NCBI RefSeq assembly: GCF_002162315.1
Contig: NZ_CP021416.1
Coordinates: 2,430,207-2,494,206 of the forward strand
Source: Sulfurospirillum diekertiae
GTDB lineage: Bacteria > Campylobacterota > Campylobacteria > Campylobacterales > Sulfurospirillaceae
DNA: 64,000 bases
Direction: 5' to 3'
Under the pieces are notes generated by a model, which was not told the origin of the DNA, did no database searches, and was given only the letters and a program-made list of their open reading frames with translations. Both the position numbers and the translations under genes were made by a program. Positions 1 through 64,000 of the stretch are shown piece after piece; the stretch's first letter is position 1, and each line of letters opens with the position of its first letter.

Positions 1-1614
1 ATTGTCGACGTCGTAGGCTCCTACTTGGAGCTGAAGAAAAATGGTGCAAACTACAAGTGCGTCTGCCCCTTTCACAACGACACCAGCCCTAGCCTTGTCG
101 TGAGTCCTTCAAAACAAATTTACCACTGTTTTGCCTGTGGCGCAGGAGGAGACAGCATCAAATTTGTGATGGAATACGAAAAGCTCTCCTACCCTGAAAC
201 TATCGAAAAACTTGCCAACATGGTTAATTTTTCGCTCTCCTATACCACAACGGATGGAATCAAAAAAGAAGATCGCAAACTCATGGAGAACTTGAATCTT
301 TTCTACGTCAAACAGCTAGATAAGACTCTTTTTGCCAAAGAGTATCTCATCAAGAGAGGCATTTCCGAAGCCTCTGTTGAAAAATTTGAAATCGGTTATG
401 CACCCGCTTCTTTTGCTACGTTGGATTTTTTAAGTTCAAGAGGGTATGCCATGAGTGAAGGGATGGAATATGGTGTAGCAGGCATTGGAGAGAACAATCA
501 GCCATATGCTCGTTTTATCGAGCGAATCACCTTTCCCATCTATTCACCCAGTAACAGACTTGTTGGTTTTGGAGGACGCACCCTTTCAAACCATCCCGCC
601 AAATATGTAAATTCGCCCCAAACCAAACACTTTAATAAGTCACAACTGCTGTATGGCTATCAGCTCGCCAAAGAGAGCATTTACAAACAAAAAACCATCA
701 TCATTACGGAAGGTTATCTGGATGTCATTATGTTGCATCAAGCAGGCTTTACCCATGCGGTTGCTACGCTTGGAACGGCACTTACAAACGAACATATTCC
801 GCTTATTATGCGAGGTGATCCCGAAGTCATTGTGGCGTACGATGGTGATGATGCAGGGATTAACGCAGCACTCAAAGCCTCTTTTTTGCTAAGTGCCCAT
901 GGTATCAAAGGTGGCGTTGTGCTCTTTGGCAATGGTATGGATCCTGCTGATATGGTACAAAATGGCCTAATGGATGCGCTCAACCATCTTTTCCGTACCC
1001 CTCAGCCCTTCATTGAATTTGCATTAGAACGTATGGTTAAAAAGTACAACCTCAAAGACCCTTTAGCCAAACAACAAGCATTAACCGAAGCGATGAGCTA
1101 TCTTAAAACGCTCCCACAAGCTGTTCAAGAGAGCTATACAGGGATGCTTTCTGAAAAATTGGGGCTTCATCACAATTTGGTGAAAATTCAAAGTCACAAG
1201 CCTCAAAGGCTTGATAAAAAAGAGCGTGCCTTTGAGGATATGTTAGAGCTTACCATCATCAAAACCATTTTGAGCGAACCTAGTCTCATTGACACGGTAC
1301 TGGATACCATCGATAGTTCTATGTTCAAAACCCACCATGAAGAGTTTTCACTACTTTTGGACAATCAATTTGAACATCCGAAACTAAGACGTATTATGTT
1401 GTGGGAAGACATCAAGGTGTACGATGAAAAATCTCTGATCGCTTCAATGGTCGCATTTTTGTATCACTACTACAACGAAAAATTCCAAGAAATCAGAATG
1501 GCGAAAGAACTCAGCTACGATAAAAAACAGTTTTTAATCCGTAAAATACAAGAAAAAATGATGAAATTAAAACAAGGTGAATTGGTTCCGTATGAAAGCA
1601 TTAGTACTCTATAG
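1..1614 (+). CDS. dnaG: DNA primase DnaG (5' end outside window)
   Basis: Synthesises RNA primers at the replication fork. The frame is open from base 1 (IVDVVGSYLELKKNG), so only the first few residues are missing. The 537 visible residues show the CHC2 zinc-binding domain (CVCPFHND and YHCFACGAGG, about residues 18-50), the TOPRIM catalytic core (EGYLDVIMLHQAGF near 235, and YDGDDAG near 280) and a helical C-terminal helicase-binding region. Length is normal for the family. A TTG at 25 is an internal leucine codon, not a start. The 3' end overlaps the next gene by 23 bp, implying co-transcription. Confidence 0.97.
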   Translation: MVDVVGSYLELKKNGANYKCVCPFHNDTSPSLVVSPSKQIYHCFACGAGGDSIKFVMEYEKLSYPETIEKLANMVNFSLSYTTTDGIKKEDRKLMENLNLFYVKQLDKTLFAKEYLIKRGISEASVEKFEIGYAPASFATLDFLSSRGYAMSEGMEYGVAGIGENNQPYARFIERITFPIYSPSNRLVGFGGRTLSNHPAKYVNSPQTKHFNKSQLLYGYQLAKESIYKQKTIIITEGYLDVIMLHQAGFTHAVATLGTALTNEHIPLIMRGDPEVIVAYDGDDAGINAALKASFLLSAHGIKGGVVLFGNGMDPADMVQNGLMDALNHLFRTPQPFIEFALERMVKKYNLKDPLAKQQALTEAMSYLKTLPQAVQESYTGMLSEKLGLHHNLVKIQSHKPQRLDKKERAFEDMLELTIIKTILSEPSLIDTVLDTIDSSMFKTHHEEFSLLLDNQFEHPKLRRIMLWEDIKVYDEKSLIASMVAFLYHYYNEKFQEIRMAKELSYDKKQFLIRKIQEKMMKLKQGELVPYESISTL

Positions 1615-2575
1615 CGGCGGGCTTGATAGCATGCTCGCAATGAAACTTTTAACAAATCAGGGCATTGAAGTGATTGCTCTGCATATCAACATTGGTTTTG
1701 GCGTCAAAGAAGACAACTACGATACACTTAAAAGACGTGCTAGCATCGCTGGTGCAACACTGGAAGTCATCGATGTACGCGATGAATACCTCCAAAAAAT
1801 TCTTTTTAGCCCGAAATACGGCTATGGTAAACAGTTCAACCCATGCATTGACTGTCATGGATTTATGTTTACAGTCGCCAAGGCACTCCTACCTCGTTAT
1901 GGGGCTTCGTTTATTGCCACAGGTGAAGTCGTTGGACAACGTCCCATGAGTCAAAATAAAGATGCACTAAGATTGGTCAAAAAAATTGCGAATGACCTTG
2001 ATGAAGATCTCATTCTTCGCCCACTCTGTGCCCTCGTGATGGAAGAGACAAAGCCGGAGCGTGAAGGATGGGTCGATCGAAGTAAACTTTTAGGCTTTAA
2101 TGGCAGAGGGCGCAACGCACAACTTTCCCTTGCCAAAGAGTGGGGCTGGGAAGATTACCCAACGCCTGCTGGTGGATGCTTACTGACCGATGTTCAATTT
2201 AGTATCCGCTTACGTGATTGTGTAACGCACGAAACGTTTGACAAAGAGGACATCGAAGTGCTTAAAAATGGCAGACATTTTAGATTGCCAGATGGTGCAA
2301 AACTCGTTGTTGGGCGTAACGAAAAAGAGAATGACATTATTGATAGTCTCAATAATCCTAAATTTGATCTTTTACATGTAAAAGAAGAGATGAATGCCCC
2401 TTCTTCCTTACTCTCAAAAAACGCTTCCAGTGCGGATGAAGCTCTAGCATGTCGTATTGTTTTAACATTTACCAAAGCGTTTCCCGATCAAAACTATGCG
2501 CTTTGCATTGGCGAAAAACTTTTTCAGTCATCGCCTTTTAAAACAAAAGAAGATACCAAAAAATATCTTATATAG
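1592..2575 (+). CDS. PP-loop ATPase, MnmA/ThiI-like, with NFACT-like C-terminal region
   Basis: 327 aa from the ATG at 1592, overlapping the end of dnaG. The start begins MKALVLYSGGLDSMLAMK, with the PP-loop SGGLDS that binds ATP in tRNA-thiolating and amidotransferase-like enzymes. A CxxC pair (NPCIDCHGFM, about residue 85) is typical of tRNA-thiouridylase relatives. The C-terminal part contains LKNGRHFRLPDGAKLVVGRNEKEN, resembling NFACT/DUF814 RNA-binding segments. Family knowledge suggests a tRNA sulfur-modification role, but the exact substrate cannot be read from sequence. It carries one TTTACATGTAAA palindrome read as LHVK. Confidence 0.8.
   Translation: MKALVLYSGGLDSMLAMKLLTNQGIEVIALHINIGFGVKEDNYDTLKRRASIAGATLEVIDVRDEYLQKILFSPKYGYGKQFNPCIDCHGFMFTVAKALLPRYGASFIATGEVVGQRPMSQNKDALRLVKKIANDLDEDLILRPLCALVMEETKPEREGWVDRSKLLGFNGRGRNAQLSLAKEWGWEDYPTPAGGCLLTDVQFSIRLRDCVTHETFDKEDIEVLKNGRHFRLPDGAKLVVGRNEKENDIIDSLNNPKFDLLHVKEEMNAPSSLLSKNASSADEALACRIVLTFTKAFPDQNYALCIGEKLFQSSPFKTKEDTKKYLI
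2371..2382. repeat. Iterated palindrome TTTACATGTAAA, coding
   Basis: Inside the PP-loop gene, read as LHVK. Symmetry extends to 16 bp (2369-2384). Confidence 0.9.
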
Positions 2576-2636
2576 TTTTTTAAAGATAATTTTTGTACTA
2601 TATTGACTTATAGAATTACAATATGAGGATTATGAG

Positions 2637-3017
2637 ATGGGCTTATCAAACAAAATGATTTTTTTAGTCGTGGACGATTCAAAAATATCACGGAAATGGC
2701 TCATTGAGATGATTCCAAAGAAAATTGTAGAAAGTGCTGTAATTATCGAAGGATGCAATGGAGAAGAGGCTATTGCCCTCTATAAACAACACCAACCAGA
2801 TATCGTTTTTTTAGATATTACAATGCCCGGAATAGATGGTTTTGAAGCGTTAAAACATATCAAGGAGATCAACTCCGATGCCCTTGTGGTAATGGTTTCA
2901 GCGGATCGCCAAAAAAGTACCAAAGAAAAAGTTTTGAGCTTAGGTGCTTCTGCCATTATTTCTAAGCCTATTGATGAAGAAGAATTTCGTACAACATTAT
3001 TAAAGTTGGTATTTTAA
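2637..3017 (+). CDS. Single-domain response regulator (CheY-like)
   Basis: 126 aa, a stand-alone receiver domain with no output domain. The acidic pocket VVDDSK (D13, D14), the phospho-acceptor in VFLDITMPGIDG (D60) and the conserved lysine in ISKPID are all present, so it should be phosphorylatable. The next gene, a CheC phosphatase, starts at the base after its stop codon. A diguanylate cyclase follows. This suggests that CheC dephosphorylates this regulator and that the pair controls c-di-GMP synthesis or a motility target. The cognate kinase may be CheA of the convergent operon at 4.7-15.9 kb (inference). Confidence 0.9.
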   Translation: MGLSNKMIFLVVDDSKISRKWLIEMIPKKIVESAVIIEGCNGEEAIALYKQHQPDIVFLDITMPGIDGFEALKHIKEINSDALVVMVSADRQKSTKEKVLSLGASAIISKPIDEEEFRTTLLKLVF

Positions 3018-3623
3018 ATGACAAAATCTTCCTTTAATCCACAACAAGAAGATATTTTAAAAGAACTCATCAATGTCTCTTTTGGACTTTCGGCCTCTTT
3101 AATTGGTGACATGTTGGACAACCGCGCCAAACTTCATATCCCTGAAATCTCTAGCATTGACATCCAATACTTAGATGATAAAATCGTTGAAGTATTGGAC
3201 AATGACTCTGAATTTTACCTCACAAAACAACGCTTCTTAGGTTCTTTTAATGGCGAAGTTCTCTTTGTTTTTAACAACTATTCAGCTCAAGTATTTTGTA
3301 GCCTTTTACTCAAACAAGAGATCAGCGATGAAAACGATATTAAATCATCTATTATGGAACTTACTAACATTATCACCTCTGCCTGCATTGGTAAATTCTG
3401 TGAAATTATTCATGGCGAAACTATTTTTAAAGTTCCAACTATTGAAAAACGCGACATCTCGGAAATGGATAAATATGACAAAATTGAAGGATACGACAAC
3501 GTTATTGTCATCAAAACAGCTCTTGATATTGAAAAAGAAAATATCTTAGGACATATGTTTATCCTTCTTAACAATGAAATGTTAGAGCAACTCAAAAGCA
3601 CTATAGATAAGCTAGAGCAATGA
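3018..3623 (+). CDS. cheC: CheC-family CheY-P phosphatase
   Basis: 201 aa. Two copies of the CheC/CheX phosphatase signature (D/S)xxxExxN are visible: D12-E16-N19 (DILKELIN) and S110-E114-N117 (SSIMELTN). Having both marks a CheC rather than a one-site CheX. The protein removes phosphate from CheY-like receivers in the cytoplasm. It starts directly after the preceding receiver gene and overlaps the following GGDEF gene by 4 bp (ATGA), so the three are probably translationally coupled. CheC normally works with CheD, and a CheD gene lies in the convergent chemosensory operon. Confidence 0.88.
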   Translation: MTKSSFNPQQEDILKELINVSFGLSASLIGDMLDNRAKLHIPEISSIDIQYLDDKIVEVLDNDSEFYLTKQRFLGSFNGEVLFVFNNYSAQVFCSLLLKQEISDENDIKSSIMELTNIITSACIGKFCEIIHGETIFKVPTIEKRDISEMDKYDKIEGYDNVIVIKTALDIEKENILGHMFILLNNEMLEQLKSTIDKLEQ

Positions 3624-4627
3624 TAAACTGCGAAAAAATAATTGATTCCATCAATGTGGGTATCTTAATTGTTGATACAGATCTAAATATCTACTACATC
3701 AATAAATGGTTTGCTGTTCACAATAATATTGAAGCTGAGCATATTATAGGAAAAAATCTCCTCTCGTTGTTTGAATTAACTTCAGAGCGATTAAAATCGC
3801 TCCAACGTCACATTAAAGCGGCTCTGACACTGAACAGCCCCTCTTTTTTTACGGCTGATTCCAATGATTACCTTTTCCCCGTGAAAAACTCTATGACAAC
3901 AAAATCTATTTTTGAGTTTATGCAACAAGATGTCACCATCATGCCATACAACCTTGAAACAAAGCAAGTAACCATACTGATTTACGATCAAACGGGATTA
4001 ATGGAAGAAAAATCACGATGCCATAAAGAGAGCGAAGAACTGGCAAAAGCAGTCAAAATTGCCAATGCAACCATTCGAAAACTCGAAACCGCAAAAAGTA
4101 AACTCATTAAGCAAAAAGATATCATTTATAAACAAGCGCATTATGATCACTTAACCTCTTTGGCGAATCGTACACTGCTCAACCAAAGACTTCAACTCTT
4201 GATGGAAAACAATCAATACAGTGGCAAAAAATTCGGGGTACTCTTCTTAGATCTGGATAATTTTAAAGAAATTAATGACTCAATGGGTCATGATGTTGGC
4301 GATATGATCCTCATCCATGTGGCAAAAACACTTCTTCTTGCTACGCGTAAAACAGATACAGTTGCACGTTTTGGAGGGGATGAATTTATTATTCTTGTCG
4401 ATGAAATAGAAGAGATTAAAACATTAGAACATATTGCTCAAAAACTGATTGATGCAATCCATCAGCCTATTAGAATACATCATTTAGATATTAATATTAC
4501 CATGAGTATAGGCATTAGCCTCTTCCCCGACTCCGGAAAAGACTTTAATCAACTGATTAAAAATGCTGATCTAGCACTCTATCTGGCTAAAGAATCAGGA
4601 AGAAATAACTTTAAAATATTTTCATAG
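3620..4627 (+). CDS. PAS-GGDEF diguanylate cyclase
   Basis: 335 aa. N-terminal PAS-like sensor (about 5-125: ILIVDTDLNIYYINKWFAVHN), then a coiled-coil linker (about 130-170) and a GGDEF domain (about 175-330). The active-site motif ARFGGDEF is intact, as are the DHLTSLANR and LDLDNFKEIND segments, so it should make cyclic di-GMP. An I-site RxxD is not obvious just upstream of GGDEF. No membrane segment is seen, so it is cytosolic. Third gene of the receiver-CheC-cyclase cassette, coupled to cheC by an ATGA overlap. It converges on the end of the chemosensory operon. Confidence 0.92.
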   Translation: MINCEKIIDSINVGILIVDTDLNIYYINKWFAVHNNIEAEHIIGKNLLSLFELTSERLKSLQRHIKAALTLNSPSFFTADSNDYLFPVKNSMTTKSIFEFMQQDVTIMPYNLETKQVTILIYDQTGLMEEKSRCHKESEELAKAVKIANATIRKLETAKSKLIKQKDIIYKQAHYDHLTSLANRTLLNQRLQLLMENNQYSGKKFGVLFLDLDNFKEINDSMGHDVGDMILIHVAKTLLLATRKTDTVARFGGDEFIILVDEIEEIKTLEHIAQKLIDAIHQPIRIHHLDINITMSIGISLFPDSGKDFNQLIKNADLALYLAKESGRNNFKIFS

Positions 4628-4673
4628 TCAATAGAAAATAAAGATAAATTAAACTCGCTAAATTTTGACGTTA

Positions 4674-5972
4674 TTAGAAAAATTCTATTTCATCATCACC
4701 ACTGATATCCGCACTTTTCTCTTCAAAAATAGCTTCAATTTGGATGCACGAAGAGAGCAATGACGCATCAAGATAGTGGATATCACGAGCAACTCTAGTA
4801 ATAAAAACATTTTCTCTCCACGATGCAAGATCATGTAAAAGATTAAGAAGCATTGAAGATAGTTTTTTAACTTTTGTCTTTTCAAATTGATCTTCTGTCA
4901 AAGTTGACAGAAAATTGATGAGCGTTTGCACTGAAAAGCCTAAATGCTCAAAATCGACTAACTCTGCCAAAAGATCTGCATACTCTTGAAAATTCTCACA
5001 AATAATCGTAGCGGTTCGCTTATTAGGATCGCGCTCAAAATCTAAAATGGCCTTATCTATCTCATCATTAATGACTTCAAGTCCATCGATTTTACCCATA
5101 AAGGAGATAATATTGTTGTCAATATATTCTGTAGCAGACAATACATTATCATGTGTTTTTTCCAATACCTTTTTTGCCTCATCACTGATTTCAACAGTCG
5201 CTTTTTGAACTTTAAGAGGAGTCTTCTTTTCTATATCAAGTTGAAAAGAGAGCATCTCTTTAGTTAAAATATATTTAGCATGGGCAAAATGCTTGAGTAA
5301 AATATTTTTAATAATGCTATTTTTGATAGCGCCTTTGTGTAATAACATCATATAAACTTTCTCAGGGCTTTCTTCCATGACAATGGTAAAGGAGTGCTCA
5401 TTTTTAAGCAACCACAATCCAAAACCATAGATTAATCGCACACAATCACTCAAATCTATAATGTTCTTTTCACCATTGAGCCAATAGTCCCAAAATTCTC
5501 CCAAAGATTCTTCTTTTTCAATTCTAAAAGTCGTATTACGACTATAAACCTTGGTATTAAAAGGATTTAAAACGTTAGAAGCTGTTTTTGTTTCTTTGTC
5601 CCGATGGCGGATAATACGAATATAGTGCTTAATTCGAGTACAAAAAAGCTCAGCATCAATCGGTTTTGTCAGATAATCTTCTGCACCTAAAGAGAGCATT
5701 TTATTTTTGGATACCTGGTCGTCAAGTGCACTCAAGGCAATAATCATGCACTTTTTCTGTACTTGCCTAATAAGTTTTGTGGCCTCAAAACCATCCATAT
5801 GAGGCATCATTATATCCATAAAAATAAGATCAAAGTTTTGCTTAACACACATTTCTACAGCGATTTGCCCATCTTCAGCTTCATATACTTCAACATTATC
5901 TACCTCTTCAAGCAAAAGATTGAGCGTCAGTCTGTTGTTGTCATTATCGTCTACAATAAGCACTTTGAGCAT
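4674..5972 (-). CDS. Response regulator with long unassigned C-terminal region
   Basis: 432 aa, last gene of the chemosensory operon. Residues 1-125 form a complete receiver (LIVDDNDNNR, phospho-acceptor in FMDIMMPHMDG, lysine in YLTKPID). The remaining 300 residues are mostly helical and soluble with no DNA-binding, GGDEF, EAL or methyltransferase signature I recognise. They may be a protein-interaction output or scaffold. The start ATG lies 2 bp beyond the stop of the upstream PAS kinase-like gene. The receiver call is firm and the output function is unknown. Confidence 0.8.
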   Translation of the reverse strand: MLKVLIVDDNDNNRLTLNLLLEEVDNVEVYEAEDGQIAVEMCVKQNFDLIFMDIMMPHMDGFEATKLIRQVQKKCMIIALSALDDQVSKNKMLSLGAEDYLTKPIDAELFCTRIKHYIRIIRHRDKETKTASNVLNPFNTKVYSRNTTFRIEKEESLGEFWDYWLNGEKNIIDLSDCVRLIYGFGLWLLKNEHSFTIVMEESPEKVYMMLLHKGAIKNSIIKNILLKHFAHAKYILTKEMLSFQLDIEKKTPLKVQKATVEISDEAKKVLEKTHDNVLSATEYIDNNIISFMGKIDGLEVINDEIDKAILDFERDPNKRTATIICENFQEYADLLAELVDFEHLGFSVQTLINFLSTLTEDQFEKTKVKKLSSMLLNLLHDLASWRENVFITRVARDIHYLDASLLSSCIQIEAIFEEKSADISGDDEIEFF

Positions 5973-5973
5973 A

Positions 5974-7485
5974 TTAGTCCTTTAGTTTTTTTGTTACAAT
6001 AAATTTAGCGCCACCCAAAGAAAGGGAATCTTCAATGATACAGTTAAAACCTAAATCTGCACAGAGTAATTTTACGAAATGAAGCCCTATTCCCGTACCT
6101 TTTTTTTCCATATTGGTAATGCCACCCCAATTTTGTTCATAAAGCTCAAAAACACCCTCTTTATCATGAATGCCTTTGCCATCATCTTCAATGATAATTT
6201 CTACTTTTTCCTTGTCACATAATAAAAAAACTTCAACCAAAGAAGTGCCATATTTGATTGCATTGGAGAGAACATTAGCGATGATTTGCTTAAACCTAAA
6301 CTCATCGCTACTGATGAAGGATTCACTTCCATCATCTTGAAAGATGATCTCTTTTTTATTTTCCATCGCCAATGATTCATGTTTATCAATGACATCTTGA
6401 ATACTCTCTTTGAGATTAAAAAGGGTATACGTATAATTTATTTTATGGTTTCGTAGTTTACTTAAATCTAAAATATGGGTAACATTGTCTAGCATCAGAG
6501 AAGCGCTTTTATAAATTTGCCCTAAGAGGTGTATGCGCTTATCTTTTGGAATCTCTTCAATGCGATGCATATTTTTATATAAATACTGCGAAAAATTAAT
6601 AATGGCATTGAGTGGTGTTTTAAGCTCCTGGGTAAATAAAATTAAGAAAGAGTCTTTTGCTTCAGCAAGTTTTGTCTGCTCATGAACTTTAATTTCTCTT
6701 GCCTGAATAGCACGACGCTCTTCTAACATTTGTGTAATATCGCGCCTGATAGCAATATACTCTTCAATACTCCCATTACTTTTGTTTTTGTAGGGGATAA
6801 TAATCGTATCGGCCCAAAAATCACTTCCATCTTTGTTAATATTTAAAACCCTCTCTCTCCAAATATGCCCCTGTTTAATCGTATCCCACATTTCGGTATA
6901 TATTTCAAGCGAATTAGAAGGGTGCCTCATGAAACGATGAGTTTTACCAAGAACCTCTGCTTTTGTGAAGCCTGTCACCTTGGTGAAATTATCGTTAACA
7001 TAGGTGATATTGCCATTGGAATCAGTTTGGGAAACAATAGAAGAGTCTATAAGAGAGTCAAAATACTGTATCCCTTTAGAAAGGACCTTTTTTCGAGCAA
7101 TGACTTCTAGACCATTTCTTAAATAATCAAAAGCGTACTTTTTTTGTGTTTCAATGCAAAAATTTTTCCCGGGAGCAAGCGTTCGAACCACTCCAAAACA
7201 TTCATCATTGCGTAAATCCAAAAAGAGAACCATCTCTATATTTGGATAGAGTAGCTTTATTACCTTTAATGTTTCAAGACACCCTTTATCTTCGCAAGAA
7301 ACTGTCCCAAAAATAAAATCAATGTTACAATGAGCACATAGATTCAAAATCTCTTCCGCAGATTGTGCCACATGCAAAAAGTGAGGAAGTTTTTTTGTAT
7401 TACGTATCAAAAATTCATCATATGCCATTTCGCCTATAAAAAGTATTGATACCTTATTTTCATTAGAAAAAAAATCCATCACCAT
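5974..7485 (-). CDS. PAS histidine-kinase-like protein lacking the phospho-acceptor His
   Basis: 503 aa, soluble. Residues 1-130 resemble a degenerate receiver without the acidic pocket. Residues 140-260 are a PAS domain of the Aer-like redox type (NITYVNDNFTKVTGF, MWDTIKQG, KDGSDFWADTI). A DHp/HATPase module follows. The H-box, which in active kinases reads SHELRTPL, here reads TQELKTPL, so the phosphorylatable histidine is glutamine. The ATP-binding boxes look intact (NVLSNAIKYG, EDDGKGI, GTGIGLHFVKLL). It may be a pseudokinase, an allosteric partner, or a redox sensor feeding CheA (inference). Confidence 0.85.
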   Translation of the reverse strand: MVMDFFSNENKVSILFIGEMAYDEFLIRNTKKLPHFLHVAQSAEEILNLCAHCNIDFIFGTVSCEDKGCLETLKVIKLLYPNIEMVLFLDLRNDECFGVVRTLAPGKNFCIETQKKYAFDYLRNGLEVIARKKVLSKGIQYFDSLIDSSIVSQTDSNGNITYVNDNFTKVTGFTKAEVLGKTHRFMRHPSNSLEIYTEMWDTIKQGHIWRERVLNINKDGSDFWADTIIIPYKNKSNGSIEEYIAIRRDITQMLEERRAIQAREIKVHEQTKLAEAKDSFLILFTQELKTPLNAIINFSQYLYKNMHRIEEIPKDKRIHLLGQIYKSASLMLDNVTHILDLSKLRNHKINYTYTLFNLKESIQDVIDKHESLAMENKKEIIFQDDGSESFISSDEFRFKQIIANVLSNAIKYGTSLVEVFLLCDKEKVEIIIEDDGKGIHDKEGVFELYEQNWGGITNMEKKGTGIGLHFVKLLCADLGFNCIIEDSLSLGGAKFIVTKKLKD

Positions 7486-7493
7486 TTTTATTC

Positions 7494-8519
7494 CTAATGC
7501 GATAATTTTGAAACAACGACATTGCTAATTTCACCCAGTGGCACCACAGAATCTACAGCACCTAACTTAATCGCCTCTTTAGGCATTCCAAAGACAACAC
7601 ATGTCTCTTCAGACTGCGCAATCGTTTTGGCCCCCGCTTGGTGCATATTGAACATCCCTTTAGCCCCATCACTCCCCATACCCGTGAGGATAATGCCTAG
7701 TGCATTTGCGCCTGCAACCTTCGAAACTGAATTAAAAAGCACATCAACACTAGGACAATGACCACTGACTCTGCGACCCTCTCCAATTTCAACAAAATAC
7801 CTTGCACCTGAGCGCCTCAACACCATATGCAGGCCTCCTTGCGCAATATAAGCCGTTCCCATTGCTAAAAAATCTCCATTTTTAGCCACTTTAACATCTA
7901 TGTCGCACAAAGAATCTAATCTTGCTGCAAATGAACCTATAAAACTATCGGGCATATGTTGAACAATAACAATAGCAGGTGAATTTTTGGGCATACCTCG
8001 AAGAACAACCTTAAGCGCTTCGGTTCCTCCCGTACTTGAACCAATCGCAATCACTTTGTTAGTCGTCTCTGCAATACTAAGTCGGTTAGATACGATTGCC
8101 GTATGGGGAATGATTTTTTGAACTCTAGCATAAGAAGCATCTACCACTTTTTGAATAAGCTCATCGTGAATTTCATCTTTACCATCGTAAATATTGGAGT
8201 GAGGTTTTGCGACATAGTCTATAGCTCCAGCCTCTAATGCATCAAGAGTTACTTGCGCACTTTTGCGTGTCAAAGAGGAGACCATGACAACAGGTGTTGG
8301 AAAATAGGTCATCAGCTTTTGTAAAAATGTGACTCCATCCATACGTGGCATCTCGACATCCAAACATACCACATTAGGTTTAAGCTCTATAATCATATCT
8401 CGCGCAATAAAGGCATCTGCGGCAAGACCAACAACCTCAATACGCTTATCGCTCTCTAAAATTTCTCGTAATATATGCCTTGCGGTGGCGCTATCGTCCA
8501 CGATTAAAACTCTAATCAT
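7494..8519 (-). CDS. cheB: CheB protein-glutamate methylesterase/deamidase
   Basis: 341 aa. N-terminal receiver (VLIVDDSATAR, VCLDVEMPRMDG, YVAKPHS) and C-terminal methylesterase with the catalytic set in IGSSTGGTEAL (Ser), VQHMPDSF (His) and GMGSDGAKGM (Asp). It demethylates MCP glutamates in opposition to CheR. The ATG at 8519 (MIRVLIVDDSATA) is chosen over an in-frame ATG 51 bp upstream because it starts right at the receiver and overlaps the cheD stop by 8 bp, a normal coupled arrangement. Member of the chemosensory operon. Confidence 0.95.
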   Translation of the reverse strand: MIRVLIVDDSATARHILREILESDKRIEVVGLAADAFIARDMIIELKPNVVCLDVEMPRMDGVTFLQKLMTYFPTPVVMVSSLTRKSAQVTLDALEAGAIDYVAKPHSNIYDGKDEIHDELIQKVVDASYARVQKIIPHTAIVSNRLSIAETTNKVIAIGSSTGGTEALKVVLRGMPKNSPAIVIVQHMPDSFIGSFAARLDSLCDIDVKVAKNGDFLAMGTAYIAQGGLHMVLRRSGARYFVEIGEGRRVSGHCPSVDVLFNSVSKVAGANALGIILTGMGSDGAKGMFNMHQAGAKTIAQSEETCVVFGMPKEAIKLGAVDSVVPLGEISNVVVSKLSH

Positions 8520-8988
8520 TTTCCATAATCTCATTTTGTACATATTTAAGAATAATTCTATTGGCATCACTGATCATCATAATACGTCTACCATTATTCC
8601 CCCCTGTGTCTTCGGCTTTGATTGGGATGGTGTACTGTCTCAAAATTTCTTTGGCAATCATAATGTTTTTTTGTCCTATCATTTGCCCCTCAGTATTGGT
8701 TTTATGGATATTAGCGCCTCCAAAAATCTTAGCTTCCATATTACGCCTAGAACAGCCGATATTTTCCATATTTTCAATCATCTTAGGAATGGAAATATTG
8801 CCAAATTTTGGGCTTTCCAATCCATTACCATTCCAGAGTGGTAAAAGATAGTGATTCATCGCTCCTATCATTTGTACTTTGTCATACAAACATACACCCA
8901 CGCAAGAACCTAGTACCGTGACGATTTCTGTGGGATTAATGGCAATAAAAATTTCTCCAACATGGATGAATTTTCGTGATAACATCAA
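8512..8988 (-). CDS. cheD: CheD chemoreceptor glutamine deamidase
   Basis: 158 aa. Typical CheD features: VGEIFIAINPTEIVTVLGSCVGVCLYD with the catalytic Cys of the GSCVGVC segment, the general-base His in AMNHYLLP, and AKIFGGANI. It deamidates receptor glutamines and in CheC-containing species binds and stimulates CheC. A CheC gene is present at 3018-3623, so this interaction is plausible here. It overlaps the upstream kinase-like gene by 4 bp and cheB by 8 bp. Confidence 0.94.
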   Translation of the reverse strand: MMLSRKFIHVGEIFIAINPTEIVTVLGSCVGVCLYDKVQMIGAMNHYLLPLWNGNGLESPKFGNISIPKMIENMENIGCSRRNMEAKIFGGANIHKTNTEGQMIGQKNIMIAKEILRQYTIPIKAEDTGGNNGRRIMMISDANRIILKYVQNEIMEND

Positions 8989-9878
8989 AACTCTTTCATA
9001 TCATCAAAATCATCGAACATAAATTCATTGCCACCTTCACCTAAAAGTGCTTCTGCTACGTTTTTTTCTTGAAGTTTAAGCACTACTGTAAATGTTGTTT
9101 TCTCTTCACTGGATTCATAATCAATCTCGCCATCCAACGAATCGACCAAGGCATTGACAACGCTTAGCCCTAAACCAAGCCCCTCAACAGATTCTCTGGC
9201 TTTACTCTTTTTATCCACTTTTTTAAAGCGATTGAAAACCTCTTTTTTATACTCTTTCAAAATCATATCACCGGTATTGGTGATATCAATCACAAGATTT
9301 TTGCCTTTTATATCTACATTGATCGTAATTTTCTTACCTCTAAAAGAGTATTCGCAGGCATTTGAAATGATATTCGAAAGAATGCAATGAAGCTTTTTCG
9401 TATCACTGATAACGACCTCTTGCAAAGCGATATGGGACTCTATAGCCAATGATTTTTCTTCTATCAAATAGGTAAAGGAACTTATGACTTCTTCAAAAAG
9501 TTTTTCCAGATTGACTTCACTAAAATAACTGCCTATTTCTCCTGCTTCTATTTCTGCTGCCATAAAGATATTGGTCAGTTGAAAATTAAGTTTGAGCAAT
9601 TCTGTATTTAAAAAGCTTTTAATTTTTTCGGTTTTAGGAGAATCTTCATTTTTTTGCATCATGGAAGAGAGATTAAGCAGTGAACTGACAGGATTGTTAA
9701 ATACATTTTTAATCAGTGATAGAAATTCTCCTTTAACAGAGTCCGTTTCTTTAAGCTTTTCATTGAGATCATACAACTTTTTAGTCGTAAATTCCAACTC
9801 TTCGAGCATGGTATTTTTTTGCTCAAACCGTCTTTCTATCTCTTCTAATAATGCTTTATCACTTATAGTCTCAGTCAT
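8985..9878 (-). CDS. Histidine-kinase-like HATPase protein without phospho-acceptor His
   Basis: 297 aa from the ATG at 9878, one base past the cheR stop. An upstream in-frame start would lie inside cheR. An N-terminal coiled coil (about 1-55) leads into a DHp-like segment where the expected HELRTPL reads NVFNNPVSS: the phospho-acceptor His is Asn. The ATPase fold is recognisable (ILSNIISNACEYS, GLGLGLSVVNALVD), although the DxGxG box is weakened to NTGD. No sensor domain or membrane segment. Likely a non-phosphorylating partner of CheA or of the neighbouring receivers. It ends with an acidic tail. Confidence 0.82.
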   Translation of the reverse strand: MTETISDKALLEEIERRFEQKNTMLEELEFTTKKLYDLNEKLKETDSVKGEFLSLIKNVFNNPVSSLLNLSSMMQKNEDSPKTEKIKSFLNTELLKLNFQLTNIFMAAEIEAGEIGSYFSEVNLEKLFEEVISSFTYLIEEKSLAIESHIALQEVVISDTKKLHCILSNIISNACEYSFRGKKITINVDIKGKNLVIDITNTGDMILKEYKKEVFNRFKKVDKKSKARESVEGLGLGLSVVNALVDSLDGEIDYESSEEKTTFTVVLKLQEKNVAEALLGEGGNEFMFDDFDDMKEF

Positions 9879-9879
9879 T

Positions 9880-10699
9880 TTAAACCTTTTGATAAATTGA
9901 TGCACTTCTGGATTTAAATCCCGTTTTGATATCGGTGAGTGCTTCTGAACTTCCGATAAAAAGATACCCATCTGGTTGCAACATGTTGTAAAATTTTTGC
10001 ACCAAAGCCGCTTGTGTTGGTTTGTCAAAATAGATCATAACATTGCGACAAAAAATGATATCAAATTTTTTTTCTTTAAAAATATCGTAATTACCCGTTA
10101 CAAGATTAAATCCTCGAAAAACAATATGACGTTTGATTTTTTCATCGATTGTGTAAACGCTATTTTCGTTATGGTGTACTTTATGAAAATACGTGTTGAG
10201 ATAAATATTTCCTAGTGATCCTACGGCTTTTTCACTGTAAACGCCACCACTTGCTTCTTTTAAAACCCGAGGTGAAACATCGGTCGCTAAAATCTTTATG
10301 TCACTATTGGGGGCATTTTCTTCTAAAAACATAGCAATGCTGTAAGGTTCTTCTCCCGTAGAGCATGCAGCAGACCAAATGCGAAGCTTATTATTTTTCT
10401 TCTCCATCATGGTTGATAGATTATTTTTCCAAAACTCCCACTGCTTTGATTCTCTAAAAAAGGACGTCACATTTGTCGAGATTAAAGAACAAAGGTATTC
10501 AAGCTCATGTCCAGTTTTATCATTCACTAAAATGTTGTAATACTCGCTAAAATCATTAAGATGCAGCAGCTTAACCCTTTTGGCGAGTCGCGCTTGCACT
10601 AAATAAATTTTTTGAGCCCCTAATGAAATACCAATGTGCTCATAAATATAATGTCTAAATAGCTCAAACTCTTTTTTTACTGAGAGTGAGCCGCTCCAT
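9880..10699 (-). CDS. cheR: CheR chemoreceptor methyltransferase, frame interrupted near start
   Basis: S-adenosylmethionine-dependent methylation of MCP glutamates. The methyltransferase core is clear (NVTSFFRESKQWEF, SAACSTGEEPYSIAM, IIFCRNVMIYFDKP, GYLFIGSSEALTDI). The ATG at 10699 shares its A with the cheA stop (TAATG) and reads MERLTLSKK. The frame then breaks in a run of seven T (10672-10678, A7 in the mRNA), after which EFELFRHYIYEHIGISLG continues in a different frame to the normal CheR N-terminal helices. Six A would make one 272-residue protein. The only other in-frame start, a GTG at 10599, has no ribosome site and would cut off the N-terminal domain. Confidence 0.88.
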
Positions 10700-12729
10700 T
10701 AGTACAGTTCTTCTACATTTAAGATCAGAGCAACTTCACCATTTCCCATGACAGCTCCGCCACTGACACCCTCAGTTTTAGCAAAAAACTCACCTAATGT
10801 TTTAATAACAACCTGTTGTCGACCAACCAGTTCATCTACTAAAAGGGCAAATTTGCCTTTGTCATTTTCAATGCATACCAAAGTTGACTCCCAAGGATTT
10901 GGAGAAGTGTGTTCAAGTTCTAAGGCGCGGGCTAATCTTATAATCGGTAATAGTTCAGAACGCAATTGCACAAACTCTTCTTTACCACCTGCAATATGTA
11001 CGGATTCTTGTTGTGGTCTAAAAGATTCTATGATGGAAAGGGTCGGAATAATATAAATTTTATCCGAACATCGCACAATCATTCCATCAATAATTGCCAA
11101 CGTTAGAGGTAAAACAATCGAAAAAGTACTCCCTTTTCCCTCAGCGGAGACAATGTCGATTTTACCTCGTACACCCTCAATGGCATTACGAACCACATCA
11201 AGCCCTACTCCTCGACCAGAAAGATCGCTAATGGTATCGGCAGTTGAGAAGCCAGGTTGCATAATAAGCCCATAAACTTGTGCGTCACTCAGCTCATCAC
11301 TTGCATTGATAATACCTCGCTCTAAAGCTTTTTGATACACTTTTTGTTTATTAATACCTCTGCCATCATCGCGCACCTCAATAATGATATTGCCCCCTTT
11401 ATGATATGCACTCAGTGTTACAACACCTTCTTCCTCTTTACCTGCTTTTAGTCTATCCGCAGGCGTACTTTCAATGCCATGGTCAATGGAATTTCGAATA
11501 ATATGAATGAGTGGGTCGGAGAGGGCTTCCACCATTGTCTTGTCAATTTCGGTATCTTCCCCTTCCAGTACAAGATGAATGGGTTTATTGACTTTTTTGG
11601 ATGAATCTCTCGCCACTCTTTTCATCTTTTCAAAGGTATCGCGAATAGGGATCATCCTCAGCCCCATCACACGATTTTGAATTAATTTGGTAATTTTTGA
11701 GAGATTTTCAATGGTTTTCGTTACTTCAGCATCTTTGACTGCCTTGATTTTACTGTTTTCGCCAAGATAGTTTTGGGCAATCACCAACTCACCAATAGAG
11801 TCAAACAATTCATCAAGTTTTTGGGAATCTATCTTTAAAAAGCTTTTTTGTGCTACAACGGTTTTGCTCTTTTCTTCTTTTATCTCTTCTTTCACTTCAA
11901 CTTTTTCTTCATTTTTGAAAACTTCCACCTCTTTTTGGGGAGGAGAAACGAGCATTACTTCAAACTCTTCCGTTTCTAAAAAAGCAAATACATCTGCAAT
12001 ATCTTCAACCATTTTGAGACTTGCAAGATAAACCGTCACTTCTTTGATTTCATTATTTTCAGCATTGAAAGACTCAAGGTCATCGCATTGCGGTATCTGC
12101 CAAAAAGAGGAGAGGATTCTCCCTACATGTAAAAGGTTTTTGAAAAATAAAAAATGGTCAAAGCCACGTAAATAAATATCTGTATCGAGTTTAAGTGTAA
12201 TTTTGAAAAGCTTTTCATCTTCTTGTAAAGCACTGAAAAATTCTTCTTCATTCTCTTTTTTTTGAGGAGTCATCTCAAAATCATCATTTCCAAATTCTAA
12301 AGCTAAATCATTACATGTAACGCTTTTGGGTTCTTCTTGACTCTTTACATGTAAAATAATATTACGTATCTTTTCTAAACATGCTTCATAGCCATCAGGG
12401 GTGCCACTTTGATCTTCAACTTCATAAACAAGCGTCTCTTTAATAACCGTAACGCCCTCTAAAAAAACGTCGACATGACTAGCATTAGGAGCTACATCAC
12501 TACTTCTGAAAAAATCTAATACATCTTCAAAGTGATGAACAAATTCTCCCAGACGGGAAAAGTTAAACGCATTGGCACTTCCCTTGAGCGTATGGACCCC
12601 TCTAAATATCTCATTCAAAAGCCCTTTATCACTCGGAGATTCTTCAAAATTAAGAATATCAATATCCATTTTTTCGATAATCTCAGTGGCCTCTTCAATA
12701 AATATCTGTTTTAATTTTTCTTTACTCAT
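10699..12729 (-). CDS. cheA: CheA chemotaxis histidine kinase
   Basis: 676 aa. Hpt domain at the N-terminus with phospho-acceptor H46 (RGVHTLKGSANAF), a variable middle region (about 130-300, acidic and Lys-rich linker), dimerisation domain (about 305-370), HATPase (about 375-520: LIHIIRNSIDHGIES, DDGRGIN, SGRGVGLDVV) and a C-terminal CheW-like domain. There is no fused receiver, unlike the main CheA of Campylobacter and Helicobacter, which supports a second, accessory chemosensory system. It is the only protein in this operon with a visible phospho-donating His. Three TACATGTA palindromes fall within it. Confidence 0.95.
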   Translation of the reverse strand: MSKEKLKQIFIEEATEIIEKMDIDILNFEESPSDKGLLNEIFRGVHTLKGSANAFNFSRLGEFVHHFEDVLDFFRSSDVAPNASHVDVFLEGVTVIKETLVYEVEDQSGTPDGYEACLEKIRNIILHVKSQEEPKSVTCNDLALEFGNDDFEMTPQKKENEEEFFSALQEDEKLFKITLKLDTDIYLRGFDHFLFFKNLLHVGRILSSFWQIPQCDDLESFNAENNEIKEVTVYLASLKMVEDIADVFAFLETEEFEVMLVSPPQKEVEVFKNEEKVEVKEEIKEEKSKTVVAQKSFLKIDSQKLDELFDSIGELVIAQNYLGENSKIKAVKDAEVTKTIENLSKITKLIQNRVMGLRMIPIRDTFEKMKRVARDSSKKVNKPIHLVLEGEDTEIDKTMVEALSDPLIHIIRNSIDHGIESTPADRLKAGKEEEGVVTLSAYHKGGNIIIEVRDDGRGINKQKVYQKALERGIINASDELSDAQVYGLIMQPGFSTADTISDLSGRGVGLDVVRNAIEGVRGKIDIVSAEGKGSTFSIVLPLTLAIIDGMIVRCSDKIYIIPTLSIIESFRPQQESVHIAGGKEEFVQLRSELLPIIRLARALELEHTSPNPWESTLVCIENDKGKFALLVDELVGRQQVVIKTLGEFFAKTEGVSGGAVMGNGEVALILNVEELY
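12124..12131. repeat. Iterated palindrome, TACATGTA core, coding
   Basis: In cheA, read as LLHVG. One flank has AAAA, the other departs from consensus. Confidence 0.75.
12311..12320. repeat. Iterated palindrome TTACATGTAA, coding
   Basis: In cheA, read as VTCN. Confidence 0.88.
12344..12355. repeat. Iterated palindrome TTTACATGTAAA, coding
   Basis: In cheA, read as ILHVK, only 33 bp from the previous copy. Confidence 0.9.
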
Positions 12730-12991
12730 GCGTATTCCAATACATCATTCCAAAACTTTCCAAATCTAAAGAGAGGGTATTCATAAAATCTATTTTAAGA
12801 GAAGGCTTAACCTTCTTCATACAAAAAAGAAGTGAAAAAAGAGCCGAAGTGGTAGGTAAGCCTGTTCCTGAACGAAGCAGTGAAATCTCTTCGATATAAC
12901 CAAGCCTATCTTTGACAAACGCTTGCAATGCCTTGACCTCTTCTAAATCCATCTCTATATCTAATTCTAAGATATCACCATCAATATACAT
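12722..12991 (-). CDS. Small STAS-like protein
   Basis: 89 aa between the MCP and cheA, overlapping cheA by 8 bp. The alternating beta/alpha pattern (ILELDIEMDLEEVKALQAFV, then TTSALFSLLFCMKKV, then LKIDFMNTLSL) resembles a short STAS or anti-sigma-antagonist-like fold, which is found in some chemosensory operons. The similarity is weak by eye and no phosphorylatable Ser is certain. A ribosome site (AAAGG) lies 7 bp upstream of the ATG. The overlap with cheA makes it a real gene. Confidence 0.6.
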   Translation of the reverse strand: MYIDGDILELDIEMDLEEVKALQAFVKDRLGYIEEISLLRSGTGLPTTSALFSLLFCMKKVKPSLKIDFMNTLSLDLESFGMMYWNTHE

Positions 12992-13017
12992 ATCAAAACC
13001 TTTACTACAAGCTTTTT

Positions 13018-13043
13018 ACAAGGAGATTGTTTCATCTCCTTGT
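13018..13043 (-). other. Intercistronic stem-loop
   Basis: Perfect 10-bp inverted repeat ACAAGGAGAT / ATCTCCTTGT with a 6-base loop, located between the MCP and the STAS-like gene. There is no U-run on the transcribed side, so it may be an mRNA processing or stability element rather than a terminator. Confidence 0.6.
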
Positions 13044-13054
13044 GAAGATTTGTT

Positions 13055-15040
13055 CTAAAATTCCTTGAGATCGCTTTCTTCTAGAGGAAAAACATCTTCA
13101 TTAGTGCGTCGTGAAGTTGTGGATGACGGCTTACTTATAGGCTTTTTACTCGTTGTCGACATCGAAAGTCGTTTAGGAGTGATACTCGGAGTTGAAATTC
13201 TTTTGATATTCGAAGAAGCGCGATTTTCTTTTCCCATATCAAACCCTGCGAGCAATGCTAATTCTGAGACATTATCAAGCATAGAAAGCGCTTGAGCATT
13301 GAGTTCTTCCGCTGCAGCGGCTGTCTCTTCAGAAGCTGAAGCATTTTGTTGTGTGATTTGATCTACTGAACCCATTGCCGTGGCAATTTGATTCATTCCT
13401 TCTGCTTGCTCTTTAGCAGAAATAGCAATCTCTCCAATAAGATCTGAAGTCTTTTTAATACCATTTAAAATATCTTCAAAAGACTCTTTGGTTTTATTGG
13501 CAACTTCGGTTCCAGCTTTCACTTGATCGATACTCGCTTCAATAATGCCAGTAATCTCTTTAGCAGCCCCAGCACTTCTCTCTGCGAGGTTTTTTACTTC
13601 TTCTGCAACTACGGCAAAGCCAAGTCCATGCTCACCTGCACGTGCAGCCTCAACGGCAGCATTGAGTGCCAAAAGATTGGTTTGGAAAGCTATTTCATCA
13701 ATTGTTTTGATAATTTTGGCTATTTTTTGAGAAGAAGCGGTGATTTGCTCCATCGCACTCATAAGCTCTATCACCCTATGGTTACCGACTTTTGCAGCGT
13801 CATTGGAGTGTTGTGCCAGAATATTAGCTTCTCGTGAATTATCAGCATTTTGATTATTACTAGCAGTAGCTTCTTCAATAGTGGCGCTCACTTCTTCTAC
13901 ACTACTCGCCTGAGAACTCGCTCCTTCCGCTAACGAAACCGAAGCAGAACTAATTTGTTCGCTGGCGCTCACCACCTGGGTTGTCCCCTCAGAAAGTGAT
14001 TTCACTGCATCTGTAACTACTTTAACAATACTTCTGATAATTAAAAAAGCAACTATAGCACTTATAATCAATGCCACAATCAACCCAACAATCATGATCC
14101 AAGAAGCAACGCTTAATGAACTATTTGACTCATTAGAGATATCTTTTACATTTTTAAGTCCCAAATCTTGAACAGCTTCGGCAGAATTTAACACATCAAT
14201 GGATATTCTGACTAAATTTTTACCTTGATTGGATGATTCTTGCATCGTGCTGATAAAACCTTTAAGTGCACTTTCATAGGCTTTCGCAGAAGCTTCAATA
14301 TTTTTAAGTTGTTCCAAGTTAACGGGACGCACTGTTGTAGCTCTTATTTGTGCAATATTTTTATAGATACTCTCAAATTTACCAACAGCTGTCTCCAACA
14401 AAGAAACATCATGTTTAACTTGTGCTCTTTGCCCTGCGATTCTTGCTTCGGTAGCAATTGATATCACATTGTTAATTGAAGCTATTTTTTCATATCGATC
14501 CCAAAGTTTTGTTTTATCCGCTTTATCTTCTAAATCTTGCTTAAGTTGTTCTTGCTGAGAATCAACATAGGACATAGTGTTTTTTATAAAAATAGCTGCA
14601 TTATCAACCATAGCTAAATCTAATATTTTCTTTTTTGCTAAGGTTTTTTCACTTTGCTCTGTCCATGTTTGGTATTCATCTAATGATTTTGAAGCAGCTT
14701 TTTCTTCTTGCAACAATTCTTTAAGGTTATTTTTTTTACCAAGTTCTTCTGCTTGGGAAAGGTATTTTTTAAGTTCTGCAAAATTTTTCTTAACGTTGGC
14801 AAGAACGGTCTCATCATCATTTAAAACAAATGCACGCATGTCGTAACGTATTTCATTGGCTGTTTTAAAGATGTTAGAGGCAACATCTACTCCTGGGACA
14901 TAAACATTTGAGAGTTTTTCAGCCCCGCTTGCCGCATTACGCATGTTAACAACACCTATAATACCTAACACCACGGTGATAAATACTAAAATGCTAAAGC
15001 CAATCGTAATTCTCTTTCCTAACGTCATATTGCTGCCCAT
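13055..15040 (-). CDS. Methyl-accepting chemotaxis protein
   Basis: 661 aa. TM1 at about 12-32 (IGFSILVFITVVLGIIGVV), a periplasmic helical domain of about 280 residues (helical-bundle type), TM2 at about 318-342 (MIVGLIVALIISAIVAFLII) and a HAMP-less or short linker followed by the cytoplasmic signalling coiled coil. The hairpin tip is recognisable (IDEIAFQTNLLALNAAVEAARAGE) along with VVAEEVKNLAERSA. The C-terminus is Ser/Thr-rich and lacks an NWETF-type CheR tether. AAGGA sits 6 bp before the ATG at 15040. It is the only receptor in the operon, hence probably the dedicated input to this CheA. Confidence 0.94.
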   Translation of the reverse strand: MGSNMTLGKRITIGFSILVFITVVLGIIGVVNMRNAASGAEKLSNVYVPGVDVASNIFKTANEIRYDMRAFVLNDDETVLANVKKNFAELKKYLSQAEELGKKNNLKELLQEEKAASKSLDEYQTWTEQSEKTLAKKKILDLAMVDNAAIFIKNTMSYVDSQQEQLKQDLEDKADKTKLWDRYEKIASINNVISIATEARIAGQRAQVKHDVSLLETAVGKFESIYKNIAQIRATTVRPVNLEQLKNIEASAKAYESALKGFISTMQESSNQGKNLVRISIDVLNSAEAVQDLGLKNVKDISNESNSSLSVASWIMIVGLIVALIISAIVAFLIIRSIVKVVTDAVKSLSEGTTQVVSASEQISSASVSLAEGASSQASSVEEVSATIEEATASNNQNADNSREANILAQHSNDAAKVGNHRVIELMSAMEQITASSQKIAKIIKTIDEIAFQTNLLALNAAVEAARAGEHGLGFAVVAEEVKNLAERSAGAAKEITGIIEASIDQVKAGTEVANKTKESFEDILNGIKKTSDLIGEIAISAKEQAEGMNQIATAMGSVDQITQQNASASEETAAAAEELNAQALSMLDNVSELALLAGFDMGKENRASSNIKRISTPSITPKRLSMSTTSKKPISKPSSTTSRRTNEDVFPLEESDLKEF

Positions 15041-15043
15041 TCT

Positions 15044-15547
15044 CTATCCTTTATCACTGATTGTTTTACTTAAATTTTGAACTAAACTCAACTCTTCTTC
15101 ACCAAAAAGTGCCACTAAATCAAGTATCATCACGACTTTATTTTTCTGTTTAGCCATATTTTCAATGAATCTTGTATCTATATTGGAACCAAATTCTGGG
15201 GGAGGAGAGATATTTTCATCATCTACATTGACCACTTCTTCGACTTTATCGACAATAAAACCAATATTTTTACCCTCAATGGTGATGATAACAATAGCCG
15301 TATACATCTGTGGTTCAACTTCTGGCATATCAAACTTAACACGCATATCCACGACTGGAATGATATTACCTCGTAAATTCATGACCCCTTTGATAAATCT
15401 GGGTGTTTTAGGCACAGGCGTTGTCTTCATCATCGCAATAATTTCTTTGACATCGGAGATCTTGACACCATAAATCTCCTCTTCAAGATAGAAAGTAAGA
15501 AATCGATTTGCCACTCGCCCAACACCTTTGATCTTGTTCTCTTCCAT
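15044..15547 (-). CDS. cheW: CheW coupling protein
   Basis: 167 aa, single CheW domain (FLTFYLEEEIYGVKISDVKEI, then MNLRGNIIPVVDMRVKFDMP, then FIVDKVEEVVNVDDENI). It links the MCP to CheA at the inner membrane. It starts 2 bp after the receiver gene stop and ends 3 bp before the MCP start, so it is tightly packed in the operon. Confidence 0.94.
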   Translation of the reverse strand: MEENKIKGVGRVANRFLTFYLEEEIYGVKISDVKEIIAMMKTTPVPKTPRFIKGVMNLRGNIIPVVDMRVKFDMPEVEPQMYTAIVIITIEGKNIGFIVDKVEEVVNVDDENISPPPEFGSNIDTRFIENMAKQKNKVVMILDLVALFGEEELSLVQNLSKTISDKG

Positions 15548-15548
15548 T

Positions 15549-15935
15549 TTAGAGTCCTAATACCATCGTTATAGCTTTTACAAGCTTTTCATCACTAAAA
15601 GGTTTTACCATCCAGCCTGTTACACCGATGGATTTACCTCTTGCCTTCATTTCAGGGGAACTCTCTGTAGTTAAAATAAGTATAGGTCTATTTTTAAATT
15701 TTTCATGGGATTTTAACTGCTCTGAAAGGTCAAGTCCACTCATCTGAGCCATATTAATGTCACTAATGAGAAGGTCATAATTTTCAGCACCTCCAAGAAG
15801 CGCCTCTAAAAGCTCGGCAGGATTAAGATATGTTGCAAATTCGATAATCCCTTTTCCTATCATATCTTCAAGTGCCATCTCAGCAGTCGCCAAAATTGTT
15901 TTAGAATCATCGACCAAAATTACACGTTTACTCAC
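15549..15935 (-). CDS. CheY-like response regulator, first gene of chemosensory operon
   Basis: 128 aa receiver: VDDSKTI acidic pocket, LLISDINMAQMSG phospho-acceptor and WMVKPFSDEKL lysine. It begins with GTG at 15935, chosen because AAGGAG lies 5 bp upstream and it starts right at the first strand of the fold. As the promoter-proximal gene of the operon it is the likely phospho-target of the CheA encoded downstream. About 170 bp of non-coding DNA upstream should hold the operon promoter. A TATAGT-like -10 is visible there on the minus strand, but I cannot fix it. Confidence 0.92.
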   Translation of the reverse strand: MSKRVILVDDSKTILATAEMALEDMIGKGIIEFATYLNPAELLEALLGGAENYDLLISDINMAQMSGLDLSEQLKSHEKFKNRPILILTTESSPEMKARGKSIGVTGWMVKPFSDEKLVKAITMVLGL

Positions 15936-16105
15936 AAAATCTCCTTGCCTATGACATTTACTTAACTATACATGAATGGGAATTAAAAAATAATTAACAT
16001 TTAGAATCAAAACATTACAGAAATCCTCTAATCTTAAAATAACTATTAAAAAAGGAACTTCTTTTGCTTAAGGTGGCGTAGATTGCTTATTAAAAAGGAA
16101 AACAT

Positions 16106-16614
16106 ATGCGTTTGCATCTGAGTTCTGATTGCATCACGATTAATATCTCTGAATACTCACCATACTTTTTACATGTAAACCAAACGTTGTCCCAAAAATT
16201 TACTAAATCTTTTTGGGTCAATGATACACTCATTAATTTTTCGACACCAAAAGAAGCAAAAAAAAGAAAAGAAATTTCTGACTTCTTTATACTACACATG
16301 TGCTCGTACCTCACAATCCCAAAACTTGGTATTTTTACAAAAACTTGTCGCAATGTACGATAAACCTATCAAAGTCGTCAAAAAAAGTCGTAAAGAAAAT
16401 GATTATACATCAACCATATACTCTGGATAAATACTATAAAATTCTCGAAGTTTCACAAACAGAAAGTTTACAAACCATTCGTAAGAAATATCTCTGCCTC
16501 GCCAAAATATATCATCCAGATCACCAAGATACCTCATCTGTTGAGAAGTTTCAACAAATCCAAGAAGCCTACGAAACTATTAAAGAACAAAAGCGTAAAA
16601 AAATAGCTGCTTAG
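16106..16614 (+). CDS. J-domain (DnaJ-like) co-chaperone, twice frame-interrupted
   Basis: Reconstructed protein of about 168 aa. The first segment starts MRLHLSSDCITINIS at 16106. The C-terminal J-domain (YTLDKYYKILEVSQ, KKYLCLAKIYHPDHQD with the HPD motif, QEAYETIKEQ) is in another frame. Removing one A from the run at 16339-16343 and one from the A7 run at 16380-16386 joins the pieces (GIFTKLVAMYDKPIKVV, then KKVVKKMIIHQPYTLD). As written, only a 71-residue J-domain ORF from the ATG at 16399 is intact. The HPD motif would stimulate a DnaK. The N-terminal part is typical of Campylobacterota-specific J-proteins, though I am less sure of that. Confidence 0.72.
16168..16179. repeat. Iterated palindrome TTTACATGTAAA, coding
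   Basis: In the J-domain gene N-terminal part, read as FLHVN. Confidence 0.9.
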
Positions 16615-16657
16615 AGCTTTTCTTAAGCTTTGCTTGGTTACAATCATGTCTCTTTTT

Positions 16658-16733
16658 GGGGTGTTAGCTCAGCTGGGAGAGCGCAACGCTGGCAGCGTTG
16701 AGGTCAGGGGTTCGATCCCCCTACACTCCACCA
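16658..16733 (+). tRNA. tRNA-Ala (anticodon GGC)
   Basis: 76 nt including encoded CCA. Acceptor arms GGGGTGT / ACACTCC pair fully. D-arm GCTCAGCTGGGAGAGC, anticodon stem CAACG/CGTTG with loop CTGGCAG (anticodon GGC at 16691-16693), and T-arm AGGGGTTCGATCCCCC-like sequence are all present. TACAAT about 14 bp upstream could be the -10 box. It reads alanine GCC/GCU codons. Confidence 0.97.
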
Positions 16734-16913
16734 TTTATCAAGCATTTTTTCTACTGTACCCTCTTTATACTTTCCAAACAAGTTATTAAATCCTTCTTTA
16801 TTCAGCTCATTTGGCAAATTTTACTTCTAACCTTTTTATTTTTTTTATAGGCTATAGAGGAGTATACTTAAACAATTATTGCATTGTCATTCATTTTTCA
16901 GGAGATTATAAAA

Positions 16914-17546
16914 ATGAAAAACACATCCCATAAAATCATCACAATCAGTCGTCAAATAGGTAGTGGTGGTGCTTATGTTGGACAACAATTGGCGAAAAAA
17001 CTTAATTTCAGTTATGTTGACCGAGAAATTATCTCTCAAGCAGCTAAAGAATTTTCAATGCTTGAAGAAGATCTAGAATCGCGTGATGAAAAAGTACCCT
17101 CTTTTTGGCAATCCTTCTTACAATCTAGCATTTGCAGTCCTGATGTATATCTGCCCCCACAAGTTTTTGTTCCCACGGAAGAGGCGATTTTTAAAGTTGA
17201 ATCTGAAATTATTAAAGGTATTGCCAAAGATCGTTCCGCCATTATTATTGGAAGATGCGGTTCACATATTTTACGTGACAATCCAAATCATATCAGTATT
17301 TTTTTACATGCAGAGAGTGATTTTCGCCAAAAACGCATTAGGGAGTTATACCATCTTTCAAACACTGAAGCACATAAAATGCTTGAACAAAGTGATGATG
17401 AACGCGCTCGCTACCATCAATTACTCACAGGTAAACCTTGGAGTGATGCAACACAATACGATCTTTGCATCAACACTAGTAAATTAGGAATTGCTTCTAG
17501 CATAGAGCTTATTGCACAGACATTGAACACGTATAGCTCCTTGTAA
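16914..17546 (+). CDS. Cytidylate-kinase-like family protein
   Basis: 210 aa from the ATG at 16914, preceded by AGGAG. An earlier in-frame ATG at 16884 lacks a ribosome site. The N-terminus IITISRQIGSGGAYVGQQLAKKL is the nucleotide-binding loop of the AAA_26/cytidylate-kinase-like family, followed by YVDREIISQAA and IIIGRCGSHIL. These proteins are found beside many two-component or metabolic genes and their substrate is generally unknown. It is not the housekeeping Cmk. Monocistronic: tRNA upstream, strong terminator downstream. Confidence 0.82.
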   Translation: MKNTSHKIITISRQIGSGGAYVGQQLAKKLNFSYVDREIISQAAKEFSMLEEDLESRDEKVPSFWQSFLQSSICSPDVYLPPQVFVPTEEAIFKVESEIIKGIAKDRSAIIIGRCGSHILRDNPNHISIFLHAESDFRQKRIRELYHLSNTEAHKMLEQSDDERARYHQLLTGKPWSDATQYDLCINTSKLGIASSIELIAQTLNTYSSL

Positions 17547-17549
17547 AGT

Positions 17550-17580
17550 AAGATAGAGAGGCTCAAACTCTCTATCTTTT
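17550..17580. terminator. Bidirectional intrinsic terminator
   Basis: An 11-bp perfect stem (AAGATAGAGAG / CTCTCTATCTT) with a 7-base loop and T/A tracts on both sides lies between the convergent kinase-like and porin genes. Confidence 0.88.
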
Positions 17581-17585
17581 CATGT

Positions 17586-18713
17586 TTAAAACTTATACGC
17601 TATATGTGCTTTGATGGCGTTATAACTCTCGTCATTGTTGTCGTTGTCAATGTTGGCATAAATCATCGAAGCTTCAAGGTTTTTGATGATCTCATAACCA
17701 ATAGTCAAGTTAAGCTCTTTCTCTCTAATTTTATCTCCTGAGATTTCATCTAAGTAGCTCGTTTTACCGTAAATTGCTCCCAGCTTAATCCCTTCAATTT
17801 CATATGCTGCACTTGCATAAGGTGTTTTAGCATCTTTATCAAACGTATGATTGTGCTCTTCAAACGGTAATTGATCACCAAACGCTCCAAGCCCTGCCAT
17901 GCCATTTTTATTCACTTTAATATACCCAAGCGCTAATTTCGCACCCAAAAAGTCAACACCTTGTTCTACTTGTGCAAATGAACCATCCGAAGTGCCTTCA
18001 ACATCGCTATTGATCGTTACATAGTGTGCCATGGTGATCGTTTTAAGCTCCTCACTTGGCTGTAAAGTTAGGGTCGTTTTAAGACCGTAGGCACTCAAAA
18101 GGTTGTCGCCATAGTAGATATAAGGATTAAATTCCAGCGCTTCGATTGGAGTATATTTGGCATCGAGCATATAGATACCTTTGTTACCATTGAGTTTACT
18201 AAATTCTTCAGAAATTTCATCAATATCTACAACAGAGTATTTACGTGCCCATGCCATATTTAAAACAAGATTTTCAACGCCTTTAAATTCAAATGTCGCA
18301 CCCTCAATATAGTCGGTTAGCCAGTTAAAATCCACCGCTTGACGCCCAAGAACGACTTTCCCCATACCTTCATGCTCAATCTTGATATAAGCTTGAGAAA
18401 GGACACTTTGGTCGGCTATAGCATTGTTATAATCACCGTCATTTTTTTCACTAGTCTTAACACTACCCCACCCAGAAAAACCTAAACTAATGCCATATAA
18501 TGGTGCTGTCTCAAACCCCACATTTAAATACCCATTTGAGAAACCACTATCCGCAGTAGCACCTTTGGCATTATTAGATTGCCCAAACCAACCAAGTGTA
18601 CCCTCGATTTTACCTTGCGTAAAAACTTCTTCCAAATTGGTAGCATCGCTTGCTATACTTAAACTACTTCCTAAAACCATCGCCATAATCATATGTGAAT
18701 AGCGTAACTGCAT
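17586..18713 (-). CDS. Outer membrane porin (Campylobacterota Opr type)
   Basis: 375 aa. Signal peptide about 1-21 (MIMAMVLGSSLSIASDA), then an N-terminal LEEVFTQGKIEGTLGWFGQ common to Campylobacterota Opr-family porins, alternating amphipathic strands, and a C-terminal aromatic residue (AHIAYKF) needed for BAM recognition. AGGAG precedes the ATG by 7 bp. It should form a diffusion channel in the outer membrane. Its substrate is not readable. No operon partner, as a terminator lies directly downstream. Confidence 0.88.
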   Translation of the reverse strand: MQLRYSHMIMAMVLGSSLSIASDATNLEEVFTQGKIEGTLGWFGQSNNAKGATADSGFSNGYLNVGFETAPLYGISLGFSGWGSVKTSEKNDGDYNNAIADQSVLSQAYIKIEHEGMGKVVLGRQAVDFNWLTDYIEGATFEFKGVENLVLNMAWARKYSVVDIDEISEEFSKLNGNKGIYMLDAKYTPIEALEFNPYIYYGDNLLSAYGLKTTLTLQPSEELKTITMAHYVTINSDVEGTSDGSFAQVEQGVDFLGAKLALGYIKVNKNGMAGLGAFGDQLPFEEHNHTFDKDAKTPYASAAYEIEGIKLGAIYGKTSYLDEISGDKIREKELNLTIGYEIIKNLEASMIYANIDNDNNDESYNAIKAHIAYKF

Positions 18714-18727
18714 CTATTAACTCCTTT

Positions 18728-19034
18728 TTATTTGTCGAACATACAACCATTTGGACTGTATTTTTTACAAAGCTCACAAAAAACAGAACTTTCACTGCGC
18801 TTTGCACAGATAAATTCAATTGCCTTTTCGTTTAGCCTCGCTTTTAAATTTATTCATAGCATTGTGGTTTAGAAAATTCGTCAACATGATGACCAAATGT
18901 ACATCTTGCGGAATGTCTTTTTTCACAACCGAAGGGTTCCTTGCATCCCAATGTGTGATTTTTTCAAAAGAGAAATCTTGCAATACCGACGCTATCGAAT
19001 CAATTTTATCTCCACCTATGACAAGCACTGACAT
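18728..19034 (-). CDS. DUF2325 protein, frame interrupted
   Basis: Starts MSVLVIGGDKIDSIASVLQ and continues THWDARNPSVVKKDIPQ, VIMLTNFLNHNAMNKFKSEAKRK, the hallmark layout of small DUF2325 proteins. The written frame then stops, but shifting one base at the T4 run 18824-18827 gives AIEFICAKRSESSVF, CELCKKYSPNGCMFDK and a stop at 18728. The conserved CAKRS segment confirms that this is the true C-terminus. Reconstructed length is about 101 aa. The added CELC...GC cysteines may bind metal. Function unknown. Probably a sequencing insertion rather than decay. Confidence 0.78.
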
Positions 19035-19195
19035 CTTTTCTCCTTTTTGATAATTATTATTGAAATAATAGAATACCTTTGCTTAATTTCTTTTAAATTT
19101 GATAATAAATATCAAATAATGAACTAAAAAATCTTATTTATCTTTTTAACAATGACGCTTCTGTACAATAACATTTACTTATTTTGGAGACTCAC

Positions 19196-19942
19196 ATGCT
19201 TTCATCCCTCGCTATCAGTTTTGCTGAAGCAAATCGCTATTTCAACACCGAACTCTCTTCACATTTTCGTGCCATTGACGATGGTAATGTCGCACCTATG
19301 CTGCTTATTTTTCTGCTCTCTTTTGGGTATGGTGTCGTACATGCCATTGGACCTGGTCACGGTAAAGCACTTGTTGCGGGTTATCTTTTAGCCAACCCAA
19401 CCAAACGTGCGCATGTTTTTCAGATAGGCTTTTTAATCGCCATCGTTCATGCCCTCTCAGCTCTTGTAGTGACACTGGCGGCAACGTATCTGATTCAAAT
19501 CAGTGCAATGAAATTTTTCCGTCAAGTCAATCCACCTCTGTTTCAAATTTCAGGCGCACTCATTGTCCTTATGGGATGTTGGTTGCTTTACGATGTTTGG
19601 CGTTCACGAAAAATGACCAAAGAGAGTGTTCGTCCACAAAAAAGCCGTTTTGGCGTTGTTGTATTAGCCGGTGTTGTGCCCTGCCCTGGTGTCATTACTC
19701 TCTGCTTTTTTGCGATTACTTTAGGGCATATCACCATAGGGATGATTGCTGCGGTATTTATGAGTCTTGGCATGGGCCTTACCATCTCACTAGCAGGTCT
19801 TTTGGTGAATGTCATGCAAAAAACAAAACCTGTTATCGCTCAACCACGTTGGTTTTGGGCATTACGACTTGTGGGAGTATTCATTGTGATAGGACTCGGA
19901 CTTTTCTTTTTGGCAAATCCTGTCTCAACAAGGGCTTTTTAA
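19196..19942 (+). CDS. NicO/RcnA-family metal transporter
   Basis: 248 aa from the ATG at 19196 with GGAG 8 bp upstream. About six membrane segments. The diagnostic motif HAIGPGHGKALVAGYLL in TM2 and VVLAGVVPCPGVITLCFF later in the protein are the nickel/cobalt (NicO, RcnA) transporter signatures. The conserved His and Asp-like residues line the metal path. It is followed 3 bp later by a DUF1007-NicO fusion and then a DUF1007 protein, a set that usually exports divalent metal from the cytoplasm (family knowledge). Metal specificity is not readable. Confidence 0.88.
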   Translation: MLSSLAISFAEANRYFNTELSSHFRAIDDGNVAPMLLIFLLSFGYGVVHAIGPGHGKALVAGYLLANPTKRAHVFQIGFLIAIVHALSALVVTLAATYLIQISAMKFFRQVNPPLFQISGALIVLMGCWLLYDVWRSRKMTKESVRPQKSRFGVVVLAGVVPCPGVITLCFFAITLGHITIGMIAAVFMSLGMGLTISLAGLLVNVMQKTKPVIAQPRWFWALRLVGVFIVIGLGLFFLANPVSTRAF

Positions 19943-19945
19943 ACA

Positions 19946-21376
19946 ATGCTTCGAAAATTTCTTTTAGCCTTTTTTATGCTTGCCTTTCCTTATAACCTTT
20001 TTGCCTGTGCGTTGTGTGCTTTATACACGCCATCGGCTACCGTTGTCATCACCATGAATGGAACGCCTTCAAAAGTTGAAACCATTACCTTTGAATGGAC
20101 ATTTACACAGGATTTTATCAACACCCTCTTGGCGCGTTACGATGAAAACCACAACAATAAACTAGACCCTAAAGAGTTAGAACGCATCAAAATTATTTTG
20201 GAAAACTACATAGCCAAGCGTCATTACCTTACTACCATTGAATACCTCAGTGCAGCACGTCCGAACCAAGACGATGTGAAAAAAATACCTTTACATGTAA
20301 AAACAAAAAATCTCTTTTTAGAAGGTGACACGCTCATTTTTCATTTCACCACCGAGGTCAATCAAGAAGTGACAACAGGTGATGAACTCTCCTTTGTGAC
20401 CGAAGACAAGGAAGAGTATTTTAAATTTTTAGTCCACAATGTGACTTATACGATCGAAAAACCTTTTGCAATGGAATTCAATATTTTTAACCATATTGCT
20501 TTTACCAAAATCACCACGGGCATGCCAGCGGAGGCAAACATTACCGCTCCCATCATGCCTAAAGAAGCGCCAACATCTCCTGTGGTAGAGCAACCGCTTC
20601 CAACGCCTATGTCATGGCTTCAATCACGATTAAGCCATATGCAGCAGAATATTCAAGAAGCCATCACCAATCTCACAGAGAAAGGAACACTTTTAGCCTA
20701 TGCCCTTTTCTTAGGCACATCTTTTTTATACGGCCTGCTTCATGCCGCGGGTCCAGGACACGGTAAAGCGTTGGTCAGCTCTTATCTTTTTGCCTCAGAT
20801 CATCGCTACACCAAAGCACTGAGCATGGCTGCACTCATTGGCATTGTTCATACATTTGCCGCCTTTTTACTCACACTCATCATTTACGGACTCTTTGATC
20901 TCTTTTTTAACGCCTTTTTTACCAACGTGACCTACTACGCAACAAAACTCTCGGCACTGATTATTATTGCCATTGCAGGCTATTTGGGGTGGCAAAAAAT
21001 CAAAGCAATGAGAACCTTTAAACAGACCCAAAAAATCGTCTCTTTTTCCGAACACCCTTTTACATGTAAATGCTCCGCCTGTTCACCAAAGTCGCAAAGT
21101 ACCGACTGGGGCGTAGTTTTAAGCGCTGGGGTGATTCCGTGCCCTGGAACGATTACGATCTTTATTTTTGCACTTAATACGGGAGCGTATCTTTTAGGGT
21201 TTTTAGCAGCCCTTAGCATGAGTTTAGGAATGAGCAGTGTCATTGCCATAACAGCGATTGCTTCGGTCTTTACCAAAAATCGTTTTCAAACCAAAAGCCC
21301 AAAAATCCTCATTTACAGTGAGAGCATCAGTCTTGGTATTATGCTGATTCTTGGTTTTATTTTACTGATCGCCTAA
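19946..21376 (+). CDS. DUF1007-NicO fusion metal transporter
   Basis: 476 aa. Signal peptide about 1-20 (FLLAFFMLAFPYNLFACALC), a periplasmic DUF1007-like domain (about 25-215) containing an EF-hand-like loop DENHNNKLDPKEL, then a NicO transporter (about 240-476) with HAAGPGHGKALVSSYLF and VVLSAGVIPCPGTITIF. A cytoplasmic loop carries EHPFTCKCSACSP, a CxCxxC cluster likely to bind metal. It joins in one chain what the neighbours encode as two proteins. Two TTTACATGTAAA copies lie in it, one encoding part of the CxCxxC motif. Confidence 0.87.
   Translation: MLRKFLLAFFMLAFPYNLFACALCALYTPSATVVITMNGTPSKVETITFEWTFTQDFINTLLARYDENHNNKLDPKELERIKIILENYIAKRHYLTTIEYLSAARPNQDDVKKIPLHVKTKNLFLEGDTLIFHFTTEVNQEVTTGDELSFVTEDKEEYFKFLVHNVTYTIEKPFAMEFNIFNHIAFTKITTGMPAEANITAPIMPKEAPTSPVVEQPLPTPMSWLQSRLSHMQQNIQEAITNLTEKGTLLAYALFLGTSFLYGLLHAAGPGHGKALVSSYLFASDHRYTKALSMAALIGIVHTFAAFLLTLIIYGLFDLFFNAFFTNVTYYATKLSALIIIAIAGYLGWQKIKAMRTFKQTQKIVSFSEHPFTCKCSACSPKSQSTDWGVVLSAGVIPCPGTITIFIFALNTGAYLLGFLAALSMSLGMSSVIAITAIASVFTKNRFQTKSPKILIYSESISLGIMLILGFILLIA
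20290..20301. repeat. Iterated palindrome TTTACATGTAAA, coding
   Basis: In the DUF1007 part of the fusion, read as PLHVK. Confidence 0.9.
21059..21070. repeat. Iterated palindrome TTTACATGTAAA, coding
   Basis: In the NicO part, read as FTCK, contributing the first Cys of the CxCxxC loop. Confidence 0.9.
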
Positions 21377-21385
21377 GGAGTGGTT

Positions 21386-21902
21386 GTGTTTACTCGCTTG
21401 ATTTTTTTCATCTGTTGTCTTAACACTTTTTTTAGTGGCACATCCACATATCTTTATCGACACTAAAGTGCACGTTTTGCCTGAAAAAATCGTTATTACA
21501 TGGAGCTTTGATGAGATGACTTCTGCCATGCTCATGGATGATTATGATAAAAATAAAAATAAAAAGCTCGATCCTGATGAAGTTGCTTTTATGGAAAAAG
21601 ATCATTTTAGAACGCTAGAGCCTTACAGTTATTTTATCCATATGTCCGATGGGAAAGATGAGTTTGATCTTAAACGCATCATCGAATTTACAGCCTCTTT
21701 TGAAAACAAAAAACTCATCTATACCTTTGCCATTCCCAAGCCAAAACTGAAAAAATATGAACTTCGTTTTTACGATGCAGAGATGTATGTAGCGCTCATT
21801 TTAAAAAATGAATGGCTTACATGTAAAGAACCAATTTCGTGTAAAATAGAGGGGTATGATGCTGATTTTTACTACGCTTATAAGGTAATGGTTCAAGAAT
21901 AA
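21386..21902 (+). CDS. DUF1007 periplasmic protein, signal peptide frame-interrupted
   Basis: The mature part AHPHIFIDTKVHVLPEKIVITWSFDEM with an EF-hand-like loop DYDKNKNKKLDPDEV is a classic DUF1007 protein (periplasmic partner of NicO exporters; AHPH is a probable metal site). No signal peptide is in the same frame, but a GTG at 21386 with AAGGAG 5 bp upstream reads MFTRLIFFICCLNTFF. One T fewer in the T7 run 21427-21433 would join it as FLVAHPH. The reconstructed protein is about 171 aa. A bidirectional terminator follows. Confidence 0.83.
21817..21826. repeat. Iterated palindrome TTACATGTAA, coding
   Basis: In the DUF1007 gene, read as LTCK. Confidence 0.88.
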
Positions 21903-21937
21903 TGACAAAGAGAAGGAGTACCCTTCCCTTTGTCATT
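21901..21937. terminator. Bidirectional intrinsic terminator
   Basis: AATGACAAAG(A)GAAGG / CCTTC(C)CTTTGTCATT, a 16-position stem with one internal mismatch and a 5-base loop, lies between the convergent DUF1007 and flavodoxin operons. Its minus-strand edge touches the stop of the 41-residue ORF. Confidence 0.8.
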
Positions 21938-22062
21938 TAGCATGTACATTTGCAAAACAGCAGACGCTCTTTCGCGCTTTTTTCATGCTTTTCTTCCGTA
22001 GGTTTAACCGTTTGAGGCTTTGAATGTACCTTTACATCGGGCTTTGGGCAAGGGATACTCAT
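21937..22062 (-). CDS. 41-residue Cys-rich small protein coupled to flavodoxin
   Basis: Begins MSIPCPKPDVKVHSKPQTV and ends LLFCKCTC. Its ATG overlaps the flavodoxin TGA by 4 bp (ATGA), the same coupling seen between real genes elsewhere here, and it fills the gap up to the terminator. Four cysteines (CPKP near the start, CKCTC at the end) suggest metal or cluster binding. I do not recognise the family. It would be co-expressed with flavodoxin under the Fur-like site upstream. Confidence 0.6.
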   Translation of the reverse strand: MSIPCPKPDVKVHSKPQTVKPTEEKHEKSAKERLLFCKCTC

Positions 22063-22566
22063 GCACTCACCTTCAAAGAAGTTTCTAATTGATCGCACCA
22101 TGTTTCTATGCGCCCATCGGTGAGTTCATTTTGATTTTCTTCATCGAGTGCGAGTCCCACAAATTTTCCATCCATAACAGAAGCCGAACTCTCATACGAA
22201 TAACCCTCATCTTCCCATGAGCCAATGACGTTAGCGCCTTTTTCAACAACCATATCGTAAATTAGGCGCATACCACTGACATAATCACTACCATAGCTTT
22301 CCTGATCACCTAAACCAAAAAGCGCTACGGTTTTACCACGAAGGTCGGCTACTTTTAAATGGCTCATAAAGCTGTCCCAATCATCTTGTAAATCGCCATC
22401 ATACCATGTTGATGTGCCTAAAATGAGCAGATCATATTTGGCAAGGTCATCTCCATTTTTGAGCTTACCCACATCGTAAATATCTGTATTTAAACGTTTT
22501 TTGAATTTTCAAAGCAACATCGGCAGTATTACCATTGGTGCTTCCATAAAAAATAGCTATTTTCAT
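22059..22566 (-). CDS. fldA: Flavodoxin, frame interrupted
   Basis: FMN-binding electron carrier. The ATG at 22566 reads MKIAIFYGSTNGNTADVALKIQ, containing the phosphate-binding T/S-rich loop. The rest (GKLKNGDDLAKYDLLILGTSTWYDGDLQDDW, LFGLGDQESYGSDYV, IGSWEDEGYSYESS) is in a shifted frame. One T fewer in the T6 run 22497-22502 joins them through KRLNTDIYDVGKL, giving a normal 168-residue long-chain-type flavodoxin. Flavodoxin is essential in relatives such as Helicobacter, so a real null allele is unlikely. It lies in an operon behind a conserved unknown gene and a Fur-box-like site, fitting use under low iron. Confidence 0.92.
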
Positions 22567-22588
22567 AATTTTTTCTCCTTCAGATCGT

Positions 22589-23035
22589 TTAATAAATGGT
22601 ATAAGGTACCAATTTTAGAGTGTATTCTATGCCTAAATCATCAAGTTTTTCACTGCGGATAAGTACATGTTTTCTAAAGTTTTCACTTCGTGGAAAAAGC
22701 AGATAAATGTGCTTGCACTCACATGATGCAAGTAAATCAATCGCATGGTTGATCTCTTCACGTGCTTCAAGATCTGCGCGTTTCTCAATCGTTTTCCATG
22801 TCGGATATAAGTGCAATGACTCAGCACTCTCTTCACTTTGAATAACAATGCACTTTTCCTCTTGCTTAATTTCCTTATCAGGATTTTGACGTTTCACACG
22901 ATTAAAAACATGGTGCGAAAACAGTTCGTAACTATTGATCGTAAAACAAAGATCAGGATGTTTTGCAAGCAACACCAAATCGTCTTTATCAAAACGACGG
23001 CTTATTTCATTTAGGGTTGAATACACTTCAGACAT
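22589..23035 (-). CDS. Unrecognised protein upstream of flavodoxin
   Basis: 148 aa, soluble, mixed alpha/beta, no signal peptide. It starts MSEVYSTLNEISRRFDKDD and has FTINSYELFSHHVFNRVKRQ and CECKHIYLLFPRSENFRKHVL. No catalytic motif is recognised. It is first in the operon with flavodoxin 22 bp downstream, and directly follows the Fur-box-like sequence at 23058-23076, so it is probably iron-regulated. Codon use is like its neighbours. Function unknown. Confidence 0.75.
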   Translation of the reverse strand: MSEVYSTLNEISRRFDKDDLVLLAKHPDLCFTINSYELFSHHVFNRVKRQNPDKEIKQEEKCIVIQSEESAESLHLYPTWKTIEKRADLEAREEINHAIDLLASCECKHIYLLFPRSENFRKHVLIRSEKLDDLGIEYTLKLVPYTIY

Positions 23036-23057
23036 TTTTTTACCTTTTTTTATTTTA

Positions 23058-23076
23058 CATAATGATAACCGTTTTC
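23058..23076 (-). promoter_or_regulatory. Fur-box-like operator
   Basis: CATAATGATAACCGTTTTC matches the 19-bp Fur consensus GATAATGATAATCATTATC at 14 of 19 positions by eye, 23-41 bp upstream of the flavodoxin operon's first gene. It also sits upstream of the divergent LysE gene. Confidence 0.6.
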
Positions 23077-23141
23077 AAATAATAAGTCAATATCTTTTTA
23101 TTCTTTTCGATGTAAAATATATTTTTTGAAAGGAACTTGCT

Positions 23142-23769
23142 ATGCCACTCGATCTTTGGACATTTTTAATTGCTATTACCTTGCTTACAATGACACCTGG
23201 GGCTGATACGATGATCGTCATTCGTAACACACTTCGTGGCGGGGCCAAAGATGGGCTTGTTTCAAGTTTGGGAATTTGTTCGGGTCTTTTTGTGCATGCA
23301 ACACTCTCAGCAGTGGGTATTTCAGCGATTTTGCTCTACTCTGCAACGGCTTTTACGGTTTTAAAAAGCGTGGGAGCGCTCTACTTACTCTGGCTAGGAT
23401 TTAACTCATTCAAATCATTTTGGACTGCAAAAGGCGTTCATCAAAAGCATATTGCTCCAAAACCCTTTCGTTTTTTAGTTTCATTACAAGAAGGGTTTTT
23501 ATCCAATGTTCTCAATCCCAAAGCCATTATTTTTTATATGGCATTTCTACCACAATTTATTTCACATGAGAGCTCCGTCCTTGGACAATCGCTCTTTTTA
23601 GCACTGTTACACTTTGTTATCGGAACCATTTGGCAGGCTATTTTGGTCTATACCATTGTCTCAGCTAATGGCTTTATCACGAAAAAAAAGCGTACGTCAA
23701 AGCTTAGATGCTATCTCAGGAACGGTTATGATAGCGCTTGGCATTACGCTTTTTTTAGAAAAACGCTAA
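23142..23769 (+). CDS. LysE/RhtB-family exporter, frame interrupted near 3' end
   Basis: Inner-membrane amino-acid or small-metabolite exporter with about six membrane segments. Starts MPLDLWTFLIAITLLTMTPGADTM (the TPGAD signature) and has LQEGFLSNVLNPKAIIFYMAFLPQF. After VSANGFITKK the written frame becomes non-hydrophobic. Removing one A from the A8 run 23682-23689 restores SVRQSLDAISGTVMIALGITLFLEKR and a stop at 23769, the expected last membrane helix. Reconstructed 208 aa. Substrate unknown. Confidence 0.87.
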
Positions 23770-24584
23770 GCCAAAATCTTTCGGAGCGAACATTCTAAAT
23801 CGGGGTATTGAAACACAAATCCTTTTTCAAGCAATGCTTTAGGGTAGACCTCTTTGCTGTCCAGTAAAACGGTTGAGCCCTCGCCAAAAAGCAGTTTAAT
23901 CATAAAAACAGGCACGGGTAAAAAGGTGGGGCGATGCAACACTTTGCCCAAAATTTTCGTAAAGTCGTAGTTGCTCAGTGGCTGTGGAGCAGTAGCATTA
24001 TAGATGCCCTCGTATTTTTGCTCTAATACAAACGCGTAAATAGCGACAAGATCATCAAGATCAATCCAGCTGGTCATCATCCATCCATCACCAATGATAC
24101 CTCCCAGTCCCAGTTTAAAGGCGGGTAACATTTTTGCAAGTGCACCACCGTCGGGGCCTAGTACGACACCAAAACGTAAAATGGTCGTGCATTTCGTACA
24201 TTTTAAAGCTTCCGCTTCCCAATCCTGCGCCAATTTTCCTAAAAAATCATCTCCAAGTATGCGTGTACTCTCATCACACGGTACATTATTCGGATAAATA
24301 CCCACCGCAGAGGTAGAGATAAAATGCTCCACTTCGCTTTGATTGATTGCCTCGACCAATTTTTTTGTCGTATCAATACGACTTGAGTAAAGCACTTTTT
24401 TATACGCCTCATTCCATCTTGCAACAATGGGTGCACCCGAGAGATTAAAAACCGCGTCTACCCCTTCTAGTTTTTGATGAATCGCTTCCACATCATCTTT
24501 GCGTTCAATCACCACAAAATTGGGAAATCTTTTTTTGAGTGCATTCGCAACAAAACCGCTCGCTCCGCTGATGGCTACTTTCAT
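23766..24584 (-). CDS. NAD-dependent epimerase, TIGR01777 (YfcH/SDR39U1) type
   Basis: 272 aa. Rossmann fold start MKVAISGASGFVANALKKRF, then GVDAVFNLSGAPIVARWNE, STSAVGIYPNN and LRFGVVLGPDGGALAKMLPAFKLGLGG, all typical of the TIGR01777 extended SDR family, plus the C-terminal LLFGEGSTVLLDSKEVYP segment. Substrate is not established for most members. It starts immediately after the stop of the NosL-domain gene, so it is the last member of the ABC/NosL operon. It overlaps the convergent LysE gene by a few bases. Confidence 0.85.
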   Translation of the reverse strand: MKVAISGASGFVANALKKRFPNFVVIERKDDVEAIHQKLEGVDAVFNLSGAPIVARWNEAYKKVLYSSRIDTTKKLVEAINQSEVEHFISTSAVGIYPNNVPCDESTRILGDDFLGKLAQDWEAEALKCTKCTTILRFGVVLGPDGGALAKMLPAFKLGLGGIIGDGWMMTSWIDLDDLVAIYAFVLEQKYEGIYNATAPQPLSNYDFTKILGKVLHRPTFLPVPVFMIKLLFGEGSTVLLDSKEVYPKALLEKGFVFQYPDLECSLRKILA

Positions 24585-26051
24585 TTAGTGTCCTTGTAGA
24601 TGGTGTTTTATTTTAGGGTCGCTCATATTTTCGCCTCTGAGCATGCGAAGGCGCATTTCATTAAAGTCGATCATGCCTTCTTTTGGACTCTCATATGCCC
24701 CAAAGCCATAATGCATCGGTGTCTCATCATTGATCGCATAAGAGGCTTTAAACGCATCAATGTAATGGTTTGTGTCATTGCTGTACACCCACATCGTAAC
24801 ACTTTGTGGTTCAATTTTCTGCTCTTTGAGCCATAAAATAGCACACCCCACATCATCAAAGAAGTGTGTTTTAGAATCTCCTGTAATGATTTGTGCCGTA
24901 TGCTTTTGACCCACAAGGTACATATGACACTCAGGGCATTGAATCGTGTTGTCCTTAAATTCCAAGGCGACTTTGGCACTATTGGCTCTATCGGTTGGCA
25001 ATTGATGCTTTACATGTAAAAACCAAAAGAGCCCTGCTAATGCTAGCAGAGGTAGTAAAATAAGCACAACCATCATCACTTTATTTTTCACAGCCATACT
25101 CCATTTTTGACGTAATAGATTAAAGGATAAGACGAAATTATTAAGAGGTAGAGCATATTTAAATTCACCGAAGCTTTCATCAAAGAGAGTTGAGTCTTCT
25201 TGGTCAGTAGCGCTAAAATACCTCCACCCATGCCATAAAAACGTTCCTGCAAATAAAAGGGTATAAAGCGCATACCCCACAAAATAATAATCCCTCTGCA
25301 AAAGGCAAAACGGACAACGATGAGTGGGAAGTTCATACACATACGGACTAAAAAAGACAATCAATGCAATGATCGAAAAAATTAAAAACATACCATTGGC
25401 AAAAATCATCAAAGGCATATGTTTTAACCAAAAAGCAAACACAATCAGTCCAAAGAAGCCATAGAAAAGCCAAACCCATAAGGAAGCATCGACCGCAAAT
25501 AACAAAGAGATGTATGAACTGCTTGAGGCAGAAAACAGGGTGCCACAACAGCTAACGATCTTACTGATATTCAGCCCTGCAAAAAACGCTATCTCCAACC
25601 CAATCTCTGCAAAGAGAGGAGCCGAGAAAAGAACAAACAGGATAAATTTGAGCTTGGTAAAAGGTAGTTTCTCATCATGAATATCAGCAGAGTGAAGCAA
25701 TAGCCAAAAGCCAAAGAGATACAGATTTAAAAGTTTAAACAACGTCAAATACAACCCAAAGTCCACTGAATTGACCACACCACTTGCACACATAGCACCC
25801 GTGATGATGGTGGAGAGCTTATCGCAGGTATAGATGAAAAAAGCAAACAAAGGCAGTTTGAGCATAAAAATGTATTTGATAATGGTCGAAACCAAAGCGC
25901 TCTGTTTGGATAGGGTGTATTGAAGGGGCGTGGTCGCTTGATTATCCCATTTGAAGGCAATACGAAAGCCAATCACCAAGGCAATCACCCCAAAGAAGAG
26001 AAAAATGGCATCCAAAATAAGCAGTGCGATAATCTCAGGCGTTAAACTCAT
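24585..26051 (-). CDS. Polytopic membrane protein with C-terminal NosL-like domain
   Basis: 488 aa. About ten membrane segments (residues 10-340), one loop with CPFCLLQRDYYF, then a final helix near 325-345 and an extracytoplasmic NosL-like domain (about 355-470): QCPECHMYLVGQKHTAQI, HFFDDVGCAILWL, ASYAINDETPMHYGFGA. NosL proteins bind Cu(I) and help mature the copper sites of nitrous oxide reductase, and the C-x-x-C-x-M set here is compatible with copper binding. Overlaps the upstream ABC ATPase gene by 4 bp. No nos genes are in the window, so the partner protein is unknown. Confidence 0.75.
   Translation of the reverse strand: MSLTPEIIALLILDAIFLFFGVIALVIGFRIAFKWDNQATTPLQYTLSKQSALVSTIIKYIFMLKLPLFAFFIYTCDKLSTIITGAMCASGVVNSVDFGLYLTLFKLLNLYLFGFWLLLHSADIHDEKLPFTKLKFILFVLFSAPLFAEIGLEIAFFAGLNISKIVSCCGTLFSASSSSYISLLFAVDASLWVWLFYGFFGLIVFAFWLKHMPLMIFANGMFLIFSIIALIVFFSPYVYELPTHRCPFCLLQRDYYFVGYALYTLLFAGTFLWHGWRYFSATDQEDSTLFDESFGEFKYALPLNNFVLSFNLLRQKWSMAVKNKVMMVVLILLPLLALAGLFWFLHVKHQLPTDRANSAKVALEFKDNTIQCPECHMYLVGQKHTAQIITGDSKTHFFDDVGCAILWLKEQKIEPQSVTMWVYSNDTNHYIDAFKASYAINDETPMHYGFGAYESPKEGMIDFNEMRLRMLRGENMSDPKIKHHLQGH
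25009..25020. repeat. Iterated palindrome TTTACATGTAAA, coding
   Basis: In the NosL-domain gene, read as FLHVK just after the last membrane helix. Confidence 0.9.
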
Positions 26052-26716
26052 ACGATAATCTCGCCATTATGTATTTCAATGATCTTATCCACACATCCCA
26101 GATCAAAGAAGAGTGGATCATGGGTTGCAATAAGTAGGGTCACACCTTTTTCTTTAAGGATTGCAAGCTCATCAATGAGAGCACGTGAAAGTTTTTCATC
26201 CAGATTAGCGGTTGGCTCATCGGCTAAGACGATTAACGGATCGTTGATCAAAGCACGGGCAATGGCGACACGTTGTTGCTCACCTCCTGAGAGGCGATTG
26301 ACCCGCATCTTTGCTTTATGCGCTATGCCACACTGCTCCATCACGGCTTTAGCTTTCATCTCCAATACATGTAAAGGAAGATTCTCAGGAATCAAAGGCG
26401 TCATAACATTCTCAAGAACACTGAGATGGACTATGAGGTGATACTTTTGGAAGATAAATCCGATTTTCTGGCGACGAATGGCGGCACTAAAATGCTCAGG
26501 GAGTTTGGAAATCTCTTTACCATCCACACGTACTTCGCCTTGACTGGGTTGCATCAGTCCTGCGATTAAAGAGAGCAGTGTGCTCTTACCACTACCACTG
26601 GGTCCCTTGAGTACCACACACTCCCCACGCTTTACATGTAAAGATATATTGGCAAGGGCAGGAATGCTCTCATCGCCTTGAATAAAGCTTTTACTCACCG
26701 CTTCAAGCACGATCAT
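26048..26716 (-). CDS. ABC transporter ATPase, LolD/MacB type
   Basis: 222 aa. Walker A GPSGSGKSTLLSLIAGL, signature LSGGEQQRVAIARAL, Walker B LIVLADEPTANLD and the H-loop ATHD are all intact. The length and Q-loop context match the LolD/MacB/FtsE group that works with FtsX-like permeases. It overlaps both neighbours by 4 bp (ATGA), so permease, ATPase and NosL-domain protein are made together. Likely drives a mechanotransmission-type transporter rather than classical substrate import. Confidence 0.93.
   Translation of the reverse strand: MIVLEAVSKSFIQGDESIPALANISLHVKRGECVVLKGPSGSGKSTLLSLIAGLMQPSQGEVRVDGKEISKLPEHFSAAIRRQKIGFIFQKYHLIVHLSVLENVMTPLIPENLPLHVLEMKAKAVMEQCGIAHKAKMRVNRLSGGEQQRVAIARALINDPLIVLADEPTANLDEKLSRALIDELAILKEKGVTLLIATHDPLFFDLGCVDKIIEIHNGEIIV
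26366..26373. repeat. Iterated palindrome, TACATGTA core, coding
   Basis: In the ABC ATPase gene, read as PLHVL. One flank is AAA. Confidence 0.75.
26631..26642. repeat. Iterated palindrome TTTACATGTAAA, coding
   Basis: In the ABC ATPase gene, read as SLHVK. Symmetry extends to the flanking C/G. Confidence 0.9.
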
Positions 26717-27900
26717 CGCATCACCTCCTCAGCATCTAAACTGGAAGCTCGCCATGCTGGAATCAGGGTTGCTGCAATGTAAATAGGCACAGAGAGTAAA
26801 AAGAGTAAAACGAACATCGAGCTATCTACACTAAAGGGAAGTACGAACGAAGGTTTGAGTTCGGAGTAACCCATAAAAACATTGCGTAACAGGGGTGCTT
26901 GCATGCCATAGACGTAAAAAAGAGAGAATGCAATGCCGACTAAAAAAGCACCCATAGCGAGTGTAAAGCTCTCGTAAAACTTCTCTTTCAAGATGTCGTC
27001 ACTGCTCCAGCCAATCGCTTTTAAAATGCCGATTTCCTTTTTCTCTTCTGAACTCAAGCCACTGGTTTTATCGTAGATAATGATAAAAAAGGCAAAGGCA
27101 CAGACACTAAAGAGGGAGAGGAAGAAACCACTTTTATAATCAAAAAGATTCTGGTAACTGACTCTAATGTCATCTTGGGTAATGGCACGCAGATCAGGGA
27201 AGCGTTCAGTGATTTTTTGCACAATGGTGGGGATCTCTTTGACATTGGCTACTTTAACCACAATGTCCGTGGCTTTGCTCTCATCCATACCGAAAATGGC
27301 GTACGCAAGCTTTTTAGGTACAAGGATAAGATCATTGGATTCTAAGGTGAGATCTGAGTTAAAAATACCTGCAATGGAAACCTTTTGCCATTTTCCCTCA
27401 CTGGTGACAAAGTTAAAAAAGTCGGTGTAGTAATTCTCACTCAAGACTTTCTTTACCCCAGCTCCGATGATCATTGCATGTTCGCTCTCAAGCAGTTTGG
27501 GATCAAACTGCTGTGTGAGTTTCGAAAGTGTTTGGGAGTATTGCTCTTCATACGCATCAATGCCAACCACCGAGAAATTCACACCTGCGGGTTTAAAGTA
27601 GTAATATCCCCAAATGCGAGGCGTCATAGAGCTGATACCTTCGATATCCAAAAGGGCATCCACACGACTGATGGGTACATCACTCTGCTTTCCTGCAATA
27701 AAGCGTTGCAAGGTAATCTGCGGTAAGGTTTTAAGGGTTGTGTTCAGTTCCAGTTTAATGGCGTCTGCGATCATCAACACCGAAGAGAGCAAGAAGATGA
27801 GCAGACTTAAGATCAAAAAGATGAAAAAGCTCTTACCTGCACGACGAAGGAGCGAACGAATGGCGTAATCTAGCAATAAAAAATTGAGTTTAAAAGACAC
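26713..27900 (-). CDS. FtsX/MacB-like ABC permease
   Basis: 395 aa from the GTG at 27900, which has GAGG upstream and overlaps the preceding small gene by 11 bp. A more upstream in-frame start would lie further into that gene. Four membrane segments, one near the N-terminus (IFLILSLLIFLLSSVLMIADAI) and three in the C-terminal third, separated by a large periplasmic MacB_PCD-like domain (about 50-260). The FtsX core SSEEKKEIGILKAIGWSSDDILKE is present. Pairs with the adjacent LolD-like ATPase. Confidence 0.88.
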   Translation of the reverse strand: MSFKLNFLLLDYAIRSLLRRAGKSFFIFLILSLLIFLLSSVLMIADAIKLELNTTLKTLPQITLQRFIAGKQSDVPISRVDALLDIEGISSMTPRIWGYYYFKPAGVNFSVVGIDAYEEQYSQTLSKLTQQFDPKLLESEHAMIIGAGVKKVLSENYYTDFFNFVTSEGKWQKVSIAGIFNSDLTLESNDLILVPKKLAYAIFGMDESKATDIVVKVANVKEIPTIVQKITERFPDLRAITQDDIRVSYQNLFDYKSGFFLSLFSVCAFAFFIIIYDKTSGLSSEEKKEIGILKAIGWSSDDILKEKFYESFTLAMGAFLVGIAFSLFYVYGMQAPLLRNVFMGYSELKPSFVLPFSVDSSMFVLLFLLSVPIYIAATLIPAWRASSLDAEEVMR

Positions 27901-28201
27901 GTTCAATCCTCGAAGGCTGAGCGTTAGGGGCATAGTGGTAGACAAACGTGGAGGGGAAATACTCTAACAGTTCGGGCGATTCATTAAAATAGGAGAAAAC
28001 ATCACTCAGACTTCGGTGACGCACATAGTGCGCTTCACTGACTAAGGCAAGGTCTGGTAAACCTACCAAAGCAACCAATTCTTCTTTACATGTAATTTTG
28101 GAAAGCGTGAGTCCTTGTGTGTTGGAGAAGTATAATAGCTGTGCCATTATCGTGACGCAAAGCGTGATAAATAGTGTTAAAAATGTGACTCGCGTGACCA
28201 T
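27890..28201 (-). CDS. Small membrane-anchored protein of the ABC/NosL operon
   Basis: 103 aa. N-terminal hydrophobic segment about 5-25 (VTFLTLFITLCVTIMAQLLYF) that could be an uncleaved anchor or signal. The remainder is periplasmic with TCKEELVALVGLPDLALVSEAHYVRHRSLSDVF. Family not recognised. Overlap with the permease gene and position as first gene argue that it is a component of the same system, perhaps a periplasmic adaptor or substrate-binding subunit. One palindrome gives its ITCK peptide. Confidence 0.7.
   Translation of the reverse strand: MVTRVTFLTLFITLCVTIMAQLLYFSNTQGLTLSKITCKEELVALVGLPDLALVSEAHYVRHRSLSDVFSYFNESPELLEYFPSTFVYHYAPNAQPSRIERVF
28086..28095. repeat. Iterated palindrome TTACATGTAA, coding
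   Basis: In the small operon-leading gene, read as ITCK. Confidence 0.88.
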
Positions 28202-28317
28202 CGCATCTCCTCTAACCTAAGCGAAGATTGTACCACATGAGCGCTCTTTTATCAATACCCTCTAAGGCATTTTGGATTACAATACCTTTTCTAAAAAGCT
28301 TATGCTAAGGACGTTTT

Positions 28318-28941
28318 ATGCAACTCGATATTTGGCTAACGATGCTCGTTGCCTCTATTCTTATTAGTGTCTCTCCCGGTGCTGGAGCCGTTGTTTCCAT
28401 GAACTATGGACTCAAATACGGACTGAAACGCTCTTACGCTGCTATTATGGGGCTTCAGGTGGGTCTTTTTGTGCAAACGTTTATTGTCGTCATAGGGTTG
28501 GGCTCTCTCATCATGAGTTCACTGCTACTTTTTAATATCATTAAGTGGATTGGTGTCGTCTATTTGATCTTTTTAGGGGTAATGAAGTTCATTGAAAAGC
28601 CACACTTGCCAGATGACACCGCTAAAATCAAAGCCTTTTCCGCTTCAAAAGCGTTTATTCAAGCCACTCTGATTAACCTGACCAACATTAAAGCAACGGT
28701 CTTTTTGGTAGCGTTCATTCCACAGTTTTTAAACCCAGACAAACCACTTCTTGGACAGTTTGCCATTATCTGTGCAACGCTCATTTGTGTGGACATCATC
28801 GTCATGACAGGCTATAGTTCGCTCGCTTCCAAACTTAAAAACGTCATCAAATCCATTCGTGCCATCAAGATTCAAAACCGCCTTACAGGAGCTTTTTTGC
28901 TTCTTGCAGCCTTTTTTATCTCAACGGCAAAACGTGCTTAA
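28318..28941 (+). CDS. LysE/RhtB-family exporter
   Basis: 207 aa with about six membrane segments. MLVASILISVSPGAGAVVSMNYGLKYG carries the SPGA variant of the LysE signature. IQATLINLTNIKATVFLVAFIPQFLNPD is the family's second conserved stretch. Intact, unlike the other LysE gene at 23 kb, from which it is clearly diverged. Probably exports an amino acid such as homoserine or threonine (family knowledge). Its last bases overlap the convergent ArsC-like gene. Confidence 0.88.
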   Translation: MQLDIWLTMLVASILISVSPGAGAVVSMNYGLKYGLKRSYAAIMGLQVGLFVQTFIVVIGLGSLIMSSLLLFNIIKWIGVVYLIFLGVMKFIEKPHLPDDTAKIKAFSASKAFIQATLINLTNIKATVFLVAFIPQFLNPDKPLLGQFAIICATLICVDIIVMTGYSSLASKLKNVIKSIRAIKIQNRLTGAFLLLAAFFISTAKRA

Positions 28942-29279
28942 GCAAATTTATTTGCGTACACTTCTTCATCAAAGCCAACCAAAAGCGCTCCATCTTCACA
29001 CTCAACGATGGGGCGTTTAAAAAGCAGTTGCTCTCTTAAAAGCCACATTTTTTTCTCTTCCTCACTGATCTCTTTACTCAAGCCCAAAGTTTTAAACTTC
29101 GTTCCTTTGGTATTGAAGATCACCGACATGGGTTGCTTACTGAGCCACTCTTTAAGTTTTGCTTCACTGATCTGCGTGCTTTTAAGATCAACAAAAGTAT
29201 AAGGAACAACCTTCGCTTTAAAAAAAGCAATTGCTTTTTTGACACTACCACAGGTAGTGATGCCATAGACTTTAATCAT
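28938..29279 (-). CDS. ArsC/Spx-family thioredoxin-fold protein
   Basis: 113 aa. MIKVYGITTCGSVKKAIAFF has a single active-site Cys (CGSVKK) rather than CxxC, as in the Spx/MgsR and YffB branches of the ArsC family. YTFVDLKSTQIS, LLFKRPIVECEDGALLVGFDEEVY is the family C-terminal pattern. It could be a glutathione- or thiol-dependent reductase, or a redox regulator. It overlaps the GGDEF gene by 4 bp (ATGA). Confidence 0.85.
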   Translation of the reverse strand: MIKVYGITTCGSVKKAIAFFKAKVVPYTFVDLKSTQISEAKLKEWLSKQPMSVIFNTKGTKFKTLGLSKEISEEEKKMWLLREQLLFKRPIVECEDGALLVGFDEEVYANKFA

Positions 29280-31378
29280 ATATTCTCCTTATAAAATTCT
29301 ATGCAATTTCGCCCTTTTTGTTTGGCTTGATACATTGCTTTATCCGCTTCACTAAAAATAGTTTCTTGATGCTGTTTTTTATCACTAAACAACGTAATTC
29401 CGATACTCGCTGTACATTGATGATGAATGACTGTTTCATCCGCTTCTTCCCGTAATGCAATCACATACGGGGCGCTTACATGTAAAAGAATAGAAGACGC
29501 AATTTTTATAGCCTCTTCTTGGGCAATATACTCTTCTAGACTTAAATTTTCTACTGCAATTAAGAATTCATCTCCACCAAAACGAGCAACGACATCCACT
29601 TCACGCACACAGGCTTTCAAACGCTTAGCTACGTCAACGAGGAGCACGTCTCCCGCTTTATGCCCAAAAGCATCATTGAGTGGTTTAAAATTATCCAGAT
29701 CAAGTACCAAAAGAGCCCCATACTGTTTTATTCGCTTTGCGTGTGACAGCATCATCGTAAAGCGTTCATGAAACAATCGTCGATTGGGTAACTGTGTTAA
29801 AGAATCATGATAAGCAAGACTACGAATGAGCTCTTCTGTTTTTTTGCGCTCTGTAATGTCCGTAGAGATACCACACAATGCGTAGACACTTCCATCTTCA
29901 CGTAGCAGTGGAATTTTCGTTGAAAGACAGGTTATTGCCTTTCCTGTATGCTTGCTGGTGATGTGCTCTTCAATCGTCACTTTGCGTCCGTATTCGATGA
30001 CTTCTTTATCTGCTTTGCGAAGAGCTTGAACCGTTGGCTCATCAAAAAAATCTTCATCTGTCTTTCCAACAACTTCAATTAAATCACAATGCTTTCGGTT
30101 AGCATAAATATAACAATACTGTGTATCTTTAATGTAGATAAACGCTTCAAGACTCTCTAAAATCGTATTGAGTTTCGCTTCACTTTGCATCAATCCTAAT
30201 GTGCGTTCTTGTATTTTTTCTTCTAGCTCTCTATTATTGGAGCGTACATACTCTATCATCGTACTAAACTGTTGAGAAAGGTCTTTAATTTCAGCGCTCC
30301 CGACAGGACGAAGATCAATCTCGTAATGACCATGTTCAATGGCTTGCATGTTCGTCTTTAGCTGATTTAAAGGGTTAAGAATCAAAGTGCGTAGCTGGGA
30401 GCCAACGGCAATCAATGCAATTAAAAAAAGCGCACTGAGAAAAGGAAAGATGGAAAAATCTTTAACCGCATCAAGCTCTTTTGCATCAATAAGTGTTAAG
30501 CTAAACCAATCAATCTCTTGAAGATACGTCAATCCTAAAAGCTTTTTGACACCGTCATACTCTACCCAAATGGTACGTATTTCATCGGGGTGGGTACTTA
30601 AATAACGTATCGCTTCATGGATAGCAGCTCTATCTTGTTGACGAACAAACAATGCATCTATCTTTTTATGCGTTCCCTTAGTTGTTGTGTGGCTCATATA
30701 ATCACTGAGCTTGGTATCTCGCTCCAATTGAATATCCAAATAACGATTGATAAAAAAGTTTTGAATTCCCTCTTGCTCAAGACCAACAGACTCTCGTACA
30801 AAACGGGTAAAATCAAGTCCCGTTCCAACGATGCCAACCACTTTATTATTGATTGTCAAATCATGGTTAAGCCAGATATAGGTGTGGTTAAGCACCTCAT
30901 CCGTATCTACATTAATGCGATACGCTTGATTATCGGCAATAACATTATAAAACCAAGCATCATTGCTTGAAGAAGGTGAGAGTTTGTACTGAAGTTCTTT
31001 GCCGGCATAACTATTTTTTGCATCATTAAAATAGTAGTTTTCACTGTTAATAAAAGCAGCAAAATAACTTTTACTTTGAAATTTTTGCCGATACGATTCT
31101 AAAATGGCTAAACCATTTTTGCGTTTGCTTTCATTGGTATCATCCAGTGCCATTGCAAGAATAGCGGGTTCATTCGCCATTTCTTGAATAATCTTATGCT
31201 CTTGCAATAAAGGAAGAAGGGTGCGATTTTTATCAAAAATAATCTGTTTTTTAATAAACCGCTCAGCCCATTTCTCATTGACCTTATCAAATAATATTTC
31301 CGTGTAAAACCAAACGCACAGAGAGAAAAAAAGAAACAGCGCTAGCATAAAAATAAATAGTTTCCCTTTTATACGCAT
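29276..31378 (-). CDS. Membrane diguanylate cyclase, Cache-HAMP-PAS-GGDEF
   Basis: 700 aa. TM1 about 8-28 (LFIFMLALFLFFSLCVWFYTE), periplasmic double-Cache-like domain (about 30-315; AKNSYAGKELQYKLSPSSS, GIVGTGLDFTRFV), TM2 about 318-338, HAMP (NPLNQLKTNMQAIEHGHYEI), PAS (about 405-515) and GGDEF (about 530-690). ARFGGDEFLIAVENL is intact and an RxxD-like site (KACVREVD) sits just upstream, so product inhibition is possible. It converts an extracytoplasmic ligand signal into cyclic di-GMP. Ligand unknown. Confidence 0.92.
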   Translation of the reverse strand: MRIKGKLFIFMLALFLFFSLCVWFYTEILFDKVNEKWAERFIKKQIIFDKNRTLLPLLQEHKIIQEMANEPAILAMALDDTNESKRKNGLAILESYRQKFQSKSYFAAFINSENYYFNDAKNSYAGKELQYKLSPSSSNDAWFYNVIADNQAYRINVDTDEVLNHTYIWLNHDLTINNKVVGIVGTGLDFTRFVRESVGLEQEGIQNFFINRYLDIQLERDTKLSDYMSHTTTKGTHKKIDALFVRQQDRAAIHEAIRYLSTHPDEIRTIWVEYDGVKKLLGLTYLQEIDWFSLTLIDAKELDAVKDFSIFPFLSALFLIALIAVGSQLRTLILNPLNQLKTNMQAIEHGHYEIDLRPVGSAEIKDLSQQFSTMIEYVRSNNRELEEKIQERTLGLMQSEAKLNTILESLEAFIYIKDTQYCYIYANRKHCDLIEVVGKTDEDFFDEPTVQALRKADKEVIEYGRKVTIEEHITSKHTGKAITCLSTKIPLLREDGSVYALCGISTDITERKKTEELIRSLAYHDSLTQLPNRRLFHERFTMMLSHAKRIKQYGALLVLDLDNFKPLNDAFGHKAGDVLLVDVAKRLKACVREVDVVARFGGDEFLIAVENLSLEEYIAQEEAIKIASSILLHVSAPYVIALREEADETVIHHQCTASIGITLFSDKKQHQETIFSEADKAMYQAKQKGRNCIEFYKENI
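29476..29485. repeat. Iterated palindrome TTACATGTAA, coding
   Basis: In the GGDEF gene, read as LLHVS. Confidence 0.88.
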
Positions 31379-31518
31379 TTGCGCTTCCTTATATTTCTCG
31401 TTTTGAACATTATAACAATTATACGTAACAAATAAAAATCAAGAAATGGTTTTAATTTAGACCTATAAGTATCTTTATCCTATAATAATGAATACTCTTC
31501 ACAGCAAAGTTGGAACAT

Positions 31519-32415
31519 ATGAACAATCTCTCGAAAGAGGCACAAGGCTACATTTACGCTCTTTTAGCGTTTGTTTTTTGGGGCTTAATCCCGATCTATT
31601 TTAAACTGATCGCTTCTGTGTCCGCCGCAGAAATACTCGCACACCGTATTATTTGGTCTGTGGTACTGCTCTTTGGCATGATTATTGTGAGTCGTCAATT
31701 TGGTGCATTTACCCTTCTTGTACGAGATATTCACAAGATCAAATACCTCGTACTCTCTGCCCTTTTAGTTTCACTCAACTGGTTGGTATTCATTTGGGCA
31801 GTCAGCCATAATATGATCGCAGAATCCAGTCTTGGCTATTACATCAATCCGCTGGTTAATTTTGCCTTGGGCATTCTCTTTTTTAAAGACCGCCCTACGT
31901 TTTGGCAAAAAATTGCTATTGCCCTAGCTTTCAGTGCCATTGCATACCAAGCGATCACCCTTGGATCCATCCCTATTGTTTCATTGGTCTTAGCATTTAG
32001 TTTTGGCTTTTACGGATTGATTCGTAAACAGATTAATCTTCCTGCTATGACAGGACTGTATATCGAAACATTGATTTTGCTCCCTTTGGCATTGCTCTAT
32101 TTTGGGTATTTAGTATCAACCAATCAAAATGCGTTTGTCTTTCCTCCCAATGCGATTTCATGGCTTTTACTCTTAGCTGGTTTTATCACTGTTGTTCCAC
32201 TTTTGTGGTTTAACGCAGCCGCTACACGCATCTCACTCATTCACTTGGGCTTTTTCCAGTACATTAGCCCTACCGTTTCCTTTTTGTTAGCTATTTTTGT
32301 TTATGATGAGATTTTAGTTCCAGAAAAACTCACCAGTTTTGTGCTCATTTGGATTGCACTGGCTATCTTTAGCATAGATGGATACCTAAAAAAGAGACGT
32401 ACCAAAGAGGTCTAA
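31519..32415 (+). CDS. rarD: EamA/RarD-type drug/metabolite transporter
   Basis: 298 aa from the ATG at 31519. Ten predicted membrane segments in two EamA halves. GYIYALLAFVFWGLIPIYFKLI, EILAHRIIWSVVLL and the second-half LLWFNAAATRISLIHLGFFQYISPTVSFLLA are characteristic of RarD (chloramphenicol-sensitive protein family). Physiological substrate unknown. The response regulator gene starts at the very next base after its stop, so rarD may be the first gene of the eptA-linked operon. Confidence 0.9.
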   Translation: MNNLSKEAQGYIYALLAFVFWGLIPIYFKLIASVSAAEILAHRIIWSVVLLFGMIIVSRQFGAFTLLVRDIHKIKYLVLSALLVSLNWLVFIWAVSHNMIAESSLGYYINPLVNFALGILFFKDRPTFWQKIAIALAFSAIAYQAITLGSIPIVSLVLAFSFGFYGLIRKQINLPAMTGLYIETLILLPLALLYFGYLVSTNQNAFVFPPNAISWLLLLAGFITVVPLLWFNAAATRISLIHLGFFQYISPTVSFLLAIFVYDEILVPEKLTSFVLIWIALAIFSIDGYLKKRRTKEV

Positions 32416-33090
32416 ATGAAAGTTTTGATCGTAGAAGATGATACTAAAATCGCCGCTTTTTTAAAAAAAGGGTTAGAGGAAGAGTATTTTTGTGTTGATA
32501 TCTGCGATAATGGCGAAGATGCCATCTATTTATCAGGGATGAATGCCTATGATGTCATCATCTTAGATATTATGATCAAAGGGCTACAAGGTGATCAAGT
32601 ATGTCAAAAATTACGAGAGCAAAAAATTGCCATTCCCATCATTATGCTCAGTGCTAAAAGTACGATCAGTGACAAAGTCAGCCTGCTCAACTTGGGAGCG
32701 GATGATTATCTCACCAAACCTTTTAGCTTTGACGAACTACTCGCACGCATTCATGTACAGCTCCGAAAGCATGATCACAAAGAACTGCTTCTTAGCGTAG
32801 GCGATCTTCTACTTAACCCTCTTACCAAAACCGTAACACGTGGGGGTGAGGCGATTACTTTGACGGCTAAAGAGTATGTCCTTTTAGAATACCTGATGCG
32901 CCATAAAAATGCCATCATTGAAGAACGCCTTTTAGAAGAACAAATTTTTAGCATGGAACAGAGTATCCAAAGTAATATACTTAATGTTTACATGTACCGC
33001 TTGCGCACCAAAATTGATAAAAATTTTGAGCTCAAACTTATTAAAACTTATCGCAACCAAGGATACACGATCAGTGATGCAACGCTTTAA
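32416..33090 (+). CDS. OmpR-family response regulator
   Basis: 224 aa. Receiver with VEDDTK, ILDIMIKGLQGD phospho-acceptor and DDYLTKPF, then a winged-helix DNA-binding domain (KEYVLLEYLMRHKNAIIEE, NVYMYRLRTKID, IKTYRNQGYTI). The ATG directly follows rarD and the sensor gene overlaps its end by 14 bp. Its location just before eptA suggests a PmrA-like role in lipid A modification control. Contains a degenerate palindrome exactly where the full motif would create a stop. Confidence 0.93.
   Translation: MKVLIVEDDTKIAAFLKKGLEEEYFCVDICDNGEDAIYLSGMNAYDVIILDIMIKGLQGDQVCQKLREQKIAIPIIMLSAKSTISDKVSLLNLGADDYLTKPFSFDELLARIHVQLRKHDHKELLLSVGDLLLNPLTKTVTRGGEAITLTAKEYVLLEYLMRHKNAIIEERLLEEQIFSMEQSIQSNILNVYMYRLRTKIDKNFELKLIKTYRNQGYTISDATL
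32987..32996. repeat. Partial iterated palindrome TTTACATGTA, coding, third frame
   Basis: In the regulator gene, read as VYMY. The right side is TACC instead of TAAA. The perfect motif would place TAA in frame here. Confidence 0.65.
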
Positions 33091-34471
33091 AAACCTCAAG
33101 TTCAGACTTCTTGCAACGCTTGGTACTGTTTTATTTGCACTTTTTTATGGCTTTGGGTACATTGTTGTGCATTCGCTCGAAAGCTCTTATCAACAAACAT
33201 CCGAAGCAACGCTTTTTGCAGTGCTTAAAGATATTAAGCATGATTTTAATTTAGATCCCGTCAAAGAGATCATTTTCAATGACAATAAACAAGAATTTAA
33301 TATGCCCATCTTATACGCACAAGTGATCGCGTATGACAGCTTATCCAATACGCCTACCATCATTCAGCGCTCGAATGACCTTAAAGAAAGAACACTGAAA
33401 ATAGAACCTAACATTATTCAACAAATATTTGAACGCCCAAATGAAATTGTCTTTTCAACCATGTCCGATTCCATCCTAACACACCAAAAAATCTATATTG
33501 GGACACTACTTTTAACGCAAAATGAGGACCAAATACTCTTTTTACAGTGTGCTATGCCCTATGACAAGCATACACCCCAAGTCAAAGAGATGACATCTAC
33601 CCTGTGGGTGGGACTTTCTTCATTACTGATCATCATTTTAGTCTTGGCCTCTATTTTAATCTCAAAATCACTTCAAAATGTCCAAAAGGTGACCAATACG
33701 GCTAAAGAAATCAGTACGCAGGATTTGCATTCTACAATTCCTCAAACCCATATTGCATATGAGATTGATGACCTCATTGCCACATTTAACACCCTTCTCA
33801 ATGAACTTCAAAATGCATATGCCCAAGTCAAGCAGTTTGGTCAAAATGCTTCCCACGAACTCAAAACCCCGCTCACGATTATTCAAGGGGAAGTTGACAT
33901 AGGACTTCGTAAAGAACGCACCATTGAAGAGTACCAACGTATTTTGCAAAAAGTTGCTAAAGAGGTCAGTACCCTTCATGCGGTCATTGAAAAAATTCTC
34001 TTTTTGTCCAGTACCACTAAAAATGATCTCAAAAACCATTTTAGTGAAGTCTATTTAGACGAGGTTTTACTGGATGCCATCGAAGAAAAACGACCTTTAA
34101 GTGAGCAGAAAAATCTAACATTACATGTAAACACATTAGAAGCGGTCAGTGTCTTAGGCAATGCTGCTCTTTTAAAGATTGCCATTGCCAATCTCATCGA
34201 TAATGCCATCAAATACACAACCACTCCAGCAACCATTGAGATCGCTCTTTTTCCACATGAACTTCAGATTAAAGATGAAGGGTTGGGCATTAAAGAAGAA
34301 GAGTTAGCACATATTTTTGAACAGTTTTACCGAGGCAATACCAGTAAGCAAAGTACCCAAGGAAGCGGGCTTGGGCTTGCTATTGTCAAAAATATTCTTG
34401 ATCTGCATGATTTTGGTATTACCGTTCACAGCCAAGAAGGCGTTGGCACACAGATATTGATTACATTCTAA
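33077..34471 (+). CDS. Sensor histidine kinase partner of the eptA-linked regulator
   Basis: 464 aa from the ATG at 33077 (MQRFKNLKFRLLATLGT), inside the end of the regulator gene. TM1 about 10-30, a periplasmic domain of about 140 residues, TM2 about 175-195 (LSSLLIIILVLASILI), HAMP, then the H-box FGQNASHELKTPLTII with intact His, N-box NLIDNAIKYT, G-boxes DEGLGI and GSGLGLAIVKN. A standard transmembrane kinase. One palindrome (LHVN) is in it. Confidence 0.93.
   Translation: MQRFKNLKFRLLATLGTVLFALFYGFGYIVVHSLESSYQQTSEATLFAVLKDIKHDFNLDPVKEIIFNDNKQEFNMPILYAQVIAYDSLSNTPTIIQRSNDLKERTLKIEPNIIQQIFERPNEIVFSTMSDSILTHQKIYIGTLLLTQNEDQILFLQCAMPYDKHTPQVKEMTSTLWVGLSSLLIIILVLASILISKSLQNVQKVTNTAKEISTQDLHSTIPQTHIAYEIDDLIATFNTLLNELQNAYAQVKQFGQNASHELKTPLTIIQGEVDIGLRKERTIEEYQRILQKVAKEVSTLHAVIEKILFLSSTTKNDLKNHFSEVYLDEVLLDAIEEKRPLSEQKNLTLHVNTLEAVSVLGNAALLKIAIANLIDNAIKYTTTPATIEIALFPHELQIKDEGLGIKEEELAHIFEQFYRGNTSKQSTQGSGLGLAIVKNILDLHDFGITVHSQEGVGTQILITF
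34121..34130. repeat. Iterated palindrome TTACATGTAA, coding
   Basis: In the sensor kinase gene, read as TLHVN. Confidence 0.88.
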
Positions 34472-34498
34472 TTCATCTTACATTCATCTATTTATACT
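34472..34498 (+). promoter_or_regulatory. Putative regulator site and -10 box of eptA
   Basis: TTCATCT occurs twice, 11 bp apart (34472-34478 and 34483-34489), the spacing used by OmpR-type regulators on one DNA face. A TATACT -10 box follows at 34493-34498 about 40 bp before the eptA start. No good -35 is seen, consistent with an activator-dependent promoter. Confidence 0.5.
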
Positions 34499-34537
34499 AA
34501 AATGCATCCATCAACTTCAGCAGTAAGGATAATACGT

Positions 34538-36094
34538 ATGCCTTTTAAATTTTTTGCATCGCACAGTCAACGAACCATTTTACTGCTCTCTTTGGGCATG
34601 GTTTCGCTCTACAACATTACTTTCTTTTCAAAAATTTTTACGTTTGCGATGGAGGAAAAAAACTATTTTATTGCCCTCAGTGCACCTTTCATTCTGATGC
34701 TTATGTTCATTTGTATCCTCAACTTTCTTCTACTGCTGACACACAAAAAAGCTTTTAGAATGGTCGTTTCCATCTTGATTGTTACAGGCGCGATGTCCAG
34801 TTATTTTATCGATACATTTGGAACGGTTATCGATAAAAATATGTTCATTAATGTCATGCAAACCGACAGTGCTGAAGTGCTTGATCTTTTTACGCCTAAA
34901 CTTATCATCTATTTAACTTGCGCTAGTGCTCTCTCGTTTTGGGTACTGTTTAAAGCACCCATCTCATTTTCAAGTTACGCGAAAGAGTTTGCACAAAAAG
35001 CCCTTGTAGGGGTTCTTTCACTGCTGATGGTTGCAGGGCTTTATATGATGGTGAGTAAGTCATACAGCTCTTTTTTTCGAAATCACCATGAACTCAAAAT
35101 GTACCTCAATCCCGCTTACCCTATCGCCTCTTTTTCAAAATTTGTCTATGCCAAATTCAAACCAAAACCTGAATTTAAAGCGATTGCTACCGATGCAACA
35201 CGCCAAAATAAAGAGAAGAAAAAACTGGTTGTCTTTGTTTTAGGCGAAACGGCGCGTGCTCAAAACTTTTCACTGAGTGGTTATGATGTTCCAACTAACC
35301 CACTTTTATCAAAACGAGATGACATTGTCTACTTACCAAACTTCGCCTCATGTGGTACAGCAACTGCTATTTCAGTGCCGTGTCTGTTTTCAAAATTTGG
35401 AAGAAATGATTGGGGTGATGACAAAGAATACTTCGAAAATGCTGTCGATGTACTGGCAAAAACAGGTGTTCGTATCATTTGGAGAGACAATAACTCTGGT
35501 GGCGACAAAGAGATCGCGAAACGCATGAGCGATGTTGTTCAGTACGGTGGTCAAGGTTTTGATGAAGTATTGCTCAAAGATTTTCAAGCCAATATCGATG
35601 CACGCTATGAAGACACGTTTATCGTACTTCATCAAGAAGGAAGTCATGGACCAACCTACTTTAAACGCTACCCAGACTCTTTTAAAAAATTTACACCAAC
35701 CTGTGACACGCAAGAACTCGATAAATGTAGCCATGACCAAATCGTCAACACCTATAACAATACCATTCTCTATACCGATTACATTGTCAATGAAACCATT
35801 AACCTGCTCAAAGCCAATCAAGACAAGTACGACATTACACTGATCTATTTTTCAGACCATGGCGAGTCACTCGGTGAAAATGGTGTTTACTTGCACGGGC
35901 TTCCTTATATGATAGCACCCGAAGCGCAAAAACACGTGCCTGCCCTTTTCTATTTCGGCGATAAAACAAAGCGTGAATCTTTACATGTAAAAGCCAATGA
36001 ACGCTTTTCACAAGATAATTTCTTTCACACGCTCTTAGGTCTTTTTGAGATCAAAACAAGCGAGTACAAGCCAAACCTAGACATCTTGCACTAG
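34538..36094 (+). CDS. eptA: Lipid A phosphoethanolamine transferase, EptA type
   Basis: 518 aa from the ATG at 34538 with AAGGA upstream. Five N-terminal membrane helices (to about residue 185) then a periplasmic alkaline-phosphatase-like domain. The zinc and catalytic motifs are visible: VLGETARAQNFSLSGY, CGTATAISVPCLFS with the nucleophilic Thr, FSDHGESLGENG, and paired cysteines (SCGT...PC, CDTQELDKC) for structural disulfides. It adds phosphoethanolamine to lipid A, lowering polymyxin binding. It is adjacent to a two-component system, as in pmrC-pmrAB loci. Confidence 0.92.
   Translation: MPFKFFASHSQRTILLLSLGMVSLYNITFFSKIFTFAMEEKNYFIALSAPFILMLMFICILNFLLLLTHKKAFRMVVSILIVTGAMSSYFIDTFGTVIDKNMFINVMQTDSAEVLDLFTPKLIIYLTCASALSFWVLFKAPISFSSYAKEFAQKALVGVLSLLMVAGLYMMVSKSYSSFFRNHHELKMYLNPAYPIASFSKFVYAKFKPKPEFKAIATDATRQNKEKKKLVVFVLGETARAQNFSLSGYDVPTNPLLSKRDDIVYLPNFASCGTATAISVPCLFSKFGRNDWGDDKEYFENAVDVLAKTGVRIIWRDNNSGGDKEIAKRMSDVVQYGGQGFDEVLLKDFQANIDARYEDTFIVLHQEGSHGPTYFKRYPDSFKKFTPTCDTQELDKCSHDQIVNTYNNTILYTDYIVNETINLLKANQDKYDITLIYFSDHGESLGENGVYLHGLPYMIAPEAQKHVPALFYFGDKTKRESLHVKANERFSQDNFFHTLLGLFEIKTSEYKPNLDILH
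35980..35991. repeat. Iterated palindrome TTTACATGTAAA, coding
   Basis: In eptA, read as SLHVK. Confidence 0.9.
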
Positions 36095-36116
36095 GTTTGT
36101 GCTATACTTTTTGATC

Positions 36117-36128
36117 TTTACATGTAAA
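36117..36128. repeat. Iterated palindrome TTTACATGTAAA, intergenic
   Basis: Between eptA and the deoxyinosine glycosylase gene, ending 11 bp before the latter's ATG. Confidence 0.9.
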
Positions 36129-36139
36129 GTAAAAAACGG

Positions 36140-36613
36140 ATGAAACACTCTTTTGAACCTGTTTACGATACCAACTCAAAAGTGCTTATTTTAGGCACTT
36201 TTCCCTCTGTTAAGTCACGTGAACAAAACTTTTATTATGGACATCCACAAAACCGTTTTTGGAAAGTGATTGCCGCATTAACCCACACACCACTGCCAAT
36301 CAGTATTGAAGAAAAAAAAGCAATGCTGTTAAATCATGGCATTGCACTTTGGGATGTGATTGAAAGTTGTGATATCACTGGCTCAAGTGATAGTAGTATT
36401 AAAAATGTGGTGCCAATGGATTTTTCAAATATACTCCACCACACATCTATAACCCACATTTATGCCAATGGAGCTACTGCGTTTAAACTCTTCCAAAAAT
36501 ACTGTGAAACCGCCACAGGCATCAACATCATTAAACTTCCATCCACCAGCCCTGCCAATGCTGCCTTTTCATTTGAAAAACTCTTACACGAATGGAGCAT
36601 TCTCAAAATATAA
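36140..36613 (+). CDS. DNA-deoxyinosine glycosylase (uracil-DNA glycosylase superfamily)
   Basis: 157 aa. LILGTFPSVKSREQNFYYGHPQNRFWKVI is the signature of the small UDG-superfamily DNA-deoxyinosine glycosylases. GIALWDVIESCDITGSSDSSI and IKLPSTSPANAAFSF follow the family pattern. It removes deaminated adenine (hypoxanthine) from DNA. The gene's 3' end is close to the EAL gene, with TATAAT-like promoter sequence between them. Confidence 0.88.
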   Translation: MKHSFEPVYDTNSKVLILGTFPSVKSREQNFYYGHPQNRFWKVIAALTHTPLPISIEEKKAMLLNHGIALWDVIESCDITGSSDSSIKNVVPMDFSNILHHTSITHIYANGATAFKLFQKYCETATGINIIKLPSTSPANAAFSFEKLLHEWSILKI

Positions 36614-36681
36614 ATAGTATCTTTGATTTTTTTAATCAGCCCCATGTTATAATAAAATACACATTATTGAAGGAATTATGC

Positions 36682-37872
36682 GTGGTTTATAAGCTTATAC
36701 AAGACAACCGTATTCATATCCATTTTCAACCGATTGTCTCTATCCGCAGTGCCAAAGTCATTGGGTATGAAGCACTGATGCGCGCCTTTGATGAAAATAA
36801 TGAGCCCCTTTCTCCTATCTTTGTTTTTGACCAAGCCAAAAGCGAAAACCTCACGTTCGAACTTGATAAGTACGCCCGTATTAAAGCATTGGAGCGTTTT
36901 AAATCGATTTTAGAAGTCAATAACGAAGTGCTATTATTTCTTAACTTTGAATCTCACCTGCTTGATAGCAATATTAGCTTTGCCGACTTCGCTTTTTACA
37001 CCCTTGCCAATGATCTTGGCATTCCTCCTTCGCGTATTGTAATTGAGATCAAAGAGTACCAAATCAAAGACAGCGAACGTCTCAAACAGTTCTGTGATTT
37101 TTATAAAGACCATGGCTTTCTGATCGCCCTTGATGATTTTGGCGCAGGCAATGCCAACTTTGACCGTATTTCTACGGTTCGCCCCCATATTGTCAAAGTC
37201 GATCGCTCCATCGTTTATAATGTACATAACAATTTCATTCATAAAGAGATTTTAAAATCCATCGCCAATATGTGCTTTAACATCGGCGCACTTGTCTTAG
37301 CCGAAGGCGTTGAGGAAGAAGAGGAGATACTACGCTCTTTAAAACTTGATATTGACCTCTTTCAAGGCTTTTGGTTTGCCAGACCAAGTGCCTCAATGTG
37401 TGACAAAGCCCTTTTAGATGAGAAGATTACCTACATTGGAGCGAAGCATACTCAAAATGTTAAAGCCTCCATGCAACACAAAGAATTTTTAATCGAAAGT
37501 GCTAAAGCCTATACGCATACGATTATTGAATCGATTAAAACAACCCATAAAACAGATCTTTTTGATTTTCTGGAAGAATTTGACATCATTGAAGCCATTT
37601 ATTGCATTAATGCTAACACGGGTATACAAGAGGGCAATACCTTTTTTATCAGTACCGATACCAACGAGTTTTTCCAACCCGCACGAGACGGCGACAATCA
37701 TGCGCTCAAAGAGTATTTTTACATTACCAAAGAATCAAAACGAGGCAATTATCTCAGTCAAAAGTATATTTCCCGTGCATCGGGACGTATGTGTCGAACT
37801 TTTGCCCAAAAATTTGTCTTAGATAACCATGAGCACATTCTCTGTTTGGATCTTAAAGTACAAACGCTTTAG
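36682..37872 (+). CDS. EAL-domain cyclic di-GMP phosphodiesterase
   Basis: 396 aa from a GTG at 36682, preceded by AAGGA with 7-bp spacing. In-frame codons further upstream have no ribosome site and would overlap the glycosylase gene. EAL domain at about 1-235: FQPIVSIRSAKVIGYEALMR, EIKEYQ, IALDDFGAGNANFD, VKVDRSIV, LAEGVE and LFQGFWFA retain the catalytic metal-binding set. A C-terminal region of about 150 residues (TGIQEGNTFF, SGRMCRTFAQKF) resembles a Cache-like or PAS-like sensor placed after the EAL domain. Probably degrades cyclic di-GMP made by the window's cyclases. Confidence 0.9.
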   Translation: MVYKLIQDNRIHIHFQPIVSIRSAKVIGYEALMRAFDENNEPLSPIFVFDQAKSENLTFELDKYARIKALERFKSILEVNNEVLLFLNFESHLLDSNISFADFAFYTLANDLGIPPSRIVIEIKEYQIKDSERLKQFCDFYKDHGFLIALDDFGAGNANFDRISTVRPHIVKVDRSIVYNVHNNFIHKEILKSIANMCFNIGALVLAEGVEEEEEILRSLKLDIDLFQGFWFARPSASMCDKALLDEKITYIGAKHTQNVKASMQHKEFLIESAKAYTHTIIESIKTTHKTDLFDFLEEFDIIEAIYCINANTGIQEGNTFFISTDTNEFFQPARDGDNHALKEYFYITKESKRGNYLSQKYISRASGRMCRTFAQKFVLDNHEHILCLDLKVQTL

Positions 37873-38680
37873 TGATATGTTTGGGTAAAAGTAACGCAGG
37901 GTTCACTAAAAGTGCCGTACACCAAATGCCCGCATCCACCGTTGTCGGAGCGATGATACTCATTTGAGCATACCTCTGCTCGCTATGCGGTGAGATAATA
38001 TGTGAAAAGCGGTGTTGCTCAATGGAAGTGTAACGTTTAGAATGTCCCGACGTGCACAGCGATGCATCTCTTAACATTACCGTTGAGACATTCACATCAG
38101 GGTTTTTGGGGTCTTGAATACCAACACACCAAGGCTCATCATGGCACATTCCATACGCTGCAATATCCCCTCCAAAATTCACCAAGGCTGAGCTAATCCC
38201 CATCGTTTGAAGTCGCATGATGGTCTGATCTACCGCATACTCTTTGACAACACCGCCCAAATCAATCTGCGTATAAGGATTTGAAAAATGGAGTCTCTCA
38301 CCTTCAAGACTTAATGCTGTAAAGCTAGCAAAGGGTGTTAATTTAGTACAGATCGCTTGGTATTCGTGCAATGAAATTGCTTTTTGCGCTTGTTTGAGTG
38401 TTCCAGCAAGAGCAATATCAAAAGCACCTTGCGTTACACGAGCATAAAATAACGCCAACGCTAAAAGGGCAGAAAGCTCTTTACTAAGAGTGAGCGTATC
38501 GCTTTGGCGGTGGTTGATGGCATAAATTTCGGAGGTAGATTCAAAAAAACTGTACTGTTTTTGCAGGTATTTGACATCTGTCACCAAAGAAGCAAGAATG
38601 TGATCACCCTCTTCTTTGGTGGCTACATCGAACTGAAGTTCACACGGTGTTGTAAAAGCTGAAAAATGGGCAATATACAC
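37853..38680 (-). CDS. apbE: FAD:protein FMN transferase (ApbE)
   Basis: 275 aa. FDIALAGTLKQAQKAIS, QIDLGGVVKEYAVDQTIM, ALVNFGGDIAAYG, CTSGHSKRY and VDAGIWCTALLV are the ApbE motifs for FAD binding and FMN transfer to Thr in flavoproteins such as NqrB/RnfG. There is no obvious lipoprotein signal, so it may act in the cytoplasm or be exported unusually. It overlaps the convergent EAL gene by 20 bp and ends the EF-hand/apbE pair on the minus strand. Confidence 0.88.
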   Translation of the reverse strand: MYIAHFSAFTTPCELQFDVATKEEGDHILASLVTDVKYLQKQYSFFESTSEIYAINHRQSDTLTLSKELSALLALALFYARVTQGAFDIALAGTLKQAQKAISLHEYQAICTKLTPFASFTALSLEGERLHFSNPYTQIDLGGVVKEYAVDQTIMRLQTMGISSALVNFGGDIAAYGMCHDEPWCVGIQDPKNPDVNVSTVMLRDASLCTSGHSKRYTSIEQHRFSHIISPHSEQRYAQMSIIAPTTVDAGIWCTALLVNPALLLPKHITKAFVL

Positions 38681-38691
38681 CGTGCTTAGTT

Positions 38692-39153
38692 TTAAGCGAT
38701 AAGACTTGCGTTACTACTTGTGGTTGTATCGGTACTGCCGTATGCTGCCAAAATCTTTTGTAATAAACTTGATTGCAAATCTTCAATTGATTTTTTAGTG
38801 GATGTTTGTGTTGCAGAAGCATCATCCGATGACTGAGCTTGTTTTAAAGCACTTAAAAGCTCATCTGAACTGATCGTTCCATCTTTATTGGTATCAAGGG
38901 CACTAAAGATTTTATCGGCACTACTTGAACTGCTAGAGTTACTTGAATTACCCGATAATGAATCAATAGCTTGTTGAAATTCGGACTTATCAATGCTGTT
39001 GTTATTGTTGGTATCCATTGACGTCATCAGTGATGATGCCATTTGGCTCATCACATTACCAAAATCCTGTGATGATGAAGACATGCTACTTGCACTGCTT
39101 TGACTATGGACATTACTGCTATAAGACGATGTAAGACTATTGCCAATTGTCAT
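38692..39153 (-). CDS. EF-hand calcium-binding protein
   Basis: 153 aa. Two canonical EF-hand loops: MDTNNNNSIDKSEFQQAI (about residue 46-63) and LDTNKDGTISSDELLSAL (about 86-105). Ser-rich low-complexity ends (SSSSSSADK, SSDDASATQTS). No signal peptide. Similar small EF-hand proteins occur in many Campylobacterota with unknown calcium-related roles. Located 11 bp upstream of apbE. Confidence 0.88.
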   Translation of the reverse strand: MTIGNSLTSSYSSNVHSQSSASSMSSSSQDFGNVMSQMASSLMTSMDTNNNNSIDKSEFQQAIDSLSGNSSNSSSSSSADKIFSALDTNKDGTISSDELLSALKQAQSSDDASATQTSTKKSIEDLQSSLLQKILAAYGSTDTTTSSNASLIA

Positions 39154-39232
39154 ATTAAACTCCTCTTTACTGCCATTAAAACTTTTATATTATTTTACAG
39201 CAACAATAGTAACTGAAAAGTAACAAACACTT

Positions 39233-40006
39233 TTATTGCGCATAATACGCTAAAAGAGCCACTCCAAAAATGATGCGGTAGATGCCAAAACTCACGAACG
39301 TAAACTTCTGCAAAAATTGTAAAAAGAGCTTAATCGTCCCATACGCCACGATAAAAGAGACGACAAAACCAATGGCTAAAACCGTAAAATTAGTGTCTGT
39401 AAAGAGTTCATGGCGGTGTTTAACGATGTCATATCCCGTCGTCGCACACATGACAGGAAACGCAAGTAAAAACGAAAACTCTGCGCTGGCTTTACGCGTC
39501 AAGCCTACAAGCATCGCTCCAATGATGGTAGAACCTGCGCGACTGGTACCTGGAATGAGCGCAAAAATTTGAGCAATACCGATCCAAAAAGCTTGTTTAT
39601 AACTCACCTTTTCCACATCGTCGATAAAATGCTCTTTAGGCTTATAATACTTCTCCACCATCAAGAAAATAACACCCCCAATGATAAACATGATGGCGAC
39701 AATTTCGATGCTAAAGAGTTCTTTGACTTGCTTCGCAAAAATAAATCCTACAAGACCAAGGGGGAAAAAGGCTACGGCCAGTTTCATCCAAAGGTCTATT
39801 TTTTTAGGGGAAAACTTCTCTTTATAGTTTAAAACCACGGCTAAAATCGCCGCAAACTGAATGATAATTTCATACGCTTTGATGAAATTGTCTTGTTTAA
39901 CACCCAGCCAATCGCCAACAATAATCATATGCCCCGTTGAAGAAACAGGCAAAAACTCAGTGAAACCCTCTACGATTCCCATAATAATTGATTGCAAAAT
40001 ATCCAC
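39233..40006 (-). CDS. uppP: Undecaprenyl-diphosphatase UppP (BacA)
   Basis: 257 aa from a GTG at 40006 with AGGA upstream, beginning MDILQSIIMGIVEGFTEFLPVSSTGHM. The second active-site motif FALIPGTSRAGSTIIGAMLVGL is intact. About eight membrane helices. It recycles undecaprenyl pyrophosphate for peptidoglycan and O-antigen synthesis and gives bacitracin tolerance. The start codon lies about 10 bp from a TACATGTA palindrome. Confidence 0.95.
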   Translation of the reverse strand: MDILQSIIMGIVEGFTEFLPVSSTGHMIIVGDWLGVKQDNFIKAYEIIIQFAAILAVVLNYKEKFSPKKIDLWMKLAVAFFPLGLVGFIFAKQVKELFSIEIVAIMFIIGGVIFLMVEKYYKPKEHFIDDVEKVSYKQAFWIGIAQIFALIPGTSRAGSTIIGAMLVGLTRKASAEFSFLLAFPVMCATTGYDIVKHRHELFTDTNFTVLAIGFVVSFIVAYGTIKLFLQFLQKFTFVSFGIYRIIFGVALLAYYAQ

Positions 40007-40015
40007 GAAAAATCC

Positions 40016-40023
40016 TACATGTA
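40016..40023. repeat. Iterated palindrome, TACATGTA core, intergenic
   Basis: In the uppP leader, 10 bp before its GTG. One of two copies in this divergent intergenic region. Confidence 0.75.
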
Positions 40024-40081
40024 AAATAAAAAAGGATTGTAACATAAGCAATGTTATAATCCTTTTTGATCCGTAAAACTT

Positions 40082-40093
40082 TTTACATGTAAA
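40082..40093. repeat. Iterated palindrome TTTACATGTAAA, intergenic
   Basis: Ends 9 bp before the flavin-reductase-like ATG, and overlaps the AAAGGA ribosome site. Confidence 0.9.
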
Positions 40094-40102
40094 GGAAACC
40101 CG

Positions 40103-40675
40103 ATGCTTTTAGACTTCTCAAAACTGGATGCAACGAGCATTTACAAACTCATCTCCAACACCGTTACGCCACGTCCTATTGCATGGATCAGCACCGAACA
40201 TAACGGCATCACCAACCTTGCTCCTTTTAGCTATTTTATACCGCTCTCCTCTGAGCCTCCGATGCTCATCGTCTCTATTGGAAAAAAAGAAGATGGTAGC
40301 CCCAAAGACACGCTGGCTAACGTTTTGAATGGCTCAAAAGCCACGATTAATTTTGTCTCCAAAGAGCTCAAAGATGTGATGAGCCAAAGTGCCGCCAGCC
40401 TTCCTTACGAGCAAAGTGAATTTGAAACATTTGAGATAAAAAGTGAAATACCGCTTAACAACTACCCCAAAATGGTCAAAGGTACCAAGGCCGCATTTTT
40501 CTGTCGTTTTGTCAAAACGATATCCATTGAAGGAAGCGAAACGACACCTTGTTTGCTACTAGTGGAGCATGCTTATTATGCCGATGAAATCATCGATGAA
40601 GCGTTACATGTAAAACTGGACAACGTGGGACGCGTGGGTTCAAAATTTTTAGTGGATGGCTCGCTCGTATTATAA
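40103..40675 (+). CDS. Flavin-reductase-like FMN-binding protein
   Basis: 190 aa. LISNTVTPRPIAWISTEHNGITNLAPFSYF, then PPMLIVSIG, DTLANVLNGSKATINFVSK and the C-terminal VGRVGSKFLVDG match the flavin reductase (DIM6/NTAB) split-barrel family that binds FMN and transfers electrons. The partner oxidoreductase is unknown. Monocistronic by position. Carries one palindrome read as ALHVK. Confidence 0.87.
   Translation: MLLDFSKLDATSIYKLISNTVTPRPIAWISTEHNGITNLAPFSYFIPLSSEPPMLIVSIGKKEDGSPKDTLANVLNGSKATINFVSKELKDVMSQSAASLPYEQSEFETFEIKSEIPLNNYPKMVKGTKAAFFCRFVKTISIEGSETTPCLLLVEHAYYADEIIDEALHVKLDNVGRVGSKFLVDGSLVL
40604..40613. repeat. Iterated palindrome TTACATGTAA, coding
   Basis: In the flavin reductase gene, read as ALHVK. 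Confidence 0.88.
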
Positions 40676-40754
40676 ACTTAAATAAAAATAATTTTTAAAG
40701 GTTAAACTTTTTTTTAATGTCGAGTCGATTACAATACATTCATAATTGCTGTTA

Positions 40755-40769
40755 GTCTAAGGATTAGAC
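40755..40769. promoter_or_regulatory. Short dyad upstream of the dehydratase operon
   Basis: GTCTAA-GGA-TTAGAC, a perfect 6+6 inverted repeat 85 bp before the dehydratase start. Possible operator, with no regulator assigned. Confidence 0.35.
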
Positions 40770-40806
40770 ATACATGAAGTAGCACCTCTTTTTTCCTGCT
40801 TACCGC

Positions 40807-40818
40807 TTTACATGTAAA
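40807..40818. repeat. Iterated palindrome TTTACATGTAAA, intergenic
   Basis: In the leader of the dehydratase operon, 35 bp before its ATG. Confidence 0.9.
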
Positions 40819-40853
40819 CCTCACAGCACACATTTTTCACACAAGGAAAGATC

Positions 40854-42173
40854 ATGGGTGTTGAACTCCACAAAGATTTATTAAGCAGTATTGGTGTTGA
40901 CGTTGAGCGTCATGCAAAGATGATGGGTATGGGACTTGCAGGCTATCAAGCGGGTTTCATGAGCCAACCCAATCGCCCCAAAGCGATGGCCTATTTTGAC
41001 TGGTTTATGAGCGAAATCCAAGCAGAACGCATTGCTGAGATTAATGCGCTCAAAGCGCAAAAAAAACCTGCGGTGGGAACGTTTTGTATCTTCGTTCCTG
41101 AAGAGATTGTTGTAGGTGCTGGCGGAGCGTGTTTTGGGCTGTGTGGCGGAGCCAATCCTCCCATCGCTGATGCCGAAACCGAACTGCCTCGTAACATCTG
41201 CCCTCTCATCAAATCAGCCTACGGCTTTAAACTCCAACACACCTGTGCGTATACCCAATCAGCCGATTTTATCTACGGTGAAACCACCTGTGAAGCGAAG
41301 AAAAAGACATGGGAACTTTTGGGAAAACATCACCCTGTGCATGTCATGAACATTCCACACATGAAACGCGAGAAAGATCTTAAAATGTGGCAAGAAGAGA
41401 TCAAAGAGTTTAAAGAGCACATCGAAGAGGTGACGGAGAAAAAACTTAGCCTTCAAGAGATGTTAAACGGTGTCAAACTTATCAACGCAAAACGTGACGC
41501 GATGAAACGCCTTGACACGCTTCGCGGTATGCATCCAGACATCATGCCTATCAGCGGTAAAGACGCACTTTTCATCAGCCAAATGAGCTTCTTAGATGAC
41601 CCGAAACGCTTTACACAGAAAGTGAATGAACTCTGTGATGAACTTGATGAGCGCATCAAAGAAAAAGTGAGCGTTTTCCCTGAAAACACCCCTCGCATCA
41701 TGGTTTTGGGTACGCCTATCGCGCCACCAAACTGGAAACTTCACACGGCGGTTGAAGGCTCAGGTGCATGCATCATCAATGAAGAAGGCTGCATCGGTCA
41801 TCGTTACTTTAAAGACAATGTGGACATTGAAGGAGTACAAAGCGAAGACGAACTCTATGCCCGTTTGATGCAACGCTATTCTAAAATCGACTGTGCGTGT
41901 TTCACTCCAAACACAGGCAGAACCGATAAAATCGTTCAAATGTACAAAGACCGCAAAGCCGATGGTGTCATCTACTACACCCTCTCATTTTGCCATACGT
42001 ACAATGTTGAGTCCCACCTTGTGACTGAAGCACTCGCCAAAGAAGGTATCCCGTGCCTCGTCATCGAGTCTGATTATTCACCTGAAGATGCAGGGCAGAT
42101 CAAAACCCGCGTTGAAGCCTTTTTGGAGAGCATCACGTTTAAACAAAAAGCCGAAGCGTTCGCAAACAAATAA
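40854..42173 (+). CDS. 2-hydroxyacyl-CoA dehydratase D-like / double-cubane cluster protein
   Basis: 439 aa, HgdB/YjiM family. Cys-rich signature segments GGACFGLCGGANPP, RNICPLIKSAYG, HTCAYTQSADF, ETTCEAKKK and later CACFTPN, SFCHTYNVES supply iron-sulfur ligands. Stand-alone members paired with a single activase belong to the double-cubane [8Fe-9S] cluster protein group, which performs ATP-driven reduction of small molecules in described cases. No acyl-CoA transferase or second dehydratase subunit is next to it, which argues against a classical hydroxyacyl-CoA pathway. The activase starts one base before its stop ends. Confidence 0.85.
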   Translation: MGVELHKDLLSSIGVDVERHAKMMGMGLAGYQAGFMSQPNRPKAMAYFDWFMSEIQAERIAEINALKAQKKPAVGTFCIFVPEEIVVGAGGACFGLCGGANPPIADAETELPRNICPLIKSAYGFKLQHTCAYTQSADFIYGETTCEAKKKTWELLGKHHPVHVMNIPHMKREKDLKMWQEEIKEFKEHIEEVTEKKLSLQEMLNGVKLINAKRDAMKRLDTLRGMHPDIMPISGKDALFISQMSFLDDPKRFTQKVNELCDELDERIKEKVSVFPENTPRIMVLGTPIAPPNWKLHTAVEGSGACIINEEGCIGHRYFKDNVDIEGVQSEDELYARLMQRYSKIDCACFTPNTGRTDKIVQMYKDRKADGVIYYTLSFCHTYNVESHLVTEALAKEGIPCLVIESDYSPEDAGQIKTRVEAFLESITFKQKAEAFANK

Positions 42174-42931
42174 TGTTTTGGGGCGTAGATATAGGCTCAA
42201 CCTATACAAAAATTATCGGAATCGGAAGAGAGAAGGAGATCACCCATCATGTGGTGATCCCGACCATTTTTAACCAAGACGTCATCGTAGGTGAGTATTT
42301 GGCTGACAAAGAGGTCAAAATGCTCGTCGCCACGGGTTATGGGCGGCATATGCTAGGAGACTCACATGGCGCTCCCGTCATCTCCGAGATCAAAGCCCAC
42401 GCCAAAGGGGCGTACTTCTTTCACAATGAAGTCAAGACCGTCATCGACCTTGGCGGACAAGACAGCAAAGTCATCAAAATGGGTGACAATGGTGGATTTA
42501 CTGACTTTCGCATGAACGATAAGTGTGCGGCAGGTACAGGAAAATTTCTCGAAATTGCTGCGAATCGTTTAGGGCTTGATATGCAAACCTTCGCCAACGC
42601 AGGGTTTGAGCACGACAAAGAGCTGACTATATCAAGTATGTGCGCCGTTTTTGCCGAGTCGGAGGTCATCTCACTCATCGCTAAAAAAGAGAGTTTAGCC
42701 AACATCTGCTACGGCGTCCACGAATCCATCGCCTCACGTTTGGCTTCGATGGCTAAAAAATTTGTCGTCAAAGAAAATGACTGCATCGTCTTTACTGGTG
42801 GTGGAGCACTCAACCCTTTTTTACATCACATGTTAGAACTTAAACTTGAACGCAAAATTCTCGTGCCTGAACATCCGCAACTCATCGGTGCTGTGGGTGC
42901 GGCACTTTCGGGGTTTGAAGTGGTGAATTAG
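42173..42931 (+). CDS. Dehydratase activase / DCCP reductase (ASKHA ATPase)
   Basis: 252 aa. ASKHA ATPase motifs FWGVDIGSTYTKIIGIG, VIDLGGQDSKVIKMG and VFTGGGALNP are present. The two cysteines that hold the dimer-bridging [4Fe-4S] cluster are in NDKCAAGTGKF and SSMCAVFAESEV. It hydrolyses ATP to push low-potential electrons into the partner protein encoded just upstream. Its ATG overlaps the upstream stop by one base (TAATG). A short terminator hairpin follows. Confidence 0.93.
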   Translation: MFWGVDIGSTYTKIIGIGREKEITHHVVIPTIFNQDVIVGEYLADKEVKMLVATGYGRHMLGDSHGAPVISEIKAHAKGAYFFHNEVKTVIDLGGQDSKVIKMGDNGGFTDFRMNDKCAAGTGKFLEIAANRLGLDMQTFANAGFEHDKELTISSMCAVFAESEVISLIAKKESLANICYGVHESIASRLASMAKKFVVKENDCIVFTGGGALNPFLHHMLELKLERKILVPEHPQLIGAVGAALSGFEVVN

Positions 42932-42935
42932 TTTT

Positions 42936-42945
42936 TTACATGTAA
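42936..42945. repeat. Iterated palindrome TTACATGTAA, intergenic
   Basis: Begins 5 bp after the activase stop codon, just before its terminator. Confidence 0.88.
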
Positions 42946-42948
42946 TCC

Positions 42949-42969
42949 AAAAGTGAATCACTTTTTTTT
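42949..42969 (+). terminator. Intrinsic terminator of the dehydratase operon
   Basis: AAAAGTG-AAT-CACTTTT stem followed by a continued T run, about 18 bp after the activase stop. Confidence 0.7.
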
Positions 42970-43060
42970 GACACATACTTCGAAAACTTAAATAACGTAT
43001 CATCGTCGTAAATGAGGTAAATTTGTGAAGTATCCTCTAGTACAGCGCAGTTTATTGATG

Positions 43061-43090
43061 TTCGATAGCTTTACATGTAAAGCTATCGAA
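43061..43090. repeat. 30-bp perfect palindrome centred on TTTACATGTAAA
   Basis: TTCGATAGCT-TTACATGTAA-AGCTATCGAA is identical on both strands over all 30 bases. It lies between the dehydratase operon and the TonB receptor 3' end. Neither side has a T run, so a simple terminator is unlikely. It contains one copy of the iterated 12-mer (43070-43081). Confidence 0.95.
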
Positions 43091-43118
43091 GTGTTAAATC
43101 ATTTCATTGTTACTTAAC

Positions 43119-45216
43119 TTAAAACTTGACTTCTATCGAAGCGGTAACATTTCGGCCATCCCCTAAAAACAGTGTTGTCGTACCTGCTGCTGCGTCACCA
43201 TCTAAACCTGCGACATTACCAGCGTAAACACCTGCCCAATATTTTTCATTGGTAATATTATTGACAGAAAGCCTTAAAATGGTTTTGTCCCCAAATAATT
43301 GCTTCGTAATATACCTCGCGCCTAGATCTGTTGTAAAGTATGAATCTGCCCATTGTGTATTGGCAGGGTCAATCGCTCTTTTACCCGTATAGTGAAAATT
43401 ACTACTCAATACTAACTCTTTAAAACTTGGCACAGTATATTCTGCCAAAAGATTTGCTTGCCATTCTGGCATACCAATGGCTTGTTTATTATCAACATTG
43501 GCTATTTTCGCCCCCGTTATGTCGGTATCCGTATAGGTAACGCCACCAAATAATGCGACGGATTCAGCAACTTTTCCAGAAGCCATAAACTCAACACCTT
43601 GGTTGGTTTGGTCGCCTTGTATTTCATAAATACCATCATACCCTAGATAAGCCGTTGGACGTTTGATTTGAAAAAAGAGCCGCGGAGAGATCAACACGGT
43701 CTAAAGAGAGTTTAGAACCTATCTCATACTGTTTGCTACGGTACGGATCAAGAATAAACGTTTTATTTAAATACGTCACGGGATCAAACTGTTGTAAGCT
43801 GTCGGCATACGTAACATAAAAACTAAGATTTTTCAATGGTTTGTAGATCAAACTTGCCGCATAACTGTAGCCATCATTATCGATTTCACTGGTTGTAGCG
43901 CCTGTGGTAGCATACGCATCTTTATCAATCCAGCTTTTACTTGTGGAAAGAACCGTCTGCCACTGATCGTTAAGCTTAATCGTATCCGCTAATGTCAAAC
44001 TTTCTACATCGGTTGTTGAAGAGACATAGCGTCTAGAGCCATCTGCACCATAAATATCCCAACGATAACCGTTACCACCTAGGGCAAGGTCATGTTCTAA
44101 ACCCAAAAAGTTTTGCTCCGTTGTCACATATCCCATCCAACTATCAAGATCAAATCGTGCTGCCATAGGCGATACCTTAACTACGGCTGGCGTGTAAGTA
44201 CCTGCATTAGAATTAAACGTACTTGAACTAATGTACATATCCCTATCTGCTCTTTGGTTCAGATAACCTGCCTCCGCATGCCAATTATCGGCTATCTCGT
44301 ATTTGAGCTTGGTGCTGTAGGTCGTCGTCGTTATCTCTCGACCTCCATTGTTTGGTCCATACTTTTTATCGGTAGCATCAAAGGCATCTGGAAGCGTGTA
44401 TTTTGCTACGCCAAGAGCGGTATAAGGCATGAGATATGAGCCTGAATAGCCCTCTTTAATATAGTTGTAATAACTAAAGTTTGTCTCTAATGTCAAACGA
44501 TCTGTTAGATGAAAGTCCAGTCCTAAAGAGACAAGCTTTCTTCGTAAAGCACTATTGTCGACATAACCTTCACCGTCCCCCCCAATAACAACGGCTCGGT
44601 AGCCAATGGCATCATTTGCCATGCCACCTACATCTGCCATCGCTTCGCCGTATCCTTTATAACCATAGGTCATTTTTACAGTATTTTCATAATCCGCTGT
44701 AGGACGTTTACGTGTAAAACTATAAATTCCAGAGGGGGCTGTTGGACCGTAAAGAGCACCCGCAAGCCCGTTGATAATTTGTACATCATCAAACATTTCC
44801 ATAGCCGTAGCGGTAGTAGAAACGATATGCAACCCATCCCAAAAGCTATTTGCAACAACTTCTCCTCGCATTCCTCTGGTTTGGGGACGACCTAAATCTG
44901 CTCCGCCACGGTACTCTATTTGTGCAGAAGGAATGTACTTCACCACATCTTCCAAGCCCATGGCTTGACCATTTTCACTCAATTCTTTAGGAATCGTATT
45001 GATTTGATACGGTGTATCAATCGCTTTTTTCTTGCCCAATGGTCCAACAGTGACGTTTTTATCTAAGAAACCATCCGAAATACCATCGTTGTTTACCATA
45101 CTGGCTTGTATTGCCGTCGTTTCGACTGCATCTAGCTTATACACATCCGCATGCAAAGCCAATGGGAATACCACTATGGCTGCCATGACGCTTAAATTTA
45201 GCCTTTTATTGCTCAT
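43119..45216 (-). CDS. TonB-dependent siderophore-type receptor, frame interrupted
   Basis: About 698 aa reconstructed, starting at the ATG at 45216. Signal peptide about 1-23 (VMAAIVVFPLALHADV), plug domain (DTPYQINTIPKELSENGQ, VVKYIPSAQIEYRGGADLGRPQTRGMRG, INGLAGALYGPTAPSG) and a C-terminal beta-barrel ending in VTASIEVKF. The frame breaks at an A6 run (43671-43676) where FSNQTSNGL should read FQIKRPTAYLGYDGIYEIQG. One base fewer restores the whole barrel. An outer-membrane importer, probably for a ferric siderophore. A striking operator-like dyad lies upstream. Confidence 0.9.
44707..44718. repeat. One-mismatch variant TTTACGTGTAAA
   Basis: A single-base variant of the iterated palindrome within the TonB receptor gene, read as FTRK. 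Not counted in the 32. Confidence 0.4.
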
Positions 45217-45254
45217 AAATTCATCCATCCTTTTCGTTATTCTTCAAAATATAT

Positions 45255-45303
45255 AACGCATATTTAACTCTAAAATCACTTAAATATGCGTTAAATGCAT
45301 ATT
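45255..45303 (-). promoter_or_regulatory. Operator-like dyad upstream of the TonB receptor
   Basis: Perfect 13-bp inverted repeat AACGCATATTTAA (45255-45267) / TTAAATATGCGTT (45280-45292), followed at once by a third half-site, AAATGCATATT (45293-45303). Located 39-87 bp upstream of the receptor ATG. It does not match a Fur box. Confidence 0.65.
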
Positions 45304-45381
45304 AATTGTTTATAAAAATATCACAAAAATGAATAAAAATTTAATCACTTGCTTTAAAAGAGATGAACGAAATAATTAACC

Positions 45382-45393
45382 TTTACATGTAAA
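45382..45393. repeat. Iterated palindrome TTTACATGTAAA, intergenic
   Basis: In the divergent region between the TonB receptor and the first aspA, 67 bp before the aspA start. Confidence 0.9.
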
Positions 45394-45459
45394 GATATTG
45401 CAACCAGCGAATGCTATAATGAGTCTATAAAATGAGACTTAAACTCAAGGAGCCAATGC

Positions 45460-46890
45460 GTGCGTACTCGAATCGAACATGATCTTATCGGCAATAAAGA
45501 GATTTCCAACGAATGTTACTATGGTGTTCAAACAGCGCGAGCTATGGAGAACTTTCACATCACAGGGGTCACACTAGGGAGTTTCCCTACCTTTCTTGAA
45601 TCCATTGCCAAAGTCAAAAAAGCGGCGGCTTTAGCCAATTATGAGTTAAACCTTCTGAGTGAAGCTAAAAAAAATGCAATTGTTGAGGCGTGCGATGCCA
45701 TCATCGCAGGTAAATTCCACGACCAATTTGTGGTCGATATGATCCAAGGAGGCGCTGGAACTTCGACCAATATGAATGCCAATGAAGTTATCGCCAACAT
45801 TGGTTTGGAGATTCTAGGGCACCAAAAAGGTGAATACAAATATCTGCATCCTAACAACGATGTTAACCTCTCACAATCGACCAATGATGCTTACCCCACA
45901 GCACTTCGTGTCGCACTCTATGAAAAATTAGGAGAGCTAACGGAGTCCATGGGCATCATCAAAAACTCGTTTGCTAAAAAAGCGAGTGAGTTCAAAGATG
46001 TCATCAAGATGGGTCGAACCCAGCTCCAAGATGCCGTACCAATGACGCTGGAGCAAGAGTTTAGAACCTACGCTGTCATGATCGGTGAAGACATGCAAAG
46101 GGTGCATGAAGCACGGCAGTTGGTACGTGAGATCAACATGGGCGCAACGGCGATTGGAACAGGCATTAATGCGCATCCTGATTATGCCAAGACAGTTGAA
46201 GCCAAACTCCAAGAGGTGACGGGACGACCGTTTGTCACAGCAGGCGATCTTATCGAAGCGACGCAAGATACAGGTGCTTACGTGCAAATCTCAGGCGTTT
46301 TAAAACGAGTAGCAACCAAAATGTCCAAAATCTGCAATGATCTCAGACTTCTAAGCTCGGGACCAAGAACAGGTTTTGGCGAGATCAATCTACCTGCGAT
46401 GCAACCAGGAAGCTCCATTATGCCCGGTAAAGTCAATCCTGTCATCCCAGAAGTCGTCAACCAAGTCTGTTTTCAAGTCATCGGTACGGACATTGCCGTG
46501 ACGATGGCGTGTGAAGCAGGACAACTGCAACTCAATGTCTTTGAGCCACTGATTGCTTACAACCTCTTCAACTCGGTCAATATGATGAAAAATGCCTTTG
46601 AAGCACTTGCATACACGTGTGTGGATGGCATTACCGCAAACAAGGAGCGCTGCAAAGCGTTGGTGCTTAATAGCATCGGTTTGGTCACTGCACTCAATCC
46701 CTATTTAGGCTACGAAAACTCCACCATCGTTGCCAAAGAGGCGTTAGAGACAGGCGGTTCTGTCTATGACATCGTTTTAGAAAAAGGTCTACTAGACAAA
46801 GAACAACTCGATGAAATTATCAAACCAGAAAATATGATCCAACCCCACAATTTCGGGCTTTCCGAAAAAAGTAAATTTAATAAAATTTAA
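45460..46890 (+). CDS. aspA: Aspartate ammonia-lyase, copy 1
   Basis: 476 aa from a GTG at 45460 (AAGGAG upstream). The nearby ATG at 45456 is out of frame. Converts aspartate to fumarate and ammonia. Fumarase/aspartase superfamily motifs: GGAGTSTNMNANEVIAN, LSQSTNDAYPTALRV, the catalytic loop GSSIMPGKVNPVIPE, plus GRTQLQDAVPMTLEQEF. Very similar to the second copy downstream but with a different tail (FGLSEKSKFNKI) and more G/C-rich codons. Supplies fumarate for anaerobic respiration. Confidence 0.93.
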   Translation: MRTRIEHDLIGNKEISNECYYGVQTARAMENFHITGVTLGSFPTFLESIAKVKKAAALANYELNLLSEAKKNAIVEACDAIIAGKFHDQFVVDMIQGGAGTSTNMNANEVIANIGLEILGHQKGEYKYLHPNNDVNLSQSTNDAYPTALRVALYEKLGELTESMGIIKNSFAKKASEFKDVIKMGRTQLQDAVPMTLEQEFRTYAVMIGEDMQRVHEARQLVREINMGATAIGTGINAHPDYAKTVEAKLQEVTGRPFVTAGDLIEATQDTGAYVQISGVLKRVATKMSKICNDLRLLSSGPRTGFGEINLPAMQPGSSIMPGKVNPVIPEVVNQVCFQVIGTDIAVTMACEAGQLQLNVFEPLIAYNLFNSVNMMKNAFEALAYTCVDGITANKERCKALVLNSIGLVTALNPYLGYENSTIVAKEALETGGSVYDIVLEKGLLDKEQLDEIIKPENMIQPHNFGLSEKSKFNKI

Positions 46891-46894
46891 GTTT

Positions 46895-46911
46895 GAGGGC
46901 ACTTTGCCCTC
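46895..46911 (+). terminator. Terminator after aspA copy 1
   Basis: GAGGGCA-CTT-TGCCCTC hairpin followed by TTT and immediately by a TTACATGTAA copy, so the T tract of the terminator is part of the palindrome. Confidence 0.7.
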
Positions 46912-46912
46912 T

Positions 46913-46922
46913 TTACATGTAA
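46913..46922. repeat. Iterated palindrome TTACATGTAA, intergenic
   Basis: Abuts the aspA copy 1 terminator. Confidence 0.88.
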
Positions 46923-47049
46923 CCTTTTTATACACTTAATCTTTATATATTTCAATTAGTATTATTCTTTCAATTTTTTTTCAAAAAGTCATTTTCAAGT
47001 CTCTTTAGAGGTTTAAACTTCCACTACCTTTAAATCTTAAGGAGACAAA

Positions 47050-48456
47050 ATGTCAACTAGAATCGAACACGATCTAATCGGTGATAAAGAAATATCAAAT
47101 GAGTGTTATTATGGCGTTCAAACTGCACGTGCAGCTGAGAACTTTCACATTACAGGAATTACACTTGAAAAATTCCCAACCTTTATTACATGCCTAGCAA
47201 AAGTTAAAAAAGCAGCAGCTCTTGCAAACCATGAGCTTGGACTTCTTGCGGAAAACAAAAAGAATGTCATTTGTGAAGCATGTGATGAGATTATTGGTGG
47301 TCAATACCATAACCAATTTGTTGTCGACATGTTCCAAGGTGGAGCAGGTACATCAACAAATATGAATGCAAACGAAGTTATTGCAAATATTGGACTTGAA
47401 AAACTAGGTCACAAAAAAGGTGAATACAAATACCTTCATCCAAATAATGATGTTAACTTGTCTCAATCTACAAATGATGCCTACCCAACGGCACTTCGTG
47501 TTGCTCTTTTTGAAAAACTCGGTGAACTTACCGTTTCTATGAGCATCATCAAAAATTCATTTGCAAAAAAAGCACTTGAGTTTAAAGATGTCATTAAAAT
47601 GGGTCGTACTCAACTTCAAGATGCTGTACCTATGACCTTAGAGCAAGAGTTTCGAACCTATGCCGTTATGATCGGTGAAGATATTCAACGTGTGATTGAA
47701 GCACAACAGTTAGTACGTGAGATGAACCTTGGTGCAACAGCGATTGGTACAGGTATCAACGCACATCCTAACTATTCAAAAATAGTCGAAGCCAAACTTC
47801 AAGAAGTAACAGGGCGTCCTTTTGTAACTGCGGGTGATCTTGTTGAAGCAACCCAAGATACAGGCGCTTATGTACAAATCTCTGGTGTTCTTAAACGTGT
47901 AGCCACCAAAATGTCAAAAATTTGTAATGACCTTCGTTTACTAAGCTCTGGTCCTAGAACTGGATTTGGCGAAATCAACCTCCCAGCAATGCAACCAGGT
48001 AGTTCTATCATGCCAGGTAAAGTCAATCCTGTTATCCCTGAAGTTGTAAACCAAGTCTGTTTCCAAGTCATTGGTACCGATGTTTCTGTTACGATGGCAT
48101 GTGAAGCGGGACAACTCCAACTAAACGTTTTTGAGCCTGTTATTGCATACAACCTTTTCACTTCTGTCAACATGATGAAAAACGCATTTGAGACACTGGC
48201 TTATACATGTGTTGATGGCATTACAGCAAATCCTGAGAGATGTAAAGAACTTGTACTTAAAAGTATTGGACTTGTTACAGCACTTAATCCATTTATCGGT
48301 TATGAAAACTCAACCTCTGTCGCTAAAGAAGCGTTAGAAACAGGTGGTTCAGTCTATGACATCGTTCTAGCACGTGGTCTTTTAGCCAAAGCAGAACTGG
48401 ATGACATCATCAAACCAGAGAACATGATTAAACCTCGTAATTACGATAAAAAATAA
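47050..48456 (+). CDS. aspA: Aspartate ammonia-lyase, copy 2
   Basis: 468 aa, AAGGAG before the ATG. All active-site motifs of copy 1 are conserved (GGAGTSTNMNANEVIAN, GSSIMPGKVNPVIPE). The proteins are alike over nearly the whole length, yet the DNA uses visibly more A/T-ending codons (CTT, GTT, CCA, GCA). This resembles a highly expressed gene. It has a 159-bp upstream gap that can hold its own promoter and is followed by a structured region and the Dcu transporter. Confidence 0.93.
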   Translation: MSTRIEHDLIGDKEISNECYYGVQTARAAENFHITGITLEKFPTFITCLAKVKKAAALANHELGLLAENKKNVICEACDEIIGGQYHNQFVVDMFQGGAGTSTNMNANEVIANIGLEKLGHKKGEYKYLHPNNDVNLSQSTNDAYPTALRVALFEKLGELTVSMSIIKNSFAKKALEFKDVIKMGRTQLQDAVPMTLEQEFRTYAVMIGEDIQRVIEAQQLVREMNLGATAIGTGINAHPNYSKIVEAKLQEVTGRPFVTAGDLVEATQDTGAYVQISGVLKRVATKMSKICNDLRLLSSGPRTGFGEINLPAMQPGSSIMPGKVNPVIPEVVNQVCFQVIGTDVSVTMACEAGQLQLNVFEPVIAYNLFTSVNMMKNAFETLAYTCVDGITANPERCKELVLKSIGLVTALNPFIGYENSTSVAKEALETGGSVYDIVLARGLLAKAELDDIIKPENMIKPRNYDKK

Positions 48457-48698
48457 AAGCACCTACGGTGCGCGGGCTTTTCGCCGAGAAAAACCCAGTG
48501 TTAACGTAGTTTTTAGAGCTTTGCTTTGAAAACGTATTGAGAGTTTTGTAAAAACTCTCATAAATAGTTTTTCCGTGCCACAAGGAAGGCAACTTCCTTT
48601 CACTCATTACTCACTTCCTTGTGGCACCTGATTTCTCTGATTACTTTACAAAAGCGATGAAAGAAGTTTACTAAGAAGATATATTAAAAGGAGTTACC
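48457..48698 (+). other. Structured intergenic region between aspA copy 2 and the Dcu gene
   Basis: Contains several inverted repeats: GCACC/GGTGC just after the aspA stop, GAGTTTT/AAAACTC (48541-48558), and a 14-bp perfect repeat GTGCCACAAGGAAG (48575-48588) / CTTCCTTGTGGCAC (48614-48627). The left arm of the last can instead pair with CTTCCTT at 48592-48598, so two mutually exclusive hairpins are possible. Confidence 0.6.
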
Positions 48699-50000
48699 AT
48701 GTTATGGTTAGAAGTTATCGTCGTTCTTGCCGCCATCTTTTTTGGTGCAAGACTAGGTAGTATTGGTATCGGATATGCGGGAGGATTGGGTGTTTTAGTT
48801 TTGACACTAGGTCTTGGACTAAAATTAGGATCGATTCCTATCGATGTTATTTTGATCATTATGTCTGTTATTGCAGCCATTGGTGCGATGCAAGTAGCGG
48901 GTGGACTTGACTATATGGTCAGTATCGCTGAGAAAATCTTGCGTAAAAACCCTAAACAAATCACTATTCTTGCACCGATCGTAACGTATGTTATGACGTT
49001 TTTTGCAGGTACGGGTCATACAGCATTTTCTACGCTTCCAGTTATTGCCGAAGTGGCAAAAGAGCAAGGCATTCGCCCTTCTCGTCCACTGAGCATTGCT
49101 GTTGTTGCTTCTCAAGTTGCCATCACTGCTTCTCCAATTTCTGCTGCCGTTGTCTTTTTAAGCGGTGTTATGGAAAAACAAGGTATTGGATATTTAGAAT
49201 TGCTTGCGATTTTAATTCCTTCTTCATTTCTTGCCTGTATGTGTGCGGCATTTGTGGCTAACTTTTTGGGCAAAGATCTTAAAGATGATCCAATCTATCA
49301 AGACAGACTTGCAAAAGGCTTAGTCAAAACCAGAGGCGCTACCAAACTTGAACTTAAACCCGGTGCGAAACTCTCTGTAGCTATCTTTTTAGTCTCTATT
49401 TTAGCCGTTGTTACCTATGCAACCTTAATTAGTGACAAAATAGGCGTAATCAAAAACCCTGTTTTACCACGTAATGAAGCCATTATGCTTTTCATGTTTG
49501 CAGCAGCAACGTTTATCTCTTTCTTTACCAAAATTGATGCAGCCCAAGTGCTTAACTCTGCAACGTTTAAATCAGGTATGAGTGCTTGTATTTGTGTTCT
49601 GGGTGTTGCATGGCTTGGTGATACCTTTGTTGTGAATCACATCAAAGAGATTAAAGCAATTGCAGGTGATTTACTTAACGTCTATCCTTGGCTACTCGCA
49701 GTGGTTCTGTTCTTTGCAAGTACCCTTCTTTATTCTCAAGCATCTACGGCAAAAGCATTGATTCCAAGTGCGATCTTACTCGGTGTTTCACCTTTAACGA
49801 TTGTTGCATCTTTTGCCGCCGTTAGCGCGCTTTTCGTCCTTCCTACTTACCCAACACTGATTGCAGCGGTTGAGATGGATGATACAGGATCAACCCGTAT
49901 TGGTAAATATGTCTTTAACCACCCATTCGTTATTCCTGGCGTTATTGCTATTGCTCTTTCTGTTATTTTTGCCTTTGTTATCGGCGGTATGATCTTATAA
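48699..50000 (+). CDS. dcuA: Anaerobic C4-dicarboxylate transporter, DcuA/DcuB family
   Basis: 433 aa, polytopic (about ten helices). Begins MLWLEVIVVLAAIFFGARLGSIGIG and has MQVAGGLDYMVSIAEKILR, AGTGHTAFSTLPVIAEVAKEQG, SPISAAVVFLSG and GMSACICVLGVAWLGDTF, closely following E. coli DcuA. Exchanges fumarate, aspartate and succinate across the inner membrane. Its position beside aspA and asparaginase matches aspartate uptake, deamination and succinate export in fumarate respiration. DcuB cannot be excluded by sequence alone. Confidence 0.93.
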   Translation: MLWLEVIVVLAAIFFGARLGSIGIGYAGGLGVLVLTLGLGLKLGSIPIDVILIIMSVIAAIGAMQVAGGLDYMVSIAEKILRKNPKQITILAPIVTYVMTFFAGTGHTAFSTLPVIAEVAKEQGIRPSRPLSIAVVASQVAITASPISAAVVFLSGVMEKQGIGYLELLAILIPSSFLACMCAAFVANFLGKDLKDDPIYQDRLAKGLVKTRGATKLELKPGAKLSVAIFLVSILAVVTYATLISDKIGVIKNPVLPRNEAIMLFMFAAATFISFFTKIDAAQVLNSATFKSGMSACICVLGVAWLGDTFVVNHIKEIKAIAGDLLNVYPWLLAVVLFFASTLLYSQASTAKALIPSAILLGVSPLTIVASFAAVSALFVLPTYPTLIAAVEMDDTGSTRIGKYVFNHPFVIPGVIAIALSVIFAFVIGGMIL

Positions 50001-50014
50001 TTTTTTGCCTTCTT

Positions 50015-50035
50015 ATCGGCTCTTAAAGAGCCGAT
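50015..50035 (+). terminator. Hairpin after the Dcu gene
   Basis: ATCGGCTCTT-A-AAGAGCCGAT, a 10-bp stem, followed by TATGTTT that merges into a TTTACATGTAAA copy. A weak T tract suggests partial termination between the transporter and asparaginase genes. Confidence 0.65.
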
Positions 50036-50039
50036 TATG

Positions 50040-51184
<1,145 letters not shown>

Positions 51185-51211
51185 TATCTATAAAAAAGAG
51201 AACATAGACCG

Positions 51212-53063
51212 ATGAAAAAATTCATACTATTTTTTTCTGTTCTTCTTTTCCTTAGCCAATCTTCTCTCTTTGCACACGATAAAAAAAATTCTTGTTATCA
51301 ATTCCTATCATAAAGGTTTTCAGTGGAGCGATGATGTCCTCTCTGGCATGGAAGAGGTCTTTTACAACCATCCTGAGATTACTATCAATATTTTATACAT
51401 GGACTCTAAGCGTGTGAGCTCCGAAGAATACTACGCAAAACTAAGAGAGCTTTATAAACTCCAACTCAAAAACCAAAAATATGACCTCATCGTTGCTGTT
51501 GATAAATTTGCCTATGATTTTTTGATTAAATACTACCATGAACTTTTTACAAATGAACCCATCGTCTTTACAGGGCTTGAACAATTTGTTGTCGAAGATG
51601 TCCAAAAACAAGGACTTGATGATCGCATCTACGGTATTTTAGAAAAACGCTCCATTCCTGAGAGCATTCCCATGATCGCACACATGATGCCCAATCTTAA
51701 AAAACTTTACATTATTAACGATGCGAGTGCCAATGGCGATGACTCTGAGCCGTTTATTCAACAGGCAATGAGTGAGCACCATAATCAATTTGAGATCGAG
51801 TATATCCGTCAATCAACACTTGAAGAACTCGAAGAACGCTTTTCCAAGCCCAACAAAGATGAAGCAGTCTTTTTTGTTCGCTTTTATAATGATAAATATG
51901 GCAATCTGTATAAAAACAGCCAAATCGCATCCATGATAAACAAAAGCGCTTTACCTGTTTTTATTACCGATACTCTTTTTATCGGCAAAGGAGCATTGGG
52001 CGGTAAACTTGTTCCTGTTAAAAATGTTGGTATTGCTACAGGTGAAATGTCCATTGATGTTTTAGATAAAAAAATTCCTCCTTTACATGTAATGACGATG
52101 GTAGATTATATTTATCAATTTGATGTCCAAAAAATCAAACAGTTTGAAGTCTATCCCAATGCAGCAGTCAAAGATTTTGAACTGGTCAATGCACCACTGA
52201 CCTTTTTTGATAAACACCGTAAATTTATTGATGCTGTTTTTTTAATCTCTCCTTTTCTGCTCTTTCTCATTTTAGGTCTTATCCACAATATTTACATGCG
52301 CGTACGCAGTGAAAAAGAGCTCAAAGCCATTGAACTCCAAAAAAACAAACATCAGCAATTCATCATTCAACAATCTAAATTAGCCGAAATTGGAGAAGTT
52401 TTTTCTTCCATTGCCCACCAATGGAAAAATCCACTGGTAGAGATTGCCACCATTACGCAAGAGCATTTTTATAACTATGAAGATGTAGGAGACGAGCAGA
52501 ATAATCAATATGTACATGACATTATGGTGCAAGTACGCTATATGACTGACACTATTAATGACTTTCAAAAATTTATTATGCCCTCATCCACAAAAACAGT
52601 CTTTGATGTGAGTGAAGCTATTGATACCATGCTCAAAATTATCAATCACAATATCAAATATAACTATATTGATGTTAGCATCGACATAAGCCATGCGACG
52701 AATCTCATGGTCAGTGGTTATAAGAATGAGTTTATGCAAACCTTGCTCAATGTTGTGAACAATGCCAAAGATCAGATCAAAGAAAGCAGAGATGCCAAAC
52801 ATATTCAACGAGGTGCTATTCGAATTATCATTTACAACCATGCAAAAAATGTTATTATTGAAATCCACGACAATGCTGGGGGTATTCCCATTGAATGTAT
52901 TGCGAATGTTTTTGATGCCTACTTTACCACCAAAGATCATGGACATGGCATCGGACTTTATATGTCAAAGCTCATTATCGAAGATAAAATGGGCGGAAAG
53001 ATACAAGCGAGTAACATAGATGATGGTGCTTGCTTTACAATTACCTTAGGAAATGCAACATGA
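51212..53063 (+). CDS. Sensor histidine kinase with ABC-type substrate-binding sensor, frame interrupted
   Basis: About 616 aa reconstructed. The ATG at 51212 reads a signal peptide (MKKFILFFSVLLFLSQSSLFAHD) and hits an A8 run (51281-51288). One A fewer joins it to KKILVINSYHKGFQWSDDVL. Periplasmic PF04392-like binding domain (about 25-310), TM about 335-355 (VFLISPFLLFLILGLIHNIYM), kinase core with intact H-box EVFSSIAHQWKNPLVEI, N-box LLNVVNNAKDQI and HGIGLYMSKLI. It sits after asparaginase and probably senses a periplasmic amino or dicarboxylic acid (inference). Overlaps the regulator gene by 4 bp. Confidence 0.88.
52083..52092. repeat. Iterated palindrome TTACATGTAA, coding
   Basis: In the sensor kinase gene, read as PLHVM. 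Confidence 0.88.
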
Positions 53064-53707
53064 AAATACTGGTTCTTGAAGATAACGAACGCCTTGCCAA
53101 TGTCATCAAAAGTGTCCTTATTAAAGAAGGCTATCATGTCGATCTTTTTCTGGATGGCGAAAAAGCGCTGGATGCACTCAACAATGGCTACCATTGCTTT
53201 ATTTTAGATATTAATGTCCCTTCCATCGATGGACTCTCTATCTTAGAGACGGTGCGCATCTACCATAAAGAGATTCCTGCCATCATCATGAGTTCGAACC
53301 ACGATCTGGAGAAAATACAAGCTTCGTATGAAATAGGCTGTGATGATTATCTCAAAAAACCTTTCTTTATCTACGAATTGGTACAGAAGGTGAAAAAACT
53401 CTGTCACAAACCCTCTTCTACCCTTCAGCTATGGATTGGGTATACCTACGACTATGTCAATCATCGCTTGTTTGACCCAAACAATGAAGAGATAAAATTG
53501 GCTAAAAAAGAGGGGAAATTTTTAGACCTTTTTATCAAAGATAGGCACCGTGTCATTACGTTTAATGAACTGGAAGAGTATGTTTGGGAAGGAGAAGAGA
53601 CGAGTATCCTTAACATGCGAGCCCTCATCAAACGTTTACGTAGAAAATTACCGGATGGAGCAATAGAGATGATTAAAGAGGTGGGGTATCGCTTGGGTGA
53701 ACTATGA
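53060..53707 (+). CDS. OmpR-family response regulator
   Basis: 215 aa from the ATG at 53060 (MKILVLEDNERLANVIK), overlapping the kinase stop by 4 bp. Receiver with FILDINVPSIDG phospho-acceptor and DDYLKKPFF, then a winged-helix output (EIKLAKKEGKFLDLFI, RALIKRLRRKLPDGAIEMIKEVGYRLG). Likely controls the aspA-dcu-ansB genes or its own operon. It converges on the lytic transglycosylase with a 6-bp overlap of the two stop regions. Confidence 0.92.
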   Translation: MKILVLEDNERLANVIKSVLIKEGYHVDLFLDGEKALDALNNGYHCFILDINVPSIDGLSILETVRIYHKEIPAIIMSSNHDLEKIQASYEIGCDDYLKKPFFIYELVQKVKKLCHKPSSTLQLWIGYTYDYVNHRLFDPNNEEIKLAKKEGKFLDLFIKDRHRVITFNELEEYVWEGEETSILNMRALIKRLRRKLPDGAIEMIKEVGYRLGEL

Positions 53708-54322
53708 TGGATCGCGGTAATAAAGTTTCGTTTTGTCTTTCTGGTATGAGCTATACAATTTTTGAAACTCTTTAAACACTTTAGCCGAATAAGGATTATC
53801 ATCAATCTTTCCATTGTACGCGTTAATGGCATCTTTGTTGTTTTTGTGTCTCGCAAAACAGGTTGCTAAAATGTACGCACCCACTTGAATGTTAATTTTT
53901 GGGTCAAAAAGATCGTAGAGTGAAATATTGGCTTTGTCTAAAAGTGGCTTATGAATCGAATTGATCTGCATGATGCCCATGTCAAAGCGTGGATAGTTAT
54001 GGGTGTAGAGAAAATGCACCACATGACTGGCTTCATACTTATTTTTGCTCTTAATCGCGATGACTTGAGAATACTGTTTACTTTCAATCCCTTTTTGTCT
54101 TAAAAAGGTACTGAGCTCTTGCGCTTGCTGCGGGGTCATTTTATTGGCGCTAAAGGCTACCACATAACGATCAAGGTCACTTTCGACTTTGGCAATGGAG
54201 TACAAAAGACGTGGCTCAATGCCGTAAATTTGCCCCACTTTCACCCAAATATTTTCGCCTGATGCAGGCTGTGCTGCCCATAAAAAAAGAGGAAAAAGGG
54301 TTAGTACAATCATGCGTAACAT
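53702..54322 (-). CDS. Lytic transglycosylase (SLT domain)
   Basis: 206 aa. Signal peptide about 1-17 (MIVLTLFPLFLWAAQPA). SLT fold: YGIEPRLLYSIAKVESDLDR with the catalytic Glu, FDMGIMQINSIHK, IQVGAYILATCFARH and AINAYNGK. Cleaves peptidoglycan with anhydro-muramic product in the periplasm. Size suits the small virB1/pilus-type or MltE-like enzymes. A GAGGAGG ribosome site precedes the ATG, and a long dyad lies just upstream. Confidence 0.88.
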   Translation of the reverse strand: MLRMIVLTLFPLFLWAAQPASGENIWVKVGQIYGIEPRLLYSIAKVESDLDRYVVAFSANKMTPQQAQELSTFLRQKGIESKQYSQVIAIKSKNKYEASHVVHFLYTHNYPRFDMGIMQINSIHKPLLDKANISLYDLFDPKINIQVGAYILATCFARHKNNKDAINAYNGKIDDNPYSAKVFKEFQKLYSSYQKDKTKLYYRDPS

Positions 54323-54342
54323 TTTAAGCCTCCTCTTTTTCT

Positions 54343-54375
54343 AAAGTTTGTTTCATTATAAATGAAGCAAACTTT
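54343..54375 (-). promoter_or_regulatory. 33-bp dyad upstream of the lytic transglycosylase
   Basis: AAAGTTTGTTTCATT-ATA-AATGAAGCAAACTTT, 15+15 with one G-U type mismatch. Could be an operator or a leader hairpin 21 bp upstream of the gene. Confidence 0.5.
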
Positions 54376-54552
54376 ATTCTCTATAAAGACTCTTTTTTTG
54401 CGCCCTTGCCACTCTTTTAGACCTGTGTAACGCACATCAAAGGTATTAGATTTTATAAATTTTTATCGGTTTCATTAAGGTAGTATTTAAAAAATATTAA
54501 TTTTGATCCTATAGACTACGGTTAAGAAAAAAAATCAAAAAAAGGTGATAAT

Positions 54553-55500
54553 GTGGAAAACACACTTCAAGCTATTAAACAAGAAGTTAAAAAGGTTATC
54601 GTTGGACAAGAAGAGCTTGTAGATGCCATGCTTATAGGTTTGCTCAGTGGTGGGCATATTTTGGTCGAGGGTGTGCCAGGGCTTGCCAAAACGACGGCGA
54701 TTAATGCACTTTCCAAAGCCTTGGGGCTGGATTTCAAACGGGTACAATTTACCCCTGATCTATTGCCAGCCGATGTGATAGGCACAGAAATTTACGATCA
54801 AAAAAACGGCGATTTTAAAATCAAACATGGCCCCATTTTTACCAATCTACTCTTAGCCGATGAGATTAACCGCGCCCCTGCTAAAGTACAATCCGCCCTT
54901 TTAGAAGCGATGCAAGAAAAGCAAGTCACCATTGGCGATGAGAGTTTTGCCATTTCCCTTCCTTTTTTAGTTATGGCAACGCAAAATCCGCTCGAACACG
55001 AAGGAACGTACCGCTTACCCGAAGCGCAACTGGATCGTTTTTTGATGAAAATCATCGTAGGGTATAATAGTTTTGAAGAAGAGATGGAAGTGGTCAATCG
55101 TGTCGTACAACGAGGCTTTGAGAGCATTGTAAAGGTCGCTGATACACAAGATATTCTACGTCTTCAACAGCAACTCTCCACCATTCACATCGATGAAGCG
55201 TTGCAAAAATACATGCTGCAAATCATCTTTGCCACACGTTCCCCTAAAGCGTATGGGCTGGAATCCTTAGAAGCCTACATCCATTTCGGGGCAAGTCCAA
55301 GAGCCTCCATTGATCTGCTTAAAGCCTCCAAAGCTTTAGCACTCATTCGTGGCAAAGATTATGTCTCTCCGTATGATGTGGCAGAGGTTGTCTCTGGTGT
55401 ATTGCGTCACCGCATTATCTTAAATTACCAAGCTGAAGCGGAAGATATCAGCGTGGATTTCATCATCAAAAAAATCATGCAGACGATCAAAGTACCTTAA
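54553..55500 (+). CDS. MoxR-family AAA+ ATPase of the Bat operon
   Basis: 315 aa from a GTG at 54553. [20 protein letters not shown] (Walker A), [24 protein letters not shown] (Walker B) and the sensor-region [25 protein letters not shown] are typical MoxR. Acts as a chaperone-like ATPase for VWA-domain partners. First gene of a seven-gene operon (MoxR, DUF58, small anchor, BatA, BatB, BatC, BatD) with gaps of at most 7 bp. Confidence 0.94.
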
Positions 55501-55507
55501 GGGTATC

Positions 55508-56338
55508 ATGATGCAGACTCAAAAAGCCATCTTGGTTAAAACCAAGCGGAAGATTTTCGCACTTCATTCAGGCAATCACCCCTCCATCTTTGAATCGCGC
55601 GGGATTGATTTTAGAGAGATCAAAGAGTACACCTTTGGCGATGAAATACGTAAAATCAACTGGAAAGTGACCGCACGCGAACAAAGTCCCTATGTCAACC
55701 GCTTCAATGAAGAGCGCTCGTTAAATGTTTTGGTCGTTTTTTTAATGAGTGGAAGCATCTACTTTGGAACGCAAAAACTCAAACAAGAGAGCATGGCAGA
55801 AGTGTTGTCTGCCCTTTCTTATGCAACACTGCATCAGAGTGACTACTTAAGCACGCTCTTTTTTAGTGACAAAGAGGAGTTTTTTCATGCGCCTACCAAG
55901 CAAATGGGCTCGTTGGAACGCCTTTTGGATGTGGCACTAACGCTCAATCCCCTTTCCAAAATAGTGAATTACACAGCGCTCAATCATTACATAATGAACC
56001 GCATCAAACGCAAATCGCTCATTTTTGTCATTGGTGATTTTTACGGCGATGTGGATTTGAGTGCGATAGTGGCACGCAACGAAGTCTATGCCATTATGGT
56101 GCGCGACCACTTTGAGGAGTTTCCTAAACTGCAAGGCGAACACACGCTCATTGACCCAAGTACGATGCGTCAGAGCTCTTTTTCACTCAGTGGTTCTCAA
56201 CTCAAAGCCTACGCCAAACGGTTGGAAGAGCAAGACGCTCACACCATCGCGCATTTTAAAAAACATAAAATCAAACACATCAAACTCTATACGGACGAAG
56301 AGCCGTATGAGAAATTGTTTGAACTTTTTAGGGGTTAA
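55508..56338 (+). CDS. DUF58 protein of the Bat operon
   Basis: 276 aa. SRGIDFREIKEYTFGDEIRKINWKVTARE is the DUF58 signature, followed by a VWA-like region (LNVLVVFLMSGSIYFGT). It lacks membrane helices. DUF58 proteins always travel with MoxR and VWA proteins and are thought to be substrates or partners of the ATPase. ATGATG double start, the first used here; the second is equally possible. Confidence 0.9.
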   Translation: MMQTQKAILVKTKRKIFALHSGNHPSIFESRGIDFREIKEYTFGDEIRKINWKVTAREQSPYVNRFNEERSLNVLVVFLMSGSIYFGTQKLKQESMAEVLSALSYATLHQSDYLSTLFFSDKEEFFHAPTKQMGSLERLLDVALTLNPLSKIVNYTALNHYIMNRIKRKSLIFVIGDFYGDVDLSAIVARNEVYAIMVRDHFEEFPKLQGEHTLIDPSTMRQSSFSLSGSQLKAYAKRLEEQDAHTIAHFKKHKIKHIKLYTDEEPYEKLFELFRG

Positions 56339-56339
56339 G

Positions 56340-56726
56340 ATGGAGCAATTACGTGATATCAAAGGCTTGGTTGAGATCCCTTTTCCCACTCTCTGGCTCA
56401 TCATCGGCGGTCTTGTCGTGGTGTGCCTTCTTGCTCTTGGAGCGTATCTTTGGTACCGTTCTAGGCAGCGTAAAAAAGCACACAGTGTAAGAGCAAAAGC
56501 GCTGATCGTTTTGAAGCAGATGGACTTTAGCGATGCCAAAGAAGCAGCATACTGTTTTACCCACAATGGCTATCTAGTTCTAGGTGAAAATGCTTTACAT
56601 GTAAAGCATTACGAAGCGATCGTTCATGACTTAGAAGCGTACAAATTTAAAAAAGAAGTTCCTTCCTTGGATGAAGCGATGATAACACGTATGCAAGCGT
56701 TTATTCATGAGGTTTCCCATGTTTAG
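56340..56726 (+). CDS. DUF4381-like membrane-anchored small protein of the Bat operon
   Basis: 128 aa. One membrane helix (about 17-41, LWLIIGGLVVVCLLALGAYLWYRS) preceded by the IKGLVEIPFPTLW motif found in Bat-operon DUF4381-type proteins, then a helical cytoplasmic tail. Starts one base after the DUF58 stop and overlaps BatA by 8 bp. Holds a 22-bp palindrome around one TTTACATGTAAA copy. Confidence 0.78.
   Translation: MEQLRDIKGLVEIPFPTLWLIIGGLVVVCLLALGAYLWYRSRQRKKAHSVRAKALIVLKQMDFSDAKEAAYCFTHNGYLVLGENALHVKHYEAIVHDLEAYKFKKEVPSLDEAMITRMQAFIHEVSHV
56589..56610. repeat. 22-bp perfect palindrome inside a gene, around TTTACATGTAAA
   Basis: AATGC-TTTACATGTAAA-GCATT is symmetrical over 22 bases and encodes NALHVKHY. 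Core copy at 56594-56605. Confidence 0.92.
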
Positions 56727-57600
56727 TTTTGAATACCCTTACGCGTTTGCGCTTTTATTGCTCTTTTTCGCCTCTTTTAAGTGGTTGAAAATGCGAAGTT
56801 CGGTTTTGATTTTTCCCAATGTACCACTCCTGCACCAAGTGGAACACAAAGGCGGTTTTGCACGGCTTCTTAGCAAGTATTTAGCGATTTTCTCGCTCGT
56901 TACAGCACTTGCTTCGCCTGTGATTAAAGATGAAACCATTCTTCAGCATGGCAAAGGGTACGAGCTCTCTTTGATTTTAGATGTGAGCGGTTCAATGCAT
57001 GAGAGCAATAAAATAGGCATCGTCAAATCCATCGTGCAAGAGTTCATTGAAGCGCGCAAAGACGACAAACTCGCCCTCAGTGTCTTTGGTGATTTTGCCT
57101 ACGTTGCCGTACCACTGACCTTTGATAAGCATAGTTTGCTCGACCTCCTCAGTCGCCTCGATGCGGGGGTTGCGGGTGTGCATCAAACGGCACTCTATGA
57201 AGCGCTTTATTTGAGCAGTAACATCTTTAAAACCTCGACTTCTCCAAATAAAATTGCGATTTTACTGACCGATGGTATGGATAATGCTGGCACAGTTCCC
57301 ATGGATGTCGCCATTAAAACGGCGCAAAAATACCATATTAAAGTCTACACCATCGGCGTTGGAGGCTCCAACGATTACAATCCAAACGTCTTGCAAACCA
57401 TCGCTAAAGAGACAGGTGGCATCTTTTTTGAAGCCAATTCCAAACAACGTTTGGAGGAGATTTACCATCAAATTGACAGCCTTGAAAAGAGTGAAATTAC
57501 CGCCGATAAGTACGTCAAAAAAGAGTACTTTTTTCAGTATTTTCTTCTCTCAGCCCTTGTGTCTATGGGACTTTATATGATACTTTCCAACAAGGAGTAA
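56719..57600 (+). CDS. batA: BatA-like VWA-domain membrane protein
   Basis: 293 aa from the ATG at 56719, overlapping the previous gene by 8 bp. N-terminal TM helices (ALLLLFFASFKWL; LLSKYLAIFSLVTALASPV), a VWA domain with the MIDAS motif DVSGSMHES and LLTDGMDNAGT, and a C-terminal TM (FFQYFLLSALVSMGLYMIL). A periplasm-facing metal-dependent adhesion fold working with MoxR. BatA was named for aerotolerance in Bacteroides. Confidence 0.9.
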   Translation: MFSFEYPYAFALLLLFFASFKWLKMRSSVLIFPNVPLLHQVEHKGGFARLLSKYLAIFSLVTALASPVIKDETILQHGKGYELSLILDVSGSMHESNKIGIVKSIVQEFIEARKDDKLALSVFGDFAYVAVPLTFDKHSLLDLLSRLDAGVAGVHQTALYEALYLSSNIFKTSTSPNKIAILLTDGMDNAGTVPMDVAIKTAQKYHIKVYTIGVGGSNDYNPNVLQTIAKETGGIFFEANSKQRLEEIYHQIDSLEKSEITADKYVKKEYFFQYFLLSALVSMGLYMILSNKE

Positions 57601-57603
57601 GGT

Positions 57604-58572
57604 GTGGAATTTTTAAATCCAGAAGCGTTTTGGGCACTCTTAGCACTGCTCCCCTTAAGCTATTTTCTCACACGACGCAGCAGTAGCCTAGAGTCACTCT
57701 TTGCCCCTGAAATCTTTGCCAAAATGAGCTTTTCACGTCAAAGTCTCTCACGGCGTTCGCGCAATGTGCTGATGCTTTTAGCGATGAGCTTCGTCATCAT
57801 TGCCCTTGCTCGCCCCGTTCTCAAAGAGGGCGAAGTCACTGTCGATACAACATCCATCGATGTCGTTGTGGGCTTTGATCTCTCTGCTTCCATGTTCAGC
57901 GATGACGTTTACCCAAGCCGTTTTGCACTCGCTCAGCAAAAATTTGATGACTTTTTGAATGTCTTTTCTGAAGCCAATGTCGCGGTGATCGGATTTAGTT
58001 CACAAGGCTTTTTGGTCGCTCCTTTGAGTCGTGATTTTCACACCTTGCGCTTTTTGGTCGAACATATGAATGCCCACTCCATATCGCAAAAAGGAACCAA
58101 CATTCTCTCAGCCCTTCAAAGCGCTGAAAACTTAATGAAAGAGGGCACGCACAAAGCATTGATTTTACTCACGGATGGTGGTGATACGCAGACGTTTGAC
58201 AAGGAGATCGCCTACGCGAAGACACACGGCATAAAAGTCTATGTTTATGCCATCGGTACAGAAAAAGGCGGCGCGATTAAGACGGAGAGTGGCATGCTTA
58301 CCGATGATAAAGGCAATGTCGTCATCACCCATCTCAACGAGTCGATAAAACAGCTCGCGCTGCAAAACGATGGCGCGTACTTGCGCTACTCGTTGCGTCA
58401 TGATGACATCAAAGCAATGGTGGAAGACATTCGCTCTAAATTCAAAAGTCATACCCGTAAAAGCGACACGATTCATGCCTACCAAGAGCTGTTTTACTAC
58501 CCCTTGATGCTAGCAATTTTGTTTCTACTCCTCAGTCTCATTTCTTTACCACAAAGGAGAGTTCATGGTTAA
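57604..58572 (+). CDS. batB: BatB-like VWA-domain membrane protein
   Basis: 322 aa starting at a GTG 3 bp after BatA. N-terminal TMs (FWALLALLPLSYFL; VLMLLAMSFVIIALARPVL), VWA domain with the MIDAS sequence DLSASMFSDD and LLTDGGDTQTF, and C-terminal TM (FYYPLMLAILFLLLSLIS). The DxSxS arrangement is intact, so metal binding is likely. Overlaps BatC by 8 bp. Confidence 0.9.
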   Translation: MEFLNPEAFWALLALLPLSYFLTRRSSSLESLFAPEIFAKMSFSRQSLSRRSRNVLMLLAMSFVIIALARPVLKEGEVTVDTTSIDVVVGFDLSASMFSDDVYPSRFALAQQKFDDFLNVFSEANVAVIGFSSQGFLVAPLSRDFHTLRFLVEHMNAHSISQKGTNILSALQSAENLMKEGTHKALILLTDGGDTQTFDKEIAYAKTHGIKVYVYAIGTEKGGAIKTESGMLTDDKGNVVITHLNESIKQLALQNDGAYLRYSLRHDDIKAMVEDIRSKFKSHTRKSDTIHAYQELFYYPLMLAILFLLLSLISLPQRRVHG

Positions 58573-59407
58573 ATCACTCCTTTTACTCGTCTGTTTGATG
58601 GGTGTTATGCAAGCGGGTCTGCTTGATTTTTGGAATGCGAGTCAAGCAAAAGAGGCGTATGCAAAGGGCGATTACCCCAAGGCCTCATCGCTGTATCAAA
58701 GCTTAGATCAGACTAACGATAATGCCGCGTACAATTTGGGCAATGCCTATTACAAAGAAAAGGCGTATGACAAAGCTTTAGAGGCGTATCAACACGTTAA
58801 AGACCCAAAACTTTTGCCTCAAACCTTGCACAATATGGGAAATTCCTATGCGCAATTGCACCAAAATGATAAAGCAATCGCGGCGTATGAATCCGCGCTC
58901 AAACTCAAAGAAGACGAAGACACACGGTTCAATTTAGAGCTCTTGAAAAAAGAACAAAAACAACAAGAACCAAACCAAGACAAATCTTCTCAGAACAATC
59001 AAAATCAAGACAAACAGCAAAAATCGTCTTCTAAAGAGCAGCAACCCAAAGATGCTAATGCGTCAAATAACGCAGGCAATTCTGAGCCTCAGCAAAGCGA
59101 CAAACCTTCTCAAAATGAGCCTAAAAATGCTCAAGATGCTACCTCTTCGGCGCAGCAACAACCCACCCCTTCCAAACCTGAAGAAAAACCTTCATCCAAG
59201 GAACATGAGGCTCAAAAAGAAGCTGAGAAGAGGAGCGAACAACAGGCTCAACAAGAGCAAGCGGTGCAAGCAGAAGACCCCAATGCGCCTATTAGCAACC
59301 ATGAAGAGCGGCAATGGGATAAAATGTTGAACCAAAGAGGGGTGAACACGTTGATGTTGCCACTGAGCAACAAAGGAGAAAAAGATGATACTTCAAAACC
59401 TTGGTAA
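58565..59407 (+). CDS. batC: BatC-like TPR protein
   Basis: 280 aa. Signal peptide or anchor about 1-17, three TPR repeats (about 25-120: AKGDYPKASSLYQSL, AAYNLGNAYYKEKAYDKALEAY, TLHNMGNSYAQLHQNDKAIAAYE), then a long Gln/Lys/Ser/Glu-rich disordered tail and the conserved end HEERQWDKMLNQRGVNTLMLPLS. Scaffolding member of the Bat complex in the periplasm. Overlaps BatD by 23 bp. Confidence 0.88.
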   Translation: MVKSLLLLVCLMGVMQAGLLDFWNASQAKEAYAKGDYPKASSLYQSLDQTNDNAAYNLGNAYYKEKAYDKALEAYQHVKDPKLLPQTLHNMGNSYAQLHQNDKAIAAYESALKLKEDEDTRFNLELLKKEQKQQEPNQDKSSQNNQNQDKQQKSSSKEQQPKDANASNNAGNSEPQQSDKPSQNEPKNAQDATSSAQQQPTPSKPEEKPSSKEHEAQKEAEKRSEQQAQQEQAVQAEDPNAPISNHEERQWDKMLNQRGVNTLMLPLSNKGEKDDTSKPW

Positions 59408-60917
59408 AATAGCGCTTCTTTGCATCTGCTTCTGCGCTTCACTTTTTGCGGACGCGTCGATTCGTGTCGATAAAATGGCGTTGTACCCAGGCGACACCGT
59501 GACCTTTACACTCAGCGCAGAGGGAAGTGATGTCACGTTTCCGAGCATTGGTTCAGTGGATGAGTTTCCCATTTTAGGCACATCCAGCGCCAGTAGCATT
59601 CAGATGATCAATGGCAATACAACCCGAAATATTTCACGCAGTTACACCTTTTCGCCAACACACGATGTCACGATTCCTTCCTTTAGCGTGAAAATCGCGG
59701 GTAAAGCGTACACCACAGAGCCTCAAAAAATCACCGTTTTAACGCCACAAGCCAGCAAATCGGGTGAGCCTTTTGTCGTAGAGCTCAAAGCCGATAAAAA
59801 GAGTGCGTATGTGGGCGAGCCGATCAAACTCAGCATGATTTTCAAACAACAGGTGGGTGCAAAAGCCGATAAAGTTGAAGTCAGTGAGCTTTCACTGAAA
59901 GACTTTTGGGTCAAGAAAGAAGATACTCTCCATCAAAACGTTGAAGGCGAGTATGTCACCAAACAGTATGATTATGTGCTGTTTCCTAAAAAAGCAGGCG
60001 ACATTGAGATTCCCGCCATCTTTTCACGTGTCGGTACCGCCGTCAAATCAGATATGGGAGCAGGCGGTGGACTCGATAGTTTTTTCAATGATTCGCTTTT
60101 CGCCCCCATGCAAATCAAATGGAAACAGGTTTTTTCCAACGCGTTACATGTAAACGTGAAACCTTTACCTGCCAACACCTATCTTTATGGTGATTTTTCC
60201 ATCGAAGCGCGTGTGGATAAAACGTCCACCGAGCCTAATAAGCCCATTAATCTCACCATTCATATTAAAGGCAAAGGAAACATCGATGACATCGCCCCGT
60301 TTAATCCTTCGATCAATGATGTCGCACTGTATGCCGATGCGCCCAAAGTGGAGGCTTCGTTAAACAAAGAGGATTATGAAGGCGAATTTAGCGAGCATAT
60401 CGCGTTTGTCTCCGATAAAGATTTCACGATTCCCTCTTTTGAACTCTCCTATTTTGATGCCAAAACGCATACGGTGGTAACGCAAAAAACGAACGCCATA
60501 CCCATTCACATCATCGGTGCGGTGGCTACAAGTGCGCCTACCTTGGAGAAGAACAAAAGCAGTGAGCCAACGGCTGTGCCAGTAACATCCGAGGAGCAGA
60601 AAAAGCCCTTTTCCATTCAACCGTACATGAACGCTCTTTACGCAACACTGGGCATTCTTTTGGCTCTCATCTTTGGGGCATGGCTCGTCCAAAAACAAAA
60701 AATGCATCCAGTATCCCCGACGCACGCTTTAGCCATAGCGATTGATAAAGCCAAAAATGATAAAGCCTTGTTTGATCTTTTGCTTCCTTATGCTAAAAAA
60801 GATGCGTTGATCGCGGAAATTTTGACCAAACTCGAAGCCAATCTTTACGGTGGAGCACATCACATCATCGACAAAAAAGAGCTCAAACGGTTGGTTGAGG
60901 AAAGAGGTATTGCATAA
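59385..60917 (+). CDS. batD: BatD-like protein
   Basis: 510 aa. Signal peptide about 1-22 (IALLCICFCASLFADAS), then repeated Ig-like beta domains (VDKMALYPGDTVTFTLSAEG; VELKADKKSAYVGEPIKLSMIFKQ; IEARVDKTSTEPNKPINLTIHIKGKGNIDD) and a C-terminal TM (ALYATLGILLALIFGAWLV) with a cytoplasmic tail. The oxygen-tolerance BatD layout is complete. Last gene of the operon. Confidence 0.9.
   Translation: MILQNLGKIALLCICFCASLFADASIRVDKMALYPGDTVTFTLSAEGSDVTFPSIGSVDEFPILGTSSASSIQMINGNTTRNISRSYTFSPTHDVTIPSFSVKIAGKAYTTEPQKITVLTPQASKSGEPFVVELKADKKSAYVGEPIKLSMIFKQQVGAKADKVEVSELSLKDFWVKKEDTLHQNVEGEYVTKQYDYVLFPKKAGDIEIPAIFSRVGTAVKSDMGAGGGLDSFFNDSLFAPMQIKWKQVFSNALHVNVKPLPANTYLYGDFSIEARVDKTSTEPNKPINLTIHIKGKGNIDDIAPFNPSINDVALYADAPKVEASLNKEDYEGEFSEHIAFVSDKDFTIPSFELSYFDAKTHTVVTQKTNAIPIHIIGAVATSAPTLEKNKSSEPTAVPVTSEEQKKPFSIQPYMNALYATLGILLALIFGAWLVQKQKMHPVSPTHALAIAIDKAKNDKALFDLLLPYAKKDALIAEILTKLEANLYGGAHHIIDKKELKRLVEERGIA
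60144..60153. repeat. Iterated palindrome TTACATGTAA, coding
   Basis: In batD, read as ALHVN. Confidence 0.88.
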
Positions 60918-60947
60918 CTTTTTGAAGTTAAAATCGTTACAGCAATC

Positions 60948-60959
60948 TTTACATGTAAA
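60948..60959. repeat. Iterated palindrome TTTACATGTAAA, intergenic
   Basis: 31 bp after the BatD stop. Symmetry extends to 18 bp (60945-60962, ATC...GAT). Confidence 0.9.
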
Positions 60960-60965
60960 GATATT

Positions 60966-60995
60966 TTGAGTGGCTTAGTAAATTTTTTGTATAAT
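60966..60995 (+). promoter_or_regulatory. Putative promoter of the TSUP gene
   Basis: TTGAGT (60966-60971), 18-bp spacer, TATAAT (60990-60995), 29 bp before the ATG at 61024. Confidence 0.55.
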
Positions 60996-61023
60996 TTTTC
61001 GATGATCAAGGAGTTACGCATTG

Positions 61024-61737
61024 ATGAATGAATTTATTTTAGGATTGATCACTTTTCTCACATCCGTCCTCACAGGTGCTGTAGGGATGGGCGGTGGCTT
61101 ATTGTTGATCGCTATTCTTCCATCTTTTTTACCACTCAATGCGCTTATCCCCGTTCATGGACTAACGCAAATATCGAGCAATGTATCAAGAGCCTATTTT
61201 GGACATAAAGATATTCAGTACAGCGTTGTCCCCAAATTCTTGATTGGCTCTCTTGTCGGTGTTGGTATTTTTGCTCTTTTACTCCATCTTATTACGATCA
61301 AATATATCCCTTTATTTATCGGAACGTATATCTTATTATCCTTATGGTCTCAAACTTTTAATGACAAAATAAAAAAATATGAAAGCTACTACGTCATTGG
61401 ATTTTTTCAATCAGGACTTTCTGTTGTTGTCGGCACAACGGGTCCACTTGTCATAACAAAACTCATTAAAGAGTTTGAAGATAATGATAAAGTCGTTGCT
61501 ACCTCTGCGGTGCTTATGAGCATTACACATAGTTTAAAAGCGCTCGTCTATCTCAATTTTGGATTTATTTTTGCTGACTATCTTGGAATGATTTTCTTTA
61601 TGATTGCCTGCTCTATTTTAGGCTCATATGTAGGTACAAAATTGAGAAATAAGATCGATGGTAAAAAATTATTCTTTGCATTAAGAATAGTGCTTTCTAT
61701 TATGGCATTTAAATCAATTCTAACGATTTTCTCATAG
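61024..61737 (+). CDS. TSUP (TauE/SafE) family transporter
   Basis: 237 aa from the ATG at 61024 with AAGGAG upstream. About eight membrane segments. ITFLTSVLTGAVGMGGGLLLIAIL and HGLTQISSNVSRAYFG in the first half, and GFFQSGLSVVVGTTGPLVITKLI in the second, are the duplicated TauE/SafE motifs. The family exports sulfite, sulfoacetate or similar organosulfur anions, and the substrate here is unknown. Confidence 0.9.
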   Translation: MNEFILGLITFLTSVLTGAVGMGGGLLLIAILPSFLPLNALIPVHGLTQISSNVSRAYFGHKDIQYSVVPKFLIGSLVGVGIFALLLHLITIKYIPLFIGTYILLSLWSQTFNDKIKKYESYYVIGFFQSGLSVVVGTTGPLVITKLIKEFEDNDKVVATSAVLMSITHSLKALVYLNFGFIFADYLGMIFFMIACSILGSYVGTKLRNKIDGKKLFFALRIVLSIMAFKSILTIFS

Positions 61738-61763
61738 AGTTTTGCAACACTTTCTTATCACGC

Positions 61764-61784
61764 CTTTTAGGTAAAGCCTAAAAG
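61764..61784. terminator. Hairpin downstream of the TSUP gene
   Basis: CTTTTAGG / CCTAAAAG, 8-bp stem and 5-base loop, 27 bp after the TSUP stop. Confidence 0.55.
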
Positions 61785-61815
61785 CTCACACTATGCCGCT
61801 GTGGCACTAAAACTA

Positions 61816-61829
61816 GCCTCTTTCGAGGC
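61816..61829 (-). terminator. Hairpin downstream of the coiled-coil gene
   Basis: GCCTC-TTTC-GAGGC just past the 3' end of the convergent small gene. On the minus strand it is followed by TAGTTTTAG. Confidence 0.5.
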
Positions 61830-61837
61830 AGAAAATC

Positions 61838-62125
61838 CTAGACCAATGCCCTGTCTAACTTTGCAAAGGCATCGTCTATTGTCTTTCGAGAGCTGTCAAT
61901 GTCACCTTTGATTTGATTCCAAGAATCGTCCATCTCAACATTGAGCTCTCGTATCTGAGTCTTCATGTCACTCACCATCTTCTCTAGTTCTTCAATATCT
62001 TTGAAAGATTGAATACGCTCTACATCCGAAAAACCTCTTATCTTGGCTTTCAGTACATCTAGTTTTTCCCGTGCATGATCCAACTCAGTTTCAATTTCTT
62101 GTTTGTATGTTTCTATTGTGCTCAT
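61838..62125 (-). CDS. Small coiled-coil protein
   Basis: 95 aa from the ATG at 62125, preceded by GGAGAAA. Nearly all helical with heptads: TYKQEIETELDHAREKLDVLKAKIRG, IEELEKMVSDMKTQIRELN, SRKTIDDAFAKLDRAL. No membrane segment. It resembles small stress-associated coiled-coil proteins of the sll1863 type, though the match is by pattern only. Lies next to a DUF3185 gene, a common stress-gene neighbour. Confidence 0.72.
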   Translation of the reverse strand: MSTIETYKQEIETELDHAREKLDVLKAKIRGFSDVERIQSFKDIEELEKMVSDMKTQIRELNVEMDDSWNQIKGDIDSSRKTIDDAFAKLDRALV

Positions 62126-62240
62126 ACTATTTCTCCATAATGTTAGTAGGGTTTTCATGGGATATTCTCCCGAAAAACCTCATTCTGTAAGACTTTACTC
62201 TATTTTTCAAGCCAATTGGAAGATCGCTATGTCTGTATTT

Positions 62241-62453
62241 TTACTTTTTACTGAAAAGATACAATCCAACAACAAAACTGACAGCACCAAAAATATAATA
62301 AGTCATTACTTTATCGGTATCGGCACCTGTCACAGCTTGTGTTACTTGTGAACCGATAGAGCTTGATAACTGAAACCCCCATATCGCAACACCAATTCCC
62401 ACGACGGCAAGAACAAGACCTATAATTTTTGTAGCACCAAAGCCTTTTTGCAT
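62241..62453 (-). CDS. DUF3185-like small membrane protein
   Basis: 70 aa, two membrane helices (about 8-27 IIGLVLAVVGIGVAIWGFQLS; about 50-67 YYIFGAVSFVVGLYLF) joined by a polar loop GSQVTQAVTGADTDK. The SSSIGSQVTQAVTGADTDKVM segment is diagnostic of DUF3185. AGGAG before the ATG. Function unknown, often induced by stress. Confidence 0.82.
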   Translation of the reverse strand: MQKGFGATKIIGLVLAVVGIGVAIWGFQLSSSIGSQVTQAVTGADTDKVMTYYIFGAVSFVVGLYLFSKK

Positions 62454-62611
62454 GGTAATCTCCTATCTTTAAAAGAGCTAAAAGAACGCAGTCTTTACTA
62501 CACTATACATCAATATTTCTTGTTTAGAATCTTTAAAATTCGGAGTTAAAAATGCAGGTGATTTAGAATTAAGGAAAGGAGATATGTGCCTCTTTTGAGA
62601 TATTAAAAAGC

Positions 62612-62623
62612 TTTACATGTAAA
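62612..62623. repeat. Iterated palindrome TTTACATGTAAA, intergenic
   Basis: Last copy in the window, 67 bp before the TOPRIM-like gene. Confidence 0.9.
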
Positions 62624-62689
62624 GAAGGTTAAAAGTTTAGTCCGTGTATGCTTTTTCGGAAAGATCGTGAAGTTATTTAAAGGAATTGT

Positions 62690-64000
62690 ATGAGTAGAAT
62701 GAAGCATCTTTTAGAACCAAAAACTATCGAAAAAATAATTTCACTCAATGGCTATATTGAAATTAATAATTTAAGACAGTTGAATCTATTGGATGCCAAG
62801 GCACTATCTACAAAGATGAATGACTATAACCTACCTACATTTTCTGAATCCGATATTTACAATCTATGGTGTCTTGGCTTTATTAATGCAGATGCTATTT
62901 ACTCTAAAACATCTATCAATCTTCCAGATATAGAATATATTGGAAATAATTATTATGACTCAAAAGTGTATATTGATCGTAGAAAGCCTGTTGTTTTAGA
63001 AAAATATTTGAGTGCTTTTCAAAATATTCCTAAATACAACGAATCTATGAAGCTATACTTTCACCCTTACAGATGCTTTGTGCTGTATGAACTTGCTATT
63101 AAGTTTTTTAATTCTGCGGCAGTACCATCATATTTAATGCAAAATGCTGAAGGTTACGCTCAAGTGATTCAATGGCACTTAGAACGGTTTGAAAAAAGTA
63201 TGCAAAACAGTATTTCAAAAGATATTCTGAGTTATTTCAACACTTTAGTTTCTTTATCCACAATTATTGAGCCTATAACACATCGCATCGTTTATGAAAA
63301 TATTTCAATAAATTATCCCCATTCTTTTGAACAAATTACATTAGAGCTAGAAAAACTTCGAAACCAAACGATTGAATTACTTCAAGAAATTGGAGAAGAT
63401 AGACTTGTATATTACAAAAATGAGTTTTGTCAAACGGCAGCTTCTCTAGATAGCAATAATAATTTACACCTCTTAATTCGTTTAATGAGGAATAATATAC
63501 GTAGTCATTTAAAAGGGCAGATTGCAGCAGCCATGCAATTTAAAGAAGCTTCGGAAGGCTTTCGAAGAATCATGGAATTTATGTATGAAAAAGAATTTCC
63601 AGAAGAAGATGCTTGTGGTTATACAACAGTGAATCAACAACATAAAATAAAGATATATGGCCATACTAGAATTTTAGATGGTAATAAAAAAATATCAAAT
63701 TTATTTATTCGTAATTTAGGGCTAGATTTTGGGATCAAAATCAATGTTTATGTAGAGGGAGAAACGGAATTCGGCGCCGTAAAATTTGTATTTAACAATG
63801 AAAATCGTGTAGCTGTCATCAATCTACGAGGAAGTTTTGTAGAAGCAAAGGGGAAAGGCCTAGCATTTAGGGAAAGTTTACGAAAGGATATTGATATGCA
63901 GATATATAGCTTCGTTGTATTAGATGCGGATAAAGAAGATAATCTTAGAGTTGTCAAAAAAGCAGCTGAAAATGAAGATTTTTTTGGTGAATTTCTTATC
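62690..64000 (+). CDS. Unrecognised protein with TOPRIM-like C-terminal region (3' end outside window)
   Basis: 437 codons are open from the ATG at 62690 (AAGGA upstream) to the window edge. The first 340 residues are helical and match nothing I know (MSRMKHLLEPKTIEKIIS, MKLYFHPYRCFVLYELAIKFF). Then INVYVEGETEFGAVKFVF (E356, E360) and FVVLDADKEDN (D412, D414) form the Glu and DxD motifs of a TOPRIM nuclease/primase fold, as in OLD-family and defence nucleases. No Walker A is visible in the part shown. It lies at the edge of the conserved block and may belong to a defence or accessory region (inference). Confidence 0.75.
   Translation, partial: MSRMKHLLEPKTIEKIISLNGYIEINNLRQLNLLDAKALSTKMNDYNLPTFSESDIYNLWCLGFINADAIYSKTSINLPDIEYIGNNYYDSKVYIDRRKPVVLEKYLSAFQNIPKYNESMKLYFHPYRCFVLYELAIKFFNSAAVPSYLMQNAEGYAQVIQWHLERFEKSMQNSISKDILSYFNTLVSLSTIIEPITHRIVYENISINYPHSFEQITLELEKLRNQTIELLQEIGEDRLVYYKNEFCQTAASLDSNNNLHLLIRLMRNNIRSHLKGQIAAAMQFKEASEGFRRIMEFMYEKEFPEEDACGYTTVNQQHKIKIYGHTRILDGNKKISNLFIRNLGLDFGIKINVYVEGETEFGAVKFVFNNENRVAVINLRGSFVEAKGKGLAFRESLRKDIDMQIYSFVVLDADKEDNLRVVKKAAENEDFFGEFLI

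Follow-up and report, generated by a model that had tools for sequence, protein, structure and literature searches.

The 64,000-bp stretch of Sulfurospirillum diekertiae DNA analysed here (hereafter the window) carries on its plus strand two genes at 40854-42173 and 42173-42931, which by family resemblance we take to be a 2-hydroxyacyl-CoA-dehydratase-like pair with the activase as its second member. On the minus strand, at 43119-45228, follows a frameshifted gene, presumably for a TonB-dependent receptor, whose 192-aa and 530-aa frames overlap at 43636-43697. Between the activase stop (42931) and the 3' end of the receptor frame (43119) lies TTCGATAGCTTTACATGTAAAGCTATCGAA at 43061-43090, in which 30 of 30 bases are symmetric. 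It ends 28 bp from the receptor frame and is the longest perfect palindrome in the window, the runner-up being 22 bp long. An earlier note on this DNA had described a perfect 30-bp palindrome in the gap behind the terminator of the dehydratase operon; the symmetry and the gap were confirmed, while the supposed terminator is a weak hairpin with a T8 run at 42949-42969 on the plus strand (-3.8 kcal/mol, z -0.8), recognised by eye and not called by our scan. Just past the activase stop, at 42936-42945, there is a second copy of the iterated palindrome discussed below, which was intact in all six relatives alignable there. Folded as RNA, 43061-43090 reached -15.9 kcal/mol (z -7.2) on the minus strand and -18.0 kcal/mol (z -6.3) on the plus strand. 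A terminator scan of 42850-43250 on both strands called no site, and the GC-rich hairpin followed by a T tract that defines an intrinsic terminator was not present at 43061-43090. The Rfam search of the window returned one tRNA and nothing else. Elsewhere in the window, a 20-bp palindrome, AAAAAAGCAATTGCTTTTTT (29221-29240), resembles a bidirectional terminator.

As had been proposed, the palindrome is built around an iterated motif. In the window we counted 27 copies of its centre TTACATGTAA, a 10-mer with the core TACATGTA, where shuffled sequences gave 0.11; the whole genome (2,876,536 bp) has 1,245 copies, compared with 5 of the reversed control. The invariant 8-bp core TACATGTA (43072-43079) is found 1,416 times genome-wide (control 45), and the fuller 14-mer form CTTTACATGTAAAG (43069-43082) 232 times (control 0). 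In an 864-kb sample of the same genome, TACATGTA was observed 407 times against 16.6 expected; this ratio of 24.6 is the highest among palindromic 8-mers with more than 2 expected occurrences, the next being 2.9, and makes TACATGTA a highly iterated palindrome in the sense of a palindromic oligomer strongly over-represented genome-wide. ACATGT showed no enrichment in the window outside the 10-mer (41 in total, 27 of them within the 10-mer, 18.6 expected). One-off forms of the 10-mer were in excess at the two outermost positions (27 and 28 against fewer than 4 expected), and the eight inner positions yielded 39 against about 48 expected. Thus, near-miss copies showed no excess at internal positions, and one-off forms of the 8-mer ranked 80 of 256. 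An actual depletion of near misses, suggested by a ratio of 0.69 under a second-order model, was dropped as the ratio was ordinary under a third-order model, and our claim is therefore limited to the absence of a near-miss excess. Regular spacing of the sites was likewise rejected, the gaps between them looking random (CV 1.01).

The repeat is restricted to one bacterial family. Counts covered 60 genomes including our own, 37 from the family Sulfurospirillaceae and 23 from other families, and a motif was considered clearly enriched if it had 100 or more copies and outnumbered the reversed control at least threefold. By this definition, TACATGTA was clearly enriched in 35 of the 37 family genomes and in 0 of the 23 others. 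Within the family, G009 was marginal (109 against 50 for the control) and G026 showed no enrichment (28 against 25); across the genus, counts ranged from 109 to 1,727. The 23 genomes of other families contained 1-23 copies (control 0-43), with the largest ratio in G041 (17 against 4). A dialect form, CTACATGTAG, was counted in 41 genomes as a possible substitute in low-copy members of the genus and was rejected, since it reached 0-7 copies per genus genome; 41 copies were present in G024, the sole family member outside the genus among those counted. Additionally, the motif is scarcer in acquired DNA. Two S. diekertiae plasmids (50.4 kb) carry 5 ten-mers against 22 expected and 18 eight-mers against 25 expected, and a 60-kb region surrounding the G008 dehalogenase genes, whose products presumably include PceA, holds 14 ten-mers against 28 expected (P 0.003). 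Beside this motif-poor region, 20 kb of G008 (L342, G008:C1:1460001-1480000) contain 18 motif copies, several of them clustered within 7-9 kb.

Individual sites are also conserved in place. Comparison with six high-copy relatives gave 76 aligned window sites, of which 67 were identical (G016, 19/20; G013, 10/13; G008, 14/15; G019, 10/11; G014, 9/11; G015, 5/6), against an identity of 45, 16, 13, 12, 8, and 8% for all 10-mers in the same alignments of G016, G013, G008, G019, G014, and G015, respectively. Conservation in place hence exceeds that of the flanks, as expected of a DUS-type element. Four low-copy relatives kept 4 of 13 sites (G020, 1/6; G021, 1/3; G011, 2/3; G010, 0/1), and forms such as TTATATGTAA and TTGCACGTAA replaced the motif at window sites. 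The motif is therefore maintained in most lineages and is decaying in some. With respect to placement, 223 of the 348 sites in the 864-kb sample lie inside genes and 125 outside, at densities per kb of 0.29 in coding DNA, 1.35 in tandem gaps, 0.90 in divergent gaps, and 4.89 in convergent gaps. The corresponding values in 380 kb of G008 were 0.31, 2.50, 1.45, and 1.89; with convergent gaps below tandem ones there, the convergent peak of our genome was not repeated. Sites within genes avoid the reading phase that would give a TAA stop (phases 66, 44, and 5 of 115). Gene positions for the density and phase counts came from a home-made caller without a ribosome-site model, which skipped the 192-aa fragment of the TonB receptor.

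The long arms of the palindrome form a second layer. A perfect 30-mer around a motif copy is expected just 0.012 times per 1,245 copies, so the arms of 43061-43090 are non-random as well, in agreement with the earlier view that the symmetry exceeds chance. The arms are, however, not part of the repeat, because flank pairing beyond the 14-mer over 191 sites did not rise above the base-frequency expectation at any position; a longer genome-wide motif including the arms was rejected on this absence of covariation. The suggestion that the palindrome is a high-affinity form of the scattered site is not supported: its arms are absent from the other copies, and the genome-wide flank preference stops near CTTTACATGTAAAG. 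The outer arm TTCGATAGCT occurs within the window as the two arms alone. Long palindromes on the motif are nevertheless too frequent, as 4 of 348 sites in our sample carry one of at least 24 bp (40, 32, 30, and 24 bp) whereas permutation of the left and right flanks predicts 0.38 (p 0.0015). For G008, 0 of 168 sites had a palindrome of at least 22 bp, stretches L290-L293 having been excluded because they were fetched for known palindromes. All four palindromes of at least 24 bp follow gene 3' ends: behind a GNAT-like gene (L279), with convergent CNNM-like and cobC-like genes (L283), at the window site, and behind an AAA-ATPase gene that precedes nuoA-like genes (L032), these gene names being our assignments by resemblance. 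Two further 32-bp palindromes, in G008 and G007, likewise lie past gene ends. A Sulfurospirillum MAG has a 38-bp perfect palindrome that lacks the motif, ATCTTTAAACGGTAAAGATATCTTTACCGTTTAAAGAT (L068:8494-8531).

Orthologs of these sister loci revealed that pairing is retained through changes on both sides of the stem at the cobC, AAA-ATPase, and nuoF-like loci. Since MAFFT misplaced the arms in the cobC alignment, the comparison of arms was anchored on the core instead. At cobC the motif was present in the searched span of six of eight relatives, and in each of these six, 8-13 positions outward from the core remain paired. The stem itself differs between them: the S. diekertiae genomes have AAAAAGAGC in place of AAAGAGGC, and G008 and G012 show other closing pairs. 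TGAGTG-like arms recur at the AAA-ATPase locus in eight of nine relatives, with G-C to A-U and G-C to G-U changes, the ninth (G007) having other arms; a formal test, made at this locus only, found 72 of 72 cells paired, against a weak shuffle control in which 47 of 500 shuffles reach that value. For the nuoF-like locus (reference G008), G006 and G013 have different yet paired arms, G004 and G019 are unpaired, G012 has just a 12-bp palindrome, and three loci are without the motif. The 40-bp palindrome of the GNAT locus was absent from the three orthologous loci examined, of which two (L328 and L329) lacked the motif across the span and the third (L330) had a different 28-bp palindrome. Left out of the arm comparisons were L318 (G007, AAA locus, other arms), L334 (G012, nuoF-like locus, 12-bp palindrome) and, having no motif in the span, L331, L335, L337, L332, L327, L328, and L329. 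Some sister hairpins end in a U-rich strand. As their arms change on both sides and still pair, the sister stems appear to be 3'-end hairpins capped by the motif. The earlier description of the palindrome as no standard terminator holds for 43061-43090 itself, which has no T tract and no terminator call; the sister copies, with other arms, covary as hairpins at 3' ends.

The window locus has a different history. Our genome is 91% identical to S. diekertiae JPD-1 over 3,884 bp here, and JPD-1 has on the minus strand an intact receptor gene (702 aa), a second gene of 278 aa, and a third of 360 aa; UBA1314 (G006) has the same gene order. We take these, by resemblance, to be a TonB receptor, a SAM-methyltransferase-like gene, and a periplasmic-binding-protein gene. 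The last of them has its TAG stop at the motif in JPD-1, and the right arm contains the stop in both JPD-1 and UBA1314. The window lacks the second and third genes, its receptor gene is broken into the frames of 530 and 192 aa, and CTATCGAAG, the right arm (43083-43091, minus strand), is CTT CGA TAG reversed, matching the last codons of the relatives' periplasmic-binding-protein gene. The palindrome is therefore the edge of a deletion and one of its arms a stop-codon fossil, which partly bears out the idea of a recombination relic. CTATCGAAG occurs again 50 bp on, at 43133-43141 in the end of the receptor frame; this is possibly a microhomology tied to the two-gene deletion, or a coincidence. 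The receptor frameshift at 43636-43697, set against the single 702-aa frame of JPD-1, may be real decay or a sequencing error. The length of the palindrome at this site varies, from 30 bp in our genome through 22 bp in G006 to 14 bp in the two S. diekertiae genomes compared. A conserved RNA hairpin was not found at the window locus, where G006 has one compensatory pair and pairing is broken in both S. diekertiae genomes. Because the stem is not conserved here, a function of the window-site arms is only putative.

Taken together, we consider it fairly probable that the palindrome is a copy of a family-specific highly iterated palindrome whose flanks have here grown into a long stem, so that two converging transcription units are separated by a 3'-end hairpin tipped by the motif. 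The long stems would act in the transcripts as 3'-end hairpins, for termination or end protection, and the short palindrome may serve as a ready-made tip. The stem at the window locus would then be young or decaying, one arm probably being the stop-codon context of a gene deleted later and the other pairing fully in our own genome only; in our reading, the window copy is likely a changing or leftover 3'-end RNA hairpin. Bidirectional 3'-end hairpins and intrinsic terminators offer a parallel, in that a symmetric stem stands between convergent genes and its arms change in a compensatory manner at the sister loci; the window copy differs from them in that it has no T tract, its stem is not conserved, and its loop is an iterated palindrome. 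That it is simply the ordinary intrinsic terminator of the TonB-receptor gene we regard as quite unlikely even with a strong hairpin 28 bp past the frame end: T tract and terminator call are missing, the genome repeats the core in 1,245 places, and most sampled copies are inside genes.

The arms might instead have arisen without function, through template switching (quasi-palindrome correction) at the short palindrome. That the noncoding arm matches the coding-end arm at the window site and in G008, and that the window locus varies between 30, 22, and 14 bp among relatives, would fit such an origin, yet the stem persists in most orthologs of the cobC and AAA-ATPase loci despite altered arms, and all four palindromes of at least 24 bp lie at gene ends. 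Hence we hold this explanation to be possible and rather doubtful.

Under the preferred reading, in which the palindrome is a copy of the family repeat carrying a 3'-end stem, the motif itself would mark the whole genome for a symmetric protein that binds or modifies DNA and recognises the mark on both strands, in a HIP1- or DUS-like manner, and it would be tolerated mainly where its harm is small. A HIP-type origin would attribute the motif to an orphan D12 adenine methyltransferase of about 325 aa acting on the CATG-containing core, with repair or selection creating and keeping sites; we rate this as a tentative option. Such a gene lies beside a CheY-like gene at G000:C1:2607450-2608424 (L201:1375-2352) and has orthologs across much of the family. 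Its 3.8-kb locus has no evident restriction partner among the frames, as judged without a family search on the neighbours. Orthologs were found in 13 of 14 high-copy and one of five low-copy genus genomes (Fisher p 0.006, phylogeny ignored), whereas the other 12 family genomes displayed no link (3 of 5 high-copy, 6 of 7 low-copy; p 0.52). These tests used genomes at least 90% complete, 19 in the genus and 12 in the rest of the family, and left out G001, G003, G006, G018, and G022 of the genus (<90% complete) and G031 of the family; among the excluded genomes the ortholog is present in G003, G022, and G031, split in G006, and not found in G001 and G018. G025, with an ortholog fragment only, was scored as lacking the gene. 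Individual genomes also stand against the link: G026 has the gene and no motif excess, G017 and G027 have the motif and not the gene, and three genomes of other families (G040, G056, and G058) carry the gene alone. NCBIfam, Pfam, and PDB gave no specificity for the enzyme, and an orphan adenine methyltransferase as the cause of the repeat would be only a lead. Methyltransferases of PF01555 were rejected as the cause, being missing from most high-copy genus genomes including our own. Relatives of the D12 gene were noticed on the S. diekertiae plasmids (L340:1692-2732; L341:20001-20978), where the one on pSDIE1 appears broken into pieces.

The form of the motif, an 8-bp palindrome with palindromic extensions, is that of the HIPs described by Elhai (PMC4390886), and cyanobacterial HIP1 and the alternate HIPs share with it the hundreds to thousands of copies and the sporadic loss from lineages (PMC4390886). 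Unlike HIP1, the AT-rich TACATGTA belongs to Campylobacterota and carries 3'-end hairpins. One-off copies of HIP1 are reported to be common in many cyanobacteria and located mostly at the ends (PMC4390886), whereas no such excess was seen for TACATGTA. HIPs are also tied to orphan methyltransferases, a link that is only suggestive for TACATGTA. Sulfurospirillum goes unmentioned by Elhai (2015; PMC4390886).

A self-recognition tag for DNA uptake and recombination, as in the DUS of Neisseriaceae, is the other candidate role; we would entertain it with similar reserve, and the HIP-type and DUS-type readings carry about the same weight. To our knowledge, known uptake tags, DUS included, are not palindromic, which sets the motif apart from them. 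According to two studies (PMC3630211, PMC2397512), DUS occur at a similar density, are likewise conserved in place, favour permissive gaps and 3' ends, associate with terminator-like hairpins, and are scarce in acquired DNA, the last corresponding to our 5 against 22 on the plasmids and 14 against 28 in the dehalogenase region of G008. DUS stems are formed by inverted pairs (PMC3630211, PMC2397512), whereas in the present case a single palindromic copy caps the hairpin. The stringent conservation of the motif also fits a DUS-type role, whereas the absence of a near-miss tail does not, the reported neisserial DUS:DUS-1 ratio being about 2.4 (PMC2397512). ComEC, the sole competence gene searched, was found in 41 of 44 family genomes, the motif-poor G009, G020, and G026 included, which is of no help to the DUS-type role, and its loss was rejected as the reason for low counts. 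No paper on Sulfurospirillum competence appeared in the literature searched, and a role of the motif in uptake is putative. Speculatively, and with a probability we would put well below even, TACATGTA could serve the Sulfurospirillum family as a palindromic self-tag that a dimeric protein reads in DNA uptake, recombination, or strand-directed repair, under selection or conversion strong enough to leave no tail of near misses; decay of the tag, as in G009, G020, and others, would then follow the loss of its reader in these lineages.

The literature searched, with subscription journals mostly outside its scope and covering passages of the Sulfurospirillum papers PMC8865925 and PMC7755780 and of PMC4687349 on restriction sites, held no description of this repeat. 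Since HIP1 it has been an open question why some genomes carry a single short palindrome a thousand times over. The Sulfurospirillum repeat adds a second, unrelated case, this time from a different phylum. The group has culturable members as well as close relatives where the repeat is in decay, which allows a search for the maintaining gene and a direct test of methylation versus uptake. Finally, the window contains two adjacent, similar genes at 45460-46890 and 47050-48456, presumably lyases of the aspartate-ammonia-lyase type, which are paired in relatives as well.
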